Positions 1 to 64,000 of a DNA stretch of 64,000 bases are shown here, piece by piece. Location: positions 1-64,000 of the forward strand of contig JANQGH010000022.1 in NCBI GenBank assembly GCA_028277405.1. Reading direction: 5' to 3'. The stretch comes from Alphaproteobacteria bacterium. Lineage in GTDB: Bacteria; Pseudomonadota; Alphaproteobacteria; DSM-16000; Inquilinaceae. Within the stretch, counting starts at the first letter, position 1. Every line of letters starts with the position of its first letter. The notes under the pieces are model-generated. The model saw only the letters and a list, made by a program, of their open reading frames with translations. It did no database searches and was not told the origin of the DNA. The position numbers and the translations under genes are program-made.

Positions 1-645
1 TGGGCCCAGCGCGAGATCCTGACCGCCATCGACAGTGACCCGCGATTGCTACGGCCGGCAAACTATCCCGATGGCACGCCGGGCCGTGGTGCGACCTTGT
101 TGACCGGCTGGAACGGCCACAGCGTTTTGGTCGCCAATATCATGGGCCGGGTATTCATGGACCCGCTGGACGATCCGTTCGCTTGTGCCGATAGACTTTT
201 GGCCGACATGCAAATGCCGCGGGATGCCGACGCCATCGTTGTCGATTTCCATGGCGAGGCGACCAGTGAGAAGATGGCCATGGGGCATTATCTCGACGGT
301 CGTGTCAGTCTGGTCGTCGGGACGCACACCCATGTGCCCACCGCCGATCTTCAGATCCTGCCGGGCGGCACGGGGTATCAGACGGACGCCGGCATGTGCG
401 GCGACTATGACAGCGTCATTGGCATGAAAAAGGAGCCGGTGCTGGCTCGCTTCACGTCAAAGCTGCCAGGCGAACGCATGACGCCGGCCGAAGGGCCGGC
501 CACGATTTGCGGCCTTGTGGTCGACACCGATCCCAAGTCAGGTTTGGCTGTCAACATTAAGCCGCTGCGGCGCGGGGGAGGGCAACTGCAGCGTGCGTCG
601 CCCGACGACACCTTGATCGTTCTATCCGAAAAAACCTCAAGATAG
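1..645 (+). CDS. YmdB-type metallophosphoesterase (5' partial)
   Basis: The frame is open from base 1, so the amino terminus is outside the window; 214 residues remain. It matches the TIGR00282/YmdB family of cytoplasmic metallophosphoesterases, known in other bacteria as 2',3'-cyclic nucleotide phosphodiesterases. Seen here are VDFHGEATSEK, the metal-ligand motif GTHTHVPTAD and the following DAGMCGDYDSVIG, all in family order. The missing part should carry the first metal ligands. It lies 150 bases upstream of yebC on the same strand, a common alphaproteobacterial arrangement. Substrate in this organism is inferred from the family only. Confidence 0.85.
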   Translation, partial: WAQREILTAIDSDPRLLRPANYPDGTPGRGATLLTGWNGHSVLVANIMGRVFMDPLDDPFACADRLLADMQMPRDADAIVVDFHGEATSEKMAMGHYLDGRVSLVVGTHTHVPTADLQILPGGTGYQTDAGMCGDYDSVIGMKKEPVLARFTSKLPGERMTPAEGPATICGLVVDTDPKSGLAVNIKPLRRGGGQLQRASPDDTLIVLSEKTSR

Positions 646-795
646 GGCATCGGAATTCCGCCAACCCGCTATATACTGTATGCGTTTGGGTTGATTTGCA
701 GTCTTTGACAAGGCGGGCAAAACAGCGATAGTGCGGCCCTTCGGCGCCCTTGGGGCGTCGGTACCCAGATCAATGGACGAGACGAGACCGGGCCC

Positions 796-1545
796 ATGGC
801 CGGACATTCCCAATTCAAGAACATCATGTATCGCAAGGGCGCGCAGGATGCCAAGCGCGCCAAGGTCTTCACCAAGCTGGCGCGCGAAATCACGGTTTCC
901 GCCAAGCTGGGGCTGCCCGATCCGGCGATGAACCCGCGCCTGCGTTCGGCCATCGCGGCCGCGCGCAAGGAATCGATGCCGAAGGACAATATCGAGCGCG
1001 CGATCAAGAAGGCCACGGGCGGCGAGGGCGATGCGGACTTCGTCGAGATGCGCTATGAGGGCTATGGCCCCGCCGGCATTGCGGTGATCGTCGAGGCGCT
1101 GACCGACAACCGTAACCGCACCGCGGCCGAGGTGCGCTCGATCTTCAACAAGCATGGCGGCAATCTGGGCGAGACCAACTCTGTCAGCTTCATGTTCGAA
1201 CGTGTCGGCGAAATCGCCTATCCGGCCTCGGCGGGCGACGCCGACACGGTGTTCGAGGCCGCCTTGGACGCCGGCGCCAGGGACTGCGAAAGCAGCGCCT
1301 CCGGCCACACGATCACCACCGAACCGGACGATTTCTCCAACGTTCGCGACGCGCTTGAGGCCTCGCTCGGCGAGCCCGAACAGGCCGGCCTCGTCTGGCG
1401 CCCGAACACCACCACGCCAATCGACGAGGGCCAGGCGCAAAGCGTCATGAACCTGATCGAGGCGCTGGACGACAGCGACGACGTCCAGCGCGTCTCAGCC
1501 AATTTCGAGATCTCGGACGAGGTCTTGGCCAAGCTCACCGCTTGA
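796..1545 (+). CDS. yebC: YebC/PmpR family regulator
   Basis: Full-length 249-residue YebC/TACO1-family protein. The diagnostic opening [20 protein letters not shown] is present, followed by the three-domain YebC body (for example [18 protein letters not shown] and [16 protein letters not shown]). Family members have been described as DNA-binding regulators and, more recently, as factors that help ribosomes through proline-rich stretches. The ATG at 796 is chosen because it gives the family amino terminus exactly. It stands 22 bases upstream of ruvC, the usual neighbour, and is probably the first gene of a yebC-ruvCAB transcript. Confidence 0.95.
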
Positions 1546-1567
1546 GCTAACGGAGGTTTCGGCCCGG

Positions 1568-2077
1568 ATGCGCATTCTCGGCCTTGATCCAGGTCTGCGC
1601 CATACCGGCTGGGGCATCCTCGACATCGATGGCAGCCATTTGCGCCACGTCGCGGATGGCAGGGTCGACACCTCCGAGAAGGACGACCTCTCGGTGCGCC
1701 TGCTGGCGCTGCAGGATGGACTGGCTGAGATCATCGAGTTCCATCGGCCGGACACGGCGGCCATCGAGGAAACCTTCGTCAATAAGAACCCGACCTCGAC
1801 CCTGAAGCTGGGCATGGCGCGCGGCGTGGTGATGCTGGCGCCCGCGCGTGCAGGCCTGGCGGTGACGGAATACGGCGCCAACCACATCAAGAAGTCCGTG
1901 GTTGGCGTCGGCCATGCGGACAAGGTGCAGGTGCAGACGATGGTTGCCCGCCTGTTGCCGGGCATCGCGATATCCTCCGCCGACGCGGCCGATGCGCTGG
2001 CGGTGGCGATCTGTCACGCGCACCACAGCCAGACCTCGGCCCGTGTGCGCGGCCAGCCGATCCGGGCCAGCGCTTGA
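1568..2077 (+). CDS. ruvC: Holliday junction endodeoxyribonuclease RuvC
   Basis: RuvC cleaves Holliday junctions produced by recombination and repair, working with RuvAB. The 169-residue length is normal. Catalytic acidic residues are visible: Asp7 in [12 protein letters not shown], Glu67 in [13 protein letters not shown], and the two aspartates of the C-terminal [15 protein letters not shown] strong ribosome site (GGAGG) precedes ATG 1568. The stop codon shares one base with the ruvA start, so the three ruv genes are translationally coupled. Confidence 0.97.
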
Positions 2078-2688
2078 TGATCGCCAAGCTTACCGGCGTC
2101 CTGGACAGCGTCGGCGACGGGCAGGCCGTGATCGACGTTCAGGGCGTGGGCTACCTCGTTTTCTGCTCGCGGCGGTCGCTGGACCGCTGGGGCATGCCGG
2201 GCGATCAGGTCGTTGCGCTGATCGAAACCCATGTGCGTGAAGATCATTTCCATCTCTACGGTTTTGCCGACGAGGCGGAGCGGGCCTGGTACCGGCTGTT
2301 GACCACGGTCCAGGGCGTCGGCGGCCGTCACGCGCTGTCGATCCTGGGCGTGGCATCGCCGGATCAGCTCACCACCGCCATCGCCGCCCAGGACAAGGCG
2401 GCCCTGACCCGCGCCGACGGTGTCGGGCCTAAGCTGGCCGGCCGCATTCTGTCGGAACTGAAGGACAAGGTCGGCGGCATCAGCCTGGGGCCGTCCGGCG
2501 GTTCCGCAGCCACGGAAGCGACAAGTGTTGTTTCCGGACCGCGCGAGGAAGCGGTGTCGGCGCTGGTCAATCTCGGCTACGGCCGCAGCGAGGCGTTCGG
2601 CGCCGTTACCCGCGCCGCCCAGTCGCTGGGTGACGACGCTGGTGTCGAGGCGCTGATCCCGGCGGCCTTGAAGGATTTGGCGCCGTGA
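2077..2688 (+). CDS. ruvA: Holliday junction branch migration protein RuvA
   Basis: RuvA binds the four-way junction as a tetramer and loads the RuvB motor. The 203-residue protein begins [11 protein letters not shown], the standard family start, so ATG 2077 is preferred to the TTG one codon upstream. The OB-fold domain ([12 protein letters not shown]), the helix-hairpin-helix pair ([15 protein letters not shown] and [18 protein letters not shown]) and the C-terminal RuvB-contacting domain ([15 protein letters not shown]) occur in order. Start overlaps the ruvC stop; stop overlaps the GTG start of ruvB. Confidence 0.97.
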
Positions 2689-3758
2689 CCGCCGACCAGG
2701 CACCGGACCGCACTGTCGGCAGTGGCTATCTCGAAGGGGATGCCGCCGAGGCCTCTCTCAGGCCGCAGACCCTGAAAGAGTTCATCGGCCAGCAAAAGGT
2801 GCGCGAGAATCTGGCCGTGTTCGTCCAGGCCGCGCGCAAACGTGGCGATGCGCTGGACCATGTCTTGCTATTTGGCCCACCCGGTTTGGGCAAGACGACG
2901 CTCAGCCAGATCGTCTCGCGGGAACTCGGCGTCGGCTTCCGCGCCACCTCCGGACCGGTGATCGCGCGGGCCGGCGATCTGGCCGCGATCCTGACCAATC
3001 TTCAGCCCCGGGACGTCCTTTTTATTGACGAAATTCATCGCCTTAATCCCGCCGTCGAGGAAATCCTCTATCCCGCAATGGAGGATTTTCAACTCGACCT
3101 GATCATCGGCGAGGGGCCGGCGGCGCGATCGGTGCGGATCGATCTGCCGCCCTTTACCTTGGTCGGGGCGACGACGCGGTCGGGCCTGATCACCACGCCG
3201 TTGCGGGAACGGTTCGGCATTCCACTCAGGCTCGATTTCTACACCGCTGAGGAGATGGAGCTGATCGTGACGCGCGGTGCCGCCTTGCTGGAATGTCCGC
3301 TGACGCCGCCCGGCGCCGCCGAGATCGCGCGCCGCGCCCGGGGTACGCCGCGTGTCGCCGGCCGGCTGCTGCGCCGCGTGCGGGACTTCGCATCGGTGGC
3401 CGGCACCTCGCAGATCGGCTCGGTCGAGGCGGATGCCGCCCTTGAACGCCTCGATGTCGACAAGCGCGGCCTCGACAAGATGGACCGGCGCTATCTCGGC
3501 ATGATCGCGGACAAGTACAATGGCGGCCCGGTCGGCGTCGAAACCCTGGCGGCCGCACTGTCCGAACAGCGCGATACCATCGAAGAGGTCATCGAGCCCT
3601 TTTTGATCCAGCAAGGCCTGTTGCTGCGCACGCCGCGCGGGCGGGTGCTGGCGGACGACGGCTATCGCCATCTGGGCCTGATGCCGCCGCGCCGCGACGA
3701 TGTGCAGTTCGACCTGTTGGCGGATACGCCCGACGACGATGACGAGGCCGACGGATGA
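2685..3758 (+). CDS. ruvB: Holliday junction helicase RuvB
   Basis: RuvB is the AAA+ hexameric motor that drives branch migration with RuvA. Walker A is GPPGLGKTT, Walker [10 protein letters not shown], sensor 1 [11 protein letters not shown], and the winged-helix C-terminal domain ends with the typical LGLMPP. The 357-residue length is normal for alphaproteobacteria. It starts with GTG in a GTGA overlap with ruvA and ends in an ATGA overlap with ybgC, so the ruv operon runs directly into the tol operon. Confidence 0.97.
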
Positions 3759-4210
3759 ATGAGCTGTCAGGCCATTTCGTCGGTCAAGAGCATCGCCTGC
3801 CGGTTCGGATCTATTGGGAAGACACCGACGGGTCGGGCATCGTTTATCACGCCCGCTTCCTACACTTCGCGGAACGGGCGCGGACTGAAGTCTTGCGTCA
3901 GTTGGGCATCCAACAACAAGACATGCTGCAGGACACGGGCATCTCGTTCGTTTTGCGGCGATTGACGGCCGACTACAGGGCACCGGCGCGGCTCGATGAT
4001 CTCCTGGAGGTCCGTACGCGCGCGACGCGGCTCAGCGCCGTGACCTTGGAGATGGAACAGGAGATCTGGCGCGACCGGCAGTGCCTGACGGTCATCGCCG
4101 TCCAACTGGTCTGCATCAACCGCGCGGGGCGGCCGGTGCGCTTGCCGGCGGCGGTGAAAACCGCGATCGACCGGGCGATCGGCGCCAAGCCGGCGCTGGC
4201 CGACGCGTAG
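3755..4210 (+). CDS. ybgC: Tol-Pal associated acyl-CoA thioesterase YbgC
   Basis: A 151-residue single hot-dog-fold thioesterase, the standard first gene of the tol-pal cluster; family members hydrolyse short or medium acyl-CoA or acyl-ACP thioesters. The signature [19 protein letters not shown] contains the catalytic Asp and the tyrosine-histidine pair of the 4-hydroxybenzoyl-CoA thioesterase type. ATG 3755 overlaps the ruvB stop by four bases. Its physiological role in Tol-Pal function is unclear in the family as a whole. Confidence 0.94.
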
Positions 4211-4232
4211 TGTGAAGAAGGGGTCGAAAGGG

Positions 4233-5117
<885 letters not shown>

Positions 5118-5120
5118 GCC

Positions 5121-5567
5121 ATGGCCGGCATGAACAATGGCGGCCTGCGCGGCGGCAACGGCCGGCGCGGCTACCGCCCGATGGCTGAGATCAACGTCAC
5201 GCCGTTCGTCGACGTCATGCTGGTGTTGCTGATCGTCTTCATGGTGACGGCTCCCTTGCTGACGGTCGGCGTGCCCGTCGATCTGCCGCGCACCGAGGCG
5301 CAGAACATTTCCGAACAGGACGAGCCCCTCGTGGTCTCCGTCACCGAGACGGGTGTGATCTTTGTCCAGGAATCGGAGGTGGAGATGGCCAATCTGGTGC
5401 CCCTCCTGATCGCGATCACGGACGCGAACCCCGAGGCGCAGATCTTCATCCGTGGCGACCGCGCGCTGTTGTACGGCCGCATCATGGAGGTGATGGGCGC
5501 GATCAACGCCGCCGGTTTCCAGCGGGTGTCCCTGGTCGCTGAGCTACCGCAGGAGCCGGCCTCGTAG
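5121..5567 (+). CDS. tolR: Tol-Pal energiser subunit TolR
   Basis: TolR is the single-span periplasmic partner of TolQ and belongs to the ExbD/TolR family. The 148-residue protein has the motif [20 protein letters not shown], which includes the membrane helix and the conserved proton-channel aspartate, followed by a periplasmic domain ([20 protein letters not shown]). It begins three bases after tolQ and ends four bases before the TolA-like gene, consistent with one transcript. Confidence 0.95.
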
Positions 5568-5571
5568 ACCC

Positions 5572-6669
5572 ATGCGCGGCAGCTTTGCCATATCGGCGGT
5601 ACTGCATGCGCTGATCATCCTGCTTTTGATCTTCGGCCTGCCGTTTCTCAACCCGCCACCGCCGGATCTCGGTGCAACCGCGTCGGTGCCGGTGGCCATC
5701 GTGCGACCCAACGAGCTGCCCAGCCTGGGCGATTTCGGCGTGCCGGAACCGGACGAGAGCTTCGAAGTCGACCGGCTGGAGGCGGAGCCGGCGCCCAGTG
5801 TGGAGCCCGCCGAGTCAGACGAGCCGGAGGCGCCGCCAACCCTGGAGCCGGACAGCCTGGAGGAACCGCAGGTCGCCCAGGTCCCGGATATCCGCACGCC
5901 AGAGCCGTCGCCGGACGTCACCGCCGCGCCCGAGCCTCCGCCGCCGGCGCCCCCGACACCACCACCAGCACCGGAGCCCGAGCCGGTTCCCGAACCGCCG
6001 ACGCCGGAACCGGAACCAACCCCAGAACCGGCGCCAACGCCAGAACCTGAACCCATTCCCGAACCGGAGCCGATCCCCGAACCCGAACCTGAACCAGAGC
6101 CCGAGCCCGAGCCGGAGGAAGAGGACGCGGTGACGGACATCGCGGGATTGATCGAGACGATCGAAGAGGAGGACGCCGTGGACGCGCCCTTCGCGCCGCC
6201 GGTACCCGGTCAGCGCCCGCCAACGCCGGCCACTATCGCGCCACCGCCTTCACCGGAACCCGAGCCCGCCGAGCAGCCGCAGACGGAAGTCGCCGATCAG
6301 GGCAACCTGCTTGACCAGATCGCCGGCACGGACCCGACGCCACCGTCGACGCCGACCCGCCTGCCGGCCAATGAAGAGCAGGCGATCGCGCAGGCATTAC
6401 GCAATTGCTGGAATGTTGATCGCGGTGCGCCCTTCATCGAGACGCTTCGTGTTACAATCCGCGCGCGGATGCAGTCGACGGGATTCGTTCAGGATGCGGA
6501 GATCGTGAGCTTCAGCGGCCAGGCCAGCGACGCGCAGGTGCGCTCATGGGCCGAAGCAGCGCGACGGGCGGTGTTGAACCCGAATTGCCAGCCCTTGCCG
6601 GCGCCGTCGCGCGGCTTTGGCAATGGCGAGGTCTATGAGTTCAACTTTAACCCGAGGGACATGTTCTGA
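5572..6669 (+). CDS. tolA: TolA-like envelope spanning protein
   Basis: A 365-residue protein with one N-terminal membrane anchor ([20 protein letters not shown]), a long proline- and glutamate-rich periplasmic stalk and a C-terminal TolA/TonB-like domain starting near [19 protein letters not shown]. In Tol systems this protein transmits TolQR energy to TolB and Pal. The stalk is made of EP/PEP repeats (about residues 115-185) in place of the helical lysine/alanine stalk of enterobacterial TolA, a common alphaproteobacterial variant. Position between tolR and tolB makes the assignment firm although sequence outside the ends is low complexity. Confidence 0.9.
5926..6125 (+). repeat. Proline-glutamate repeat stalk of TolA
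   Basis: The coding sequence consists of degenerate repeats of codons for Pro-Glu and Pro-Glu-Pro, ending in an uninterrupted run of alternating E and P and then EEEDA. Such a segment forms an extended rod across the periplasm. The repeats vary at the third codon base, so they appear maintained at protein level and are not a recent DNA expansion. Confidence 0.8.
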
Positions 6670-6841
6670 TCACGATGTGCGATTGCCTATCAAAGCAGCG
6701 CGGTCTAATGATCCGTTATTGTGGCCGCGCACGCCGGGATCTGCCTTGGACTTGCCCCTTTTTGTCTGGACAGTCCCGACCGCTCGATTTGTTTCCGGCC
6801 TTGCGCATGTCGGCTTCGGTGACAAACAGGGGGAATTGCAG

Positions 6842-8176
6842 ATGATCCGCGGACATCGATCGGCGCCAGGGCTGATCGTGTTTACAGCATTGATTTTCTT
6901 CGCAATGCTCGGCCGAACGGGTTCCGCCCAAGTCGTCGTCGACGTGACCGAGGGTGTGTTCGATCCGGTGCCGGTCGCGATCGTCGACTTTGTCGGCGAC
7001 AGTGATTCGGCCAGCCAGTACGGGCGCGACATCGCGGCGGTCATCACCGCGAATCTCGGCCGTTCCGGCATCTTCGCGCCCATCGATGCGGCGGCCTTCA
7101 TCCAGTCATCGGCGGACTTGCCCGACAATGTCCGGTTCGCCGACTGGCGCATCATCAACGCTCAAGTGCTGGTCGCCGGGCGCGTGCAGTTGCTGGCCGA
7201 TGGTCGGCTGAATGTCGAGTTCCGCTTGTGGGACGTGGTCGCGGAAAGCCAGCTTATCGGCTTTGCCTATGCCGCCGAGCCTGAGAGCTGGCGGCGGATC
7301 GCCCATCAGATTTCCGACGCGGTCTACAGCCGGGTGACCGGCGATGACGGCTATTTCGACACCCGCATCGTCTACATCGCCGAAAGCGGCCCGGCCAACG
7401 CGCGGGTCAAGCGCCTGGCGATCATGGACCAGGACGGCGAGAACCATCGCTACCTGACCGGTGGCGAAACCCTGGTGCTGACGCCGCGCTTCTCGCCGTC
7501 GACCCAGGAAATCACCTATCTGTCGTATCTGAACAACCAGCCGCGGGTCTATCTGTTCAACATCGATACCGGCCGGCAGGAATTGCTGGGCGATTTCCCC
7601 GGCATGACTTTCGCCCCGCGCTTTTCGCCCGACGGCAACCGCGTGATCTTCAGCTTCGCCGAAAACGGCAACTCCGATCTCTACGTGCTCGACCTGCGCA
7701 CCCGCCAGCGTACGCGGCTGACCAACGATCCGGGCATCGACACCGGCGGCTCGTTCTCGCCCGACGGCAGCGAGATCGTCTTCGAATCCGATCGCGGCGG
7801 GTCCCAGCAGCTCTATGTGATGAGCGCCAGCGGCTCCAACGTCCGCCGGATCAGCTTTGGGGAGGGTCGCTACGCCAGCCCGGTGTGGTCGCCGCGCGGC
7901 GACCTCATTGCTTTCACCAAGATTCTGGGCGGCCGCTTTTTCATCGGCGTGATGCGCACCGACGGCAGCGGCGAGCGGCTCTTGGCCGAGGGCTTCAATG
8001 TCGAGGGGCCGACATGGGCGCCCAACGGGCGGGTGCTGATGTACTTTTCCACGACGCCAAGTGGCGCCGGCAGCGTGTCGCGCCTGTTTGCCGTTGACTT
8101 GACCACCGGACAGTCCTGGTCCGTGCCGACCCCAATCGGCGGCTCGGACCCGGCCTGGTCCCCGCTTTTGCCCTAG
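6842..8176 (+). CDS. tolB: Tol-Pal translocation protein TolB
   Basis: TolB is the periplasmic beta-propeller that exchanges between TolA and Pal. The 444-residue precursor has a signal peptide ([18 protein letters not shown], cleavage after Ala-Gln), an N-terminal TolB domain ([19 protein letters not shown]) and repeated propeller blades with [19 protein letters not shown] and similar WD40-like motifs. An in-frame open stretch runs back to 6617 inside tolA, but ATG 6842 is chosen: it gives the signal peptide directly and is preceded by AGGGGGAA. The 172 bases between tolA and this start may hold a secondary promoter, though I see no clear one. Confidence 0.95.
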
Positions 8177-8331
8177 GCGACGGATCTTATGCCAACGCGC
8201 ATCGCCCGTATGGGGCAGGGCTTCGTAACATCGGCGGCCGACCAAGCGTGGCCGACAACCCATCGTATGGACGGCCCTACCGGGGCGTCCTCGCCGCTAA
8301 CCGGCACACCATCCTGATCGGGGGTTCCAAT

Positions 8332-8802
8332 ATGGGCACCAAACTACTCACACTCATCGCGGCGGCGTTTCTGCTCGTCGCCTGCAGCTCGACCTCTGCG
8401 ACCTCGCCGACGGCGGGCGGCGCTGGCGCCGGCGGCGCGGCGGTGCCCGGGTCGCAGGAAGACCTGGTGGTCAATGTCGGCGACCGCGTGTTCTTCGATT
8501 TCGACCGCTTCGACCTGACCCCGCAAGGGCAGGCCACGCTTCAGGCCCAGGCCGCTTGGCTGCAGCAATACCCCAACGTGTCCTTGATCATCGAAGGGCA
8601 CGCCGACGAGCGCGGAACGCGGGAATACAACCTGGCCCTGGGTGAACGGCGCGCGGTCGCCGTACGCAACTATCTGATTGCGCTGGGGGTCAGCCCAACG
8701 CGGTTGACCACCGTGTCCTATGGCAAGGAGCGTCCGGCCGTCGTCGGCAGTAACGATAGTGCCTGGGCCCAGAACCGTCGCGGCGTTTCGGTGGTGAACT
8801 AG
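8332..8802 (+). CDS. pal: Peptidoglycan-associated lipoprotein Pal
   Basis: Pal anchors the outer membrane to peptidoglycan. The 156-residue precursor has a lipoprotein signal with lipobox LLVAC (Cys15), a short flexible linker and an OmpA-type peptidoglycan-binding domain (VFFDFDRFDLTPQGQATL, IEGHADERGTREYNLALGER). An in-frame region extends upstream to 8248, but ATG 8332 is the only start that places the signal peptide first. The 155-base gap from tolB suggests it may also be transcribed on its own, which is usual for this abundant protein. Confidence 0.96.
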   Translation: MGTKLLTLIAAAFLLVACSSTSATSPTAGGAGAGGAAVPGSQEDLVVNVGDRVFFDFDRFDLTPQGQATLQAQAAWLQQYPNVSLIIEGHADERGTREYNLALGERRAVAVRNYLIALGVSPTRLTTVSYGKERPAVVGSNDSAWAQNRRGVSVVN

Positions 8803-8906
8803 CGCCACCCTGGCGTCAAAGACCTGACCACCCGCTGTGCCTTGATTTCGGACCGCTGTCAGCCGATTCTGCGGGCATGGCGGCGGGGCAATACAGGATA
8901 GTGAGA

Positions 8907-9860
8907 ATGGCTGCGAACCGGTTGAAGCTACTGGGTATCTGCTGCCTCTTTGGCGGAGCGGCGCTGATCGGCCCCGTGTCGGCCACGGCCCAGGCGCTCG
9001 ACGCCGGCACGATCGACATTGAGAGCCGGCTGGCGGCCGCCGAGGCGCAGGTCGAACAGTTGGGCGACATGCTGGGCGTGCCGATCCAGCTCGCCCAAGC
9101 CGTGCCGGAAAACTACGCCGCCCAGGTGGAGTTGCGGCTGGGCCAGTTGGAACAGTCGCTGCGCCAACTGCTGGGTCAGGTGGAGCAGTTGCAGTTCCAG
9201 CAGCGCAGCTTGTCGGACCAGCTTCAGCGGGCCCTCAACGACATTGAATTCCGCTTGACGGAGCTCGAAGGCGGCGACACGTCGGTCCTAGGCGGTGGCA
9301 CGTCCGCGCCAGCGCCCGCGCCCGCGCCGTCTCCGACGCAGCCGGCCCCAACGCCATTGGCCGACGCGGGCGGTGCCTCGCCCAATGTCGGTCCTTCGGC
9401 GCCCGCGACGGCCGGCGGCACGCTGGGCTCGTTGTCGGTGGCACCGGGCACGGACGGCGCCGTGCCGGGTTCCGATGATGCGTCCCGGGCCTACAACGCG
9501 GCATTCGCCTTGGTCGAGGCCGGGGATTATGTCGCTGCCCAACGCAGCCTGACGAGTTTCGTCAACCAGTACTCGACGCACCCCTTGGCCAGCAATGCGC
9601 AGTATTGGCTGGGCGAGACCCACTTCGCCCAAGGCCAGTTCGAGGCAGCGGCCAACGCCTTTGCCCAGGGTTATCAGCGCTTTCCCACGGGCAGCAAGGC
9701 CATGGACAGCCTGTTCAATCTCGGCGTTTCCCTGTCGGCGCTTGGGCGCATATCGGATGCCTGCAACGCCTACCAACAGTTCTTGATCCGCTACCCGGCC
9801 GCGCCGCAAACGATGGCCGAGCGCGCCCGTGGTGAGCTGGCGCGCCTGCAATGCGGCTAG
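8907..9860 (+). CDS. cpoB: Tol-Pal system coordinator CpoB (YbgF)
   Basis: CpoB links Tol activity to septal peptidoglycan synthesis. The 317-residue protein has a signal peptide (LLGICCLFGGAALIGPVSA), a coiled-coil trimerisation segment rich in Gln and Leu (EQLQFQQRSLSDQLQRALND), an Ala/Pro linker and a C-terminal tetratricopeptide region (AYNAAFALVEAGDYVAAQRS, NAQYWLGETHFAQGQFEAAA). ATG 8907 places the signal peptide at the start; a GTG/ATG extension back to 8877 adds ten unlikely residues. It is the last gene of the tol-pal cluster. Confidence 0.93.
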   Translation: MAANRLKLLGICCLFGGAALIGPVSATAQALDAGTIDIESRLAAAEAQVEQLGDMLGVPIQLAQAVPENYAAQVELRLGQLEQSLRQLLGQVEQLQFQQRSLSDQLQRALNDIEFRLTELEGGDTSVLGGGTSAPAPAPAPSPTQPAPTPLADAGGASPNVGPSAPATAGGTLGSLSVAPGTDGAVPGSDDASRAYNAAFALVEAGDYVAAQRSLTSFVNQYSTHPLASNAQYWLGETHFAQGQFEAAANAFAQGYQRFPTGSKAMDSLFNLGVSLSALGRISDACNAYQQFLIRYPAAPQTMAERARGELARLQCG

Positions 9861-9934
9861 AAGCCCTGTTCTAGCCGGCCGCTGAGGCTGCCATTTCCGA
9901 AAAACCACTCACTGCGGCCGCTTTCGATTGTCTG

Positions 9935-11173
9935 ATGGCGCCGTTCGGGCCTTTCGAGGCCGGGCCGCGCCTTGCAGTGGCCGTTTCCGGCGGGTCGGAC
10001 AGTCTGGGGCTTTGCCTGCTCTCCGATGCCTGGGCGCGCCAGCGTCGCGGCGAGGTGCTGGCGCTGACCGTCGATCACAATTTGCGGCCGGGCTCGGGCG
10101 AAGAGGCCGCCCGTGTGGCCGGCTGGTTGTCGGACCGAGGGATCGACCACCGCATCCTGGCGTGGCAACCGGACAAGGCCAGCCAACGGGCCGCGCGCGG
10201 AGGACGCTACCGCCTCCTGCAAGACGACTGCCGCCGCGAAGGCATCCTGCATCTTCTCGTCGGGCACACGGCGGACGATCAGGCCGAGACCGTCGCGTTT
10301 CGGCATCTGCGCGGCAGTGGGCCGGAGGGGATGTCAGGCATCGCGGCCGTTCGCGAGCTCAACCACGTCCGGCTGTTACGGCCCCTATTGACCGTCCCCC
10401 GTGACGCCGTGCGCGCAACCCTGTCCGCTTTCGGCCAGCCTTGGATCGACGACCCCTCGAACCTGGACGCCCGTTACGCCCGGGTCCGGTTGCGCCGGCG
10501 CCTTGCCAGGCGGCCGTCTGCCCCCGGTCTGTGGTTTCGACGGGCCGAGCGTGAAGGCGCTCGCCGCGAAGCCACCGAGCTTAAACTTGGTGCGGCGCTT
10601 GCCCGTTGGGTCGCGATCCGGCCAGCGGGATACGCGATCGTGGACTGGGCGGTTTTGGGCCATCGGCGGGCGGCTTCGTTGCTGGGCCACACCGTTCGGA
10701 CGGTTCGGGGTACGGCCTACGCGCCATCGCCATCGCGCTTGACGCGGGTCTGTGATGCGCTTCGGGCGGGCGCGGCGGGGCGGACGATTGGCGGCTGCCG
10801 CATCGTGGCGCCGGGATCGCCGTCAGGGTCGCTGTTGATCGCCCGCGAGGCGGCGCGCATCTCGGCTCACCAAAGCGTGAAGGCGGGCCAAACCGTCCGC
10901 TGGGACGATCGTTTCATTGTCTCGGCGCCGGAGGACGGCTATATCGCCGCCCTCGGTGATAGGGCGGCCAATGACGCGCTGAGTCGGCTGCCAGCGATTG
11001 CTCGTCAGGGGCTGCCGGCGCTGTGGCGCGACGGTGCGGTGGTCAGGCTGCCGGAAGTCGCGCATTGGATGCGTCACCGTGAAACTGGCGCGCCGGCCTC
11101 GTTTCAGGTAGGTTTCCGGCCATCGGTGCCGCTTGCAGGGGCGGCGTTTGCGCGCATGTTTGGAGTTGTTTGA
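9935..11173 (+). CDS. tilS: tRNA(Ile)-lysidine synthetase TilS
   Basis: TilS converts the wobble cytidine of tRNA-Ile(CAU) to lysidine, which changes both its charging and its decoding to AUA. The PP-loop ATP motif VAVSGGSDSLGLCL is near the amino terminus, followed by VDHNLRPGSGEEA and VGHTADDQAETV, all family hallmarks. The ATG at 9935 gives 412 residues, but the same frame is open upstream and reads ISEKPLTAAAFDCL, which looks like genuine TilS sequence; an ATT at 9893 with GAGG nine bases before it could be the true start. ftsH follows, as is usual. Confidence 0.93.
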   Translation: MAPFGPFEAGPRLAVAVSGGSDSLGLCLLSDAWARQRRGEVLALTVDHNLRPGSGEEAARVAGWLSDRGIDHRILAWQPDKASQRAARGGRYRLLQDDCRREGILHLLVGHTADDQAETVAFRHLRGSGPEGMSGIAAVRELNHVRLLRPLLTVPRDAVRATLSAFGQPWIDDPSNLDARYARVRLRRRLARRPSAPGLWFRRAEREGARREATELKLGAALARWVAIRPAGYAIVDWAVLGHRRAASLLGHTVRTVRGTAYAPSPSRLTRVCDALRAGAAGRTIGGCRIVAPGSPSGSLLIAREAARISAHQSVKAGQTVRWDDRFIVSAPEDGYIAALGDRAANDALSRLPAIARQGLPALWRDGAVVRLPEVAHWMRHRETGAPASFQVGFRPSVPLAGAAFARMFGVV

Positions 11174-11261
11174 GCGGTTTGGCCGCCTATTTAGGAAGTC
11201 GGTGAATGAAGGCCCTGGGCCTATTCGTCAGGTCCGGCGGTTGAAAGAAGGGTAAAACGGC

Positions 11262-13184
11262 GTGAATAGTTTTGGCAAGAATCTTGCGCTTTGGGTCATT
11301 ATTGGCCTGCTGCTCGTGGCGCTGTTTAACCTGTTCCAGAACAGCAACAGTTCCGGCAGCGGCTCGTCTATTGCCTATTCCGAATTTCTGGGCGCGATCG
11401 ATGAAGGCCGCGTCGCTGAAGTGACGATCTCCGGCGACGAGATTTCCGGCCGGTATGGCAGCGGCCAGAACTTCACGACCGTGGCGCCGAACGACAGCAG
11501 CCTAATTGGCCGGCTTGAGGCGGCCAACGTGCGCTTCAGCGTTGCGCCGCAGGAACGCAGCAGCATTTTGCAGCAGATCCTGATCAGCTGGTTCCCGATG
11601 CTGTTGCTGATCGGTGTCTGGATCTTCTTCATGCGCCAGATGCAGGGCGGCGGCAGCCGGGCCATGGGCTTCGGCAAGTCTCGCGCGCGCCTGCTGACGG
11701 AACGAACGGGCCGCGTCACCTTCGATGACGTCGCCGGCGTGGATGAGGCCAAGCAGGAACTGGAAGAGGTCGTCGAGTTCCTGAAGGACCCGCAGAAGTT
11801 CCAGCGCCTCGGCGGCAAGATCCCCAAGGGCGTGCTGTTGGTCGGTCCGCCGGGCACGGGTAAGACGCTGATCGCGCGGGCCGTGGCCGGCGAGGCCAAC
11901 GTGCCCTTCTTCACCATCTCCGGTTCCGACTTTGTCGAGATGTTTGTCGGCGTCGGCGCCAGCCGCGTGCGTGACATGTTCGAACAGGGCAAGAAGAACG
12001 CGCCCTGCATCATCTTCATCGACGAGATCGACGCGGTCGGCCGCCATCGCGGCGCCGGCCTCGGCGGCGGCAATGACGAACGCGAGCAGACCCTGAACCA
12101 GTTGTTGGTCGAGATGGACGGCTTTGAGGCCAATGAAGGCGTCATCCTGATCGCCGCGACCAACCGACCGGACGTGCTCGACCCCGCGCTGCTGCGCCCT
12201 GGCCGCTTCGACCGCCAGGTCGTCGTGCCCAACCCGGACATTCTCGGCCGCGAGAAGATCCTGAAGGTGCACATGCGCAAGGTGCCGCTGGCGCCGGACG
12301 TCGACGCCAAGGTGGTGGCGCGCGGCACGCCGGGCTTCTCCGGCGCCGATCTCGCCAATTTGGTGAACGAGGCCGCCTTGCTGGCGGCGCGTGCCGGCAA
12401 GCGCGTCGTCGGTCAGCACGAGTTCGAGATGGCCAAGGACAAGGTCATGATGGGGGCCGAGCGGCGGTCCATGGTCATGACCGAGGACGACAAGCGCCTG
12501 ACCGCCTATCACGAGGCCGGCCACGCCCTGGTCGGGCTCTACATGCCGGCGTCGGACCCGCTGCACAAGGTAACGATCATTCCGCGTGGGCGAGCGCTGG
12601 GCGTGACGGTGCAGTTGCCGGAGCGCGACAAGTTCAACATGGCCAAGATCGAGCTGGAAAGCTGGATGGCCATGGCCTTCGGCGGCCGGATCGCCGAGGA
12701 GCTGATCTTCGGCGAAGAGAATGTCACGACCGGCGCTGCGGGCGACATCCAGATGGCGACCCAGCGGGCGCGTGCCATGGTCACCCAATACGGCATGAGC
12801 GAGAAGCTGGGCCGCGTGCGCTACGACCACAACGAGCAGGAGGTCTTCCTCGGCCATTCGGTGACCCAAAGCCGGAACGTGTCCGAGGCGACCGCCAACG
12901 TCATCGACGAAGAGGTCCGGCGCATCATCGAGGAGGGCGAGCAGAACGCCCGCACGATCCTGACCGAGCATATCGAGGAACTGCACCGCATCGCCCAGGC
13001 GCTGCTGGAATACGAGACCTTGAGCGGCGACGAGGTGCGCGCGGTGATCCGCGGCGAGGACATCGACCGTCCGGAGCCGGACGAGCCCGCCCCGCCGCCA
13101 CCGCCGAAGAAGCCGGGCGCCCGCGCCTCCGTGCCGACCGGCGGCACAAAGAGCGGCTTGGGCCCCGAACCCCAAGGCACCTGA
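11262..13184 (+). CDS. ftsH: ATP-dependent zinc metalloprotease FtsH
   Basis: FtsH is the inner-membrane AAA+ protease that degrades misfolded membrane proteins and regulators such as sigma-32. The 640-residue protein has two membrane segments (about 8-24 and 104-123), Walker A GPPGTGKT (195-202), the second region of homology ([20 protein letters not shown]) and the zinc site HEAGH (417-421). It starts with GTG at 11262 after AAGGG. The C-terminal tail is proline-rich, as usual. rpoH, whose product is a classical FtsH substrate, is also in this window. Confidence 0.97.
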
Positions 13185-14071
13185 TGGCCGACGGATCGGC
13201 GGCAAGCGACGTTGAAAGCCCTGGCGCAAGCCGGGGCTTTTCGCCATCGGGGCCTAACACCTGGGCGGGCTTGAGCCTGGACAGGCCGCGCCTCATGGGC
13301 ATCGTGAACGTCACGCCCGACAGTTTCTCCGATGGTGGCCAGTTCGCCGAAACCTCCGCCGCGATTGACCATGGACTGCGGCTCGTCGAAGAGGGGGCCG
13401 ACATCATCGATGTCGGTGGCGAATCGACCCGGCCCGGCGCGGTACCGGTCTCAGTCGCCGAGGAGATCGACCGTACGATCCCGGTTGTCGGCGCGCTTGC
13501 CAAGGCGGGCGCCCGCGTCTCGATCGATACCAGGCACGCCGTGACCATGGCGGCCGCCATCGACGCCGGAGCGACGATCGTCAACGATGTGACGGCGCTG
13601 ACCGGAGACCCTAATAGCACCGCTGTCGTTGCGGGGCGACGTGTGCCGGTCGTCTTGATGCACATGCGGGGCGAGCCGCGCACCATGCAGGCACGGCCGC
13701 ACTACGACGATGCGGTCGCCGACATTCGTGCCTATTTGGCGAAACGCCTGGCGGCCTGTTTGGCGGCTGGCATCGCCGAGGACGCCATCGCCCTGGACCC
13801 GGGTATCGGCTTCGGTAAAACCGTGGCGCATAATCTCGAACTGCTGCGCGGCTTGCCTGCTCTGGCAACGCTGGGCCGGCCGCTTCTGGTCGGCGCCAGC
13901 CGCAAAAGCTTCATCGGCAAACTGAGCACCGACGCGCCCGCGACCGACCGTTTGGGCGGCTCGCTCGCCGCCGCCCTCTTTGCCGCGGCGAACGGCGCCC
14001 GGTTGCTGCGGGTCCACGATGTCGCTGAAACCCGACAGGCGCTCGCGATTTCGCAGGCGCTCGACGCCTGA
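13184..14071 (+). CDS. folP: Dihydropteroate synthase FolP
   Basis: FolP condenses p-aminobenzoate with the pterin pyrophosphate in folate synthesis and is the sulfonamide target. Signatures are MGIVNVTPDSFSDGG, DVGGESTRPGA, RVSIDTRHA and LVGASRKSFIG. The 295-residue reading begins with an ATG overlapping the ftsH stop by one base, but the first 35 residues are low-similarity and include a terminator-like hairpin (13215-13241). The translated protein may therefore begin later, at TTG 13271 or ATG 13295, just before the first conserved motif. Confidence 0.94.
   Translation: MADGSAASDVESPGASRGFSPSGPNTWAGLSLDRPRLMGIVNVTPDSFSDGGQFAETSAAIDHGLRLVEEGADIIDVGGESTRPGAVPVSVAEEIDRTIPVVGALAKAGARVSIDTRHAVTMAAAIDAGATIVNDVTALTGDPNSTAVVAGRRVPVVLMHMRGEPRTMQARPHYDDAVADIRAYLAKRLAACLAAGIAEDAIALDPGIGFGKTVAHNLELLRGLPALATLGRPLLVGASRKSFIGKLSTDAPATDRLGGSLAAALFAAANGARLLRVHDVAETRQALAISQALDA
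13215..13241 (+). terminator. Intrinsic terminator-like hairpin after ftsH
   Basis: AAAGCCC-TGGC pairs with GCCG-GGGCTTT around a GCAA tetraloop (an 11-pair stem with one G-T wobble), ending in TTTT. It lies 31 bases after the ftsH stop and inside the first codons of the annotated folP reading frame. It could terminate most ftsH transcripts and lower folP expression. Confidence 0.6.
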
Positions 14072-14106
14072 TTGTCGCCCCTTTTTCCGGGGAGTAAACT
14101 ATCCTC

Positions 14107-15486
14107 ATGACCAGAAAGCTTTTTGGCACAGACGGGATTCGCGGCACGGCCAATGCCGAACCGATGACGGCGGAAACGGCCTTGAAGGTCGCCTCGGCCG
14201 CCGGCCGCCATTTCCGCAACGGCGATCATCGCCACACGGTGATCATCGGCAAGGACACGCGCCTGTCCGGCTATCTGCTGGAACCGGCGCTGACGGCGGG
14301 TTTCATCTCCATGGGCATGGACGTCGTTCTGGTCGGCCCGATGCCGACCCCGGCGGTGGCCATGCTGACCCGGTCCATGCGCGCCGATCTCGGCGTCATG
14401 ATCTCTGCCTCCCACAACCCCTATCAGGACAACGGCATCAAGCTGTTCGGGCCCGACGGCTACAAGCTGTCGGACGAGGTCGAGGCCGCGATCGAACGGC
14501 GCATGGCACAGCCCACGGCGGACGATCTGGCCGCGCCGGCGGCCCTGGGCCGCGCCCGGCGCCTGGATGACGCGCAAGGCCGCTATATCGAATTCGTCAA
14601 GTCCAGCTTTCCGAGGGGGCTGCGCCTCGACGGCTTGAAGATCGTCGTCGACTGCGCGAATGGTGCCGCCTATCGCGTCGCCCCGCAGATCTTGTGGGAG
14701 CTTGGGGCCGAGGTGATCAAGATCGGCGTCGATCCCGACGGTCTGAACATCAATCGCGGTTGCGGCGCCACCGATACCTCGGCGATGCGCGAGGCGGTCG
14801 TCGTGCACAACGCCGATTTGGGCATTGCGCTGGACGGCGACGCCGACCGGCTGATCATGGCCGACGAACATGGCCGGCAGATCGACGGCGACCAGTTGAT
14901 GGGCGTGATCGCCGAAAGCTGGGCCGCCAGTGGCCGCCTAAACGGGGGCGGCATCGTCGCGACCGTCATGTCCAACCTCGGCTTGGAACGCCACCTGGAC
15001 CGCTTGGGCCTGTCCTTGGCCCGCACGGCCGTTGGCGACCGCTATGTGGTCGAGCATATGCGCGGCAATGGTTTCAATCTTGGCGGCGAACAGTCCGGCC
15101 ACATCGTCCTGTCGGACTATGCCACCACGGGCGACGGCACGGCCGCAGCCCTTCAGGTGCTCGCCGTCATTCAGCAGCGTGGCGGCCCGGCCAGCGAGAT
15201 CTGCCGCGCCTTCACGCCTGTGCCCCAGATTCTGCGCAATGTGCGCTATTCGGTGACAGGTGGGTCAAACCCGTTGGAGGTCGACAGCGTCAAGCTGGCG
15301 ATCGGCGAGGCGGAACGCCGGCTGAGCCAAACCGGCCGGCTGGTGATCCGCAAGTCCGGGACCGAACCGTTGATCCGGGTCATGGCCGAGGGCGACGACG
15401 AGGCGCTGGTCGCTTCGGTGGTCGATGCCGTCTGCGACAAGGTCGCAGCCGTCGAGCAAGAGGTGGCGCACGCCGCCGGTCCCTGA
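14107..15486 (+). CDS. glmM: Phosphoglucosamine mutase GlmM
   Basis: GlmM converts glucosamine-6-phosphate to glucosamine-1-phosphate on the way to UDP-GlcNAc for peptidoglycan and lipopolysaccharide. The 459-residue length fits. The phosphoserine loop is ISASHNP with Ser102; the metal loop is [11 protein letters not shown], the sugar loop GGEQSGHIV and the phosphate loop [12 protein letters not shown]. folP-glmM adjacency downstream of ftsH is a widespread bacterial order. Confidence 0.97.
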
Positions 15487-15553
15487 CCGCACCCATTGTC
15501 TGCCAACAATGGCCCGCTTGACCCGGGAGGCATTCGAGGGTTAGTCCATTTTC

Positions 15554-16348
15554 ATGGACATTCCGTTCTTCCAGGTCGATGCGTTTGCCGATGCCGTGTT
15601 CAAGGGCAACCCGGCGGGTGTCTGCATTCTCGAAAGCTGGCTGGACGATTCGGTGCTGCAGTCCATCGCGGCGGAAAACAACCTGTCGGAAACCGCGTTC
15701 CTGGTCCCGGAAGGCACCGGCTACCGCCTGCGCTGGTTCACGCCGACCACGGAGGTGCCGCTTTGCGGCCACGCCACTCTGGCCAGTGCCTATGTCGTGT
15801 TCGAGCATTTTCGGCCGGAGGCGGAGCGTGTGCGCTTCGACACCCGCCGGTCCGGTCTCTTGACGATCACACGCGGTGTCGAGGGGCTGACGATGGACCT
15901 GCCGGCCCACACCATGACCACCCAGCCGAAGATCGACGGGTTGGAAGAGGCGCTGGGCGCCCCGTTCGGTGCCTTGAATGCGGTCAGCGACGGCATGGTT
16001 TTGGTGCCGCTTGCAAACGCTGCCGCCGTTCGTGATTTGAAGCCGGACATCGCGCGTCTGAAGGCCTTCGACAAGCACGCCTTCATCGTGACGGCGGCCG
16101 GTGACGGCATGGGTGTGGACTTCGTGTCCCGCGTCTTTGCGCCGTCGGTTGGGATCGCCGAGGATCCGGTGACCGGCGCCGCCCATTGCGCCCTGACACC
16201 GTACTGGGTGGCGCGGCTCGGCCGCACGAACCTGTCGGCGTGGCAGATGTCCGCGCGCGGCGGCCGGCTGGGCTGCCGCCTGGGCGACGATCGGGTCTAT
16301 CTCACCGGCCAGGTGATCCCTTATCTCAGCGGCACGATCCACATTTGA
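15554..16348 (+). CDS. PhzF-family isomerase/epimerase-like protein
   Basis: A 264-residue member of the PhzF family (diaminopimelate-epimerase-like fold). Motifs include KGNPAGVCILE, the catalytic-glutamate region AENNLSETAFL, PLCGHATLASAYVVFEH and the second-domain EDPVTGAAHCALTPYW. Most chromosomal family members have no known substrate; there is no phenazine gene cluster here, so phenazine synthesis is not implied. It stands with two other small enzymes between glmM and serC, and the next start follows eight bases after its stop. Confidence 0.88.
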   Translation: MDIPFFQVDAFADAVFKGNPAGVCILESWLDDSVLQSIAAENNLSETAFLVPEGTGYRLRWFTPTTEVPLCGHATLASAYVVFEHFRPEAERVRFDTRRSGLLTITRGVEGLTMDLPAHTMTTQPKIDGLEEALGAPFGALNAVSDGMVLVPLANAAAVRDLKPDIARLKAFDKHAFIVTAAGDGMGVDFVSRVFAPSVGIAEDPVTGAAHCALTPYWVARLGRTNLSAWQMSARGGRLGCRLGDDRVYLTGQVIPYLSGTIHI

Positions 16349-16355
16349 GCCGGCG

Positions 16356-16844
16356 ATGGCCGTGCCAGCGCCCGACCTCACCATCGCGCCGGCAGCGTCC
16401 GACCGTGACTGGTTGGATGTTGCCAAGCTGTTTCGCGCCTATGCAGACAGCCTCGACTTCTCTTTGGAATTCCAATGCTTTGGCCAGGAAGTCGAAGGTC
16501 TGCCGGGCGACTATGGTGCCCCGAACGGGGCTGCCTTCCTCGCGGTTCAGAACCTCCGCACCATCGGCGTCGTCGCGGTGCGGCCGCTTGAGCCGAAGAT
16601 CTGCGAGTTGAAGCGCCTCTACGTCACGCCGGAGGGGCGCGGGCAAGGGCTGGGCCGGGACCTGAGTCGTCGGGCTATCGACTGGGCAAAGGCGGCCGGC
16701 TACGATGCCATGCGGCTGGACACCCATGACAGCATGGCGGCCGCCATTGCCCTTTATCGCGATCTCGGCTTCGTGCCGATCCCGGCCTACAACGACCATC
16801 GGCTGGACGGGATGCACTATTTCGAATGCAGTCTGGCGCGCTGA
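16356..16844 (+). CDS. GNAT-family N-acetyltransferase
   Basis: A 162-residue acetyl-CoA-dependent acetyltransferase of the GNAT superfamily. The acetyl-CoA pyrophosphate loop is visible as VTPEGRGQGLGRDLSRRAI, preceded by the motif-D strand (IGVVAVRPLEPKICELKRLY) and followed by DTHDSMAAAIALYRDLGF. The substrate cannot be predicted. It is probably co-transcribed with the PhzF-like gene eight bases upstream. Confidence 0.88.
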   Translation: MAVPAPDLTIAPAASDRDWLDVAKLFRAYADSLDFSLEFQCFGQEVEGLPGDYGAPNGAAFLAVQNLRTIGVVAVRPLEPKICELKRLYVTPEGRGQGLGRDLSRRAIDWAKAAGYDAMRLDTHDSMAAAIALYRDLGFVPIPAYNDHRLDGMHYFECSLAR

Positions 16845-16858
16845 GTACCGGCACGACG

Positions 16859-17317
16859 ATGGCGCAGGGCCTCTATTTCGAAGACTTCTCGGTCGGTCAG
16901 CAATTCTCGACGCCGGGCAAGACCATCACCGAGGGCGAAATCATCCAGTTCGCCATGACCTACGACCCTCAGCCCTTTCATATCGACCGCGAGGCTGCCC
17001 GCGACGGCGCTTTCGGCGGCCTGATCGCGTCCGGCTTTCAGACCTTCGCGACAGCCTTCCGGCTGTTCCACATGGCTGGTGTGATCGGCGACGCCTCCCT
17101 CGGCAGCCCGGGCTGTGACGAATTGCGCTGGCATTCGCCCGTGCGCCCGGACGACACGCTGACGGTCACGGCAGAGGTCGAGGAGGTGCGGGCGTCCCGA
17201 TCGAAACCGGATCGCGGCCTGGTCAAGATCCGCCACAGGATGCATGATCAGCATGGCCGGCTGGTGCTGTCCTATCTGGGCATTCACATCATCGCCTGCC
17301 GGGCCATTCCGGCCTAG
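16859..17317 (+). CDS. MaoC-type dehydratase
   Basis: A 152-residue single hot-dog-domain protein of the MaoC (R-specific enoyl hydratase-like) family. The hydratase motif is [20 protein letters not shown], with the Asp and His expected for hydration chemistry, followed by [18 protein letters not shown] 16859 gives a normal amino terminus ([16 protein letters not shown]) and is preferred to an upstream in-frame start at 16826 that lies in the end of the acetyltransferase gene. Substrate is likely an acyl-CoA, unknown which. Confidence 0.87.
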
Positions 17318-17419
17318 AGGTCGGCTCCGACAACAGCGTGCCCTGCGCTATACCCATGCGCGCCTTGCGCCAGACGCATGGGGCGGTCGCGATTGCCTCG
17401 TTGACCTGCGGCCGTCGGC

Positions 17420-17484
17420 GACTATTCTCCGCCGCGGGCCACACCCCCCCAACGGGGTGCAACTATTCTGGAAGGAATAGTCAC
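17420..17484 (+). promoter_or_regulatory. serC leader with two competing pairings over the ribosome site
   Basis: GAATAGTC (17475-17482), which follows the ribosome site, can pair with GACTATTC at 17420-17427 (8 of 8) or with ACTATTC at 17462-17468 (7 of 7). The local hairpin presents GGAAGG (17470-17475) in its loop and upper stem. The distal pairing encloses a CACCCC/GGGGTG hairpin (17442-17447 with 17454-17459). Position and translation-start contact agree with the published alphaproteobacterial 'serC' RNA motif; that match is from memory and untested. Confidence 0.6.
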
Positions 17485-18678
17485 ATGACGACCTCCGTCC
17501 CCGCGACGCCGGCCGAACAGCCGGACGTGCGCCCCAACAATCCGCATTTCTCATCCGGACCCTGCGCCAAACGACCTGGCTGGTCACTTGACGCCTTGCG
17601 CGACGGTGCCTTCGGGCGATCCCATCGTGCCAAGGGCGCGAAGGCCAAACTCGCCGAGATCATCGAGCGCTCCAGATCCGTGCTTGGCATTCCCGACGAC
17701 TACCGCCTTGGCATCGTGCCAGGGTCCGACACCGGCGCGTTCGAGATGGCGCTGTGGTCGATGCTTGGCGCACGCGGCGTCGACGCGTTGGCTTGGGAGA
17801 GCTTCGGCGCCGGCTGGGTGACCGACATCGTCAAGCAGCTGAAGCCGGACGACTCAAGGGTCCTGGAAGCACCCTATGGGCGCTTGCCGGACCTCGCGGC
17901 CGTAGACGCCGACCGCGACGCGGTCTTCACCTGGAACGGCACGACCTCCGGCGTGCGCGTGCCCGACGGGAACTGGATCGCGGACGATCGCGCCGGCCTG
18001 ACCTTTTGCGACGCGACCTCGGCCGTCTTCGCCATGGATCTGCCGTGGCGGAAACTCGACGTGGTGACCTGGTCCTGGCAGAAGGTGCTGGGCGGCGAGG
18101 GCGGCCACGGCATGCTGGCCTTGAGCCCGCGCGCCGTCGAGAGGCTGGAGACCTACAGCCCCGACCGCCCGCTGCCGAAAGTGTTCCGCCTGACCAAGGG
18201 CGGCAAGCTGATCGAAGGCATCTTCAAGGGCGAGACCATCAACACGCCGTCCATGCTGGCGGCGGAGGATGCGCTGGATGGGCTCTGGTGGGCGGAGGCG
18301 ATCGGTGGCCTGCCGGCGCTGACGGCCAGATCGCAGGCCAATCTCGATGCCATCGCACTTTGGGCCGAACAGCGGCCCTGGATCGACTTTCTGGCCGAGG
18401 ACCCGGCGCACCGGTCGCCGACCTCCATCTGCCTCAAGATCGTCGATCCGTGGTTCGCCGCGCTAGACCCTGAGGTGCAGGCCGCCGTGCCAAAACGCAT
18501 CGCCGCGCTGCTTGAGGCCGAGGGCGTGGCCTTCGACATCAACGGCTATCGCGATGCACCGCCCGGCCTCAGGATCTGGGGCGGCGGTACGGTGGAGACC
18601 GCCGACATCGAGGCGCTGCTGCCTTGGCTCGACTGGGCGTTCTCCAACGTCCGGCTCGACCAGGCGGAAGCCGCCTAG
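17485..18678 (+). CDS. serC: Phosphoserine aminotransferase SerC
   Basis: SerC transaminates 3-phosphohydroxypyruvate to phosphoserine using pyridoxal phosphate. The 397-residue protein shows [16 protein letters not shown] near the start, the phosphate-binding [14 protein letters not shown], and the cofactor lysine in [14 protein letters not shown] (Lys200). It belongs to the alphaproteobacterial/archaeal-like SerC branch. ATG 17485 is chosen because GGAAGG stands nine bases upstream inside the leader structure; the frame is open further upstream but that sequence is not protein-like. serA follows 73 bases downstream, forming the usual serine operon. Confidence 0.95.
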
Positions 18679-18751
18679 ACCTGCCAGCCGACCGATATCC
18701 GACCAGCCAGCCAAGTGCCGCCGGCCCATTCTTCTTTCAGGAACATCCCCC

Positions 18752-20332
18752 ATGCCCAAGGTTCTGATTTCCGACAAGCTCAGCCCCGCCGCCGTTGCGA
18801 TCTTCAACCAGCGCGGCATCGAAACCGACGTGAACACCGGTCTTTCTCAGGACGAACTGATCGACGTGATCGGGTCCTATGACGGCCTGGCGATCCGGTC
18901 CGGCACGAAGGTGACAAAGCCGGTGCTGGAGGCCGCCAACGGCTTGAAGGTGGTCGGGCGCGCCGGCATCGGCGTCGACAATGTCGACATACCGGCGGCC
19001 ACGGCCAAAGGCGTCGTCGTCATGAACACGCCCTTCGGCAATTCCATCACCACCGCCGAGCACGCAATTGCCATGATCTTCGCCCTGGCACGGCAGATCC
19101 CTCAGGCTGATCGGTCGACCCATGACGGCAAATGGGAAAAGTCCCGCTTCATGGGGGCGGAGCTCACGGGCAAGACGCTGGGCATCATCGGCGCCGGCAA
19201 TATCGGCAGCATCGTCGCCGATCGAGCGCTCGGTCTGCGCATGCGGGTGATCGCCTACGACCCGTTTCTGTCGGAGGAAAGGGCCATCGATCTGGGGGTC
19301 GAAAAGGTCGATTTGGACGCCCTGTTCCAACGCGCCGACATCATCACCCTGCACACGCCCTTGACGGACCAAACCCGCGACATCATCAACGCCCGCGCCT
19401 TCGCCCAGATGAAGGACGGCGTGCGTATCGTCAATTGCGCGCGCGGCGGGTTGGTCGACGAGACTGCGCTGAAGGCGGCCCTTGAATCCGGCAAGGTGGC
19501 CAGTGCGGCGCTCGACGTCTTTGTCCAGGAACCGGCGCGCGACAATCCGCTGTTCGGCATGCCGAATGTCATTTGCACGCCCCATCTCGGCGCCTCGACG
19601 ACGGAGGCGCAGGAAAACGTCGCCCTGCAGGTCGCCCAGCAGATGTCCGACTATCTGCTGACCGGCGCCGTGACCAACGCGCTGAACATGCCGTCGATCA
19701 GCGCGGAGGACGCGCCGCGCCTCGGCCCCTACCTGAAACTCGCCGAACAGTTGGGCAGTTTCGCGGGCCAGATCACCGAATCGGGCATCAAGGAGGTCGA
19801 GGTCGAGTTCGAGGGCGAGATCGCCGCGTTGAACACGCAGCCGATCACGTCGACGGTCCTGACCGGCTTGCTGCGGCCGTTCATCGACACGGTCAACCAA
19901 GTCTCCGCGCCCGTGATCGCGCGCGAGCGGGACATCGTCTTGCGCGAAACCAAGACCGAAACCGCGACCGACTACGCCACGCTGATCCGCCTGACGGTAA
20001 CGACCGATCGCCGAACACGGTCGATCGCCGGCTCGCTCTTCGGCGGCAGCAAGCCACGCATCGTGGCGGTGGAGGAGATACCGCTGGAGGCGGAGTTGAG
20101 CCCCAACATGCTGTTCATGCGCAACGACGACAAGCCGGGCCTGATCGGCCGGTTGGGCACGACCTTGGGCGATGCCGGCATCAACATCGCCAATTTCCAT
20201 CTCGGACGGCACGAGGAAAACGGCGGCGATGCGATCGCGCTCTTGTCGGTCGACCAACCGGTGGAGGACGCATTGATCGATACGGTCTGCAGCTTTCCCG
20301 GCGTTCAGCGGGTCAAGGCCCTACGGTTTTGA
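18752..20332 (+). CDS. serA: D-3-phosphoglycerate dehydrogenase SerA
   Basis: SerA makes 3-phosphohydroxypyruvate, the first step of serine synthesis. The 526-residue length is that of the long type with an extra intervening domain. The NAD loop is [17 protein letters not shown], the catalytic regions are [10 protein letters not shown] and [13 protein letters not shown], and the protein ends with an ACT domain ([19 protein letters not shown]) that usually senses serine. ATG 18752 gives the standard [11 protein letters not shown] start; the frame upstream lies inside serC. Confidence 0.97.
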
Positions 20333-20405
20333 CACGCCGGTGGACAAACCTCGTGACGGCATGTCGGTTGCGTGCCCCCGTGACGCCCTCTAGCGTTTGG
20401 CCGAC

Positions 20406-21569
20406 ATGAGCCGGACCGACCCTGCCGACGCCCTGCTGCCTGCGGGCCTCTATGATCTGCTGCCCCCGGAGGCGGCCCATGAGGCCGCCATGATCGAGCG
20501 GCTGATGGGGATCCTGGCCGCCGACGGCTACCGGCGGGTAAAGCCGCCGCTCTTGGAGTTCGAGGATTCCCTGCTGGCCGGTGCCGGCAGCGGCCTCGCG
20601 ACCGAGACCTTCCGCCTGATGGACCCGGTCAGCCAGCGCATGATGGGGCTGCGGGCCGACATGACGGTGCAGGTCGCGCGCATCGCCCGTTCCAGGCTTG
20701 GGCGTGCGCCCCGTCCGCTGCGGCTCAGCTACGCCGGCCAGGTGCTGCGGGTCAAAGGGACCCAACTGCGCACCGAACGCCAGTTTCCCCAGGTGGGGGC
20801 GGAACTGATCGGCGCCGACGCGGCGACGGCCGATGCCGAGATTGTCGGCCTGGCGGCCCGTGCCCTGACGTCGATTGGCGTCGGCCGGTTGTCGATCGAC
20901 CTGACGATCGCGGCGCTGGTGCCCGACCTGTTGACGGCCTTGCAAGTCGAAGCCGACGAAGCGATCGCGTTGCGGTCCGCGCTCGACCGCAAGGACGCGG
21001 CTCGGCTGGCGGAGATCGACGGCGCCGCCGCGCCCATTCTGCTGACACTGTTGCGCGCGGCGGGGCCGGCGGATCAAGCCCTGGCCGCGATCGAAGCCAT
21101 CGAACTGCCGGACACGGCTGCGGCTCTGCGCGACCGCTTAAGGCAGGTGGTCGATCTGTTGCGCCGGGACCTGCCGGACCTGGCCCTGACGATCGACTGG
21201 GTCGAGCATCGCGGCTTTGAATACCATACAGGCGTCGGCTTCACCGCTTTTGCGCGCGGCATTCGCGGAGAGCTGGGCGGCGGCGGCCGCTATCTCGCCG
21301 ATCGCGAACCGGCGACCGGCTTCACGCTCTATCTCGACAGCGTCCTGCGCGCGGTGCCCGCTCCCGCCCCGGAGCCCCTCGTCTATGTCGCCCTGGCGGA
21401 TCGCGGCGCAGCGCCGGGGCTGCGCGCGGATGGCTGGGCGGCCATCGTGGGGTTGACGGAGGCGGCGGACGGCGCCGCTGAGGCAAAGCGCCTCGGCTGT
21501 TCGCACATTTGGCGCGACGGGGTCGTCGAGCCGCTTACCAAGGGTCAGGAAGAGGCAACCAAGCCATGA
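20406..21569 (+). CDS. hisZ: ATP phosphoribosyltransferase regulatory subunit HisZ
   Basis: HisZ is a catalytically inactive histidyl-tRNA-synthetase paralogue that activates short-form HisG, the first enzyme of histidine synthesis. The 387-residue protein has [20 protein letters not shown] at the start, the motif-2-like [13 protein letters not shown] and the HisS-like [17 protein letters not shown] 20406 is favoured over a TTG three codons earlier. It overlaps purA by four bases (ATGA). No hisG is in the window. Confidence 0.93.
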
Positions 21570-22846
21570 GCAACGTCGTGGTCGTCGGCTCGCAATGGGG
21601 TGACGAGGGCAAGGGCAAGGTCGTGGACTGGCTGTCCAATCGCGCCGACGTGGTGGTACGCTTTCAGGGCGGCCACAATGCCGGACATACGCTCGTCATC
21701 GGCAACAAGGTCTTCAAGCTCAGCCTGCTGCCGTCGGGGGTCGTTCGGCCCGGCAAACTGTCGGTCATCGGCAATGGCGTCGTGGTCGATCCCTGGGCGC
21801 TGATCGACGAGATCGAAGCGATTCGAAGCCAGGGCGTGGAGATCACGCCCGAGACCCTGTTGATTGCGGAGAACGTGCCGCTGATCCTGCCGGTGCACGG
21901 CGCCGTCGACCGGGCGCGCGAGGCCAAACGGCTGGGGACGACGGGGCGCGGCATCGGGCCGGCCTATGGCGACAAGATCGCGCGGCGCGCCATCCGCCTG
22001 TGCGACCTGAACGAGCCGGACGTGCTGTCGCGCAAGGTCGATGCCCTGCTGGCCCATCACAATGCCTTGCTGCGCGGCTTGGACGCCGAGGAGATTGATC
22101 GGGACTGGCTGTTGCAGCAGATTTCGGACGTGGCGCCGAAGATCATGCCTTTTGCTGGCGTGGCGTGGCAGCGGCTTGACGCGCTGAGGAACCAGGGCAA
22201 GCGCATTCTGTTCGAAGGCGCCCAGGGGGCCATGCTGGACGTCGATCACGGCACCTATCCCTACGTTACGTCATCCAATACGGTCGCCGGCAACGCGGCA
22301 GCCGGCAGTGGCCTTGGTCCGGGCTCGATCGGCTACGTACTCGGCATCACCAAGGCCTACACGACCCGTGTTGGCGCCGGTCCTTTCCCGACGGAACAGG
22401 ATAACGATATCGGCGAACAGCTCGGCGAGCGGGGGCGTGAATTTGGCACCGTCACCGGCCGTCGGCGGCGTTGCGGCTGGTTCGATGCGGTCATGGTGCG
22501 CCAGGCGATCAAGACCGGCGGCATCACGGGCATCGCGCTGACCAAGCTGGATGTGCTGGACGGTTTCGAATCGTTGGATGTCTGCGTCGGCTACGAACTT
22601 GACGGCCAGCCGGTCGACCATTTGCCGGCCGGGGAGGGCGCCCAGGCGCGCATCAAGCCCGTCTATGAAACGCTGGATGGGTGGTCGGACAGTACGATGG
22701 GCGCGCGCAGCTGGGCGGAATTGCCGGCGACGGCGATCAAGTACATTCGCCGTATCGAGGAGCTGATCGAAGCGCCGGTGGCGCTGCTGTCGACCAGCCC
22801 GGAGCGCGAGGATACCATCCTCGTAACGGACCCGTTCGCGGGTTAG
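21566..22846 (+). CDS. purA: Adenylosuccinate synthetase PurA
   Basis: PurA joins IMP and aspartate with GTP in AMP synthesis. The 426-residue protein starts [18 protein letters not shown], the family's GTP-binding amino terminus, and continues with [29 protein letters not shown] and [20 protein letters not shown]. Start overlaps the hisZ stop, so the two are translationally coupled. The gene converges on the OmpA-like gene that follows, with 52 bases between the stops. Confidence 0.97.
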
Positions 22847-22898
22847 CGCATCTGGGCTACGTCGGCTGCGGTCAACGGTTCCGTCGAACCGTCGCGGA

Positions 22899-23447
22899 TT
22901 AACTTAAGAAGATTTCGATCAGCCGCTGCTGGGGTTCCGGCACCGGTTCCGGTGCGGATATCTCGAGGCTGTCGCCGCCGAACGACCGGATCACGATTTC
23001 CTCCGGTGCGATGCCGCGAGCGATCAGCCCATCGGTGGCGGCATTGGCGCGCTGTTCGGAAAGGCCCAGATTGTACCCTTGCGCGCCTGCCAGATCCGCA
23101 TATCCGCCCAAGATGAGCGAGGCGGACCCGGTGCCGTCGGCCGCCATGACCACATCATCCAGAACCTGATTGGCCTCCGGCGTCAGGGCCGCACTGTCCC
23201 AATCAAAAAAGATCGTGAAGCTGGTCTGGGTGATCGGTTCCAACGTCGCGTCGGATCCCGAGACCACTGCCATCGCGAGATCAGTGGTCTCCGCGCCGGC
23301 ATCGAGGCCCGCAAACGAAAACGCGACCTCCTGCACCCAGCTGACATCACCGGCGTCGTCAAGATACCACGGGTCCATCTGCGCCATCGTGGGGGAGGCC
23401 ACGGACACCAGTAGGGTCGACACAAACGCCAAGGAACCGAGGCGCAT
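22899..23447 (-). CDS. OmpA-family protein with a nearly absent barrel domain
   Basis: A 182-residue secreted protein: signal peptide (MRLGSLAFVSTLLVSVAS, cleavage near TMAQ), a short segment starting MDPWYLDDAGDVSWVQEVA, then an OmpA C-terminal domain (FTIFFDWDSAALTPEANQVL, LGGYADLAGAQGYNLGLSEQ). The upstream frame to 23594 is open but the signal peptide fixes ATG 23447. It resembles its neighbour at 23665-24720 through the mature N terminus and C-terminal domain, but about 150 residues of beta-barrel are missing. It is probably a shortened duplicate. Without a barrel it may be periplasmic. Confidence 0.8.
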   Translation of the reverse strand: MRLGSLAFVSTLLVSVASPTMAQMDPWYLDDAGDVSWVQEVAFSFAGLDAGAETTDLAMAVVSGSDATLEPITQTSFTIFFDWDSAALTPEANQVLDDVVMAADGTGSASLILGGYADLAGAQGYNLGLSEQRANAATDGLIARGIAPEEIVIRSFGGDSLEISAPEPVPEPQQRLIEIFLS

Positions 23448-23664
23448 ACTAAGCTCCGCAAGACTAGCTCGTGGCCGCAAACTAGCGCCCGGGCCGCGGC
23501 ATCTCAAGAAGCGGCCCGTACTCAGTTGTTGCTTTTCTGCAAGGTGCGGCATTCCTGCAACAGGTAGGCGCCTGTTCCAAGCCTCTGTCGCCACGGTCCC
23601 ATCACCGACAAGCGGGCCTCAAGCGAGTTTCGAAGGCAAACCGGGACGAAACAGCCCAACGGGC

Positions 23665-24720
23665 TCAGATCAGGAAGATCTCGACGCGGCGATTTTGGGG
23701 CTCGCGAACGCCGTCGGGCGTCGGCACCAGCGGGTTCTCTTCACCGAAGGCGCGGATCACGATCTCGTCCGGCGCTATGCCGCGCGCGATCAGGCCGTTG
23801 GCAACCGAGTTGGCACGCCGCTCCGACAGGCCCAAATTGTACTGGGCCGATCCAGAAAGGTCGGTGTAGCCGTCCAACCGGACCGAGGCGTAGCCTGACT
23901 GGTTGGCCACCACGACGACATCGTCCAGCACCAGGTTGGCCTCGGGTGTCAGATCCGCGCGGTCCCAATCGAAGAAGACGATGAACGCCGTCTCGGCCAC
24001 AGGCGCCACGACAACCGGCGCGGGCGGCGGCGCTGGTGGCGGCACGAACGTGTACCGCAAGCCGGCCATCACCGTGTGGTTGGCATAATCGTCGCGGTAA
24101 AACCCTGTTTCGCCGCCGTCCTGCGCCACCTGGGCATCTACGTCAAAGCCACGCAGGTACCGATAGTCGACAATCGCACTGAGGTTCGGCGAGAACTCAT
24201 AGGCCAGTCCGGCGATACCTTGTGCAGCGAACACGGTGTCGTCGCCGCTCAAAGACGTACCTTCCAGATTGCCGTCGAAGTCGACGATCACTGCGCCGAC
24301 GCCGACACCGACATAGGGGGTCAGAGACGTCCCAGTTGAAATGTCGTAAAGCCCGTTCAGCATGAACGCCCAGGACGAGACATCGCCATCGTACGCCGGA
24401 GAGCCCACCGACTCGCCATCAATGTTGATGGTGTCAAAATCGTTTTGGCGGTAGGCGACCTCGCCGTCGACGCGAAAGCCGTTTCCGAACGCGTAGCCGA
24501 CGCGCCCTGACACGGCAAAACCGGTATCATACTCGGTTGAGAAGACTTCGTCAGGATCTCCGGGATCCTCGATCGCGAAGTCCATGTCCTCCATCCAGTT
24601 GACGCCGCCCGCACCCTCGACGTACCAGCCTTCTGGCTGTTGCGCCAACGCGGTCGCCATCGGTCCCAGGGTCAGTCCCAAGGCCGCCGCCGAGGCAAAG
24701 AGCAGCACCGATGTTCGCAT
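23665..24720 (-). CDS. OmpA-like outer membrane beta-barrel protein
   Basis: A 351-residue outer membrane protein: signal peptide ending ALAQQ, an eight-strand OmpA-like barrel starting GWYVEGAGGVNWMEDMDFAI and running to LRYTFVPP, a proline/valine hinge, then an OmpA peptidoglycan-binding domain (VFFDWDRADLTPEANLVLDD, DGYTDLSGSAQYNLGLSERR). The barrel strands show alternating aromatic and polar residues (RVGYAFGNGFRVDGEVAYRQ). It should tether the outer membrane to the wall. Same strand as the shortened paralogue 217 bases downstream. Confidence 0.88.
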   Translation of the reverse strand: MRTSVLLFASAAALGLTLGPMATALAQQPEGWYVEGAGGVNWMEDMDFAIEDPGDPDEVFSTEYDTGFAVSGRVGYAFGNGFRVDGEVAYRQNDFDTINIDGESVGSPAYDGDVSSWAFMLNGLYDISTGTSLTPYVGVGVGAVIVDFDGNLEGTSLSGDDTVFAAQGIAGLAYEFSPNLSAIVDYRYLRGFDVDAQVAQDGGETGFYRDDYANHTVMAGLRYTFVPPPAPPPAPVVVAPVAETAFIVFFDWDRADLTPEANLVLDDVVVVANQSGYASVRLDGYTDLSGSAQYNLGLSERRANSVANGLIARGIAPDEIVIRAFGEENPLVPTPDGVREPQNRRVEIFLI

Positions 24721-24894
24721 CTATCTCGTACTCCTTCGGGCCAGACAGCCGAAACCTCAGTGACCTGGCCCTTTGGGCGCACAGTAACCTGGAACCTTCA
24801 GAGTTGCCAGGAAACTGTTGCGAACCCGATTCTTTTGCCGGTTCGGGCCCCACCATTGCAGGTTTCGGCCCGGAACCGTCGCATCAACGGCTGA

Positions 24895-25788
24895 TCAGGC
24901 GTCTGCCGTGGCCAGCCTTTCCTGAATTGCCGCGTTGCGAATCGCCTTTTGCAGCTTTTCGAACGCCCGCACCTCGATCTGCCGCACACGCTCGCGGCTG
25001 ATGTTGTAGTGCTGGCTCAACTCCTCCAGGGTGGTCGGATTGTCGCGCAGCCGGCGTTCAGTCAGGATATGCCGCTCGCGATCATTCAGACCCTTCATCG
25101 CGTCCCGCAGCAATGCGCGGCGCTTGGTCAGCTCTTCCTGATCGGCCAGCCGGATTTCCTGGCTTTCGGCGTCATCGACCAGCCAGTCCTGCCATTCACC
25201 CTCTGAATCGGCGCGCAACGGCGCGTTCAGGGAATGGTCGGGGCTGGCCAGGCGCCGGTTCATGTTGATGACGTCCTGCTCCGGCACATCCAGGCGGGTG
25301 GCGATTTCGGTGACGGTTTCGGGCTGCAGATCGCCCTCGTCGATGGCCTGCAACTGGCCCTTCAGCTTGCGCAGGTTGAAGAACAGCTTCTTCTGCGCCG
25401 CCGTCGTGCCCATTTTGACCAGCGACCAGCTGTGCAGGATGTATTCCTGGATCGCGGCGCGGATCCACCACATCGCATAGGTGGCCAGCCGAAAGCCGCG
25501 CTCCGGATCGAAGCGCTTGACCGCCTGCATCATGCCGACATTGCCTTCGGAGATCAGCTCCGACACCGGCAGGCCATAGCCGCGATAGCCCATGGCGATT
25601 TTCGCCACCAGACGAAGGTGGCTGGTTACGAGCTGATGGGCGGAATCGGTGTCTTCATGTTCACGCCAGGCCTTCGCCAGCATGTATTCCTGCTGCGGCT
25701 CCAGCATGGGGAAGGTACGGATTTCTTGAAGATAACGCGTCAGGTTGCTCTCAGAGCCAACCACGGGAACGCTGGGTGTGGATGCCAT
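24895..25788 (-). CDS. rpoH: Heat-shock sigma factor RpoH (sigma-32)
   Basis: RpoH directs RNA polymerase to heat-shock promoters. The 297-residue protein has sigma region 2 (LVTSHLRLVAKIAMGYRGYG, DPERGFRLATYAMWWIRAAI), the RpoH box KKLFFNLRKLKGQLQ that separates it from sigma-70, and region 4 (LEELSQHYNISRERVRQIEV). Several alphaproteobacteria have two RpoH copies; only one is seen here. FtsH, encoded 12 kb away, normally degrades this factor. A sigma-70-type promoter lies upstream on the minus strand. Confidence 0.95.
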   Translation of the reverse strand: MASTPSVPVVGSESNLTRYLQEIRTFPMLEPQQEYMLAKAWREHEDTDSAHQLVTSHLRLVAKIAMGYRGYGLPVSELISEGNVGMMQAVKRFDPERGFRLATYAMWWIRAAIQEYILHSWSLVKMGTTAAQKKLFFNLRKLKGQLQAIDEGDLQPETVTEIATRLDVPEQDVINMNRRLASPDHSLNAPLRADSEGEWQDWLVDDAESQEIRLADQEELTKRRALLRDAMKGLNDRERHILTERRLRDNPTTLEELSQHYNISRERVRQIEVRAFEKLQKAIRNAAIQERLATADA

Positions 25789-25896
25789 ATCGGGGATCCT
25801 TCAGTTCCGAATGTCTCGACGGGCCCCGCTCATGCGGCAGCCCCGGACGGTTTGAAGCTATGCCGTCAGGCCATCAACCTCAGTGACCGTTTACAC

Positions 25897-25926
25897 AGTA
25901 TAGCGCTTTTCTGGCGCGCCTGCCAA
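25897..25926 (-). promoter_or_regulatory. Probable sigma-70 promoter of rpoH
   Basis: Read on the minus strand, TTGGCA (25926-25921) and TATACT (25902-25897) are separated by 18 bases and lie about 110 bases upstream of the rpoH ATG, just beyond the stop of the pseudouridine synthase gene. The boxes match the housekeeping consensus well. Confidence 0.5.
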
Positions 25927-25927
25927 A

Positions 25928-26902
25928 TTACTGGATTAATTCCAATTTCGTGACCAAAGCTTTCATATCATTAGGAATGTCGACCTCGAATCTCATGCGT
26001 TGTTGCGTGCTCGGGTGGATGAAGGAGAGGATCTTGGCGTGCAGCGCCTGGCGTTCCAGCGTCAGAGTCTCAGCACCCGCCCGCTTGTTTGTACGACCAT
26101 AGAGCGGGTCGCCGATCACCGGATGTCCAATCGATGCCAGATGAACCCGAATCTGATGGGTTCGCCCGGTTTGTAGGCGGCATTCCAACAGGCTGGCGCA
26201 CCTACTAAAAGTGGTAATTGTCTGGTAGTTTGTCAAGGCGGAGCGGCCGCCAGCGACGGCGGCCATTTTTTTGCGATTGCGCGGGCTGCGGCCGATCGGC
26301 GCATCGATGCTTCCTTGCCGTGGCCACGGCACGCCATGGGCCAGTGCCCAATAGGTCCGCGTCAGGCTGCGATCGAGGAACTGAGCCTTCAGTGCCACAT
26401 GCGCCGCATCGGTCTTGGCCACCACCATCAGGCCGCTGGTGTCCTTGTCCAGGCGGTGAACGATGCCCGGCCGGGCGACACCGCCGATGCCCGACAGGCT
26501 GGCGCCGCAATGGGCCAACAGGGCGTTGACCAAGGTTCCGTCGCGGTTGCCGGGCGCGGGATGGACCACCAGCCCCGCCGGCTTGTTGACCACCAGCAGC
26601 CAGTCATCTTCATAGACGATGTCCAGCGGGATGGCTTGGGGCTCGGCCTTGGCCGGCGCGGCCGGGGGCACCGCGACCGTCAGGCTTTGGCCGGGTTTGA
26701 CCCGCGCCGACGGGTCCCGTACCGTGCCGCCGTCGATCGTCGCCCGGCCGTCCTCGATCAGGGCCTTCAGGCGCGATCGCGTCAAGTCGGGCAGGGCGTC
26801 AGCCAGCACCTTGTCCAAACGACCCGTGGTCTCGGCGGTGGCCGAGAGAACCCGATCAGCGCTGGCGCCAACCGTACCCGTCCCGTTTTCGAGGTCACCC
26901 AT
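25928..26902 (-). CDS. RluA/RluD-family rRNA pseudouridine synthase
   Basis: A 324-residue pseudouridine synthase with an N-terminal S4 RNA-binding domain (GRLDKVLADALPDLTRSRLK) and the RluA catalytic core. The catalytic aspartate is in GIVHRLDKDTSGLMVVAK, with QTGRTHQIRVHLASIGHPVI following. By length and S4 domain it is closest to RluD, which modifies helix 69 of 23S rRNA, but RluA-family members differ in target, so no symbol is given. Its ATG shares a base with the start codon of the divergent small gene at 26902. rpoH follows downstream. Confidence 0.92.
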   Translation of the reverse strand: MGDLENGTGTVGASADRVLSATAETTGRLDKVLADALPDLTRSRLKALIEDGRATIDGGTVRDPSARVKPGQSLTVAVPPAAPAKAEPQAIPLDIVYEDDWLLVVNKPAGLVVHPAPGNRDGTLVNALLAHCGASLSGIGGVARPGIVHRLDKDTSGLMVVAKTDAAHVALKAQFLDRSLTRTYWALAHGVPWPRQGSIDAPIGRSPRNRKKMAAVAGGRSALTNYQTITTFSRCASLLECRLQTGRTHQIRVHLASIGHPVIGDPLYGRTNKRAGAETLTLERQALHAKILSFIHPSTQQRMRFEVDIPNDMKALVTKLELIQ

Positions 26903-27189
26903 TGCGCGCCCTGAAATTCGTCGTCATCGCCATGGGCGTCTTGCTGGTTGCCGGTTTCGTCGTGCTCGTCTTCGGCGTTGTGCAACTGCTGGGGCCTGGA
27001 CCCGACGCGGGGCAACCGCTGGTCGACGTGCCGCTGGCCAGCCTGGATCTGGACCCATCTTCCCGAATCGTCTCGCTCACCGCCTTGGACGGCAGGCTGA
27101 TCCTGTTGTTGGAAACGGCGGCGGGCGAACAAAGGCTGCTCACGGTCGACCCCGATCGGCTCTTGGGCGATGGCGACGCGGATAGATAG
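26902..27189 (+). CDS. Small single-span membrane protein
   Basis: A 95-residue protein with one N-terminal membrane helix (LKFVVIAMGVLLVAGFVVLV) and a roughly 55-residue tail of beta-strand character (RIVSLTALDGRLILLLETAA). It starts with TTG at 26902, preceded by GAGG at suitable distance. I do not recognise the family with confidence; similar short proteins sit opposite rluD-type genes in other alphaproteobacteria as far as I recall. No function is proposed. The start codon abuts the divergent pseudouridine synthase start. Confidence 0.7.
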   Translation: MRALKFVVIAMGVLLVAGFVVLVFGVVQLLGPGPDAGQPLVDVPLASLDLDPSSRIVSLTALDGRLILLLETAAGEQRLLTVDPDRLLGDGDADR

Positions 27190-27246
27190 GGGTATGGCTA
27201 CACGCTTGCCAAGGGGCCGCACTGTCAATCCGGCACGGTCGGCACC

Positions 27247-28314
27247 ATGAACTTCTCCAGCGACAATGTGCGCGGCGTGGCAGCGCCTATTCTGAATGCG
27301 TTGGCCGAAGGCATGGCCGGCGCGGCCCCGGCCTACGGCGCCGACCCGGTGACCGGCGCGCTGGAGCCTTTGTTCGCCGACCTTTTCGGCTGCCCGGTCG
27401 CGGTCCTGCCCGTGGTCACCGGCGGTGCGGCAAACGGGCTCGCCCTGTCGGCCCTGTCGCCGCCCTATGGCGGTATCTTCTGCCATGAAGAGGCACACAT
27501 CGCCGTGGACGAATGCGGCGCGCCGGAGTTCTTCACGGCCGGCGCCAAGCTGATCCTGCTGCCCGGTGCTGGCGGCAAGATCGATCCGGCGGCGTTTGAG
27601 GCCGCGATCGAACGGACCGGCCATCGCGGCCTGCACGGGGTCAAGCCGGCGGCCTTGAGCCTGACCCAGCTCACCGAATACGGCACCGCCTATTCGGCGG
27701 CCGAGATCGGCGCGCTCACCGCCATAGCGAAGAGCCACGGCATGGCGGTGCACATGGACGGCGCGCGCTTCGCCAATGCGGTCGCCGGCCTGGCCGCCGA
27801 TCCCGCCGACCTGACCTGGCGCGCCGGTGTTGACATGCTCAGCTTCGGCGCGACCAAGAATGGCTGCCTCATGGCCGAGGCTGTGATCGCTTTTAAGCCG
27901 ACGGATGCGGTGCGGCGCGACCTGGCCTATCGGCGCAAACGGGCCGGCCAACTGGTATCCAAGCACCGGTTTCTGGCCCTGCAACTGCGCGCCTATCTGA
28001 CCGACGGCCTGTGGCTTGACCTGGCACGCCACGCCAACCGCCAGGCCGCCCGACTGGCCGAGGGCCTGTCACGCCTGCCGGGCATCGATCTGCTCTATCC
28101 GGTCAACGGCAACGAAATCTTCATCGACATGGCGCCGGGCCTTGCCGAGACGCTCGCCGAAAAGGGTATCGGCATGAATCACTGGCCAGATGGGTGCTGC
28201 CGCCTGGTCACCGCCTTCGATACCGACCCGGCGGACGTCGACCGCGCGCTCGCGCTCGCGAAAGAGGCCGCGCAAGCCATCGCGGGCCTTGCATCCGGGC
28301 CTTGCCTAGACTAA
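27247..28314 (+). CDS. Low-specificity threonine aldolase-type PLP enzyme
   Basis: A 355-residue fold-type I pyridoxal phosphate enzyme of the beta-eliminating lyase/threonine aldolase family, which cleaves threonine or allo-threonine to glycine and acetaldehyde. It starts MNFSSDNVRGVAAPIL, has a TGGAANGLAL cofactor-phosphate region, HMDGARFANAV with the cofactor-ring aspartate, and the Schiff-base lysine in SFGATKNGCLMAEA. Some family members act on phenylserine or other beta-hydroxy amino acids. It lies 57 bases after the small membrane protein gene and just before tRNA-Glu. Confidence 0.88.
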   Translation: MNFSSDNVRGVAAPILNALAEGMAGAAPAYGADPVTGALEPLFADLFGCPVAVLPVVTGGAANGLALSALSPPYGGIFCHEEAHIAVDECGAPEFFTAGAKLILLPGAGGKIDPAAFEAAIERTGHRGLHGVKPAALSLTQLTEYGTAYSAAEIGALTAIAKSHGMAVHMDGARFANAVAGLAADPADLTWRAGVDMLSFGATKNGCLMAEAVIAFKPTDAVRRDLAYRRKRAGQLVSKHRFLALQLRAYLTDGLWLDLARHANRQAARLAEGLSRLPGIDLLYPVNGNEIFIDMAPGLAETLAEKGIGMNHWPDGCCRLVTAFDTDPADVDRALALAKEAAQAIAGLASGPCLD

Positions 28315-28364
28315 GTCATCGGATCTGGCCTCGGTGCCACCTATGGCGCGCCGCGCATTCCAGC

Positions 28365-28440
28365 GTCCCCTTCGTCTAGAGGCCTAGGACACCGCCCTCT
28401 CACGGCGGCAACAGGGGTTCGAATCCCCTAGGGGACGCCA
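28365..28440 (+). tRNA. tRNA-Glu (anticodon CUC)
   Basis: A complete 76-base cloverleaf. The acceptor stem GTCCCCT (28365-28371) pairs with AGGGGAC (28430-28436), the anticodon stem CCGCC/GGCGG encloses loop CTCTCAC with anticodon CTC, the T arm is AGGGG-TTCGAAT-CCCCT, and the 3' CCA is encoded (28438-28440). The DNA beyond it changes to lower GC content and accessory genes. Confidence 0.96.
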
Positions 28441-28470
28441 ATCTTTTCAACAGCTTACCGATCGGATCCT

Positions 28471-28632
28471 TTAGCGTAGTGGTTCATTTGAACCATAAAA
28501 ATCAAGGGCCGCGACGGCCGGTGCCAGATAGTCCGGGTCAAGCTTGCGATGGACCTTGCGCAACGTCGCCTCGTCAGTGGCCTGCATGTCTGCCAGGTCG
28601 TGAACTGTGCAGAAGCGCGCTGGCTTAGCCAT
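28471..28632 (-). pseudogene. Short open frame, possible gene remnant beside tRNA-Glu
   Basis: A 53-codon frame from ATG 28632 to a stop at 28471 encodes a protein containing LADMQATDEATLRKVHRKLD and ending FYGSNEPLR. Reading further upstream in a different frame gives protein-like sequence (AQGRVWEARCDTWEKLAFEW), as if one gene had been broken by a frameshift. The location directly behind a tRNA, pointing back to it, is where integrase genes often sit, and the tail has a faint resemblance to integrase C termini; no catalytic residues are seen. It could equally be chance. Confidence 0.25.
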
Positions 28633-29084
28633 TCAAAGGCAAGCTTTTCCCACGTGTCACATCTGGCCTCCCAAACCCTGCCTTGCGCCGTCAGGCGATG
28701 AACCTGCTCCTGCGCATCGTTCGTCTCCTCTCAATTGACGGACTCCCCTTTTGCCTGAGGGATCAAACGGGGCGCAGGCCAATCGATATCAAGACACTGA
28801 TCGGAGCATCACCTCAGCTACATCCAGCCCGCCTGCCGGCTTTTAGAAAAACAAAAATTATGTTATGCTATTTAATAGATCCTGGCATGGGTGGCGCTTC
28901 GCCGTCTGAAGGCACCCCAGCCTGGCGTTGAACAGCTGCGTTGATCACTGGCGCAACACCAACCGTGCAACTGCACACCTTTCAGTGGTTGTGTTTGCCG
29001 GGACCGCGAGCGAAGGCGAGGGTTTGGCCTGGCCTCGCTATCTCGGCTCTGACGTCTTCACGCTCGAAGTGCAAAACCTTCGAC

Positions 29085-29140
29085 GGCCAGTTTTACTCCG
29101 GCTTTTGGGCCAGCCATTTTGGCCAGCTTTTTTTGGCCAG
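29085..29140 (+). repeat. Four short GGCCAG repeats before the tyrosinase gene
   Basis: GGCCAG recurs at 29085, 29108, 29121 and 29135, three copies embedded in TTTTGG(G)CCAGC with T-runs between. Spacings are 23, 13 and 14 bases. The array ends 19 bases before the start codon, so it lies in the mRNA leader if transcription begins upstream. Confidence 0.5.
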
Positions 29141-29158
29141 CTCTTTGGGAGGAGCGAG

Positions 29159-30637
29159 ATGACACGAACCAGGATGGACATTGCGGCGCTGGGCGGCCCA
29201 TGGTCCGATACGATGGAATGGTACGCTCGCGCGGTGGGCGAGCTTCGGTCGCGACCATTCGATGACCGAACGAGCTGGGTTTACATCGGTGCGCTTCACG
29301 GAATCGACCGGCCGGGTTGGATCGCCCAAGGCATCGTGCCTTCGACCATCCCGTGGCCGGTACCAGGCCCGCTGAGCGACAGGTACAACCAGTGCCAGCA
29401 CGCAGGCTGGTTTTTCCTGCCTTGGCACCGCGGCTACCTCTTCGCGCTGGAGGCGATTCTTGCCGATTGGATTGCCCGGGAGGGCGGGCCGGAAGATTGG
29501 GCTCTGCCCTATTGGAACTATCTCGACGACACCAATCCGGACGCCAGAGACATCCCCCAAGAATTCCTTGACCCTACGATGCCGGACGGCAGCGCCAACC
29601 CGCTTGCCGATGCGCTGCGCGGGCCGGCCACGCGGCTTGGCCCGCAAAGCTGGATACCAGCCGACATCACGCTCTCGGCGCAAACGAGCGAAACAGTCTA
29701 CACCGCCATCCCAGGCACACTTGGCTATGGCGGGCCGATCAGTGGCTATTCCCAGTTCGGGAACGGATATGGCGCTAACGAGTCCAATCCCCACAACCTC
29801 GTGCATGTCATGATAGGCGGCGACAACTCGTCTGCACCGCAAGGCTGGATGTACGATCCGAATTTCGCGGCGCTGGATCCTATCTTCTGGCTTCACCACT
29901 GCAACGTCGATCGGCTTTGGGAGGCTTGGATGAGCGATCCCACGCACGTTCAAGAGATTGGCGCGGCGTGGCGAAACGGCCCGTTCCCGACGCAGTTCAC
30001 CATGCCGGATCCGGCCGGATCGTTGTGGGTCTTCGTGCCCGACGAGACATTGCCGGGCGCCCCTCTGGCGCCAACATATGATAGTCTCACGAGTGGCACC
30101 GGCATTGCGCCGGCGGCGGCTTCGGGAACGATCGTCATGGTAACCACAACATCCCCGCCAGCCGGGGGTGGCCGCGCGGCCCTTGTGGGCGCCAGCAGCG
30201 CTGCGCTCACGGTAACCCGGTCGCCGGTCCACACCAGCATCAGGATGACGGACTTGAGCCCGTCAGCCCTGGGTGTGGCCGCGTCTGCCGCGGGGCCTGC
30301 AACCGGACGGCTTTACCTCAACCTCGAAGGCGTCAAGGGCAAGTCGCCAAGTGGCGTGGTGAACGTCATCCTCACGGCACCGGGCGCCGACCCGAACGCG
30401 GCAGGGCCTGACGCCACCCGTACCGTCGCGCTTTTTGGTCTTGCCAATGCAACGAGCGCCGAAGGCCCGCACGGAGGCAGTGGCCTCTCGGCGACGATCG
30501 AGATCACGGACATCGTGCGAAACCTCCAGACCGCAAACCCGGACGAGCTGGAAGCGCATGTCGCCTTGCCGGAGGGTGGGGGCGACAGCGAGATCACAAT
30601 TGAGCGGATAAGCATCTACGCCCGACGAGACCAGTAA
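29159..30637 (+). CDS. Type-3 copper tyrosinase / polyphenol oxidase
   Basis: A 492-residue binuclear copper oxidase that would hydroxylate or oxidise phenols to quinones. CuA ligands are probably His48 (GALHGID), His81 and His90 (HAGWFFLPWHRGYL); CuB ligands are His212 and His216 (NPHNLVH) and the His246/247 pair (DPIFWLHHCNVDRLW). Cys79 two residues before His81 fits the Cys-His thioether motif of fungal and plant enzymes. A roughly 200-residue C-terminal beta-rich domain follows. No signal peptide or twin-arginine motif is seen. ATG 29159 has GGGAGGA eight bases upstream; the open frame further upstream is repeat-derived. A DUF2182-like gene follows by one base. Confidence 0.9.
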   Translation: MTRTRMDIAALGGPWSDTMEWYARAVGELRSRPFDDRTSWVYIGALHGIDRPGWIAQGIVPSTIPWPVPGPLSDRYNQCQHAGWFFLPWHRGYLFALEAILADWIAREGGPEDWALPYWNYLDDTNPDARDIPQEFLDPTMPDGSANPLADALRGPATRLGPQSWIPADITLSAQTSETVYTAIPGTLGYGGPISGYSQFGNGYGANESNPHNLVHVMIGGDNSSAPQGWMYDPNFAALDPIFWLHHCNVDRLWEAWMSDPTHVQEIGAAWRNGPFPTQFTMPDPAGSLWVFVPDETLPGAPLAPTYDSLTSGTGIAPAAASGTIVMVTTTSPPAGGGRAALVGASSAALTVTRSPVHTSIRMTDLSPSALGVAASAAGPATGRLYLNLEGVKGKSPSGVVNVILTAPGADPNAAGPDATRTVALFGLANATSAEGPHGGSGLSATIEITDIVRNLQTANPDELEAHVALPEGGGDSEITIERISIYARRDQ

Positions 30638-30638
30638 A

Positions 30639-31469
30639 ATGCGCCGGTTCGTCGCGTTCGCCGTCCAGGGTCAATCCGGCCCGCTGCCGGCGCTTCTCGC
30701 GATCAGCGTGCTTGCGTACGCCCTTTTGTCGTTGCTGCCGGAAGGCGGCTTCGTCGCGAGCTTGTGTGGAAACTTAACTATCGGCGCGGTCTGGTTCTAT
30801 ATCTCGGCGGTTCCCTGGTCCTGGGCGGTCGGACCGCTGGCGGCCGATTGGGGCTTGATGATCGTGGCGATGATGACACCGCTGGTCGCCCCTCAGGTCG
30901 CCCGGATCGTGTGGGCAAGCCGCCGTGAGCGGCAGCTCATCGCCGCCGCTATCTTCCTGCTTGGCTACTGGGCGATCTGGTTCCTGACGATAGTCGTGCT
31001 GTTCCCCGCGGCGATGTTTGTCACCTGGGTTTTCGGACCTGATTTGGATCTAGTGGCGGCACTTGCGGTCGCCTTGGTATGGAGCGCGTCGCCTTTAGCG
31101 CAGCGCGCGAGGAACCTTTGCCATCGGACCCGACCGATCCGGGCCTTTGGTCCCGGTGTCCTGATAGACAGCGCACAACGGGGACTGAGCGTCGGTGCAA
31201 GCTGCATCGCGGCCTGTTGGCCGTGGATGCTGGTGCCGATTGCCGTCCAGTCTGTTCACGTGGCAACCATGATCCTTGTCGGTGCTTATCTGTTTGCTGA
31301 TCGAATTGCGCCGCCCGCGCCAGCGACATGGCGTCTTCCGCCGGCCTTCGAAACGCTGTGCGGTTCGTCCCGACCTTGGTTGAGATTTCGATTTGGCACG
31401 CGCTTTGGTCAAATAAGGCAGTTCAATCTTAGCCGTCGCACGGGCAGGTTGGTGCCGAGACAACACTGA
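30639..31469 (+). CDS. DUF2182-like integral membrane protein
   Basis: A 276-residue protein with about six membrane helices. The methionine-rich LMIVAMMTPLVAPQVARIVW and the helix GASCIAACWPWMLVPIAVQS agree with the DUF2182 family, described as predicted metal-binding membrane proteins with conserved Met and Cys motifs. It starts one base after the tyrosinase stop, so the two are almost certainly co-translated. A role in copper handling for the tyrosinase is an inference from the pairing and the Met/Cys residues. The last 50 residues are basic and probably cytoplasmic. Confidence 0.72.
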   Translation: MRRFVAFAVQGQSGPLPALLAISVLAYALLSLLPEGGFVASLCGNLTIGAVWFYISAVPWSWAVGPLAADWGLMIVAMMTPLVAPQVARIVWASRRERQLIAAAIFLLGYWAIWFLTIVVLFPAAMFVTWVFGPDLDLVAALAVALVWSASPLAQRARNLCHRTRPIRAFGPGVLIDSAQRGLSVGASCIAACWPWMLVPIAVQSVHVATMILVGAYLFADRIAPPAPATWRLPPAFETLCGSSRPWLRFRFGTRFGQIRQFNLSRRTGRLVPRQH

Positions 31470-31849
31470 GGCACGGCCTCATGGCACGATCGGCACCAAA
31501 GTCCCGATCTGCTGACAAAACCACGAGACGCGTCCAGCCCGTCACCCTTGCGATAGCCGGAAAACTCCAGCCTCCGGCGGTCCTGACAAACAAAGCGGAC
31601 CACATCGGGTCCCTGGACTTCGATCCGCAATCCTCCGCAAAGCGCTGTCGAGGTCACGGGGTGCGCGGGACATGGCCGAAATTGCTCAATTGCGCACGCC
31701 GCTTTGGTGGCCACCCAATGATCCAGGACTACTTCCAACACCCGTGAGGTGTCCGCATCGGCCTTGAGCAGGCCGGTCTAGATTATTGTTACTAAATGAT
31801 ATTCTCGCGCGCATCTTGGAAACATGTTTGCTCATCCAGAGGCTGCCTT

Positions 31850-31859
31850 GACAATTGTC
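31850..31859. promoter_or_regulatory. Palindrome GACAATTGTC upstream of sugar operon
   Basis: A perfect 10-base palindrome preceded by TT, so that TTGACA (31848-31853) overlaps it and could serve as a -35 box. No convincing -10 box is seen at normal distance. It is a candidate operator for the SorC-type regulator encoded in the operon. Confidence 0.35.
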
Positions 31860-31888
31860 GTGTGATCCGATCCCCTGTATCTGCAAAA

Positions 31889-31903
31889 GAGCAATTCTTG
31901 CTC
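31889..31903. promoter_or_regulatory. Inverted repeat GAGCAA-TTC-TTGCTC
   Basis: A perfect 6-base inverted repeat with 3-base spacer, 60 bases before the binding-protein start codon. It is a second candidate operator for the sugar operon. Confidence 0.35.
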
Positions 31904-31963
31904 ACAAGAGCATTCGCGAGACTCCAGTCTCGCCTGCTTGCGCGCAACCCACGGGAGGAAACA

Positions 31964-32959
31964 ATGACGATGCGTCGCTCAGTCCTAAAAATGTTGGCAA
32001 CGGTCGGTTCCACGGCGTTGCTTGCCTTGGCAGCCGGTTCCACTGCGAATCTGGCGCACGCCGAGGGGCTTACCATCGGCTTCAGCCAGGTGACGCTGCA
32101 GTCGCCCTTTTATGTGCAGTTACGGGATGGGGCGCAGGCCGCAGCCGAGGCCGGGGGCGATACCCTGGTGTTCTTGGACGCCAACGGCGATGTCAGCCGG
32201 CAGAACAACGACATTCAGGACCTGATCACCCGCGGCGTCGATGCGATCATCGTCAATCCCGTCAATCCGGTCGCCGTGGCCCCGTCGCTGGAGGCCGCTG
32301 CCGCCGCCGGCATTCCGGTGATTACGGTCGACCGCAGCGTGAACGAAGGCGAAGTGGCGGCCCATATCGGCCGCGACAATGTCGCCATGGGCCGCATGGT
32401 CGGCGAGGCGGTCATGGCCCGGCTTGCCGCCGATGGCATCGACGGGGCCACGATCATCGAGATCCAGGGCGATGCTGGCGGCGCGGTGATGATGGACCGG
32501 CGAGACGGCTTTCACAGCGCCATCGAGGGTTCGGACCACACCATTGTCCAAGGCCCCTTCGCCGAATACATCCGCGCGAACGCCGTGGTCGCGATGCAGG
32601 ACCTCTTGCAGGCCCACCCCGAGGTGAACCTGGTTTACGCGCACAATGACGACATGGCGCTCGGTGCCCTGCAGGTGCTTCAGGAAAGCGGACGGGACGA
32701 TGTGCTTGTCGCCGGCGTCGATGGGTTGTCGGAGGCCCTGGAGGTCATGGCGACGGGCGGCGCCTTTGTCGCGACATCCTTGAACGATCCGCAATATCTC
32801 GGCGACGTGACCATCCAGGTCGCTCGCGAACTGGTCGCAGGCGACGACGTGCCGGACTTCGTGGACGCCGGTTCGCTCGCCGTAACGGTCGACAATGTCG
32901 ACCAGTTTCCGCGCGACGGGCTGTTCGCCGAATACCGGCCGGAGATCTTCTCCGAATAG
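31964..32959 (+). CDS. Sugar ABC transporter periplasmic binding protein (RbsB type)
   Basis: A 331-residue periplasmic-binding-protein-like I domain protein that captures a sugar for the ATPase and permease encoded below. It has a signal peptide (MLATVGSTALLALAAGSTAN to AHA), then GLTIGFSQVTLQSPFYVQLR, the hinge and ligand region IIVNPVNPVAVAPSLEAAAA, and YAHNDDMALGALQVLQESG. ATG 31964 follows GGGAGGA; the open frame upstream is not protein-like. First gene of a seven-part uptake and catabolic operon. Confidence 0.92.
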   Translation: MTMRRSVLKMLATVGSTALLALAAGSTANLAHAEGLTIGFSQVTLQSPFYVQLRDGAQAAAEAGGDTLVFLDANGDVSRQNNDIQDLITRGVDAIIVNPVNPVAVAPSLEAAAAAGIPVITVDRSVNEGEVAAHIGRDNVAMGRMVGEAVMARLAADGIDGATIIEIQGDAGGAVMMDRRDGFHSAIEGSDHTIVQGPFAEYIRANAVVAMQDLLQAHPEVNLVYAHNDDMALGALQVLQESGRDDVLVAGVDGLSEALEVMATGGAFVATSLNDPQYLGDVTIQVARELVAGDDVPDFVDAGSLAVTVDNVDQFPRDGLFAEYRPEIFSE

Positions 32960-32998
32960 CGCGGTTTCCGCTCCGGGCCGGGCTTGCCCTGCCAAAGC

Positions 32999-33036
32999 CG
33001 CCTGCACCGTCGATATCGGATCGCGCGGTGCAGGCG
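32999..33036 (+). other. Stem-loop between binding protein and dehydrogenase genes
   Basis: CGCCTGCACCG (32999-33009) pairs perfectly with CGGTGCAGGCG (33026-33036) around a 16-base loop. No T-run follows, so it is more likely an mRNA-protecting hairpin that keeps binding-protein message abundant than a terminator. Confidence 0.6.
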
Positions 33037-33069
33037 ACTTCAGATTTCCAAGTAAGCTGAGAGACGCAC

Positions 33070-34092
33070 ATGCAGGCGGCCGTACTCCATGCCCCCGGTG
33101 ACATCCGCATCGAAGAGGTCGCCGATCCGGAGCCGAAGCCCGGCCACGTGATCGTTCGTGTCGAGGCGGTCGGCGTTTGCGGATCCGATCTGCCGCGCAT
33201 GCTGGTCAAAGGCGCCCACGCAATGCCTCTGATCTGCGGTCACGAGTTCTCCGGTACGATTGCGTCTCTGGCCCCCGACGTCACCGGGTTCGACGCGGGC
33301 GAACGGGTCGCGATTACGCCGATGATTCCTTGCGGGGTGTGTGATCAGTGCCGCAGCGGCGCCTTTTCGCGCTGCCGCAACTACGATTATTTCGGCTCTC
33401 GCCGTGATGGCGCCTACGCGCAGTTCGTTTCGGTCCCGCAGGGGAATCTAATCCGAGTGTCCGACGGCCTCGATCCACGTGCGCTGGCCATGGCCGACCC
33501 GGCGTCGATCGCGCTTTACGCGATCTCCAAGGGTGGCGGTCTGGAACCCGGCCAGGTCGGCGGTGTCGTGGGCTGCGGGCCGATCGGTCTGTTCGCCATC
33601 CAGTGGCTGCGACTGATGGGGGCGGACACCGTCGTGGCGGTCGATGTGGTGCCCGAGAAGCTGGACCTGGCGCGCCAGGCGGGGGCAACCCATGCGGTGC
33701 TGAGCAACGAGGCGCCGGCTGATTTGCCCCGTTGCAACCTGATCGTCGAGGCGGCCGGGCATCCGAGTTCGATCAACTTCGCGATCAAGATGGCCGTACC
33801 GGGCGGCCGGGTCGCGGCCATTGGCATTCCGGTCGGCGATATCCCGCTTGAAAACGCCACGTTTCAGCACTTGCTGCGCGAGGAGATCAGCTTGTGCGGG
33901 GCGTGGAATTCATTCACCGCCCCGTTCCCCGGTTCACAGTGGAAGGCGACGATTGATAAGCTGTCGTCGGGCGCGTTGAACTGGCAATTCATGATCAGTC
34001 ACGAGCTTTCATTGGGGGAACTGCCCGACATCTTTGGCCGACTGCGCGAGGATCGCTCGTTTCGCTACAGCAAGATCATGTTTCGCCCCTAG
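33070..34092 (+). CDS. Zinc-dependent polyol dehydrogenase, GatD-like
   Basis: A 340-residue medium-chain alcohol dehydrogenase, resembling galactitol-1-phosphate and sorbitol dehydrogenases. Catalytic-zinc ligands are in GVCGSDLPRM and CGHEFSG; the structural-zinc cysteines are in CGVCDQCRSGAFSRC; the nucleotide-binding loop is GVVGCGPIGLFAIQWL. It should oxidise an imported polyol or its phosphate. Together with the adjacent kinase it defines a dehydrogenation-phosphorylation pathway. Confidence 0.87.
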   Translation: MQAAVLHAPGDIRIEEVADPEPKPGHVIVRVEAVGVCGSDLPRMLVKGAHAMPLICGHEFSGTIASLAPDVTGFDAGERVAITPMIPCGVCDQCRSGAFSRCRNYDYFGSRRDGAYAQFVSVPQGNLIRVSDGLDPRALAMADPASIALYAISKGGGLEPGQVGGVVGCGPIGLFAIQWLRLMGADTVVAVDVVPEKLDLARQAGATHAVLSNEAPADLPRCNLIVEAAGHPSSINFAIKMAVPGGRVAAIGIPVGDIPLENATFQHLLREEISLCGAWNSFTAPFPGSQWKATIDKLSSGALNWQFMISHELSLGELPDIFGRLREDRSFRYSKIMFRP

Positions 34093-34191
34093 GTCTGGGC
34101 GACCGCCGATTGGCGATACGGCGGGCAAGGCGGTCGGACGACGTCCAGCCCACGTGCTGAAAGGCTGGTTGGACGGAAAGGGATTGGTGCA

Positions 34192-35712
34192 ATGGCGCGC
34201 TTGTTGAGTTTCGATTTCGGGACGGGCGGTGTTCGCGCCGGGGTCTATTGTACCCAAGCGCTTCGGATGGTTTCTTCGGCCGAAGCCACCTACGACACGC
34301 ATTATCCAAGGAAGGGCTGGGCCGAGCAGGATTGCAGCCAATGGCTTGCGGCGATGGTGGAGGCCGGACGTTCGGCCGTTGCAACAGCCAAATCCCCGGA
34401 CATCGCGGCGATTTGCGTGGCGACGACGGCGTCCACCGTGGCCTTTTGCCGCCAGGACGGCCAACCCGTCAGGCCGGCCGTCTTGTGGATGGATGCGCGC
34501 GCAAGCGCGGAAGCGCGCGCGACCGAGGCGATCGATCATCCGGTGATGGCCTATTGCGGCGGCGGGGACGCGGCGGAATGGCTGGTGCCCAAGGCGATGT
34601 GGCTGGCGCGCCACGAGCCCGATTGCTATCGCCAGGCGGATGTCATTTGCGAGGCGCTGGACTTCGTCAACTATCACCTCACCGGCCAATGGGTGGGCTC
34701 GCGGATGAACGCGGCCTGCAAGTGGAACTACGATTCGCTTGTCGGTGCGTTCGTGCCAGAGATTTACGCCAGCCTCGGCATCGCGGAGCTCTCCGAGAAG
34801 CTGCCGAGACGCATCGTTGCGGTTGGCGCACCCATTGCGCAGGCGTCCGGTCCCCTGCTTTCTCGCATGGGTATCTCCGGCCAGCCGTTGGTTGCCCAGG
34901 GTGGGATCGACGCGCATATCGGCATGCTGGGCGCAAACACGGTCAACCCGGGCAGCATGCTGATCATTGGCGGGACCTCTAACGTCCATCTCGCCCAACT
35001 GTCCGCGATGTCGGACATGAGCGGTTTTTGGGGTCCCTACCCAAACGCCCTGATGGACGGGCTGTGGCTGGTCGAAGCGGGCCAGGTCTCGACCGGGTCC
35101 GTTCTCTCCTGGCTGGCCGAAACGGTCTTCGGCCTCGACGACGATGGCCACCGACAGCTCATGGAGGACGTGCTGGCAGCCGACAGTCCTGAGCACGGCC
35201 TCCTGACGCTCGACTATTGGATGGGCAACCGGACGCCGTACCGCGACGCCGATCTGCGAGGCGCGCTGCTCGGCTTGTCGCTTGGTCATTCACGCGCCGA
35301 TATCTACGCCTCGGCCGTCGATGCCGTTGCGCTGGGATCGGCAAATGTCGTCGCCGTTCTGGCCGAACGGGGCATTGAGCCTGACCGCATCGTGATGGCG
35401 GGCGGCATATGCCGCAATCCGCTCTGGCTGCAGGCAACGATCGATGCGCTTGGCCGGCCGGTGGGGGTGGCCCAGGAAGACAATCTCTCACTGCTTGGAT
35501 GTGCGGTATGTTCAGCGACCGCGCTTGGACTGTTCGACGATCTCGCCACGGCCGCGAACGCCCTTGAGGCACCGACCAGACGCGTCGAACCGCGTCCGTC
35601 GCGGACGGATTGGTACCGGTCGTCGCTGGCGCTCTATCGCCAAGCCACGGAGGTGCTGACGCCGGTCATGCACGCGCTTTCCGACAGACAGCGTTCGGGG
35701 GCAGGGCCATGA
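34192..35712 (+). CDS. FGGY-family carbohydrate kinase
   Basis: A 506-residue sugar kinase of the FGGY family (xylulokinase, ribulokinase and relatives). It opens with the phosphate-1 motif LLSFDFGTGGVRAGVY, has the substrate region LWMDARASAEARA, and the adenosine-side motifs GGTSNVHLAQ and VMAGGICRNPLWLQ. The catalytic aspartate is probably in AQGGIDAHIG. Substrate is likely a ketose produced by the neighbouring dehydrogenase. The stop overlaps the regulator start by four bases. Confidence 0.88.
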   Translation: MARLLSFDFGTGGVRAGVYCTQALRMVSSAEATYDTHYPRKGWAEQDCSQWLAAMVEAGRSAVATAKSPDIAAICVATTASTVAFCRQDGQPVRPAVLWMDARASAEARATEAIDHPVMAYCGGGDAAEWLVPKAMWLARHEPDCYRQADVICEALDFVNYHLTGQWVGSRMNAACKWNYDSLVGAFVPEIYASLGIAELSEKLPRRIVAVGAPIAQASGPLLSRMGISGQPLVAQGGIDAHIGMLGANTVNPGSMLIIGGTSNVHLAQLSAMSDMSGFWGPYPNALMDGLWLVEAGQVSTGSVLSWLAETVFGLDDDGHRQLMEDVLAADSPEHGLLTLDYWMGNRTPYRDADLRGALLGLSLGHSRADIYASAVDAVALGSANVVAVLAERGIEPDRIVMAGGICRNPLWLQATIDALGRPVGVAQEDNLSLLGCAVCSATALGLFDDLATAANALEAPTRRVEPRPSRTDWYRSSLALYRQATEVLTPVMHALSDRQRSGAGP

Positions 35713-36716
35713 CGGACGCGACGCGGGCGACGTCCGTCCGGCTGCCGTCGGACGAACCGCGTGAGCATCTCATGGTGCAGGTGGCCAAGTCCTATTACGA
35801 CCTTGAGCGCACCCAGGCCGAGATCGCGCAGGAACTTGGACTGACCCGGTGGCAGGTGGGGCGGCTGTTGGCCGAGGCCAAGCGTGTCGGCATCGTGCGG
35901 GTCGAGATCAGGCCGAGGGTCAACCGCCGCGCGTCGCTGGAAGTCCAGCTTCAGGAGCATTACGGCCTGAGGGATGCGGTCGTCGTTCCGGTTGGCGAAG
36001 TGTCCGATGCCGCGCTTCTGATGGAGGCGGTCGCCCAGGCGGCGGCGACGTATCTCGCGTCCCTCAACCCGAAGCCCGATCTCATCGGCCTTTCATGGGG
36101 GCGGACGATGTCCGCCGTGGCGCGTTCGTTGCCGGACGCATGGAACCCCGGGGTGCACATCATTCTCGTCAACGGCTCCACGGCGCTCAGGCTGACGTCA
36201 ACGCGGACCAGCGCGGTCGCAGAGGAGTTCGCGCAGTCCGCCGGCGGCACGGCCACCCTGCTTCCGGTGCCCGCAATCGTCGGCAAGCGCAGCACCCGTG
36301 ACGCGCTGGAGGCAGACCCCATCGTCGAGCGTGTCCTGGAACTCGCGGCCATGGCCAAGGTGATTTGCTTCGGCATGGGCGGTCTCACGCACCATTCCGT
36401 CCTTCTCGATTCCGGCTATTTCGACGAAGGCGACATCGACCGGCTTCGCGATCGGGGCGCGGTCGGCGACATTTTGGGGCGCTTCGTCGACGGTGACGGC
36501 CGGATCGTCGATCAGGCGCTCGATGACCGCACCGTCGGCCTTCGCCTTGAAAAACTGCGCAGCGTCGACAGGGCCATCGGCGTGGTCGCCGGTGAGGACA
36601 AGCGGGCCATCGCGCTCGCCGCGCTCAAAGCGGGGTATGTGTCGGTCATCGTCACCGACGAGGCGACCGCCAGACACGCGATTGAGGCCGCCACGGTTGG
36701 GTCGCCCGATGACTGA
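35709..36716 (+). CDS. SorC-family sugar-sensing transcriptional regulator
   Basis: A 335-residue regulator with an N-terminal helix-turn-helix (RTQAEIAQELGLTRWQVGRL) and a sugar-phosphate-binding SorC domain (PDLIGLSWGRTMSAVARSLP, VICFGMGGLTHHSVLLDSGY, GVVAGEDKRAIALAALKAGY). Family members respond to phosphorylated sugars, here presumably the kinase product. Start overlaps the kinase stop (ATGA) and its end overlaps the ATPase gene by eight bases, so it is translated as part of the operon it probably controls. Confidence 0.9.
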   Translation: MTDATRATSVRLPSDEPREHLMVQVAKSYYDLERTQAEIAQELGLTRWQVGRLLAEAKRVGIVRVEIRPRVNRRASLEVQLQEHYGLRDAVVVPVGEVSDAALLMEAVAQAAATYLASLNPKPDLIGLSWGRTMSAVARSLPDAWNPGVHIILVNGSTALRLTSTRTSAVAEEFAQSAGGTATLLPVPAIVGKRSTRDALEADPIVERVLELAAMAKVICFGMGGLTHHSVLLDSGYFDEGDIDRLRDRGAVGDILGRFVDGDGRIVDQALDDRTVGLRLEKLRSVDRAIGVVAGEDKRAIALAALKAGYVSVIVTDEATARHAIEAATVGSPDD

Positions 36717-38196
36717 GGCAATGGCGGTCGACAATGTCAGCAAGGTTTTTCCGCCGAACATCGTGGCCCTTGAGCAGGCATCGCTGCATGTGACGAAGGG
36801 TGAGGTCCACTGCCTGATCGGCGCGAACGGCGCCGGCAAGTCTACCTTGCTGAAGATCATCGCGGGCGCCGTGAAGCCCACGGCCGGCACGATCAGGATC
36901 GACGGCCGAGAAACGCATCTGCGGTCGCCGGCCGACGCCGCCAGCCGCGGCATCTCGATGATCTATCAGGAACTTGACCTCGTGCAGCAACTGACCGTGG
37001 AGCAGAACCTGTTCCTCGGTCAGGTGCCGGCCCGCCTGGGCCTGATCGACGCAAGGACAAGGCGTGCGCGCGCGGTCGAAGCGCTACGGCGTGTCGGGGC
37101 GGGGTTTGATCCCGATGCGAGGGTGGAGAGCCTGTCGGTCGCCAACAGACAGCTGACGGCGATCGCCCGCTCGCTGACCCGCGAGGCGTCGATCATCATC
37201 ATGGACGAGCCGTCCGGGCCGCTCAACGAGACCGAACTAGAGCGCGTGTTCGCCATCATCCGCGAGTTGACGGCCCAGGGCGTCGCCATTGTCTATGTCA
37301 GCCACCGGTTGGAGGAACTGCACGAAATCGGCGACCGGGTCACGGTGCTGCGCGGCGGCAGAACGATCGAGACGTTCGATGTCGCCGACACCGACGACCG
37401 GACGCTGGTACACGCGGTGATCGGTGAGAACCGGACCCTTCTTGAACGGCATGCGCGCCCGCCGCTGCGAGACGATACTGCGCTCAGGATAGAGCGGCTG
37501 ACGGGTGCCGACGGGCTCGACATCGCCGATTTCGAGGTGCGTTGGGGCGAAATAGCCGGGATCACCGGCCTCAATGGTTCCGGCCGGACCAGCCTGTTGC
37601 GGTCGCTGTTCGGCGTTCGGCCGTTCTCGGGGACGGTCACCCTCGACGGGCAACCGTTTCACCCCCGAACGCCCATCGCCGCCATCTCCCGGGGCGTCGG
37701 CATGGTGCCGGAAGACCGGAAGGTCGAGGGCCTGATCCTTGATGCGCCGGTCTACACGAACGCCACTCTGCCCCTGATGCGGAAGTCCAGCCTGGCCCGG
37801 CACGGCCGTCGCAAGGCCGCCGCCAGGTCCGTATTGGCGAGGCTTTCGACCAAGTACGGTCAACCCGAGCAGAAGGTCATCCAACTGTCCGGCGGCAACC
37901 AGCAAAAGGTGGTCCTGGCCAAATGGGTGGCCAATCGATCCAAGCTGTTGTTGCTGGACGAGCCCAGCCGCGGCCTGGATGTCGGCGCCAAGGCCGACCT
38001 GTACGAGCTGATTTCCGAACTGGCCGCGGACGGCGCCGCGGTCATCGTGGCAAGCAGCGAACTCGACGAACTTCACGCCCATTGCGACCGCGTCTGGGTC
38101 CTGTACGAGGGCCGGTTGTTGGGCAGTTTCGATCCCGCAACCACGGACCAAAACACGATGCTGAGCGCCCAGATACTAGGGAGAAACCATGCCTGA
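36709..38196 (+). CDS. Sugar ABC transporter ATPase with two nucleotide-binding domains (RbsA type)
   Basis: A 495-residue fused double ATPase. Domain 1 has Walker A GANGAGKSTLL and Walker B IIMDEPSGPLNE; the loop after it (PSGPL) departs from the usual PTAAL. Domain 2 has the altered Walker A GLNGSGRTSLL typical of the second half of RbsA proteins, signature LSGGNQQKVVLAKW and LLLDEPSRGLDVGAK. ATG 36709 overlaps the regulator gene. It powers the permease at 38189. Confidence 0.92.
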   Translation: MTEAMAVDNVSKVFPPNIVALEQASLHVTKGEVHCLIGANGAGKSTLLKIIAGAVKPTAGTIRIDGRETHLRSPADAASRGISMIYQELDLVQQLTVEQNLFLGQVPARLGLIDARTRRARAVEALRRVGAGFDPDARVESLSVANRQLTAIARSLTREASIIIMDEPSGPLNETELERVFAIIRELTAQGVAIVYVSHRLEELHEIGDRVTVLRGGRTIETFDVADTDDRTLVHAVIGENRTLLERHARPPLRDDTALRIERLTGADGLDIADFEVRWGEIAGITGLNGSGRTSLLRSLFGVRPFSGTVTLDGQPFHPRTPIAAISRGVGMVPEDRKVEGLILDAPVYTNATLPLMRKSSLARHGRRKAAARSVLARLSTKYGQPEQKVIQLSGGNQQKVVLAKWVANRSKLLLLDEPSRGLDVGAKADLYELISELAADGAAVIVASSELDELHAHCDRVWVLYEGRLLGSFDPATTDQNTMLSAQILGRNHA

Positions 38197-39202
38197 TAGC
38201 GAGAGCAGAACCGGGGAAATCCCGGCGAAGGCCTCTGCTGAGAAGTTTCGTCCCCTCGATCTTCTTATTCAGTACAATTTCGTCGCGATCTTTCTGGTCG
38301 TCGTCATCATTGCATCGCTGCTGTCCGAGAATTTCCTGACCTTCACCAACATCGCCAACCTGATTCAGCAGGCGGCGGTGGTTGGTGTCGTGGCGGTCGG
38401 CATGACCTTCGTCATCCTGACCGCCAACATCGACCTGTCCGTCGGCAGCGTCGTGGCCTTTGCCGGGATGGTCGTGGCTCTCCTGCTGGCGGCCGGCGTC
38501 AATCCGGTCTTGGCGGTCGTTCTGACCCTGGTCATTGGGGCCGCTGCCGGGGCGTCGATGGGGGCGATTTCCGCCTTTGCCGGGGTGCCCAGCTTTATCG
38601 TCACCCTGGCCGGTCTCGTCTCATTTAGAGGGCTGACCTATCTCCTGACCGATGGCGTGCCGGTCAGTGGCCTGCCGGCCGGCTTTTCGTCGATCAGCTC
38701 GTCGATGATCCCTCTGTTTCCCGGCTTCAACCTGTCCTCCATGGGGTTGATCTTCATCGTCGCGGCGGTGCTCGCCGCCTTGATCCTGCGCCTGACGGTC
38801 TTCGGCGAATATGTCTACGCCACGGGCGGCAATCCCGAAGCGGCACGCCTGGCCGGCCTGCCGACGAAAAGGATCGTGGTTGCGGTGTTCGCGATCTCGG
38901 GCCTGATGTCCGCCCTGGGCGGCATCCTGCTGACCGCGCGCCTGCGCATCGGACAGCCGACGGCGGCCCAGGGCCTGGAGCTTGATGCGATCGCGGCGGT
39001 CGTGCTTGGCGGCACCAGCCTGTTCGGTGGCCGGGGCAGCGTCGTCGGAACGCTGTTTGCCGTCATGCTGCTGCAGGTTCTGCGCAACATCTTCAACCTT
39101 CTCGGCCTCGGCTCATTTTACCAGATGACGATCACCGGCGTGATCATCATCGCCGCCGTCCTGCTCAATCGCTTCCTCGACTTCAGGCGCGGACGCACAT
39201 AA
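38189..39202 (+). CDS. Sugar ABC transporter permease (RbsC type)
   Basis: A 337-residue inner membrane permease of the ribose/xylose type with about eight to ten helices. Family motifs include VAVGMTFVILTANIDLSVGS, VPSFIVTLAGLVSFRGLTYL, GEYVYATGGNPEAARLAGL and LGGTSLFGGRGSVVGTLFAV. It overlaps the ATPase gene by eight bases and closes the sugar operon. A degenerate GGCGG/CCGCC inverted repeat about 30-55 bases beyond the stop is too weak to call a terminator. Confidence 0.93.
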   Translation: MPDSESRTGEIPAKASAEKFRPLDLLIQYNFVAIFLVVVIIASLLSENFLTFTNIANLIQQAAVVGVVAVGMTFVILTANIDLSVGSVVAFAGMVVALLLAAGVNPVLAVVLTLVIGAAAGASMGAISAFAGVPSFIVTLAGLVSFRGLTYLLTDGVPVSGLPAGFSSISSSMIPLFPGFNLSSMGLIFIVAAVLAALILRLTVFGEYVYATGGNPEAARLAGLPTKRIVVAVFAISGLMSALGGILLTARLRIGQPTAAQGLELDAIAAVVLGGTSLFGGRGSVVGTLFAVMLLQVLRNIFNLLGLGSFYQMTITGVIIIAAVLLNRFLDFRRGRT

Positions 39203-39363
39203 GCAGTCCTTGCGGCACTATCGCGGGGTTGGCGGTTCGATCACAGGAGATAGCCGCCGATCGAGCCCTGATACGAGAAACAGATCAGCAATTGGGTGTT
39301 GCTGGGTCGGGAGACGCATTGTAAATTGTTTAATTAAGCGTCGGTTCAATAAATAGTATTGTT

Positions 39364-41301
39364 ATGGCCAAACGCTACCATTCAGCATATGCCATGAGGC
39401 GGGCCGAGCGTCGCCGGCTTCGGGTTTTTGCATCCGATCCCATGATTGGCCGTCGCGGGGTCTATCGCATTACCATCGACGTGGAAAACGAGAAGCTGGA
39501 ACCCGGTCCGCGCGGCCGGTTGGTGGAGGTTTGGGACTATGACACCGTCCACAACGTCTACTACGCGCCCGTCAATCTGGACGACGACAACCATCTGATG
39601 GAGGACGGGCTCGCACCCAACGAGTCCGATCCGCGGTTTCATCAGCAGATGGTCTATGCGGTGACAATGCGGGTGATCGAAACCGCAAGCCGCGCACTCG
39701 GCCGGCCGCTCAGCTTCTATCGCGGCAGGAGTACGCCGCGTCTGCGCATCCTTCCGCACGGTTTCCAGGGCGAAAACGCCTTCTTTGATCCCGACACCAA
39801 TGCCCTGATCTTCGGCTACTTCAAGGCGCGCGAGGAAGACGCCGGCCCCAATATTCCCGGTCAACTGGTCTTCACCTGCCTGTCCCATGACATCATCGCA
39901 CACGAGATGACGCACGCGATCGTGCATCGTCTCAGGCGCTACTTCATCGAGCCCACCAATGTGGATGTGCACGCCTTCCATGAGGGCTTTTCCGATATTG
40001 TCGCGATCCTGGTGAAGTTCACCTATCGCGACCTGGTGGCCGAACTCGTGCGGGGGTCGGGCGGTCAGCTGTGGGAGGCTGGCGTTCTCGTCGATGTGGC
40101 CCAGCAATTCGGCCTGGCGCGTGGCACGGGCGAGGCGCTGCGCAGTGCCTATGAAGAGGAGGAGCCGGACCCGACCCGTCTGGCCAGAACGACCGAGGCG
40201 CATGCGCGCGGCGCAATCCTGTTGGGCGCCGTATTCGACGGCTTTTTCGCCGCCTACAGGTCGCGCATTGGGGGCCTTTTGAAGATCGGCGATGGCGGCC
40301 GGATCGCGGGCGGCGACCTGCACCCCGACCTGGTCAAGCGCATTGCCAACGAGGTTACCCAGCTTGCCGATCGGGTCCTGCGCATGTGCTTTCGCGCGTT
40401 CGACTACATGCCGCCGATCGACGTCACGTTCAGCGACTTCCTGCGTGCGCTGGTCACCTCGGATTACGCGCTCGACCCGGAAGACCGGGACGAGCTTCGC
40501 TACCATCTGGTCGAAGGTTTCCGCCGGCGCGGCATCTATCCGCGCGGTGTCACGTCACTTGCCGAAGAATCGCTGCTGTGGCCGGAGGGAGAGAGCAATC
40601 TTCCGCGACTAAGTCCGGACGGTCGCGGACTTGCCCAGTCGTTTCTGGGCATGTCGGCACTGGCGCTGGACGAGTTGGCGCGCGGGCAACCGGTCCGTTC
40701 GCCAGACGTGGAGTTTGTGCCCGCATCGGACGCCCTTCTGCGGTTTCAGAAGGTCGAAGTGAACCTCGACGAAATGGACCAGGCGGGAACCGGAATAGAC
40801 GGCGAAACCGACGAGCTCGATGACGAGTTGAGAGATATGAGGTCCCGGGTTGCTGGGATGCTGCACGGATATGCGCAGGAAAACGCGCCGCGCCTTGGCC
40901 TTGCCGATCCCAACTCGTATCGGATTTCGATCGCCGGTTTTCACGCGATCCAGCGCCAGTCGAGAAGCGGTCGGCTGCTCATCGAATTTGTCGTTCAAGT
41001 GGTTCAGAAAGATGAGTCCAACCTGGACCAGCGTGGCGGGGTTCCCTTGCGCGCCGGGGCGACCATCGTATTCAGCGCGGACGGTGTTCCGCGCTATGTG
41101 ATTTCAAAGCCGATGCCGGGCATAGGCTGGGATGACGCCGATATGGCGGCCCATGCAGAGGACCGCGAAAGAGACTTCGACGACGTCCTGGCCTTGATGG
41201 ACAAGTTTGATCCGCGGATGGCCTTCGCGGATGGCGACTACGCGGCAAGGCGCATGCGCGTGCGCGCCGCCTATCGCTCGCTTCACGAGGGGCATGGCTG
41301 A
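39364..41301 (+). CDS. Cytoplasmic HExxH metallopeptidase-like protein, gluzincin type
   Basis: A 645-residue protein of unassigned function. Residues 177-211 read IIAHEMTHAIVH followed 22 residues later by HEGFSD: a zinc motif HExxH (180-184) plus a third glutamate ligand (207), the arrangement of thermolysin-like gluzincins (HELTH and NEAISD). No signal peptide, pro-domain or membrane segment is present, so it should act in the cytoplasm, unlike secreted M4 enzymes. The C-terminal 200 residues contain an acidic segment (DGETDELDDELRDMRSRVAG) and no recognised domain. There is no clear ribosome site, and an AT-rich region (39318-39363) abuts the ATG. Its stop overlaps the next start. Confidence 0.7.
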   Translation: MAKRYHSAYAMRRAERRRLRVFASDPMIGRRGVYRITIDVENEKLEPGPRGRLVEVWDYDTVHNVYYAPVNLDDDNHLMEDGLAPNESDPRFHQQMVYAVTMRVIETASRALGRPLSFYRGRSTPRLRILPHGFQGENAFFDPDTNALIFGYFKAREEDAGPNIPGQLVFTCLSHDIIAHEMTHAIVHRLRRYFIEPTNVDVHAFHEGFSDIVAILVKFTYRDLVAELVRGSGGQLWEAGVLVDVAQQFGLARGTGEALRSAYEEEEPDPTRLARTTEAHARGAILLGAVFDGFFAAYRSRIGGLLKIGDGGRIAGGDLHPDLVKRIANEVTQLADRVLRMCFRAFDYMPPIDVTFSDFLRALVTSDYALDPEDRDELRYHLVEGFRRRGIYPRGVTSLAEESLLWPEGESNLPRLSPDGRGLAQSFLGMSALALDELARGQPVRSPDVEFVPASDALLRFQKVEVNLDEMDQAGTGIDGETDELDDELRDMRSRVAGMLHGYAQENAPRLGLADPNSYRISIAGFHAIQRQSRSGRLLIEFVVQVVQKDESNLDQRGGVPLRAGATIVFSADGVPRYVISKPMPGIGWDDADMAAHAEDRERDFDDVLALMDKFDPRMAFADGDYAARRMRVRAAYRSLHEGHG

Positions 41302-42569
41302 TGCCGCCAAGGGGTCGAGCCGCCGGCGCGCAGGCCGTGTCGAAGTCCAAAGTGGTTGTCCGCATGTATCGCATCGGGTTCGGCGACTGTTTCTTGCTCT
41401 TGGTCCCCGATGGTGACCGGCACCGTCGCATCCTGATCGATTGCGGATCCATCAAACGGGACCCGCACCTCGACAAGGGCGCCGGCGCCGTCGCCAAGCA
41501 AGTCATCAAGGACGTTACCGACGACGACGGAACGCCGCGCATCGATGTCGTGATCGCGACGCACCGCCACAAAGACCATGTGGGCGGCTTTGCCGACGAT
41601 GTCTGGGACACGGTCGAGGTCGGCGAGGTGTGGCTGCCTTGGACCGAGTCCGAGGACGATCCGGCGGCAACCGGCCTTCGGGCGCTGCAGGATCGGCTTG
41701 CCGACCGGCTTGCGGCCAGGCTCATGGCTGTGAACAAGCCTTGGCTGGCCGAACTGGCGGCGAATGCCCGGTCGAACGCGGATGCCATGGCTCGCCTTAC
41801 GAGTGGTTTCAAAACCCGGGCACGTCATAAGCCCCGCTATCTCGGCGCGGGCGAGCACGATCCTAAAAAGATCGCTACGCCGCACCTGCCAGGCGTTGAC
41901 GTGCATGTCCTCGGGCCCCCGCGTGACGAGAGAGTTATCGGGCGGGAGTTGCCCCAGGACGATGGGGAGCTCTATCTGAGGCTCGGTGCCGATGCCGATC
42001 CGGTCGCGCCGCCCAGCCCCGATTTGATGCAGCCATTCGGCAACCAATGGGTTCTCGATTCGCCAAGCCACCAGTTGGAGGAACGCCATATCGCGATGCT
42101 GCGAGATGCCGTGCGCTTCGATCCGGAATCGGTGCTGGCCGCGATCGACGACGCGCTGAACAACACCAGCCTGATTTTGGTGTTTGAGGTCGGCGGCCGG
42201 TTCTTGCTGTTTCCGGGCGACGCCCAGTGGGGGCCGTGGCAGATGATCCTGGCGGATGACGAGGCCATCCGTCTTCTGCACAAGACGTCCTTCTACAAGG
42301 TCGGACACCATGCCAGCCACAACGCGACGCCCCGCGATTTCGTCGAGGCGGTAGTCGGCAAGGAAAGCGCTGAACCGCTTGCTGCGATGGTCTCAGTGAC
42401 GGAGCATGGCAGCTACAGCGATATCCCCCGCCAGCCGTTGATGGAGGCGCTTCGCCGCCGCTTCGATCATGTTGCCGTCAGCGACGTGAAAGGCGACCAG
42501 TCCGGTTTCACCCGGGCCACCAAGTGGTCGATCGACTTCGAGTTCGAGCCTGCATTACCTTTGGGGTGA
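41301..42569 (+). CDS. ComEC-like metallo-beta-lactamase-fold hydrolase
   Basis: A 422-residue protein with the metallo-beta-lactamase fold. MYRIGFGDCFLLLV opens the fold, the metal motif is THRHKDHVGG (His88, His90, Asp92, His93), and the later LILVFEVGGRFLLFPGD and KVGHHASHNAT match the soluble MBL domain of ComEC-type proteins. No membrane part is present. Substrate unknown: ComEC-like MBL proteins include nucleases and phosphodiesterases. The ATG shares one base with the peptidase stop (TGATG), implying coupled synthesis and joint function. Confidence 0.8.
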   Translation: MPPRGRAAGAQAVSKSKVVVRMYRIGFGDCFLLLVPDGDRHRRILIDCGSIKRDPHLDKGAGAVAKQVIKDVTDDDGTPRIDVVIATHRHKDHVGGFADDVWDTVEVGEVWLPWTESEDDPAATGLRALQDRLADRLAARLMAVNKPWLAELAANARSNADAMARLTSGFKTRARHKPRYLGAGEHDPKKIATPHLPGVDVHVLGPPRDERVIGRELPQDDGELYLRLGADADPVAPPSPDLMQPFGNQWVLDSPSHQLEERHIAMLRDAVRFDPESVLAAIDDALNNTSLILVFEVGGRFLLFPGDAQWGPWQMILADDEAIRLLHKTSFYKVGHHASHNATPRDFVEAVVGKESAEPLAAMVSVTEHGSYSDIPRQPLMEALRRRFDHVAVSDVKGDQSGFTRATKWSIDFEFEPALPLG

Positions 42570-42966
42570 ACGACGATCGTGCGGTCGAAGCGGTTTGGTG
42601 ACAGGCGCGCCGGCCTCGATCTAGGCACTTAGCGCCCCTTCAGGTGCCCATCACGGCGATGGCTGGATTGAACCGTGCGCGCTGCCACGTGACGACCTTG
42701 GTGGGTCTGCTCTGCGTTGCGGCACCAGCGCGCCGGGCCGGTGGCCATCAAAGGGGGGCAGCCAGAACTGCGACTCGCGGCTGCGTTTTGCGGCTGCCGC
42801 GCTGCCGACGCAGGTTTGCCACAGTTCAGGCAACAGTCGCCGATACGCTTACCCATCAGTGCGTTATCTCCCGTAGCTGCTCGCACAGCGAGTGTTCCGT
42901 TCGTGCCTGTCAATCCTGAAACCAGGCGCCGCACTGTTGCGGCGGCCAGATGCAAAGGTCCGACCC
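42570..42966. other. Spacer before the glucanase gene
   Basis: A 397-base stretch without a firm gene. A minus-strand frame from ATG 42856 to 42629 would encode about 75 residues starting MGKRIGDCCLNCGKPASAAR, with GGGAGA ten bases upstream; its cysteines hint at a zinc site but I cannot support it as a gene. No convincing promoter or terminator was found. Confidence 0.4.
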
Positions 42967-45900
42967 ATGCCTCTTTCCGAATCGTCGACCGCCGATCTCG
43001 ATGTCGTTCTGCGCGACAATTGGGGCAGCGGCATCGTCGTCGATCTGACCCTGACGGCCGAACAGTCGCTCAACGGCTGGACCATCGAGTTCGAGTATGA
43101 TGGCGACATCGTCAATATTTGGAATGCGCGCATCGTATCCCAGGTGGGCAACCGGTATGTGATCGAAAGCCTCGGCTACAACAGTGCGCTCGCCGCCGGC
43201 GCCTCGACCGGGTTCGGCTTTCAGGGCAGCGGCAGCGCGACCGAGATCACGCCGATCTCGATCAACGGCGATCCGTTCGACGGTGGCGGCGGGGGCGAAC
43301 CGGCACCTGACCCGCTGCCCACCGTCTCGGTCGGCGACGCGCTGGCGTCGGAAGAGGACGGGACGATCGCGTTCACGCTGACCCTGTCGGAGGCTGCCGC
43401 CGAGGACGTGGTGGTGAGCTACCAGACGGTGGCGGGATCGGCGGGCGCCGGCAGCGACTTCGTCGCCGCCCAGTCGCAGGTCGTGATCGCCGCCGGTCAG
43501 ACGACGGCCACGGTGACCATTCAGCTTGCCGACGACGAGACCCCCGAGGCGACCGAGCAGTTCGAGCTGCGCCTTGTCTCCGCCGACGGAGCCGACATCG
43601 CCGATGGCTCGGGCATCGGCCAGATCACCGACGGCGACACCGATCCGACTCCGCCGCCCGCTGCCGTGGTCTCGGTAGCTGATGCCAGCGTGACCGAGGG
43701 CGATCCGGGGGATGGCGGTTCCGGCGGCGGCACACCGTTGCCGGCTGGAAGCCTGATCGCGGACGGGCCGCTGTCGACTTCGGGCAACCAGATCGTCGAC
43801 GCGAACGGCAATCCGGTGCAGATCCGCGCGATCAACTGGTTCGGCGCCGAGAACGATGTGCGCGCGCCGCACGGGCTTTGGACGCGGCCGATGACCGACA
43901 TGATGGACCAGATGGTCGAGGAGGGGTTCAACGCCATCCGGCTGCCGTTCTCGGTCCAGAACATCTTGGAGAACCAGGTGGCCACGTCGGTCGCCGGCGA
44001 TCCCAGCCTGGTCGGCCTGACGACGCTGGAAATCTTCGACGAAATCGTCGCCTATGCCGAACAGATCGGCATCAAGATCATCCTCGACGCGCACCGGATC
44101 ACCCAGGGCAACGGCGCGGAAGGCATCTGGTATGCCGGCGGCTTTGACGAGGGCGACTGGATTGGCGCCTGGGAAATCCTGGCCGAACGCTATGGCGACA
44201 GCCCGGCGGTGATCGGCGCGGACCTGTTCAACGAGCCGCACCTGGGCACCTGGGGCACCGGCCAGCGGAACGATTGGGCGGCGGCGGCCGAGCAGGCGGG
44301 CAACGCCGTTCTGGACATCGCGCCCGACTGGCTGATCCTGGTCGAGGGCATCGGCAGCTATCAGGGCGACAATTACTGGTGGGGCGGCCAGCTTCAGGGT
44401 GTGCGCGACCGGCCGGTCGAGCTCAACGTCGACAACAAGCTGGTCTACTCGCCGCACGACTATCCGGCCTCGGTCTACCCGCAGCCCTGGTTCACCGATG
44501 GCTCGAACCTTTACAACGTCTTCCGCGATGCCTGGGGCTTCATCTATGAGGAGGAGATCGCCCCGATCCTGTTGGGCGAATTCGGCTCGCGGCTGGAAAC
44601 CCCGCTGGACCAGGCCTGGGCCGACGCGATCACGACCTATCTCGCCGGCGACTTCGATGGCGACGGGGTGAGCGACCTCGACCCGGGCGAGGTGGGGATG
44701 AGCTTCGCCTGGTGGTCCTGGAACCCCAACTCCGGCGACACGGGCGGCTATCTGCAAGATGACTGGCGGACGGTGCGGCAGAACGCAGCGGAGCTGCTCG
44801 ATCCGCTTCTGGACGGGGACGCGGCTGGCGATCCAGGGGGCGGCGGGCCGGTCCTCATCACCTTCGACGTGCTGCTGGACGCGCCGTCGACGGGCGTCAG
44901 CTACGCCTACGAAACCCGCGACGGCACGGCGACGGCGGGTGAGGACTATGTCGCCAGTTCCGGCACAGTCAGCTTCGCGGCCGGACAGCAGGCGGCGCAA
45001 ATCCAGATCGAGGTGTTGCCCGACAGCGATCTGGAGGGCGACGAGACGTTCAGCCTGGTTCTGTTCGATCTCGACGGCAGCGAGGTGGTCGCCACCGGCA
45101 CGATCGTCGATGACGACGCGGCGGGCGGCGATCCCGATCCTGTCGACCCGGACCCAGATCCCGACCCGGTCGATCCAGATCCCGACCCGGACCCCGGCCA
45201 TCATCACCCGGGCGCGTTCACCGACATCACCATCTGGGGCTCGTTCCACGGCTCCAGCAGCCATACCGGGCATGGCGATCTGGAAGGCGGGCGCACGGCA
45301 ATCACGACCGAGGCGCTGGTCGCCTATAACGGCCTGCGCAACTTCCTCGGCCTGGAAGACACCGCGCTCCAGACCATCGGCCAATGGGCGTTTGATAACG
45401 GCATGACCAACAACGGCCAGCCTTACGGCGATGATCTGTTCGGCGTTGGGCTGTTCTACGCGATGCAGGGCGCGAAGGTGGGCTGGATCCGCGACGACGC
45501 CTTCGATCCGCAGATCCTCGCCGACATCCAGCGCGAGGCCAGGCTGGGCGACGCCAGTGTCGTCATGGAGATGGTCGCGGATTACGGCCATGAAGGCTTC
45601 GCCGACTACCTCACGCAAAACGATCTCATCGACCATTTCGTGAACACACTGAAGATGGAGCCCCATTACGGCGGCTGGATGCATGGCCGCGTCCATGGCG
45701 GCCTGGTCTTCCCGGACGGCGAGGGCGCGCGCTCGCATGACGTGAACCATCTGACCGTGCTCAGTCACGACCAGACCCAGCCCTTCATGAACGACACCTT
45801 CGATTGGCCGCAATGGGCGGCGCTCAACGTGCCGCACCAAGACGTGATCGACTACTTCCAAAGCATGGTTGTGCTCGGCGATCCGCTGGGGGATGCGCTG

Positions 45901-46341
45901 CCCGCCGACGGCCAGCCGAATCCGCCGGTCGACCCCGACCCCGACCCGGATCCGGTGGATCCCAACCCCGATCCTGACCCGGTGGACCCGGACCCAACCG
46001 ATCCGCTGCCCGACGACGGTTCGGAGAGCCTCGACGCCCGGCTGAAGGTCGTCAATGACTGGGGCAGTGGCGCCGTCATCCACCTGGAGATCAGCAATGT
46101 CGACCAGTTCCAGTTCAACGACGGCTGGACCGTTGAATTCGATCTCGACCCGGACTGGATCTCCGGAAGTTGGAACAGCGACTGGAGCCCGACGAACGGT
46201 TCCGATGGCCTGACGGTCTCGGATGTTGGCTGGAACGGCTCGATCGGCGCCGGCCAGACCATTGCCGTTGGCTTCCAGCTCAACATCGGCAATTTGGACG
46301 AGGACGCCCTCAACGCGGATGCCGGCTTCCTTTTCCTCTGA
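42967..46341 (+). CDS. Multidomain GH5 glucanase with CBM2-like and Calx-beta modules
   Basis: An 1124-residue modular enzyme. Order: CBM2-like cellulose-binding module (1-105), Calx-beta (about 115-225), GH5 catalytic domain (about 262-620), second Calx-beta (about 630-720), DPDP linker, an unidentified histidine-rich domain (about 745-975), second DPDP linker, and a C-terminal CBM2-like module. The GH5 acid/base is Glu423 (DLFNEPHLGTW) and the nucleophile Glu538 (LLGEFGS). No signal peptide exists at this start or at the upstream in-frame ATG 42892, so type I secretion through the hydrophobic C terminus (GFLFL) is possible. Likely hydrolyses cellulose or another beta-glucan. Confidence 0.88.
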   Translation: MPLSESSTADLDVVLRDNWGSGIVVDLTLTAEQSLNGWTIEFEYDGDIVNIWNARIVSQVGNRYVIESLGYNSALAAGASTGFGFQGSGSATEITPISINGDPFDGGGGGEPAPDPLPTVSVGDALASEEDGTIAFTLTLSEAAAEDVVVSYQTVAGSAGAGSDFVAAQSQVVIAAGQTTATVTIQLADDETPEATEQFELRLVSADGADIADGSGIGQITDGDTDPTPPPAAVVSVADASVTEGDPGDGGSGGGTPLPAGSLIADGPLSTSGNQIVDANGNPVQIRAINWFGAENDVRAPHGLWTRPMTDMMDQMVEEGFNAIRLPFSVQNILENQVATSVAGDPSLVGLTTLEIFDEIVAYAEQIGIKIILDAHRITQGNGAEGIWYAGGFDEGDWIGAWEILAERYGDSPAVIGADLFNEPHLGTWGTGQRNDWAAAAEQAGNAVLDIAPDWLILVEGIGSYQGDNYWWGGQLQGVRDRPVELNVDNKLVYSPHDYPASVYPQPWFTDGSNLYNVFRDAWGFIYEEEIAPILLGEFGSRLETPLDQAWADAITTYLAGDFDGDGVSDLDPGEVGMSFAWWSWNPNSGDTGGYLQDDWRTVRQNAAELLDPLLDGDAAGDPGGGGPVLITFDVLLDAPSTGVSYAYETRDGTATAGEDYVASSGTVSFAAGQQAAQIQIEVLPDSDLEGDETFSLVLFDLDGSEVVATGTIVDDDAAGGDPDPVDPDPDPDPVDPDPDPDPGHHHPGAFTDITIWGSFHGSSSHTGHGDLEGGRTAITTEALVAYNGLRNFLGLEDTALQTIGQWAFDNGMTNNGQPYGDDLFGVGLFYAMQGAKVGWIRDDAFDPQILADIQREARLGDASVVMEMVADYGHEGFADYLTQNDLIDHFVNTLKMEPHYGGWMHGRVHGGLVFPDGEGARSHDVNHLTVLSHDQTQPFMNDTFDWPQWAALNVPHQDVIDYFQSMVVLGDPLGDALPADGQPNPPVDPDPDPDPVDPNPDPDPVDPDPTDPLPDDGSESLDARLKVVNDWGSGAVIHLEISNVDQFQFNDGWTVEFDLDPDWISGSWNSDWSPTNGSDGLTVSDVGWNGSIGAGQTIAVGFQLNIGNLDEDALNADAGFLFL
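45124..45201 (+). repeat. DPDP linker 1 of the glucanase
   Basis: Codons alternate for Asp and Pro with occasional Val (DPDPVDPDPDPDPVDPD type), forming a stiff acidic linker between the second Calx-beta module and the histidine-rich module. A second copy of the same repeat type occurs at 45925-46010. Confidence 0.75.
45925..46010 (+). repeat. DPDP linker 2 of the glucanase
   Basis: Same Asp-Pro repeat type as at 45124-45201, here separating the histidine-rich module from the C-terminal CBM2-like module. The two linkers mark the module borders. Confidence 0.75.
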
Positions 46342-46448
46342 TCCCGTGGAGCCGGGCAGCTCTCGAGTACCTGACGGGAGTTGGAGCATCTGGTGTCGGC
46401 CAACGCCGGCCTCGGCTCAGCTCACCCCAATTGCGGGCGGGGCCCTCT

Positions 46449-47288
46449 TCAAAGGATCTCGCGAAGGATCTCTTCTTGCCTCAGTTGGCGGAAGATCGAG
46501 AAACCTCTTTCGGCGATGCGTTTCCGTTCGTCGGGCGCCTTCAAAAAAGAGACACACTTTGACGTGAGGTCCTCGTAGTTGCACTGCGCTATGCCGTCCT
46601 TTACGGCGGTTAGGGCCTCGTCTTCTTGCGAGGTTTCGGACAGCACAAACTTTTTGTTCGCGAGGAGATAGGAAACGCGGACAATTTCGAAAATCTTCGT
46701 CGGATAGTGATGAACGTTGAGAACAATCTTCGCTCTGGCAATCATCGCGTCGCGTTCGCTGCCATAGACGTTGAACACCGCCCGACAATTATAGCCCATC
46801 TCGTTCAGTTTCTTGATGATCGAGGTTCTTCGCTCGCTCATAGACCCGTAGATCAGTACGTCGATGTCCTCTTCGACGGAGGGTAGTTTGCTCAGCGCCT
46901 CGACATAGCCGATGGCGCATTTCTTGCCGACGTGGACGCCGAACTTAGCGAGTGCCTCGATGTTTCGATCGGAGTAATCCCACACTTCGAATCGACGCAA
47001 AAGGTCGAAGTAAGCGTTAGTAAACATATAGTTTCCATCGTATATTTGCTCAAGATTGTACAGTATTGAGTCCGTAAGGATGAATGTATCGGGTATTGCC
47101 TGCAGGAGGTGTGGGCCAAGAATAATAGTCCGGCCTTTTCTTCTCTCCGGGCGTCTCGTTATAAACGATGTTTTTCCGAGGTTCTTAAGGCCCTGGTTTA
47201 GACTGAGGGCGATTTCGTCGAAGGCATGGGCATGCCGATACCCGGGCGGCGTGACGATCCAGATGCAGTAACTGTTGCTGGCAGGCAT
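46449..47288 (-). CDS. Glycosyltransferase-like protein, AT-rich
   Basis: A 279-residue protein resembling group-1/CgeB-like glycosyltransferases: an N-terminal Rossmann-like half (CIWIVTPPGYRHAHAFDEIA) and a C-terminal half with DVLIYGSMSERRTSIIKKLN, ARAKIVLNVHHYPTKIFEIV and the acidic FVLSETSQEDEALTAVKDGI near the usual nucleotide-sugar site. It is visibly richer in A and T than its neighbours, with more Lys, Ile and Asn, which suggests transfer from a different genome. No signal peptide. The acceptor is unknown. Confidence 0.7.
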   Translation of the reverse strand: MPASNSYCIWIVTPPGYRHAHAFDEIALSLNQGLKNLGKTSFITRRPERRKGRTIILGPHLLQAIPDTFILTDSILYNLEQIYDGNYMFTNAYFDLLRRFEVWDYSDRNIEALAKFGVHVGKKCAIGYVEALSKLPSVEEDIDVLIYGSMSERRTSIIKKLNEMGYNCRAVFNVYGSERDAMIARAKIVLNVHHYPTKIFEIVRVSYLLANKKFVLSETSQEDEALTAVKDGIAQCNYEDLTSKCVSFLKAPDERKRIAERGFSIFRQLRQEEILREIL

Positions 47289-47391
47289 GGAATCGCAGTC
47301 GCGTCGCTTGCGTCAGTCGACCAGCTTTGAGGCCGGACGTCGCGTCGTGCCTGCGTTGCTAGAACCAGGACGGCGAGATCGTATCAAGACC

Positions 47392-48546
47392 CTAGGCCTT
47401 CACGAAGCTGGGCGATGACAAAGACGCATTTCTGATTTTCTCGCGCGCAAAGTCGGCGTTCTTCTCGACCCTTTCACGCATGTCCTCCGGCATCTTGCCT
47501 TCATCGAGAAGCCGCTCGCAGGCGCGGAGGCACTCTTCGAACTCGTCGACCCAATAGGCATTGACCGCGAACTCGTCGAGCAGCCCGTAATTATAGATCC
47601 AGTGTTCCACGAACAGACCTTCTGGGGCCTTCTCGATGGCGAGCCCCTGCTTGGCGAGCTTGTAGCCGTCTTGGTACCGCTTGGCGATCCGGCACAGGCG
47701 GCTGCCACCATGCAGCGCCTCGATGCGCCCGGACAGGACCTTTGCCGCGTTCTTGTACGCCGACAGCACGGCGTCGAACGGCCACTCCAGCGCCTCTTCC
47801 AGCTTCGCGGCGTTGTAAAGACTGACATAGACCTCTTCCTGCCAGCGGCCCATCTGTGACCGCTTGATGTAGTTGGCCAGCGCCTTTTCCTTTTCGCCGG
47901 CGTCGCGATAGCTTTGAGCCAAATAGAAGACGTAGCGAGACTGTAGAAACTCGTCCTTTTCGAACCGGAGGGCCTTCTCGAGCAACTCCGCATCCTTGTG
48001 GTATTTCCGAGGGTCTTGGTTCCGGGCGCCTTCGCGACCAGAGATCACGTGAAATCCCTTGGCATCCTCGGTGGGTCCCGCTCCAGGAGGACGGTGCATG
48101 TACTCGTGAAGCACACTGCGATAGCGGAACGGCTTGTGATTGCTGCACATTTGCAGCCGCCGGTAGTGTGTCGTGCCTTGGCGGATTTCGACATTGTAGA
48201 CGTCTTTGTCGAGCGCTTCCTTAAAGGCAACGGCGTCGAACTCTTCATGGACGACCAGTTGGTCGTCGGCATCCATCATGAAGGCGTAGTCCAGGTCCGG
48301 CTTCTTCTTGCGCAGTTTTGCAAGCACGCTGGAGCGGTTGTAAGCGAAGTTCTGCCACGGCTCATGATACACAGTGCCCGGCATGTCGTTACGATCCAGC
48401 CAATCCCTGATGATGGCCTGGGTGTTGTCCGACGAGCCCGTGTCCTCGATGAATACATAGTCGACCAGCGGACGGACGCTGTCCAAGCTGCGTTCGATGA
48501 CGTGCGACTCGTTGCGCACGATCATGCAAAGCCCAATCGTTTTCAC
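47392..48546 (-). CDS. Family 2 glycosyltransferase with C-terminal repeats
   Basis: A 384-residue cytoplasmic glycosyltransferase of the GT-A fold: TIGLCMIVRNESHVIERSLD, the nucleotide-sugar region VFIEDTGSSDNTQAII, and the metal motif MMDADDQLVV. The C-terminal 200 residues resemble TPR helices (YVFYLAQSYRDAGEKEKALA). GTG 48546, with GAGG five bases upstream, is preferred; the frame is open back to ATG 48624 but that adds a basic non-family tail. It lies upstream of the AT-rich glycosyltransferase on the same strand, so the two may build one surface polysaccharide. Confidence 0.82.
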   Translation of the reverse strand: MKTIGLCMIVRNESHVIERSLDSVRPLVDYVFIEDTGSSDNTQAIIRDWLDRNDMPGTVYHEPWQNFAYNRSSVLAKLRKKKPDLDYAFMMDADDQLVVHEEFDAVAFKEALDKDVYNVEIRQGTTHYRRLQMCSNHKPFRYRSVLHEYMHRPPGAGPTEDAKGFHVISGREGARNQDPRKYHKDAELLEKALRFEKDEFLQSRYVFYLAQSYRDAGEKEKALANYIKRSQMGRWQEEVYVSLYNAAKLEEALEWPFDAVLSAYKNAAKVLSGRIEALHGGSRLCRIAKRYQDGYKLAKQGLAIEKAPEGLFVEHWIYNYGLLDEFAVNAYWVDEFEECLRACERLLDEGKMPEDMRERVEKNADFAREKIRNASLSSPSFVKA

Positions 48547-48702
48547 GGCAGCCTCGTTGGTTGCTCTCGTTCGCCGCCCAATTCTGCGAGCCTGTGGCCC
48601 TGTTGCCAAGTCACGTTGGGGCATCTTCTCGGGATAGTAATCTCTTTACCGCTCACGCGATGCCGACCGTGCCACGTTGGTTGAACCGGCGATTTGGCCG
48701 GA

Positions 48703-49110
48703 TCAGCCAGCCTTTTTCCCAGCGGTTTTGCGCCCTGCGCCGGGCTTGCCGCCGGCCTGATCGATCAAGGCCTGGCCCAGTTCCCGCGCCCGGTCCGGGT
48801 CCATCATGTAGCCCGTCCAGCCATAGCCTTCGTGGCGCAGAACCATCAGCACATGGCCTTTTGGGCCGGAATGCTCGCTCGGCACCTCCCATTTCGGCTC
48901 GCGCTGGATTTCCAGGTCCATGTCCTCGGCCAACTCGTCCGCAACCGGCTCGATCAGGTTGGTGCGAAATCGGGCCAAGTCGCGGAGTTCGCGTTCCAAA
49001 AAGCCGCCATCGAATATCATATGGGCCAGCGGTTCGCCGTCCGCACACATCTGCAAGAGGCCGCGTTTGCGATCGACCGAAAGGGCTTTCTCAAGCGTCA
49101 TCCGGGCCAA
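48703..49110 (-). CDS. Conserved-looking hypothetical protein with basic tail
   Basis: A 135-residue soluble protein that I do not recognise. It is acidic in the middle (EPVADELAEDMDLEIQREPK), includes an aromatic stretch (LRHEGYGWTGYMMDPDRARE), and ends in a Lys/Gly/Ala tail (GGKPGAGRKTAGKKAG) of the kind that contacts nucleic acid. Start is ambiguous: TTG 49110 has GGAG at seven bases; ATG 49101 follows three codons later without a good site. It is isolated, pointing away from the ABC transporter genes. Confidence 0.6.
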   Translation of the reverse strand: MARMTLEKALSVDRKRGLLQMCADGEPLAHMIFDGGFLERELRDLARFRTNLIEPVADELAEDMDLEIQREPKWEVPSEHSGPKGHVLMVLRHEGYGWTGYMMDPDRARELGQALIDQAGGKPGAGRKTAGKKAG

Positions 49111-49186
49111 GGTCAGTCTCCATTACGTAACAGGTTGTCGCGCTGGCGCGATCCTACACGATTCGAGCGAGACTGGAACAAGGCTC

Positions 49187-50029
49187 CTAGGTGCCGCGCC
49201 AGCGCAGCACGTGGCGTTCCAGGCGCTTCACGCCGGCGCTCATCGTCGCGCCGATCACCGACAGGATTACCAGGCCGGCAAAAACACCGGCCGTGTTGTA
49301 CAGGCCCGATGCTTGGGCGATCAGATAGCCGATGCCGCGGTTCGACGACATGAACTCGCCGACCACGACGCCGATCAGCGCGTAGGGCACCGATACCTTC
49401 AGCCCGGCCAGAACCCAGGCGGCCGCCGAGGGTGTGATCACGATGCGCATGAGCTGCCATTCATTGGCGCCCATGATGCGCGCTGCGTTGATGAACACCC
49501 GGTTCACGTCGCGCACGCCGGAATAGGTGTTCAAGAACACCAGGAAGAAGACCACCGTCGCGCTCATGGCGATCTTGCTTTCGATGCCGATGCCGAACCA
49601 CATGATGAACAGCGGCGCCAGCGCGATCTTGGGAATGCAATAAAGCGCGGTGACATAAGGGTCGAAAATGGTCGCGATCGTCTCCGACCGGCCGAACAGC
49701 AAGCCGAGGCAAAAGCCGATGAAGGCGCCGATGGCGAAGCCGAACACCATGGCGTAGAGCGTCTGATAGAGATTGCCCCAGATGCTGCCGGACGAGAACC
49801 AGCGCCAAAGCTGCGCGGCGACCGCGTCGGGCGAACTGATGAAGAACCCGTCGATCAGCCAGCCGGACGCGATTTGCCAAAAGGCCAGAATGCCGATGCC
49901 GACGCCGATTTGGGCGATCAGCAGCATCCGGCGCCGCCGGGCCGCGCCCAGCTCTTCCTCGATGACGGCGGCCGACTTGGCCGGCGGCGCGCCTTCGCCG
50001 CCATCAAAAACGCCTTGGCTGATGCTCAT
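49187..50029 (-). CDS. ABC transporter permease, NitT/TauT type
   Basis: A 280-residue inner membrane permease of the nitrate/sulfonate/taurine type with about six helices. The EAA loop reads GANEWQLMRIVITPSAAAWV, following RIM. It starts at ATG 50029 in an ATGA overlap with the ATPase gene, preceded by GGAGAAG. Other segments include KIALAPLFIMWFGIGIESKI. Works with the ATPase at 50026 and the binding protein at 50843. Confidence 0.9.
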   Translation of the reverse strand: MSISQGVFDGGEGAPPAKSAAVIEEELGAARRRRMLLIAQIGVGIGILAFWQIASGWLIDGFFISSPDAVAAQLWRWFSSGSIWGNLYQTLYAMVFGFAIGAFIGFCLGLLFGRSETIATIFDPYVTALYCIPKIALAPLFIMWFGIGIESKIAMSATVVFFLVFLNTYSGVRDVNRVFINAARIMGANEWQLMRIVITPSAAAWVLAGLKVSVPYALIGVVVGEFMSSNRGIGYLIAQASGLYNTAGVFAGLVILSVIGATMSAGVKRLERHVLRWRGT

Positions 50030-50802
50030 AGCGCTTCTCCCTTGCTGATCTCCGGCGCCAGTTCCGCCCACAAACCTTCATAGAGCGCTTGGAAGGCGGG
50101 CTGGAACCGCACCGTAAAGATGTCCCGCGGCCGTTCCAGGTCGATCGGCTGGATCAGCTTGATCTTACCCGGCCGGCCGGAAAACACGATGACCCGGTCG
50201 GCCAGCGCGATGGCTTCCGCCAGGTCATGGGTGACGAAGACGATGGTCTTGCCGCTGTTGCGCCAGATTTTCAGAAGCTCGGCCTGCATGACCAGCTTAA
50301 GCTGGGCGTCCAGGGCGCCGAACGGCTCGTCCATCAGCAGGGTCGCGGGCTCATAGCTCAAAAGCTGAGCCAGGGCCGCGCGCTTGCGCATGCCACCTGA
50401 TAGCTCGGTCGGGAAGTGATGGCCGAAGCCGTCGAGCCCGACCAGAGCCAGCATCTGCTGGGCGACTTCGCGGCTCCGTCGCCGCTCCACACCACGCAAC
50501 TGCAGCGGCAGCACGACGTTTTGAAACACGGTCCGCCAGGGCAGCAGGCTGTCGACCTGGGTCATGTAACCCACGGCCTGGTTGGGGCCTTCGATCGTGC
50601 GGCCGTCATGCACCACCGTGCCGCCCGTCGGCAGCGCGATGCCGGCCATCATGTTCAACAGCGTGGTCTTGCCGCAGCCGGACGGGCCGACCATGGCGAC
50701 GAACTCGCCGTCCTCGATCTCAAGATCGATACCGGCAAGCGCCTGAACCTCGCGGCCGCGCGCGATGAAGCGCTTTTCGACCTCGGTGACGACGATCGAC
50801 AC
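50026..50802 (-). CDS. ABC transporter ATPase, NitT/TauT type
   Basis: A 258-residue single-domain ATPase. Walker A is GPSGCGKTTLLNMMAG, the signature LSGGMRKRAALAQLL, Walker B LLMDEPFGALDA, and the switch histidine is in VFVTHDLAEAIAL. These are typical of the SsuB/TauB/NrtD group. It sits between the binding protein gene (40 bases upstream) and the permease gene, which it overlaps. Confidence 0.93.
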   Translation of the reverse strand: MSIVVTEVEKRFIARGREVQALAGIDLEIEDGEFVAMVGPSGCGKTTLLNMMAGIALPTGGTVVHDGRTIEGPNQAVGYMTQVDSLLPWRTVFQNVVLPLQLRGVERRRSREVAQQMLALVGLDGFGHHFPTELSGGMRKRAALAQLLSYEPATLLMDEPFGALDAQLKLVMQAELLKIWRNSGKTIVFVTHDLAEAIALADRVIVFSGRPGKIKLIQPIDLERPRDIFTVRFQPAFQALYEGLWAELAPEISKGEAL

Positions 50803-50842
50803 GTTACGGCTGGGCGATCGCGCGCTCCGCGTGGTTTTTCGG

Positions 50843-51964
50843 CTAGTTCAGGGACGCGACAGCTTCCTCGGCGATGCTGGGGTCGCAGGCATCCTGGAAG
50901 CTGAAATCCTCCGGCAGTGCCGGCTCGCCCAGGGTCTGGAAGCCGATATTCACGAACTGCTTGTTCAGCTCGAACTGGGCCTCCGTCGGCACCGGGCTGG
51001 TCGTGTAGATGCGCGAGTTGTTGGCGAAGGCGACGTCGAACAGCTGGTCGTCCAGGCTGTCGAACCAGCCGCGCGCCCATTCGCGGAACACGTCCGGCTG
51101 GTCGTTGATCGCGCGCAGCGCCAGGGTCAGCCCCTTCACGTACGCCACCAGGTCGGACCGCCGCTCCTGGATCGCCTCGTCCAGCACCGCGCAGCCGATA
51201 TAGAAATAGTTCTCCAGCGCCGGCGGCGGATTGGTCGCCATGTTGAACAGATAGGCCGTACCGAACTGCTGGTTGGACACGTCGGAGGTCGGCGAGGACA
51301 GGCAGAAGCCGTCGATCACGCCCTGCTCGACCGCCGCCAGGATGGCCGATCCGCCGCCCTGAATCGTCACCAGTTCGACATCCGTGTCCGGGTTAATGTT
51401 GCCCGTCGAGAACAGATAGCGCAGCAGCGAATCCGGCGCCGCACCCGGGCCGGTCGTGCCCATGCGCAGGCCGCGCATCGCCTCAACCTTGTCGGCAACG
51501 GGTGAGCTTTCGTCCACGCCGCGCTCGGCCAGGATCTCGGCATTGACCACGACGTTGGAGGCGTACTTGTCGACCGTCGCGGCGATCAGCTTCACCGGCT
51601 GGTTCTGGATCTGCGCGCGGATCGACTGGTCCGGCGTGCCCAGCACGACGTCGACCGCACCGCCGATCAGGGCCGGCACGTTCACGCCGCGCCCCGAGGC
51701 GTTGCTCTCCACTGTCACCCCGGCCTCGGCGAAATAGCCGCCGCCGGTGGCGAAGTCCTCTGCGGCCCAGAGCCACGATTTCGAGGTCGAACGCATCGTC
51801 GAAATGCCGATGTCCTGCGCCAGCGCTCGGCCCGGCATCAATACAGATGCGGCCCCTTGCAGGCCGGCAACGCCGCCCAAGGCCAGACCGGCCTTCAAGG
51901 CCGTGCGCCGGCGTATCTGCTGCTGGGCCAACATTTTTGCGACGGTTCGCTCAATCGTGCTCAT
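50843..51964 (-). CDS. ABC transporter substrate-binding protein, NMT1/SsuA type
   Basis: A 373-residue periplasmic protein with a twin-arginine-like leader (IRRRTALKAGLALGGVAG, cleavage near ALAQ), then the NMT1/THI5-like binding fold (SWLWAAEDFATGGGYFAEAG, GGAVDVVLGTPDQSIRAQIQ). Relatives bind sulfonates, nitrate, pyrimidine precursors or aromatic acids; the substrate is not evident. Tat export would mean it folds in the cytoplasm, perhaps with a cofactor. It is the first gene of the transporter operon. Confidence 0.9.
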   Translation of the reverse strand: MSTIERTVAKMLAQQQIRRRTALKAGLALGGVAGLQGAASVLMPGRALAQDIGISTMRSTSKSWLWAAEDFATGGGYFAEAGVTVESNASGRGVNVPALIGGAVDVVLGTPDQSIRAQIQNQPVKLIAATVDKYASNVVVNAEILAERGVDESSPVADKVEAMRGLRMGTTGPGAAPDSLLRYLFSTGNINPDTDVELVTIQGGGSAILAAVEQGVIDGFCLSSPTSDVSNQQFGTAYLFNMATNPPPALENYFYIGCAVLDEAIQERRSDLVAYVKGLTLALRAINDQPDVFREWARGWFDSLDDQLFDVAFANNSRIYTTSPVPTEAQFELNKQFVNIGFQTLGEPALPEDFSFQDACDPSIAEEAVASLN

Positions 51965-51992
51965 GGATTCCCCCCTCCAGGCGATGATCGGA

Positions 51993-52027
51993 ATTAAATG
52001 TTATAGATTTAATACATTTGAAGTCAA
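51993..52027 (-). promoter_or_regulatory. Promoter of the NitT-type transporter with palindrome around the -10 box
   Basis: On the minus strand TTGACT (52027-52022) and TATAAC (52005-52000) are 16 bases apart. The -10 box sits in the centre of a perfect inverted repeat ATTAAAT (51993-51999) and ATTTAAT (52007-52013). A repressor bound there would block polymerase directly. Confidence 0.5.
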
Positions 52028-52071
52028 TCGCTCTGATGGCTTTTGGTCAGAGCTTGTTCCGAAATGGGCTC

Positions 52072-53826
52072 TTAGTCGCGGCCGAAAAGGTCGGCGCCGG
52101 CCATCAGGTCCTGGCGGATATGCTGCAGGTTCAGCCGTTCCTCGTCGCGCTCGCGGAACTCGGCCAGCGCGCGCTCGCGATCTTCCTCATCGACGCCCAG
52201 CGCTTCCAGGGCCGCGTCCGAAAAGCGGATTGCGGATTCGATGGTTTCGCGGATGTGATAGGCGACGTCCGTGTCCATCATGCGCAAACTGTCGACCCGG
52301 TCGTAGGAGCGGGCGAAGAGTGCGGCTTGCGGAAACTCCTCCCGGATCTGCGCGATGGCGGCAAAACGGGCCTCCGGGTCGTCGATGCACAGCGCGATCA
52401 GATCCGCCTTGTCCGCACCGGCGGCGCGCAGAACGTCGGCGCGCGCGACGTCGCCGTAGTAGATGCGATAGCCGAACTGGCGCGCCGTTTCGATGCGGTC
52501 GGCATCCTTGTCGATGGCCGTGAAGCCGATGCGCTCGGCCGTCAGCACGCGCGCCAGGATCTGGCCGAACCGGCCGTAGCCGACGAGAATCACCCGCGGG
52601 TCGTTGTCCGCGAAATCCAACTCCGGCTCTTCCTCGCCGGCCTCCTTTGGCGTCAGCGCGCGGTCAATGACGCCGACCAGGAACGGCGTTGCCGCCATCG
52701 ACAGGGTCACTGTGGCGATCAGCACGGCCGAGGCCGTTGCGTCCAAAAGGCCGCCGGTGGTTGCTGCGCCGAACAGTACGAAGGCGAACTCGCCGCCGCC
52801 GGCCAAGAGGGCGCCGACCTTGGCCGCGACCCTGGTCTCCAGGCCGAACAGTAGCCGGCCAATGACAAAGATGATGGCGGCCTTGGCGATCATGAAACAA
52901 GGCAGCAGGACCAGCACGATCCACCAATTGGCGGCCAATACGTTCAGATCAATCGACATGCCCACGGCGACGAAGAACAGCGCCAGCAGGATTTCGCGAT
53001 AGGGCTCGATGTCGGCTTCAAGCTGGTGGCGATAGCTGGATTCCGCCAGCATCACGCCGGCCAGGAACGCGCCCATGGCCATGGACATGCCGACGCTGCG
53101 CATCAGCAAGGCCGCGCCCAGCACGATCAGCAAGGCGGTCGCGGCGAACACGTCGCGTGCCTCCAACCTGGCCAGCAGGCGAAACAGGGGCGTCAGCACG
53201 AAGCGGCCGATCAGGATCAGCCCGACAATGGCGCCGATCACGGCCAGGATCGACTGCCACAGGGGCCATTCCTCTTCCCCCGCATGCATGTCGACCGGCG
53301 CCAGCAGGGTGACCAAGGCCAGCAACGGCACGATGGCCAGGTCCTGCAACAGCAGGATGGAGAAGGATTTGCGGCCGGCGACCGTGTTGCGCTCGCCGCG
53401 TTCCTCAAGTACCGGGATGACGAACGCGGTCGACGACAGCGCCAGGCCAAGCCCGACGATGATCGCCGTGTCCTCAGGCAGGCCCAGGGCCCAGGCCACC
53501 AGCGCACCGGCGGCGCCCACCACGATCACCTCCGCCAGGCCCAGGCCGAAAATGTCCTTGCGCATGGCCCAGATCGTGCGCGGCTTCAGTTCCAGCCCGA
53601 TCAGGAACAGCAGCATGACCACGCCCAGCTCGGAGAAGTGCAGCACCTCTTCCGCCGCCGGGATCAGGCCCAGCACGAACGGCCCGATCAGCACACCGGC
53701 GATCAGATAGCCGACGATCGAGCCCAGCTTCAGCATCCGCGCCAGCGGCACGGCCGCGACCGCCGCGACCAGGATGATGACGGCGCCGGTCAGCAGATCC
53801 GGGCCGTCGCTGGCGTGTGCTTCCAT
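52072..53826 (-). CDS. CPA2-family cation:proton antiporter (KefB/KefC-like)
   Basis: A 584-residue antiporter with about 12 membrane helices (LIAGVLIGPFVLGLIPAAEE, GLGLALSSTAFVIPVLEERG, SMAMGAFLAGVMLAESSYRH) followed by a TrkA-N nucleotide-binding domain (VILVGYGRFGQILARVL). KefB/C proteins export potassium under glutathione-adduct control during electrophile stress. The last 50 residues are charged helix (DRERALAEFRERDEERLNLQ). It begins eight bases after the pirin gene, so both are co-transcribed. Confidence 0.92.
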   Translation of the reverse strand: MEAHASDGPDLLTGAVIILVAAVAAVPLARMLKLGSIVGYLIAGVLIGPFVLGLIPAAEEVLHFSELGVVMLLFLIGLELKPRTIWAMRKDIFGLGLAEVIVVGAAGALVAWALGLPEDTAIIVGLGLALSSTAFVIPVLEERGERNTVAGRKSFSILLLQDLAIVPLLALVTLLAPVDMHAGEEEWPLWQSILAVIGAIVGLILIGRFVLTPLFRLLARLEARDVFAATALLIVLGAALLMRSVGMSMAMGAFLAGVMLAESSYRHQLEADIEPYREILLALFFVAVGMSIDLNVLAANWWIVLVLLPCFMIAKAAIIFVIGRLLFGLETRVAAKVGALLAGGGEFAFVLFGAATTGGLLDATASAVLIATVTLSMAATPFLVGVIDRALTPKEAGEEEPELDFADNDPRVILVGYGRFGQILARVLTAERIGFTAIDKDADRIETARQFGYRIYYGDVARADVLRAAGADKADLIALCIDDPEARFAAIAQIREEFPQAALFARSYDRVDSLRMMDTDVAYHIRETIESAIRFSDAALEALGVDEEDRERALAEFRERDEERLNLQHIRQDLMAGADLFGRD

Positions 53827-53834
53827 GGCTCAGG

Positions 53835-54752
53835 TCATCTTTCGGGCAGGGGGATGAGCTCGTGGTCGTCTGGTACGCGGTCGAACCGGCCTTGGCGCCA
53901 GTCCTCCTTGGCCGCCTCGATCCGGTCGCGAGAGGACGAGACGAAGTTCCACCACATGTGTCTCGGGCCGTCCAGCGGCTCGCCGCCCAGCACCATGATG
54001 CGGGCCGGCTCCGGCGCCGTAACGATGATCTCCGCCCCTGGCTTGAACACGATCATGGCGCCTGGCTCATAGCGCTGACCGTCGGCGATCAAGGCGCCGC
54101 TTACCACGTAAGCCGCCCGATCCTCCATGTCGGCCGGGATCTTTAGCCGCGCACCCGCCGCCATTTGGACGTCGGCATAGACGGTCTCGGATTGCGTTTC
54201 GACAGGCGAAGTCGCGCCGAACGCCGATCCCAGAATGATCTTGCCACTGAGGCCGTCGCCTTCGAGTGTCGGCAGATCGCCGGCACCGTGATGGGCGAAG
54301 TCGGGTGCCATCTCCTCCCGTCCCTTCGGCAGCGCGATCCAGGTTTGAATACCGAACAGTTGGCTGCCGGGCCTGTTGTGCGCCTGTGATGTCCTTTCCG
54401 AATGAACGATGCCCTGTCCTGCCGTCATCCAGTTGACCGCACCCGGCTCGATTGCCTGTACCGTGCCCAGACTGTCGCGATGCATGATCGAGCCTGAGAA
54501 GAGATAGGTCACCGTCGCCAGGCCGATATGCGGGTGGGGCCGGACTTCCAGGCCCTTGCCGTTCAACAGCTCGACCGGGCCCATCTGATCGAAGAAGACA
54601 AACGGACCGACAGTCTTGCGCTTTGACGAGGGCAGGGCGCGCCGCACCTCGAAACCGCCGAGGTCGCGCGCCCTCGGCACGATCACAGTTTCGATACCCT
54701 GCGGAAGGCCATCCGTTCCGCATTCCGGCTGTTCTGCTTTCTGCCAACTCAT
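53835..54752 (-). CDS. Pirin-family cupin protein
   Basis: A 305-residue bicupin of the pirin family. The metal-binding N-terminal cupin shows [39 protein letters not shown] with two histidines, and [13 protein letters not shown]. Pirins are iron-dependent; some have quercetinase activity and others regulate enzymes. Upstream of, and probably in an operon with, the Kef-like antiporter, suggesting a shared response to electrophilic or quinone compounds (inference). Confidence 0.9.
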
Positions 54753-54861
54753 CTTTCGCCGCTCCCGTCGACCATGTCCGTTGCTGGGTGCCAGAGAGAT
54801 GTTGCGGCCTTTGGTGAGGTCAACGGCGCATCATGGGCCAAGGGGCCGCGATGTCGACGAG

Positions 54862-54894
54862 AAAAAGGGCGCTGTCATTGGCGTGACAGCGCCC
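54862..54894 (-). terminator. Intrinsic terminator of the small arginine-rich gene
   Basis: A perfect 11-pair stem, GGGCGCTGTCA (54867-54877) with TGACAGCGCCC (54884-54894), six-base loop, followed on the minus strand by TTTTT (54866-54862). It stands 60 bases past the stop of the small gene at 54955-55110 and is the clearest terminator in the window. Confidence 0.8.
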
Positions 54895-54954
54895 TCAATC
54901 GAGTGGTTGAGCGAGTGGTTGGGGGTTTAGCGGCCGTGTCCCGGCCGTTTGGGG

Positions 54955-55110
54955 TCAGTGAGCAGCGCTTGTGGTCGCGGAACCGCTGATGGGTCGGCGC
55001 GCAAGCCAGCGGCCGATACGCACAAACAACGCGCGCATGGCTTTTGCCTGTTCTCGCCGGGCGATCCGTTCGGCTTCGTGCTGACTGACGATGTTGTCGG
55101 CCAAGTTCAT
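54955..55110 (-). CDS. Small arginine-rich protein
   Basis: A 51-residue protein from ATG 55110 with a textbook ribosome site, AAGGAG six bases upstream, and a strong terminator behind it. It contains AERIARREQAKAMRALFVRI and GRWLARRPI, a basic amphipathic helix like those of DUF1127-type alphaproteobacterial micro-proteins, some of which bind RNA; it lacks the DUF1127 C-terminal signature, so the family is not claimed. Independent transcription unit with stand-alone signals, which argues that it is real despite its size. Confidence 0.65.
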   Translation of the reverse strand: MNLADNIVSQHEAERIARREQAKAMRALFVRIGRWLARRPISGSATTSAAH

Positions 55111-55232
55111 ATCAACTCCTTCCCGGACCTATCCTAAGTCCGATTACGGAGTTGAAGTTAGGGGGCCGATCCCGTTAGCCGAAGCGACGATGCTGCAACG
55201 CAGCAATGAGGTTTCTAGGTGTCTCGCCGTTT

Positions 55233-55694
55233 CTAGAGCGACGAGACCTGCCACGTCTCGTTGATCGGCGTGCCGGCGGCCCGGATGACCTTGGCGATGG
55301 GGCAGAACTTGGCGAGATCGGACTTGATCCTTTCCATCTGCTCTGTCGTCGCGTCCGTCTTCAACGCGATGGTCATGTCGATCTCTGGGAACGGCACGGC
55401 AATCTCGTCCTGCAGCGAGGCGCCGGTGCGATCGAACAGGGCCTTCAGATCGATGGTCATGTCCTCGATCTTGACGCCCATGGCCTCGGCGATGCGGCTG
55501 GTGATGACGTTGGTGCAGCCCATCAGGGACGACATCAGCGTTTCCGTCGGCGTCAGCCCCTTGTTGGTGCCGTGCCGCTCCGGCGGTTCGTCGACGATGC
55601 TTTCCAGATCCCGCACGCTGATATCGGTCCTTGCATGGCTTTTGGCCTCTGCTGACATGCGCATCGTGGTGACGGCTTTTTGCTTGATTTTCAT
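55233..55694 (-). CDS. OsmC/Ohr-family protein (copy 1)
   Basis: A 153-residue OsmC-fold protein with the two redox cysteines in SSLMGCTNVIT and KFCPIAKVI. Family members reduce organic hydroperoxides with thiol help. ATG 55694 has GAGGAA at nine bases; the longer frame to 55760 runs into the palindrome region. It is transcribed away from the coxM-type gene, with the operator-like palindrome between them. Confidence 0.88.
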   Translation of the reverse strand: MKIKQKAVTTMRMSAEAKSHARTDISVRDLESIVDEPPERHGTNKGLTPTETLMSSLMGCTNVITSRIAEAMGVKIEDMTIDLKALFDRTGASLQDEIAVPFPEIDMTIALKTDATTEQMERIKSDLAKFCPIAKVIRAAGTPINETWQVSSL

Positions 55695-55753
55695 GGCGTT
55701 ATTCCTCGGCAACGGGCCTCGATCGAGCCCTGACAGGTGCATCGCCTTGCAAG

Positions 55754-55767
55754 TTATCAAATGATAG
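55754..55767. promoter_or_regulatory. Operator-like palindrome between osmC and the Mo-hydroxylase genes
   Basis: TTATCA-AA-TGATAG, 60 bases upstream of the OsmC start and 79 bases upstream of the FAD subunit start. With flanks, it reads AGTTATCANNTGATARAT, identical outside the spacer and one R position to the site at 61266-61279. Best explained as a binding site for the TetR protein encoded at 61306-61965. Confidence 0.55.
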
Positions 55768-55845
55768 ATAAGATGAAAACGCCGCTCTGGCGGCCAACGA
55801 ACAAAGGCACGTGATCACGGGGCGGAACGTCATGAACAAAGGCCG

Positions 55846-56700
55846 ATGAAGGCCCCCGACTTCAGCTATCTGCGGGCGGAAAGTGTCGACCAGGCGCTTG
55901 ACCTGCTCGCCCGACATGGCGACGACGCGCGTCTGTTGGCCGGCGGTCAAAGTCTGATGGCGACCCTCAATCTGCGCCTGTCGGCGCCGTCCGTTCTGGT
56001 CGACCTCAACCACATACCGGACCTGGCCGGTATCACCGAAACGGAGACGGCGGTGCGCATCGGCGCCATGACGCGCCATGTCGCCGTCGAACGGTCGCCG
56101 GTTGTCGCCCGCCACCTGCCATTGATCGCCGCCGCCATGCCGCATGTCGCCCATGCCGCCATCCGCAATCGCGGCACGCTGGGCGGCAGCTTGGCGCTTG
56201 CCGATCCGGCCGCCGAGATGCCGGCCTGTGCGCTCGCCCTGCAGGCGGTTCTCGAAATCGCCGGGCCGGGCGGCCGACGCCGGGTCGCAGCCGCCGACTT
56301 CTTTCACGGGCTGTTCGAGACTGATCTTGCCCCCGACGAGATCTTGGTCGCGATCGAGTATCCCAAGGCGCCGGCGGGCGCGCGCTGGGGTTTCCGGGAA
56401 CTGGCGCGTCGCCACGGCGACTACGCGATGGTCGGCCTCGCCGCGATGGTCGAGGGCGACCCGATCTGCGGCGCGGGCCGCCTCGCCTACTTCGCGGTCG
56501 AGGACCGGCCGGTTCTGGCACACGCGCCAGCCTCCAAGCTCGTGGGCGAAGTGATTGATGATACTGCGATAACTGCCGCTGAAGACGCGCTCGACGCAGA
56601 TCTCGATCCCCATGGTGACCTGCATGCCGATGCCGCGACCAAGCGCCATTTGGCGCGGGTGCTGACCCGCCGCGTGCTCGGCGATTTGAGGACGGTCTAG
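55846..56700 (+). CDS. Molybdenum hydroxylase FAD subunit (CoxM/XdhB type)
   Basis: The 284-residue FAD-binding medium subunit, carrying electrons from the iron-sulfur subunit to an acceptor. FAD motifs are LLAGGQSLMATLNLRLSAP and HAAIRNRGTLGGSLALADPA. C-terminal CO-dehydrogenase-flavoprotein domain follows. It is the first gene of an M-S-L ordered set; three bases separate it from the next start. Confidence 0.92.
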   Translation: MKAPDFSYLRAESVDQALDLLARHGDDARLLAGGQSLMATLNLRLSAPSVLVDLNHIPDLAGITETETAVRIGAMTRHVAVERSPVVARHLPLIAAAMPHVAHAAIRNRGTLGGSLALADPAAEMPACALALQAVLEIAGPGGRRRVAAADFFHGLFETDLAPDEILVAIEYPKAPAGARWGFRELARRHGDYAMVGLAAMVEGDPICGAGRLAYFAVEDRPVLAHAPASKLVGEVIDDTAITAAEDALDADLDPHGDLHADAATKRHLARVLTRRVLGDLRTV

Positions 56701-56703
56701 CCC

Positions 56704-57192
56704 ATGGCCTCTCCCGTCGACATCAGCCTCACGATCAACGGCGAGCCCGTCGATGAACGCGTGCCAGCACGCCTCAGCCTGGTTGATTTCCTGCGCGCCC
56801 GGATGGATTTGACCGGAAGCCATGTCGGCTGCGAGCACGGCGTCTGCGGCGCCTGTACGGTACGTCTCGACGGCGCCATCGTCCGAGGCTGCCTGACTTT
56901 GGCCGTGCAAGCCGACGGTGCCGTGGTCGAGACCATTGAAGGCGTTTCCGACACCGGCGAGATCGCGGACCTGCAAGAGGCCTTCATACGGCACGCCGCC
57001 TTGCAATGCGGCTTCTGCACCCCGGCGATGCTGCTGACGGCCGCAGAACTGATCGCAAACCGGCCCAACGCCGATCGGGAGGAGATCCGCGCCTTCATCT
57101 CCGGCAACTATTGTCGCTGCACCGGCTATCAGGCGATCGTCGACGCGGTTGAGGATGTGCTCGCATCCCGCCAAGAGGGGGCAGGGACATGA
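56704..57192 (+). CDS. Molybdenum hydroxylase [2Fe-2S] subunit (CoxS type)
   Basis: The 162-residue small subunit with two [2Fe-2S] clusters. The plant-ferredoxin-like cluster uses the cysteines in GCEHGVCGACTVRLDGA and a following RGCLTLAV; the second cluster uses CGFCTPAM and the CRC of GNYCRCTGYQAIV. It passes electrons from molybdenum to FAD. Its end overlaps the large-subunit start by four bases. Confidence 0.95.
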   Translation: MASPVDISLTINGEPVDERVPARLSLVDFLRARMDLTGSHVGCEHGVCGACTVRLDGAIVRGCLTLAVQADGAVVETIEGVSDTGEIADLQEAFIRHAALQCGFCTPAMLLTAAELIANRPNADREEIRAFISGNYCRCTGYQAIVDAVEDVLASRQEGAGT

Positions 57193-59576
57193 CGGACGCT
57201 AACCGCCCGCTGTCCGTCTTCGATCGGCCGAACAGCTATGTCGGCAAGACCGTCCCCCGACCGAACGCCAAACGCCTGGTCCAGGGTCGGGGCCGGTTCG
57301 TCGATGACATGGTCTTGCCGCGCATGCTGCATGCCGCTTTCGTGCGGTCGCCCTATGCGCACGCGACCATCCAGTCGGTCGACACAAGCGCGGCCAAGGA
57401 CGTGTCCGGCGTCGTTGCTGTCTTCGACGGCCACCGGATGCAAACGCTGTGCGAGCCCTGGGTTGGCACGCTGAAACATCTGGCCGGGCTGCGCTCGCCG
57501 CCGCAGTATCCGCTGGCGGTCGATGCCGCGCGCTGGCAAGGCGAGCCCGTCGCAATGGTCGTGGCGACCAGCCGGGCGGTGGCGGAGGACGCCTGCGAGC
57601 TGATCGACGTCGATTACGATGAACGGCCAGCGGTCGCCGATGCGGAAAGCGCGCTCGACCCGGACATGCCCCTGGTCCATGCCGAGTTCGACAGCAATCT
57701 GGCCTGGACCCGCACGGTCGATGCCGGCGACGTCGACGGCGCCTTCGTCGACCCGGATGTCACCGTGGTCGAAGAGACCTTCCATTTCGGCCGCCACACC
57801 GGTGTGACGCTTGAGGCGCGCGCGACCCTGGCCGACTACGACCCGGCGTCAGACCAGCTAACCGTCTATTACTCAGGCCAGGCGCCGCACATGATGCAGG
57901 CGGTTTTCGCCCGCCATGTCGGCGTACCGGAGGCGAACATCCGCGTGATCTCCCAGGACGTCGGCGGCTCCTTCGGCATCAAGATCCACACCTATGGCGA
58001 CGACATGGCCACCGTGGTGGTCGCCAAGGCGCTGCGACGGCCGGTGAAGTACGTCGCCGACCGCCTGGAAAGCTTCGTCAGTGACATTCACGCCCGCGAC
58101 CACCGCGTGCGCGGCCGCATGGCGGTCACGAAGGACGGCAAGATCGCCGGTTTGGAGATCGACGACCGCACGGGCGTGGGACCGTTCAGCGCCTATCCGC
58201 GCACCTCGGCGATCGAGGCCAACCAGGTGCTGAACCTGACCGGCGGTCCCTACCGGATCGAGAACTACCGGGCGCGCGGCGAGGTCGTGTTTCAGAACAA
58301 ATGCATGATGTCGCAATACCGCGCCGTCGGCCATCCAATCGCGTGCGCCGTGGCCGAGGGCCTGATCGAAAAGGCGGCCGACGCGGTCGGGTTGGATTCG
58401 GTGGAACTGCGACGCCGCAATGTCATCCCGGACGACGGTTATCCGTGCAGTTCGGCCTCCGGCCTGAAATTCGCCGACCTGTCCCATGAGGCGGCGCTGG
58501 ACCGGCTCGTCGACCTGATCGATCTCGACCGTCTGCGCCACGAACAGTCCGAGCTGCGCGCCAAAGGCGTCTATCGCGGCATCGGCATCGCACAGTTCAT
58601 CGAACTGACCAACCCCAGCCCGATGTTCTACGGCATCGGCGGCGCACCGATCGCGGCCCAGGACGGGGCGACGGTGCGGCTGGACCCTTCGGGCACGATC
58701 CATGTCGCGACCAGCGTAACCGAGCAGGGGCAGGGCACGGACACGGTGATGGCCCAGGTCGCTGCCACCGCCTTTGGTGTCTCGCTCGATCAGGTGCGCG
58801 TGACCACCGGCGACACGGGCGCGGTGCCCTATGGCGGCGGCACCTGGGGCTCGCGCGGCGCCGGCATCGGCGGCGAGGCGGTCTATCAGGCGGGAAGGGC
58901 CTTGCGCGACAATGTGCTGGCCACGGCCGCCGCGATCTTGCAGTCGTCAGCCGGGGACTTGGACATCGCCGACGGCACCGTCGTCGACGCCAGCGGCGCG
59001 GAACGCATCGCCCTCAGCGAGCTGGCCAAGATGGTCTATTACCGGGGCACGGAACTACCGAACGACCTACAGCCGGAACTCGTCGCGACCCGCCACTTCC
59101 GGGTCACGGACTATCCGTTCGTGTTCACGAATGGCTGCCAAGCCTCCTATCTGGAGGTCGATCCAGACACTGGCCTTGTCCGCCTGCTCGACCATTGGGT
59201 GGTCGAGGACTGTGGCCGGGTCATCAACCCTCAGCTTGTGGACGAGCAGATCCGCGGCGGCGTGGTCCAGGGCATCGGCGGCGCGCTGTTCGAAGAGTGT
59301 CTGTACTCAGACGACGGCCAGATGCTGAACGCCAATATGGCCGACTATCTGGTGCCGATGGCGGCCGAGATGCCGGACATCACCGTCGCCCATATCGAAA
59401 CCCCGACCTCGACGTCGGCGCTGGGGGCCAAAGGCGCGGGCGAGGCGGGCACGGCCGGCGCACCGGCGGCGGTGATGAACGCCATCAACGACGCGCTGAA
59501 ACCGCTCGGCGCCAAGCCGCTGACCACCCACCCGATGACGCCTCAACGCATCTTGCGGGCGCTCGGCAAGGTTTAG
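57189..59576 (+). CDS. Molybdenum hydroxylase large subunit (CoxL/XdhA type)
   Basis: A 795-residue molybdopterin-binding catalytic subunit. It contains the cofactor-binding region QDVGGSFGIKIHTYGDD and the catalytic glutamate in GAKGAGEAGTAGAPAAV. At the position of the CO dehydrogenase active-site loop it reads SQYRAVGHPIA, without the AYRCSFR cysteine loop of true CO dehydrogenase, so the substrate is more likely a carbon ring or aldehyde. Pyranopterin insertion needs accessory proteins (XdhC or CoxDEF) not found in the window. The stop overlaps that of the convergent cupin by four bases. Confidence 0.92.
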   Translation: MTDANRPLSVFDRPNSYVGKTVPRPNAKRLVQGRGRFVDDMVLPRMLHAAFVRSPYAHATIQSVDTSAAKDVSGVVAVFDGHRMQTLCEPWVGTLKHLAGLRSPPQYPLAVDAARWQGEPVAMVVATSRAVAEDACELIDVDYDERPAVADAESALDPDMPLVHAEFDSNLAWTRTVDAGDVDGAFVDPDVTVVEETFHFGRHTGVTLEARATLADYDPASDQLTVYYSGQAPHMMQAVFARHVGVPEANIRVISQDVGGSFGIKIHTYGDDMATVVVAKALRRPVKYVADRLESFVSDIHARDHRVRGRMAVTKDGKIAGLEIDDRTGVGPFSAYPRTSAIEANQVLNLTGGPYRIENYRARGEVVFQNKCMMSQYRAVGHPIACAVAEGLIEKAADAVGLDSVELRRRNVIPDDGYPCSSASGLKFADLSHEAALDRLVDLIDLDRLRHEQSELRAKGVYRGIGIAQFIELTNPSPMFYGIGGAPIAAQDGATVRLDPSGTIHVATSVTEQGQGTDTVMAQVAATAFGVSLDQVRVTTGDTGAVPYGGGTWGSRGAGIGGEAVYQAGRALRDNVLATAAAILQSSAGDLDIADGTVVDASGAERIALSELAKMVYYRGTELPNDLQPELVATRHFRVTDYPFVFTNGCQASYLEVDPDTGLVRLLDHWVVEDCGRVINPQLVDEQIRGGVVQGIGGALFEECLYSDDGQMLNANMADYLVPMAAEMPDITVAHIETPTSTSALGAKGAGEAGTAGAPAAVMNAINDALKPLGAKPLTTHPMTPQRILRALGKV

Positions 59577-60109
59577 TCGGCGGCAACCAGAGAGCCGTCG
59601 TCGCCGACCTTCAGCCCGGTTTCCGCGGCCTGTTTCAGGATCTTCGGCGCCCAGGCGACCTGGCCGCCATCCGGCGCGTCGGGACGCGAGCCGATGATCG
59701 CAATCAGATGGGCGAAGCTGTCGCCGGCGTTGCGAAAGCCGCGCATGACACCGGTGGGCACGGAGATGCAGTCGAAAGCCTCCAACGTCACCTCATGCTC
59801 GCCCTCATCACCCCAATAAACGGTCCAGTGCCCGCTCAAGGGGATGAAAACCTCGACCGTCTCGTGGGCATGCAGCGCGGCACCCTTGCCGGGCTCGGCG
59901 CCGACGTAAGTGACATTGAAGCCCTCGGCGTTGGGAATGGCCGGCGCCAGGTCCGGGTCCTCGGTCACGCCGCGGCCGATGACATTGTAGATGTCCCGCT
60001 CATACTCCGCGATCCGCGTGTCGACGAAGGCCTGCTTGCTGGGCGTTAGTTCCTTGAAACGGGCGATCCGCCCTTCCATCTCCGCCGGCGATACGTCTTT
60101 CTGGTCCAT
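59573..60109 (-). CDS. Single-cupin protein
   Basis: A 178-residue protein with one cupin barrel. Metal-binding residues are in ALHAHETVEVFIPLSGHWTV (two His and a Glu) and later FDCISVPTGVMRGFRNAGD. The N-terminal 55 residues are helical and charged. It resembles dioxygenase or sensor cupins, but no activity can be assigned. It lies 31 bases downstream of the FAD-synthetase-like gene on the same strand and was probably transcribed from the same promoter. Confidence 0.82.
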   Translation of the reverse strand: MDQKDVSPAEMEGRIARFKELTPSKQAFVDTRIAEYERDIYNVIGRGVTEDPDLAPAIPNAEGFNVTYVGAEPGKGAALHAHETVEVFIPLSGHWTVYWGDEGEHEVTLEAFDCISVPTGVMRGFRNAGDSFAHLIAIIGSRPDAPDGGQVAWAPKILKQAAETGLKVGDDGSLVAAD

Positions 60110-60140
60110 GGTGTTCTCCCCCTGGGTTGGCCCTGGCGCC

Positions 60141-61238
60141 TTATGCGCGAGGCCCGTGGCTGTCGGTAAAGGCGACGCGGATGGCAGTGTTGGTAAGCGC
60201 GCTGACGATCTCGGGCCTGAGATAAACGAGCGTCAGGTTGGCGCGTTTGACCCCTAGCTGGCTGAGCTTGCCGCGACAGCCATGCCATTGCGGCGCGTCC
60301 GGCTCCGCCGAGGCGACCCGAACCGCGTAGAAGCCTTCGGCCGGTGCGATTACGTCGCCCAGCGCCAAGACCAGCGTGCCGTCGCCCGGCGCCACGCAAA
60401 AGCCCTCGACCTCCCACCAGCGGCCCAGCAGCGCGGCGGCGTCGCGCACCTTGCCTTCCGAGATCAACTGGCGCACCAGCGAGGATCCCGCCGTGGTGCC
60501 CCGGATGGCGATCGGCGGCAGGCCTGTGACCTTGAAACCGTGTTCGCCACCCGCCTCTCGCAGGGTTTCCAGTGATCCCGCCCGCTTCGCCCCGAACCGG
60601 AAATCTGCGCCGACCACGATGCGCCGGCAGGCCAGCCCGTCGACCAGGATGTCGCGGACAAACTCCTCCGCACTTTGGTTGATCAGCCTTATGTCGAAGG
60701 GCAGGGTGACCAGCGCGTCGACGCCCAGCGCCGCCATCCGGCGCGCGCGGCCGGCCGCATTGTCGATGCGGAAGGGCGGCGCGTCAGGCTTGAAGACACG
60801 GGTCGGGTGCGGCTCGAAGGTCACGACGACAAGCGGGATGTTAAGGTCCTGGGCCTGCTGGGCGGCCTCGGCGATCAGCGCCTGGTGGCCACGATGCACA
60901 CCGTCGAACTTGCCGATCACCACGACGCCGCCACGAAAGCGCGGGTCGAGCTTACTCGGATGGTCGGCCTGGGCCATGCCGGCAGCACCAAACCGGTTCG
61001 ATCGCCAGCCGGGCGGGAACCGGTAGGCATCGGCCATCGGCACGAAGCTGTCGGTCCAGCCGAGCGCCAACAGCGACGGGTCCATGACCGCCTCATTTCC
61101 GGCGGCGTTCGGCTCGCCTTGCCGCCAGTCGGTGAAACCAGCGAACATCTCTTCGTTGCTGTATGTAACCGGCTCGTCCTCCGGCCCGGTCTGGTCAGGC
61201 CCGGGGACAACGGTGCGCATCCACGGCATCGGCGGCAT
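60141..61238 (-). CDS. RibF-like FAD synthetase domain protein
   Basis: A 365-residue paralogue of RibF. The FAD-synthetase half is intact: GKFDGVHRGHQ, VTFEPHPTRVF, FDIRLINQSAEEFV, VVGADFRFGAKRAGS and GSSLVRQLISEGKV. The C-terminal riboflavin kinase half is degraded: the GFPTAN motif needed for flavin phosphorylation is absent. It may therefore adenylate FMN for the adjacent flavoenzymes or have a new role. About 107 residues precede the first motif, far more than in RibF; ATG 61085 with GAGG is an alternative start. An operator-like palindrome lies 28 bases before ATG 61238. Confidence 0.75.
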   Translation of the reverse strand: MPPMPWMRTVVPGPDQTGPEDEPVTYSNEEMFAGFTDWRQGEPNAAGNEAVMDPSLLALGWTDSFVPMADAYRFPPGWRSNRFGAAGMAQADHPSKLDPRFRGGVVVIGKFDGVHRGHQALIAEAAQQAQDLNIPLVVVTFEPHPTRVFKPDAPPFRIDNAAGRARRMAALGVDALVTLPFDIRLINQSAEEFVRDILVDGLACRRIVVGADFRFGAKRAGSLETLREAGGEHGFKVTGLPPIAIRGTTAGSSLVRQLISEGKVRDAAALLGRWWEVEGFCVAPGDGTLVLALGDVIAPAEGFYAVRVASAEPDAPQWHGCRGKLSQLGVKRANLTLVYLRPEIVSALTNTAIRVAFTDSHGPRA

Positions 61239-61265
61239 CGGCCCGACAAGGGGCTCGCCCGTCAG

Positions 61266-61279
61266 TTATCAGTTGATAA
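61266..61279. promoter_or_regulatory. Operator-like palindrome before the RibF-like/cupin genes
   Basis: A perfect palindrome TTATCA-GT-TGATAA within AGTTATCANNTGATAAAT, matching the site at 55754-55767. It lies between the stop of the TetR gene and the start of the RibF-like gene, in that gene's promoter region. Confidence 0.6.
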
Positions 61280-61305
61280 ATTGTAGCGCCAGGCAGTGCC
61301 GTGCG

Positions 61306-61965
61306 TCAATCGACGCCTGTCTCGTCTATCAGGCGCCGCGCAACGGCGCCGGCGCCCTCAAGCATGACCGCCACATTGGTCTCGATGATTTCGGCCAGGG
61401 GTGTCTTCACGTCGATGCCATAGACGTAACGTCTTATGCCGTAATAGAAAATGCCGCTTTGTGCGTTCCACGCGATCTCCAGTTCAAGCGGCTGCATCGG
61501 CAGGGCATCCATGTCCGGCAGGCTCTTTTCCGCCCGCATCTCGGCAACGATCGGGGCCAGCAGGTGTTCTTCGACATGGGCGATGTAGCGCTCGTTGATG
61601 GGCTGCCCATGCAGGCCGGAGAACATGTAGATGCGCATCCAGTCGCGGGTGAAGATGGCCTCGGTGTAAAGCGTGTAGAACCGGATCAGCCGGTCGCGCA
61701 GATTGATCGACCGGTCGGTGATCAGGTCGCGCCACCCAGGGTCCCAGCGGCTGAGATAGACCTCCTCATAGACCCGCTCGATCAGGTCCGCCTTGGTTGG
61801 AAAGTAGCGGTAGAGCAGGGGCTGGGTGACGCCGATCCGCTTGGCCAGTTCGCGCGTCTGTCCGCTGAAGCCCCGCTCGGCGAAGAACGAGATCGCCTCT
61901 TGCAGGATATGCCGTTCGCGTTCCGCCCGGCTGAGCCTTCCTGCCCGTTGCGGTACCGCGTCCAT
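61306..61965 (-). CDS. TetR/AcrR-family transcriptional repressor
   Basis: A 219-residue regulator with the N-terminal helix-turn-helix AERGFSGQTRELAKRIGVTQ followed by LLYRYFPTKADLIERVYEEV, and an all-helical ligand-binding domain (LRDRLIRFYTLYTEAIFTRD). TetR proteins bind short palindromes and release them on binding a small molecule. It is the only DNA-binding regulator in the Mo-hydroxylase cluster, so the two TTATCANNTGATAR sites are its probable targets. It follows the OsmC gene by 17 bases. Confidence 0.9.
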   Translation of the reverse strand: MDAVPQRAGRLSRAERERHILQEAISFFAERGFSGQTRELAKRIGVTQPLLYRYFPTKADLIERVYEEVYLSRWDPGWRDLITDRSINLRDRLIRFYTLYTEAIFTRDWMRIYMFSGLHGQPINERYIAHVEEHLLAPIVAEMRAEKSLPDMDALPMQPLELEIAWNAQSGIFYYGIRRYVYGIDVKTPLAEIIETNVAVMLEGAGAVARRLIDETGVD

Positions 61966-61982
61966 CGGGACCGGGGCGCCGG

Positions 61983-62480
61983 TCAGGCCTCAATCCAGTC
62001 ATCGCCGACCTTCAGCCGATGGTCGACGGTGTTGGATTGCGCCAAGGTCTGCTCGATGAAGCAGCCCTTCTTGGCGGCCGCGATCAAGCGCAGTTGGTCG
62101 TCAACCGATGCGGTCGTGTCGAGGTCGATATCCAGCGAAAAGCCGACCGGCGCTGTCACATACGGGTCGCGGCCGACCTGCTCGCCGCGCCAATGCAGCC
62201 TTGCGGCCACCTTCACGCCGTCCAACGGGATGCGCAGCCGTTTCGCGAACGCCCGGATCTGGGTCATGATGCAGCCGGCCAGCCCGGCGGTGAAATAGGC
62301 CAGGGGCGGCGGCGCGGAGCTTTCGCCGCCATGGAACGGGCCTTCGTCGGTCGCCATTTCGAAGGTTTCGACAAAGGGTTCGACCATGCGCACGGCGATG
62401 TCGTTGCGCATCTTGCCGGTCGACCGCGCCTCGCAGTCGAACACCACTTCGAAATGCTTGATATCGCCGCTGTCCGGCAT
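61983..62480 (-). CDS. OsmC-family protein (copy 2)
   Basis: A 165-residue OsmC-fold protein, only distantly similar to the copy at 55233-55694. The cysteines are in FTAGLAGCIMTQIRAF and KKGCFIEQTL. A conserved region GGESSAPPPLAYF precedes the first cysteine. It sits between the flavin reductase and the TetR gene in the same direction, 17 bases before the latter. A role in disposing of peroxide or reactive products is inferred from the family. Confidence 0.88.
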   Translation of the reverse strand: MPDSGDIKHFEVVFDCEARSTGKMRNDIAVRMVEPFVETFEMATDEGPFHGGESSAPPPLAYFTAGLAGCIMTQIRAFAKRLRIPLDGVKVAARLHWRGEQVGRDPYVTAPVGFSLDIDLDTTASVDDQLRLIAAAKKGCFIEQTLAQSNTVDHRLKVGDDWIEA

Positions 62481-62497
62481 GTCTGCTTCCCGTCTGT

Positions 62498-63019
62498 TCA
62501 GTCAACCAGGGCGCAGTAGCGCCCGCGATGGAACACCAGCGGCTTTTTGTGCCAATGGTGATAGCGCTCGACGCGGCCGATCATGACCACATGGTCGCCG
62601 CCATAATAATTGTACTCGTTGCGGCATTCGAACCGCGCGGTAACGCCGTCCAACAGAGGGATGCCGCCCAGCCCCTCCTCGACCTCAAGGTCGGCGAACT
62701 TGTTCTCCGACGGCCGAGCGAACTGGTTCGAGAGCTGCGTCTGGTCGGCCGCCAGCACGTGGACGGCGAAATAATTGTTCTCGCGAAAGGCCGCCAGGCT
62801 GGGCGCGAACATCGAAATGCTCCAGACGATCAGCGGCGGGTCGAGCGAGACCGAGTTGAACGAGTTGGCGGTCATGCCGGCCAGAGTACCGTCCGCCCCG
62901 CGCGTCGTGATCACGGTGACGCCGGTGACGAAGTTGCCCAGCGCCGTGCGGAAATCGTGCGGATCGATCTCCGGCCGATCCATGGTGAGGGGCGGGGCCG
63001 GCTTGGCGTCCGTTGCCAT
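62498..63019 (-). CDS. Flavin reductase of a two-component monooxygenase
   Basis: A 173-residue FMN/FAD reductase of the HpaC/HsaB/DszD family that supplies reduced flavin to a partner oxygenase. Motifs are FRTALGNFVTGVTVITTR, GMTANSFNSVSLDPPLIVWS and GGDHVVMIGRVERY. ATG 63019 follows GAGGAGG; the upstream in-frame extension crosses the stop region of the monooxygenase gene and is rejected. Spaced 52 bases after that gene. Confidence 0.92.
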   Translation of the reverse strand: MATDAKPAPPLTMDRPEIDPHDFRTALGNFVTGVTVITTRGADGTLAGMTANSFNSVSLDPPLIVWSISMFAPSLAAFRENNYFAVHVLAADQTQLSNQFARPSENKFADLEVEEGLGGIPLLDGVTARFECRNEYNYYGGDHVVMIGRVERYHHWHKKPLVFHRGRYCALVD

Positions 63020-63071
63020 GGGTCCTCCTCGTCCTGCAGCGTGGTGTGCGTTGCCGCCTACAATGTCGGGC

Positions 63072-64000
63072 CTACAGTGTCGGGTTATCCGGCGAATGCC
63101 CCATGGCCACGCGACCATACGCCGTGCCCGCCATGTCCATGTTGAAGGCGATATGGGCGTTCACGGCATGAACGTCGCGGAAGGCACGCTGAACCGGGTT
63201 GCGGTTATACAGGCCGCCGGCACCACTGACACCGGCGATCAGGTCGACCGCCTTGGTGCACAGCCCGACCGAAAAGGCGCCGTCGCGCCGATAGGACACC
63301 TTGCGCTCGATATCGGGCACCGTACCGTCAGCGATCATCGCCGTCGCCTCGGCGCAGCAATTCTGCATCATCAGCCGCGCGCCCTGGGCCGCCGCGCTGG
63401 CCTCGGCGACCTTGATCTGCACGGCCTGAAAATCACCCACCTTGGCGCCGGTATAGTTGGTCACGCGCGACCGCGCCGCATCGACATAATCGCCGACGAT
63501 CCCTTCGGCGATGCCCAGCGCGACCCCGCTCAGCACGAACGGGAACAGGGCGAACACGGGCAGGCGATAGACCACCGCCGGATTGACCTCCGACCCAGGC
63601 GTCCCGCCGCCTTTGGTATCGGCCACGGCCAAGGTCCGGTGCTCCGGAACGAACACTTCGCTCGCCTTCACGTCCTTGCTGCCGGTGCCGCGCAGGCCGG
63701 CGGCGAACCAGGTGTCGATGATCTCGTAGTCGCTCTTGTGCAACAGGAAGACGCGGTACTCGTGCGGCTCCTCCGGATCCTCCTCCGAGACCACGCCGGC
63801 CAGCATGTTCCAATCGGAATTGTCGACGCCGCTGGAAAACGGCCATTTGCCGGAAATCACATAGCCGCCAGGCGCCCGCCTGGCCCGCCCGGCCGGAAAG
63901 ATGAAGGACGATGCAATCAGCGTGTCCGGGTTCGCCGTCCAGACCTCGTCCTGCGCCTGCTTGGGGAACATGGCCATCATCCAGTGATGGCTGGCCAGAT
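63072..64000 (-). CDS. Acyl-CoA-dehydrogenase-like flavin monooxygenase (5' partial)
   Basis: The last 309 residues of a protein whose amino terminus lies beyond the window; the frame is still open at base 64000 (reading LASHHWMMAMFPKQAQDEVW). It has the acyl-CoA dehydrogenase fold used by the oxygenase partners HpaB-C2, HsaA and DszC. Motifs include ISGKWPFSSGVDNSDWNM and SKDVKASEVFVPEHRTL. Downstream sits its likely reductase. The substrate is unknown but aromatic or heteroaromatic compounds are usual for the group. Confidence 0.88.
   Translation of the reverse strand, partial: LASHHWMMAMFPKQAQDEVWTANPDTLIASSFIFPAGRARRAPGGYVISGKWPFSSGVDNSDWNMLAGVVSEEDPEEPHEYRVFLLHKSDYEIIDTWFAAGLRGTGSKDVKASEVFVPEHRTLAVADTKGGGTPGSEVNPAVVYRLPVFALFPFVLSGVALGIAEGIVGDYVDAARSRVTNYTGAKVGDFQAVQIKVAEASAAAQGARLMMQNCCAEATAMIADGTVPDIERKVSYRRDGAFSVGLCTKAVDLIAGVSGAGGLYNRNPVQRAFRDVHAVNAHIAFNMDMAGTAYGRVAMGHSPDNPTL

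Follow-up and report, generated by a model that had tools for sequence, protein, structure and literature searches.

What do a metallopeptidase-like protein and a nuclease-like hydrolase do together when their genes share a single base? In the window, by which we mean the whole 64,000-nucleotide stretch of alphaproteobacterial DNA analysed, a gluzincin metallopeptidase-like protein (PEP) is encoded directly ahead of a ComEC-like MBL-fold hydrolase (MBL). A first-pass annotation made from the sequence alone had proposed both genes and compared the pair with predicted conflict and stress-response modules. Both ORFs were confirmed, at 39364-41301 and 41301-42569, with a one-base overlap.

The locus and its surroundings

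39203-39363, no strand: intergenic stretch ahead of the pair, 161 bases, probable own promoter region (judged from GC content)
39364-41301, + strand: PEP, gluzincin metallopeptidase-like protein, 645 aa (ORF; AlphaFold2 model; no family above cut-off)
41287-41303, + strand: Shine-Dalgarno-like GAGGGG (41287-41292) and TGATG stop/start overlap (41299-41303) (sequence)
41301-42569, + strand: MBL, soluble ComEC-like MBL-fold hydrolase, 422 aa, predicted gated pro-nuclease (ORF; AlphaFold2 model; fold match; weak profile matches)

The PEP stop codon TGA (41299-41301) and the MBL start codon ATG (41301-41303) have one base in common, and the GAGGGG stretch lies 8 nt ahead of the MBL start. Together these features point to translational coupling of the two genes. 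The intergenic stretch has a GC content of 49.7%, against 64.7% for the whole window, and this AT-richer 161-base gap after the upstream operon makes it likely that the pair is its own transcription unit, with its own promoter in 39203-39363. A search of that stretch for a sigma-70 consensus promoter found none.

The neighbours are as first described: a sugar ABC operon lies upstream, and the downstream glucanase is a GH5 cellulase that also carries CBM2 and Calx-beta domains. No defence island was seen within the 64-kb window around the pair, where the neighbouring genes are metabolic. The cellulase (42892-46341, 1149 aa) has CBM2 and Calx-beta stretches, two of each. The same DNA also contains, in antisense orientation, an ORF of 1159 aa that is probably open only through high GC.

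PEP is predicted to be a new family within the M36/M4 fold

PEP contains an HExxH motif and a downstream Glu ligand, as do gluzincins of clan MA(E). Conservation was counted in an alignment of 54 PEP-MBL pairs and, for PEP, also in a separate alignment (A1, n = 27).

39901-39915, + strand: HExxH zinc motif HEMTH, residues 180-184 (H180, E181 and H184 invariant in 54/54 pairs and in 27/27 sequences of alignment A1)
39979-39996, + strand: HEGFSD, residues 206-211, with the third zinc ligand E207 and D211 (H206, E207 and D211 invariant in 54/54)
40201-40203, + strand: H280, candidate counterpart of thermolysin His231 (invariant in 54/54)

HEGFSD begins 22 residues past the second His of HEMTH and is followed by the isolated H280. 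We take HEGFSD to correspond to the NEAxSD motif of M4 peptidases.

An AlphaFold2 model built with 20 relatives (pLDDT 76.7, pTM 0.83) predicts a catalytic domain at about residues 13-408, a disordered linker at about 440-485 and a C-terminal helix-strand-helix domain that extends to residue 645. The model matches M36 fungalysins best, with Z 18.7 across 320 residues; M4 vibriolysin and thermolysin follow at Z 16-17.1 (best 17.1 over 284 residues). These M36 and M4 scores are far above those of other zincins, and the predicted fold is thermolysin/M36-like, in keeping with the thermolysin-like site expected by the first-pass annotation.

PEP falls below the Pfam cut-offs for both families (12.9 vs 23.3 bits for M36, 12.0 vs 22.4 bits for M4), and no Pfam, NCBIfam or PADLOC model matched it above cut-off. 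Sequence searches of solved structures, with PEP itself and with a profile of 27 relatives, found nothing. Domain searches of the window PEP detected no trypsin, caspase or defence domain. By eye, the N terminus has no visible signal sequence, as had been noted earlier, and no visible propeptide precedes the catalytic domain, which is predicted to start near residue 13. Read in this way from its N terminus, PEP is probably a cytoplasmic protein.

PEP thus resembles M36 (fungalysin) and M4 (thermolysin, vibriolysin) peptidases of clan MA(E) in its HExxH...E site, the following Asp, the downstream His and its predicted fold (Z 15-18.7). It differs from them in having no visible signal or propeptide, in its extra C-terminal domain, in its sub-threshold Pfam scores and in its identity of 12-17% to solved structures. 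On the predicted structure, PEP is a new family within the M36/M4 fold that has acquired no existing label and has an extra C-terminal domain.

MBL has a ComEC-like fold with two insertion-bearing segments

41562-41579, + strand: HxHxDH metal motif (HRHKDH), residues 88-93 (H88, H90, D92 and H93 invariant in 54/54)
41580-41909, + strand: insertion-bearing segment 1, HxHxDH to VLGPP, 110 aa here (family range 109-156 aa)
41919-42158, + strand: insertion-bearing segment 2, VLGPP to NNTSL, 80 aa here (family range 69-131 aa; residues 225-249 predicted disordered)
42033-42038, + strand: Pro245-Phe246 in the disordered part of segment 2, candidate recognition or cut site (from conservation)
42216-42224, + strand: GDA, residues 306-308, with metal-bridging D307 (invariant in 54/54)
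42306-42323, + strand: HHASHN, residues 336-341 (H336, H337, S339 and N341 invariant in 54/54)

The HRHKDH and HHASHN motifs that the first-pass annotation had pointed out are both present, at residues 88-93 and 336-341. The AlphaFold2 model of MBL (pLDDT 79.1, pTM 0.82) has as its best match the MBL domain of ComEC (9ic4, Z 23.1, 257/266 residues aligned), which agrees with the earlier reading as a ComEC-like protein. MBL combines HxHxDH, a bridging Asp, an HHxS-type motif and this predicted fold. Both proteins of the pair keep complete metal-binding and catalytic residues.

Profile searches returned weak matches to the antiphage MBL families 6A-MBL, Avs1a, LmuA and RTasMBL. MBL stays under the cut-offs of the named models (45.8 vs 220 bits for 6A-MBL, 27.4 vs 420 bits for Avs1a).

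The soluble MBL domain of ComEC is like the window MBL in fold and metal motifs, but MBL has about 120 extra residues in two segments and lacks a competence membrane domain. The whole HxxxDH-to-NNxSL stretch of ComEC 9ic4 is about 70 residues long, and relative to it MBL has two insertions between HxHxDH and NNxSL, which is the layout of gated MBL proteins. In a Canu-type MBL that adjoins one of the loci described below (L039), the corresponding segments are 94 and 71 aa. By analogy, the active site of MBL is probably blocked by its extra loops. Within the disordered part of segment 2, Phe246 is kept in 50/54 aligned pairs and Pro-Phe in 43/54; the surrounding columns are poorly conserved (mean top residue frequency 0.25).

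Relationship to known protease-nuclease systems

In Hachiman and AVAST, the ComEC-like MBL proteins were shown to be pro-nucleases: two disordered insertions gate the enzyme, and a trypsin-like partner frees it (Tuck et al., Science 2025, PMC12799240). HamM, a demonstrated DNase, and Avs1a are cut by trypsin-like partners, and CanC is activated by its caspase complex in Canu (PMC12799240). The paper also mentions MBL homologues paired with other protease families (PMC12799240). The first-pass annotation knew of no described system of such composition; this view is outdated, as the paper describes MBL pro-nucleases with trypsin-like or caspase partners (PMC12799240). Among the publications that literature searches brought up, PMC12799240 alone was directly relevant; its supplementary figure S2 covers further protease families, and the gluzincin pairing may already stand there.

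In the sequence, the MBL insertions occupy the same positions as the gating insertions of the antiphage pro-nucleases. AVAST type 1 (Avs1a/Avs1b), Hachiman HamMAB, Lamassu and DRT variants (PMC12799240) resemble the window pair in that a ComEC-like MBL with two insertion-bearing segments lies beside a protease, in that the two families co-diverge, and in their patchy, mobile distribution. The pair differs from them in several respects. Its protease is a stand-alone gluzincin, whereas in those systems HamA, Avs or Lmu proteins carry the protease as a fused trypsin-like domain. Its gene order is protease then nuclease, it has no fused sensor ATPase or helicase, and insertions of the window type lack the conserved Ile of HamM and Avs1a.

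Canu (CanABC, PMC12799240) is like the pair in having the protease gene upstream and the MBL nuclease gene downstream, and the MBL proteins are related. The pair differs from Canu in its gluzincin in place of a caspase, in the absence of a CanB-like gene and in its loop motif (Pro-Phe vs Gly). Because the pair lacks the defining features tested (a trypsin fusion, a caspase, scores above model cut-offs), we do not file it under any named system. By analogy, it is best called a variant of the nuclease-protease modules that would work as they do.

Proposed mechanism

We propose that the two genes form a protease-nuclease effector module in which cleavage by PEP frees a gated MBL DNase, a reading to which we give an even chance. 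MBL would be a DNase held inactive by its two insertions. PEP would respond to a signal, which its C-terminal part or partner proteins probably sense, by cleaving the MBL insertions; the conserved Pro-Phe is a possible site. Once freed, MBL would degrade DNA, leading to a growth stop of the infected or damaged cell.

Thermolysin-like enzymes favour cutting before bulky hydrophobic residues. Given this preference and the conserved Phe in a disordered loop, Pro245-Phe246 is a good candidate for the site that PEP cuts or recognizes. The conserved Pro-Phe is a sharp prediction, testable by single mutation.

PEP and MBL recur together in distant genomes

Loci were gathered by PEP only: genome contigs were scanned, plasmids and phages were searched by tblastn, and whole genomes were searched with profiles (1,790 genome look-ups, with some genomes counted more than once). 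Every reading frame of the gathered loci was then compared with models of PEP, of MBL and of the partner families. We obtained 74 PEP genes, two of them at contig ends, which leaves 72 assessable. MBL lies directly downstream on the same strand at 59 of the 72 and is absent at 13, so PEP must also work without MBL. In the reverse direction, 36/37 plasmid records that match MBL also match PEP, and the exception is a weak partial match. When 20 control regions from these genomes were searched, none contained a match to the MBL family.

The PEP and MBL distance matrices agree (r 0.805, Mantel p < 0.0005, n = 50; no permutation above 0.265). This correlation fits joint inheritance or transfer, and shared vertical descent alone could also give it. 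According to record titles, the hosts of the pair span at least seven phyla (Pseudomonadota, Desulfobacterota, Bacteroidota, Acidobacteriota, Planctomycetota, Chloroflexota and Deinococcota). The pairing is not chance, given that none of the zinc ligands or catalytic residues varies among the 54 aligned pairs and that the recurrence is far beyond expectation. PEP and MBL belong together and have co-diverged. The recurrence in unrelated genomes foreseen by the first-pass annotation was therefore found; the two families are not rarely adjacent elsewhere, and neither protein turned out to belong to a known housekeeping family.

The module is rare, at about 2-6% of genomes per sampled group, and within one genus it is present in two genomes and absent from two. 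Searches of 16 genomes of the same family as the window's detected no PEP family members, only distant paralogues, and no close homologue of the neighbouring permease that could serve an empty-site comparison. One Desulfobulbaceae contig (L008:1354-9629) has two tandem PEP-MBL pairs with a subtilase gene in between.

Partner genes vary around PEP

Partners typical of conflict systems (patatin, subtilase and caspase) were found at the loci, in keeping with the initial comparison to conflict modules. Patatin occurs beside 15 MBL-bearing loci, upstream at 10 and downstream at 5. A subtilase is fused ahead of PEP at nine loci with MBL and at four without it, and a separate subtilase gene is present at a few further loci. 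An Amidase_2 and caspase protein is encoded upstream of PEP at seven loci without MBL and at one more that lies at a contig end. A PLD-like gene adjoins one locus. This swapping of MBL, patatin, subtilase and caspase identifies PEP as the constant element. In the proposed mechanism, patatin or the N-terminal subtilase would serve as a further effector or act upstream as an activator; in a minority branch, a caspase protein would stand in for MBL.

At L017:5078-9779, L020, L021, L023, L024, L055 and L056, which lack MBL, the protein encoded directly upstream of PEP comprises Amidase_2, an alpha/beta-hydrolase-like middle with a GHSAG motif, and caspase. A divergent homologue at L096, labelled 'serine protease' in its record, was considered as a trypsin fusion and rejected, as no Pfam domain was found.

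PEP and MBL could also be parallel effectors that a third component, a sensor or protease (the subtilase, caspase or patatin partner), releases or activates, with PEP acting directly on host or phage proteins. The presence of PEP without MBL at four subtilase-fusion loci and seven caspase loci indicates that PEP has a use of its own, as this arrangement would have it. MBL proteins of this subfamily hardly ever occur without PEP, however, and their insertions resemble those of protease-gated nucleases; we regard parallel action as unlikely, though worth serious consideration.

Genomic context and a probable role in defence

Several loci lie near known defence genes. Restriction endonucleases and a NACHT protein are encoded near the pair at L026, a CBASS cyclase with SAVED at L028, and two SIR2 proteins at L031. 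Hachiman HamA, confirmed by Pfam, adjoins L096 and L099. Finally, a Canu-like operon (L039:13816-17477, - strand), identified by gene order and motifs, lies opposite and tail to tail with a PEP-MBL-patatin locus, about 0.7 kb apart. It encodes a caspase-like protein (390 aa), a CanB-like middle protein (446 aa) and a CanC-like MBL (376 aa, with THVDGDH and PHHGS). On the two rhizobial plasmids with hamA (L099:7734-16006 and L096:4888-12044), the pair is accompanied by a helicase or hamB-sized gene, and the gene order differs.

Near 20 chromosomal loci we counted 45 PADLOC families; proteins are not named in the tally, and these families probably represent about 7-8 distinct ones among 100. Matched control regions gave 4 families, from about 2 proteins among 97. 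We do not regard this difference as significant: broad families (Ser/Thr kinases, for example) add to the count, and genes of the window itself reach similar scores. Chromosomal enrichment near the loci is not clearly above that of the matched controls. The defence-island context is clear on several plasmids and at L039, and the chromosomal tally against controls is weak. The first-pass suggestion that the pair would often occupy variable regions thus holds for several plasmids, plasmid carriage being frequent, and for the one chromosomal locus by a Canu-like operon. It does not extend to the chromosomal loci as a set or to the window, which has no defence island. Carriage by phages was not established, as viral contigs gave only distant relatives (25-30% identical); in the phage collection, a true pair was found on a single scaffold of 9.5 kb, which is unannotated and bears the label Bacteriophage sp.

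Several copies, the window's included, sit among metabolic genes, and this, together with the lack of clear PADLOC enrichment, would suit an ordinary metabolic or stress-response pair, active for example in protein or peptide turnover and with no conflict role. We consider such a pair improbable, as the module is rare, patchy and often plasmid-borne, and its swapping of patatin, subtilase and caspase partners is unlike housekeeping. It is likewise improbable that MBL is a phosphodiesterase that acts on lipids or cell-wall phosphocholine rather than DNA and attacks membranes with patatin or PLD-like partners: the second match of the MBL model is the phosphorylcholine esterase Pce (Z 20.4), and patatin lies near 15 MBL-bearing loci and a PLD-like gene beside one, but ComEC is closer by both sequence (5e-11) and structure (Z 23.1), and the nearest named relatives are antiphage MBL proteins, among which HamM is a shown DNase (PMC12799240).

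Returning to the protease-nuclease module, we hold a role in defence or immunity to be likely. More tentatively, and with somewhat less than an even chance in our estimate, it may be an undescribed, widespread immune module in which a thermolysin-type metalloprotease activates a gated DNase and in which subtilase, caspase and patatin are interchangeable components. Trypsin-like, caspase and gluzincin proteases, which are unrelated classes, would then have come independently to unlock the same pro-nuclease fold. As far as is known, protease-triggered DNA-cutting modules have so far been shown only with trypsin-like and caspase-like proteases. If the proposal is true, nucleases unlocked by proteases would be a broader principle, one that takes in metalloproteases and spans at least seven phyla, and a testable role would be gained for a peptidase family that is strongly conserved and has no database model.

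Distant gluzincin relatives

We also observed a distant gluzincin family of 390-440 aa with HEVGH or HEFGH motifs and 24-28% identity (L006, L002, L004, L005 and L102-L115). Viral contigs contain similar sequences. The distant gluzincins are encoded directly downstream of a TfuA-like gene in four genomes, one of which is that of the window (C38), and this association suggests a link to RiPPs or thioamidation.
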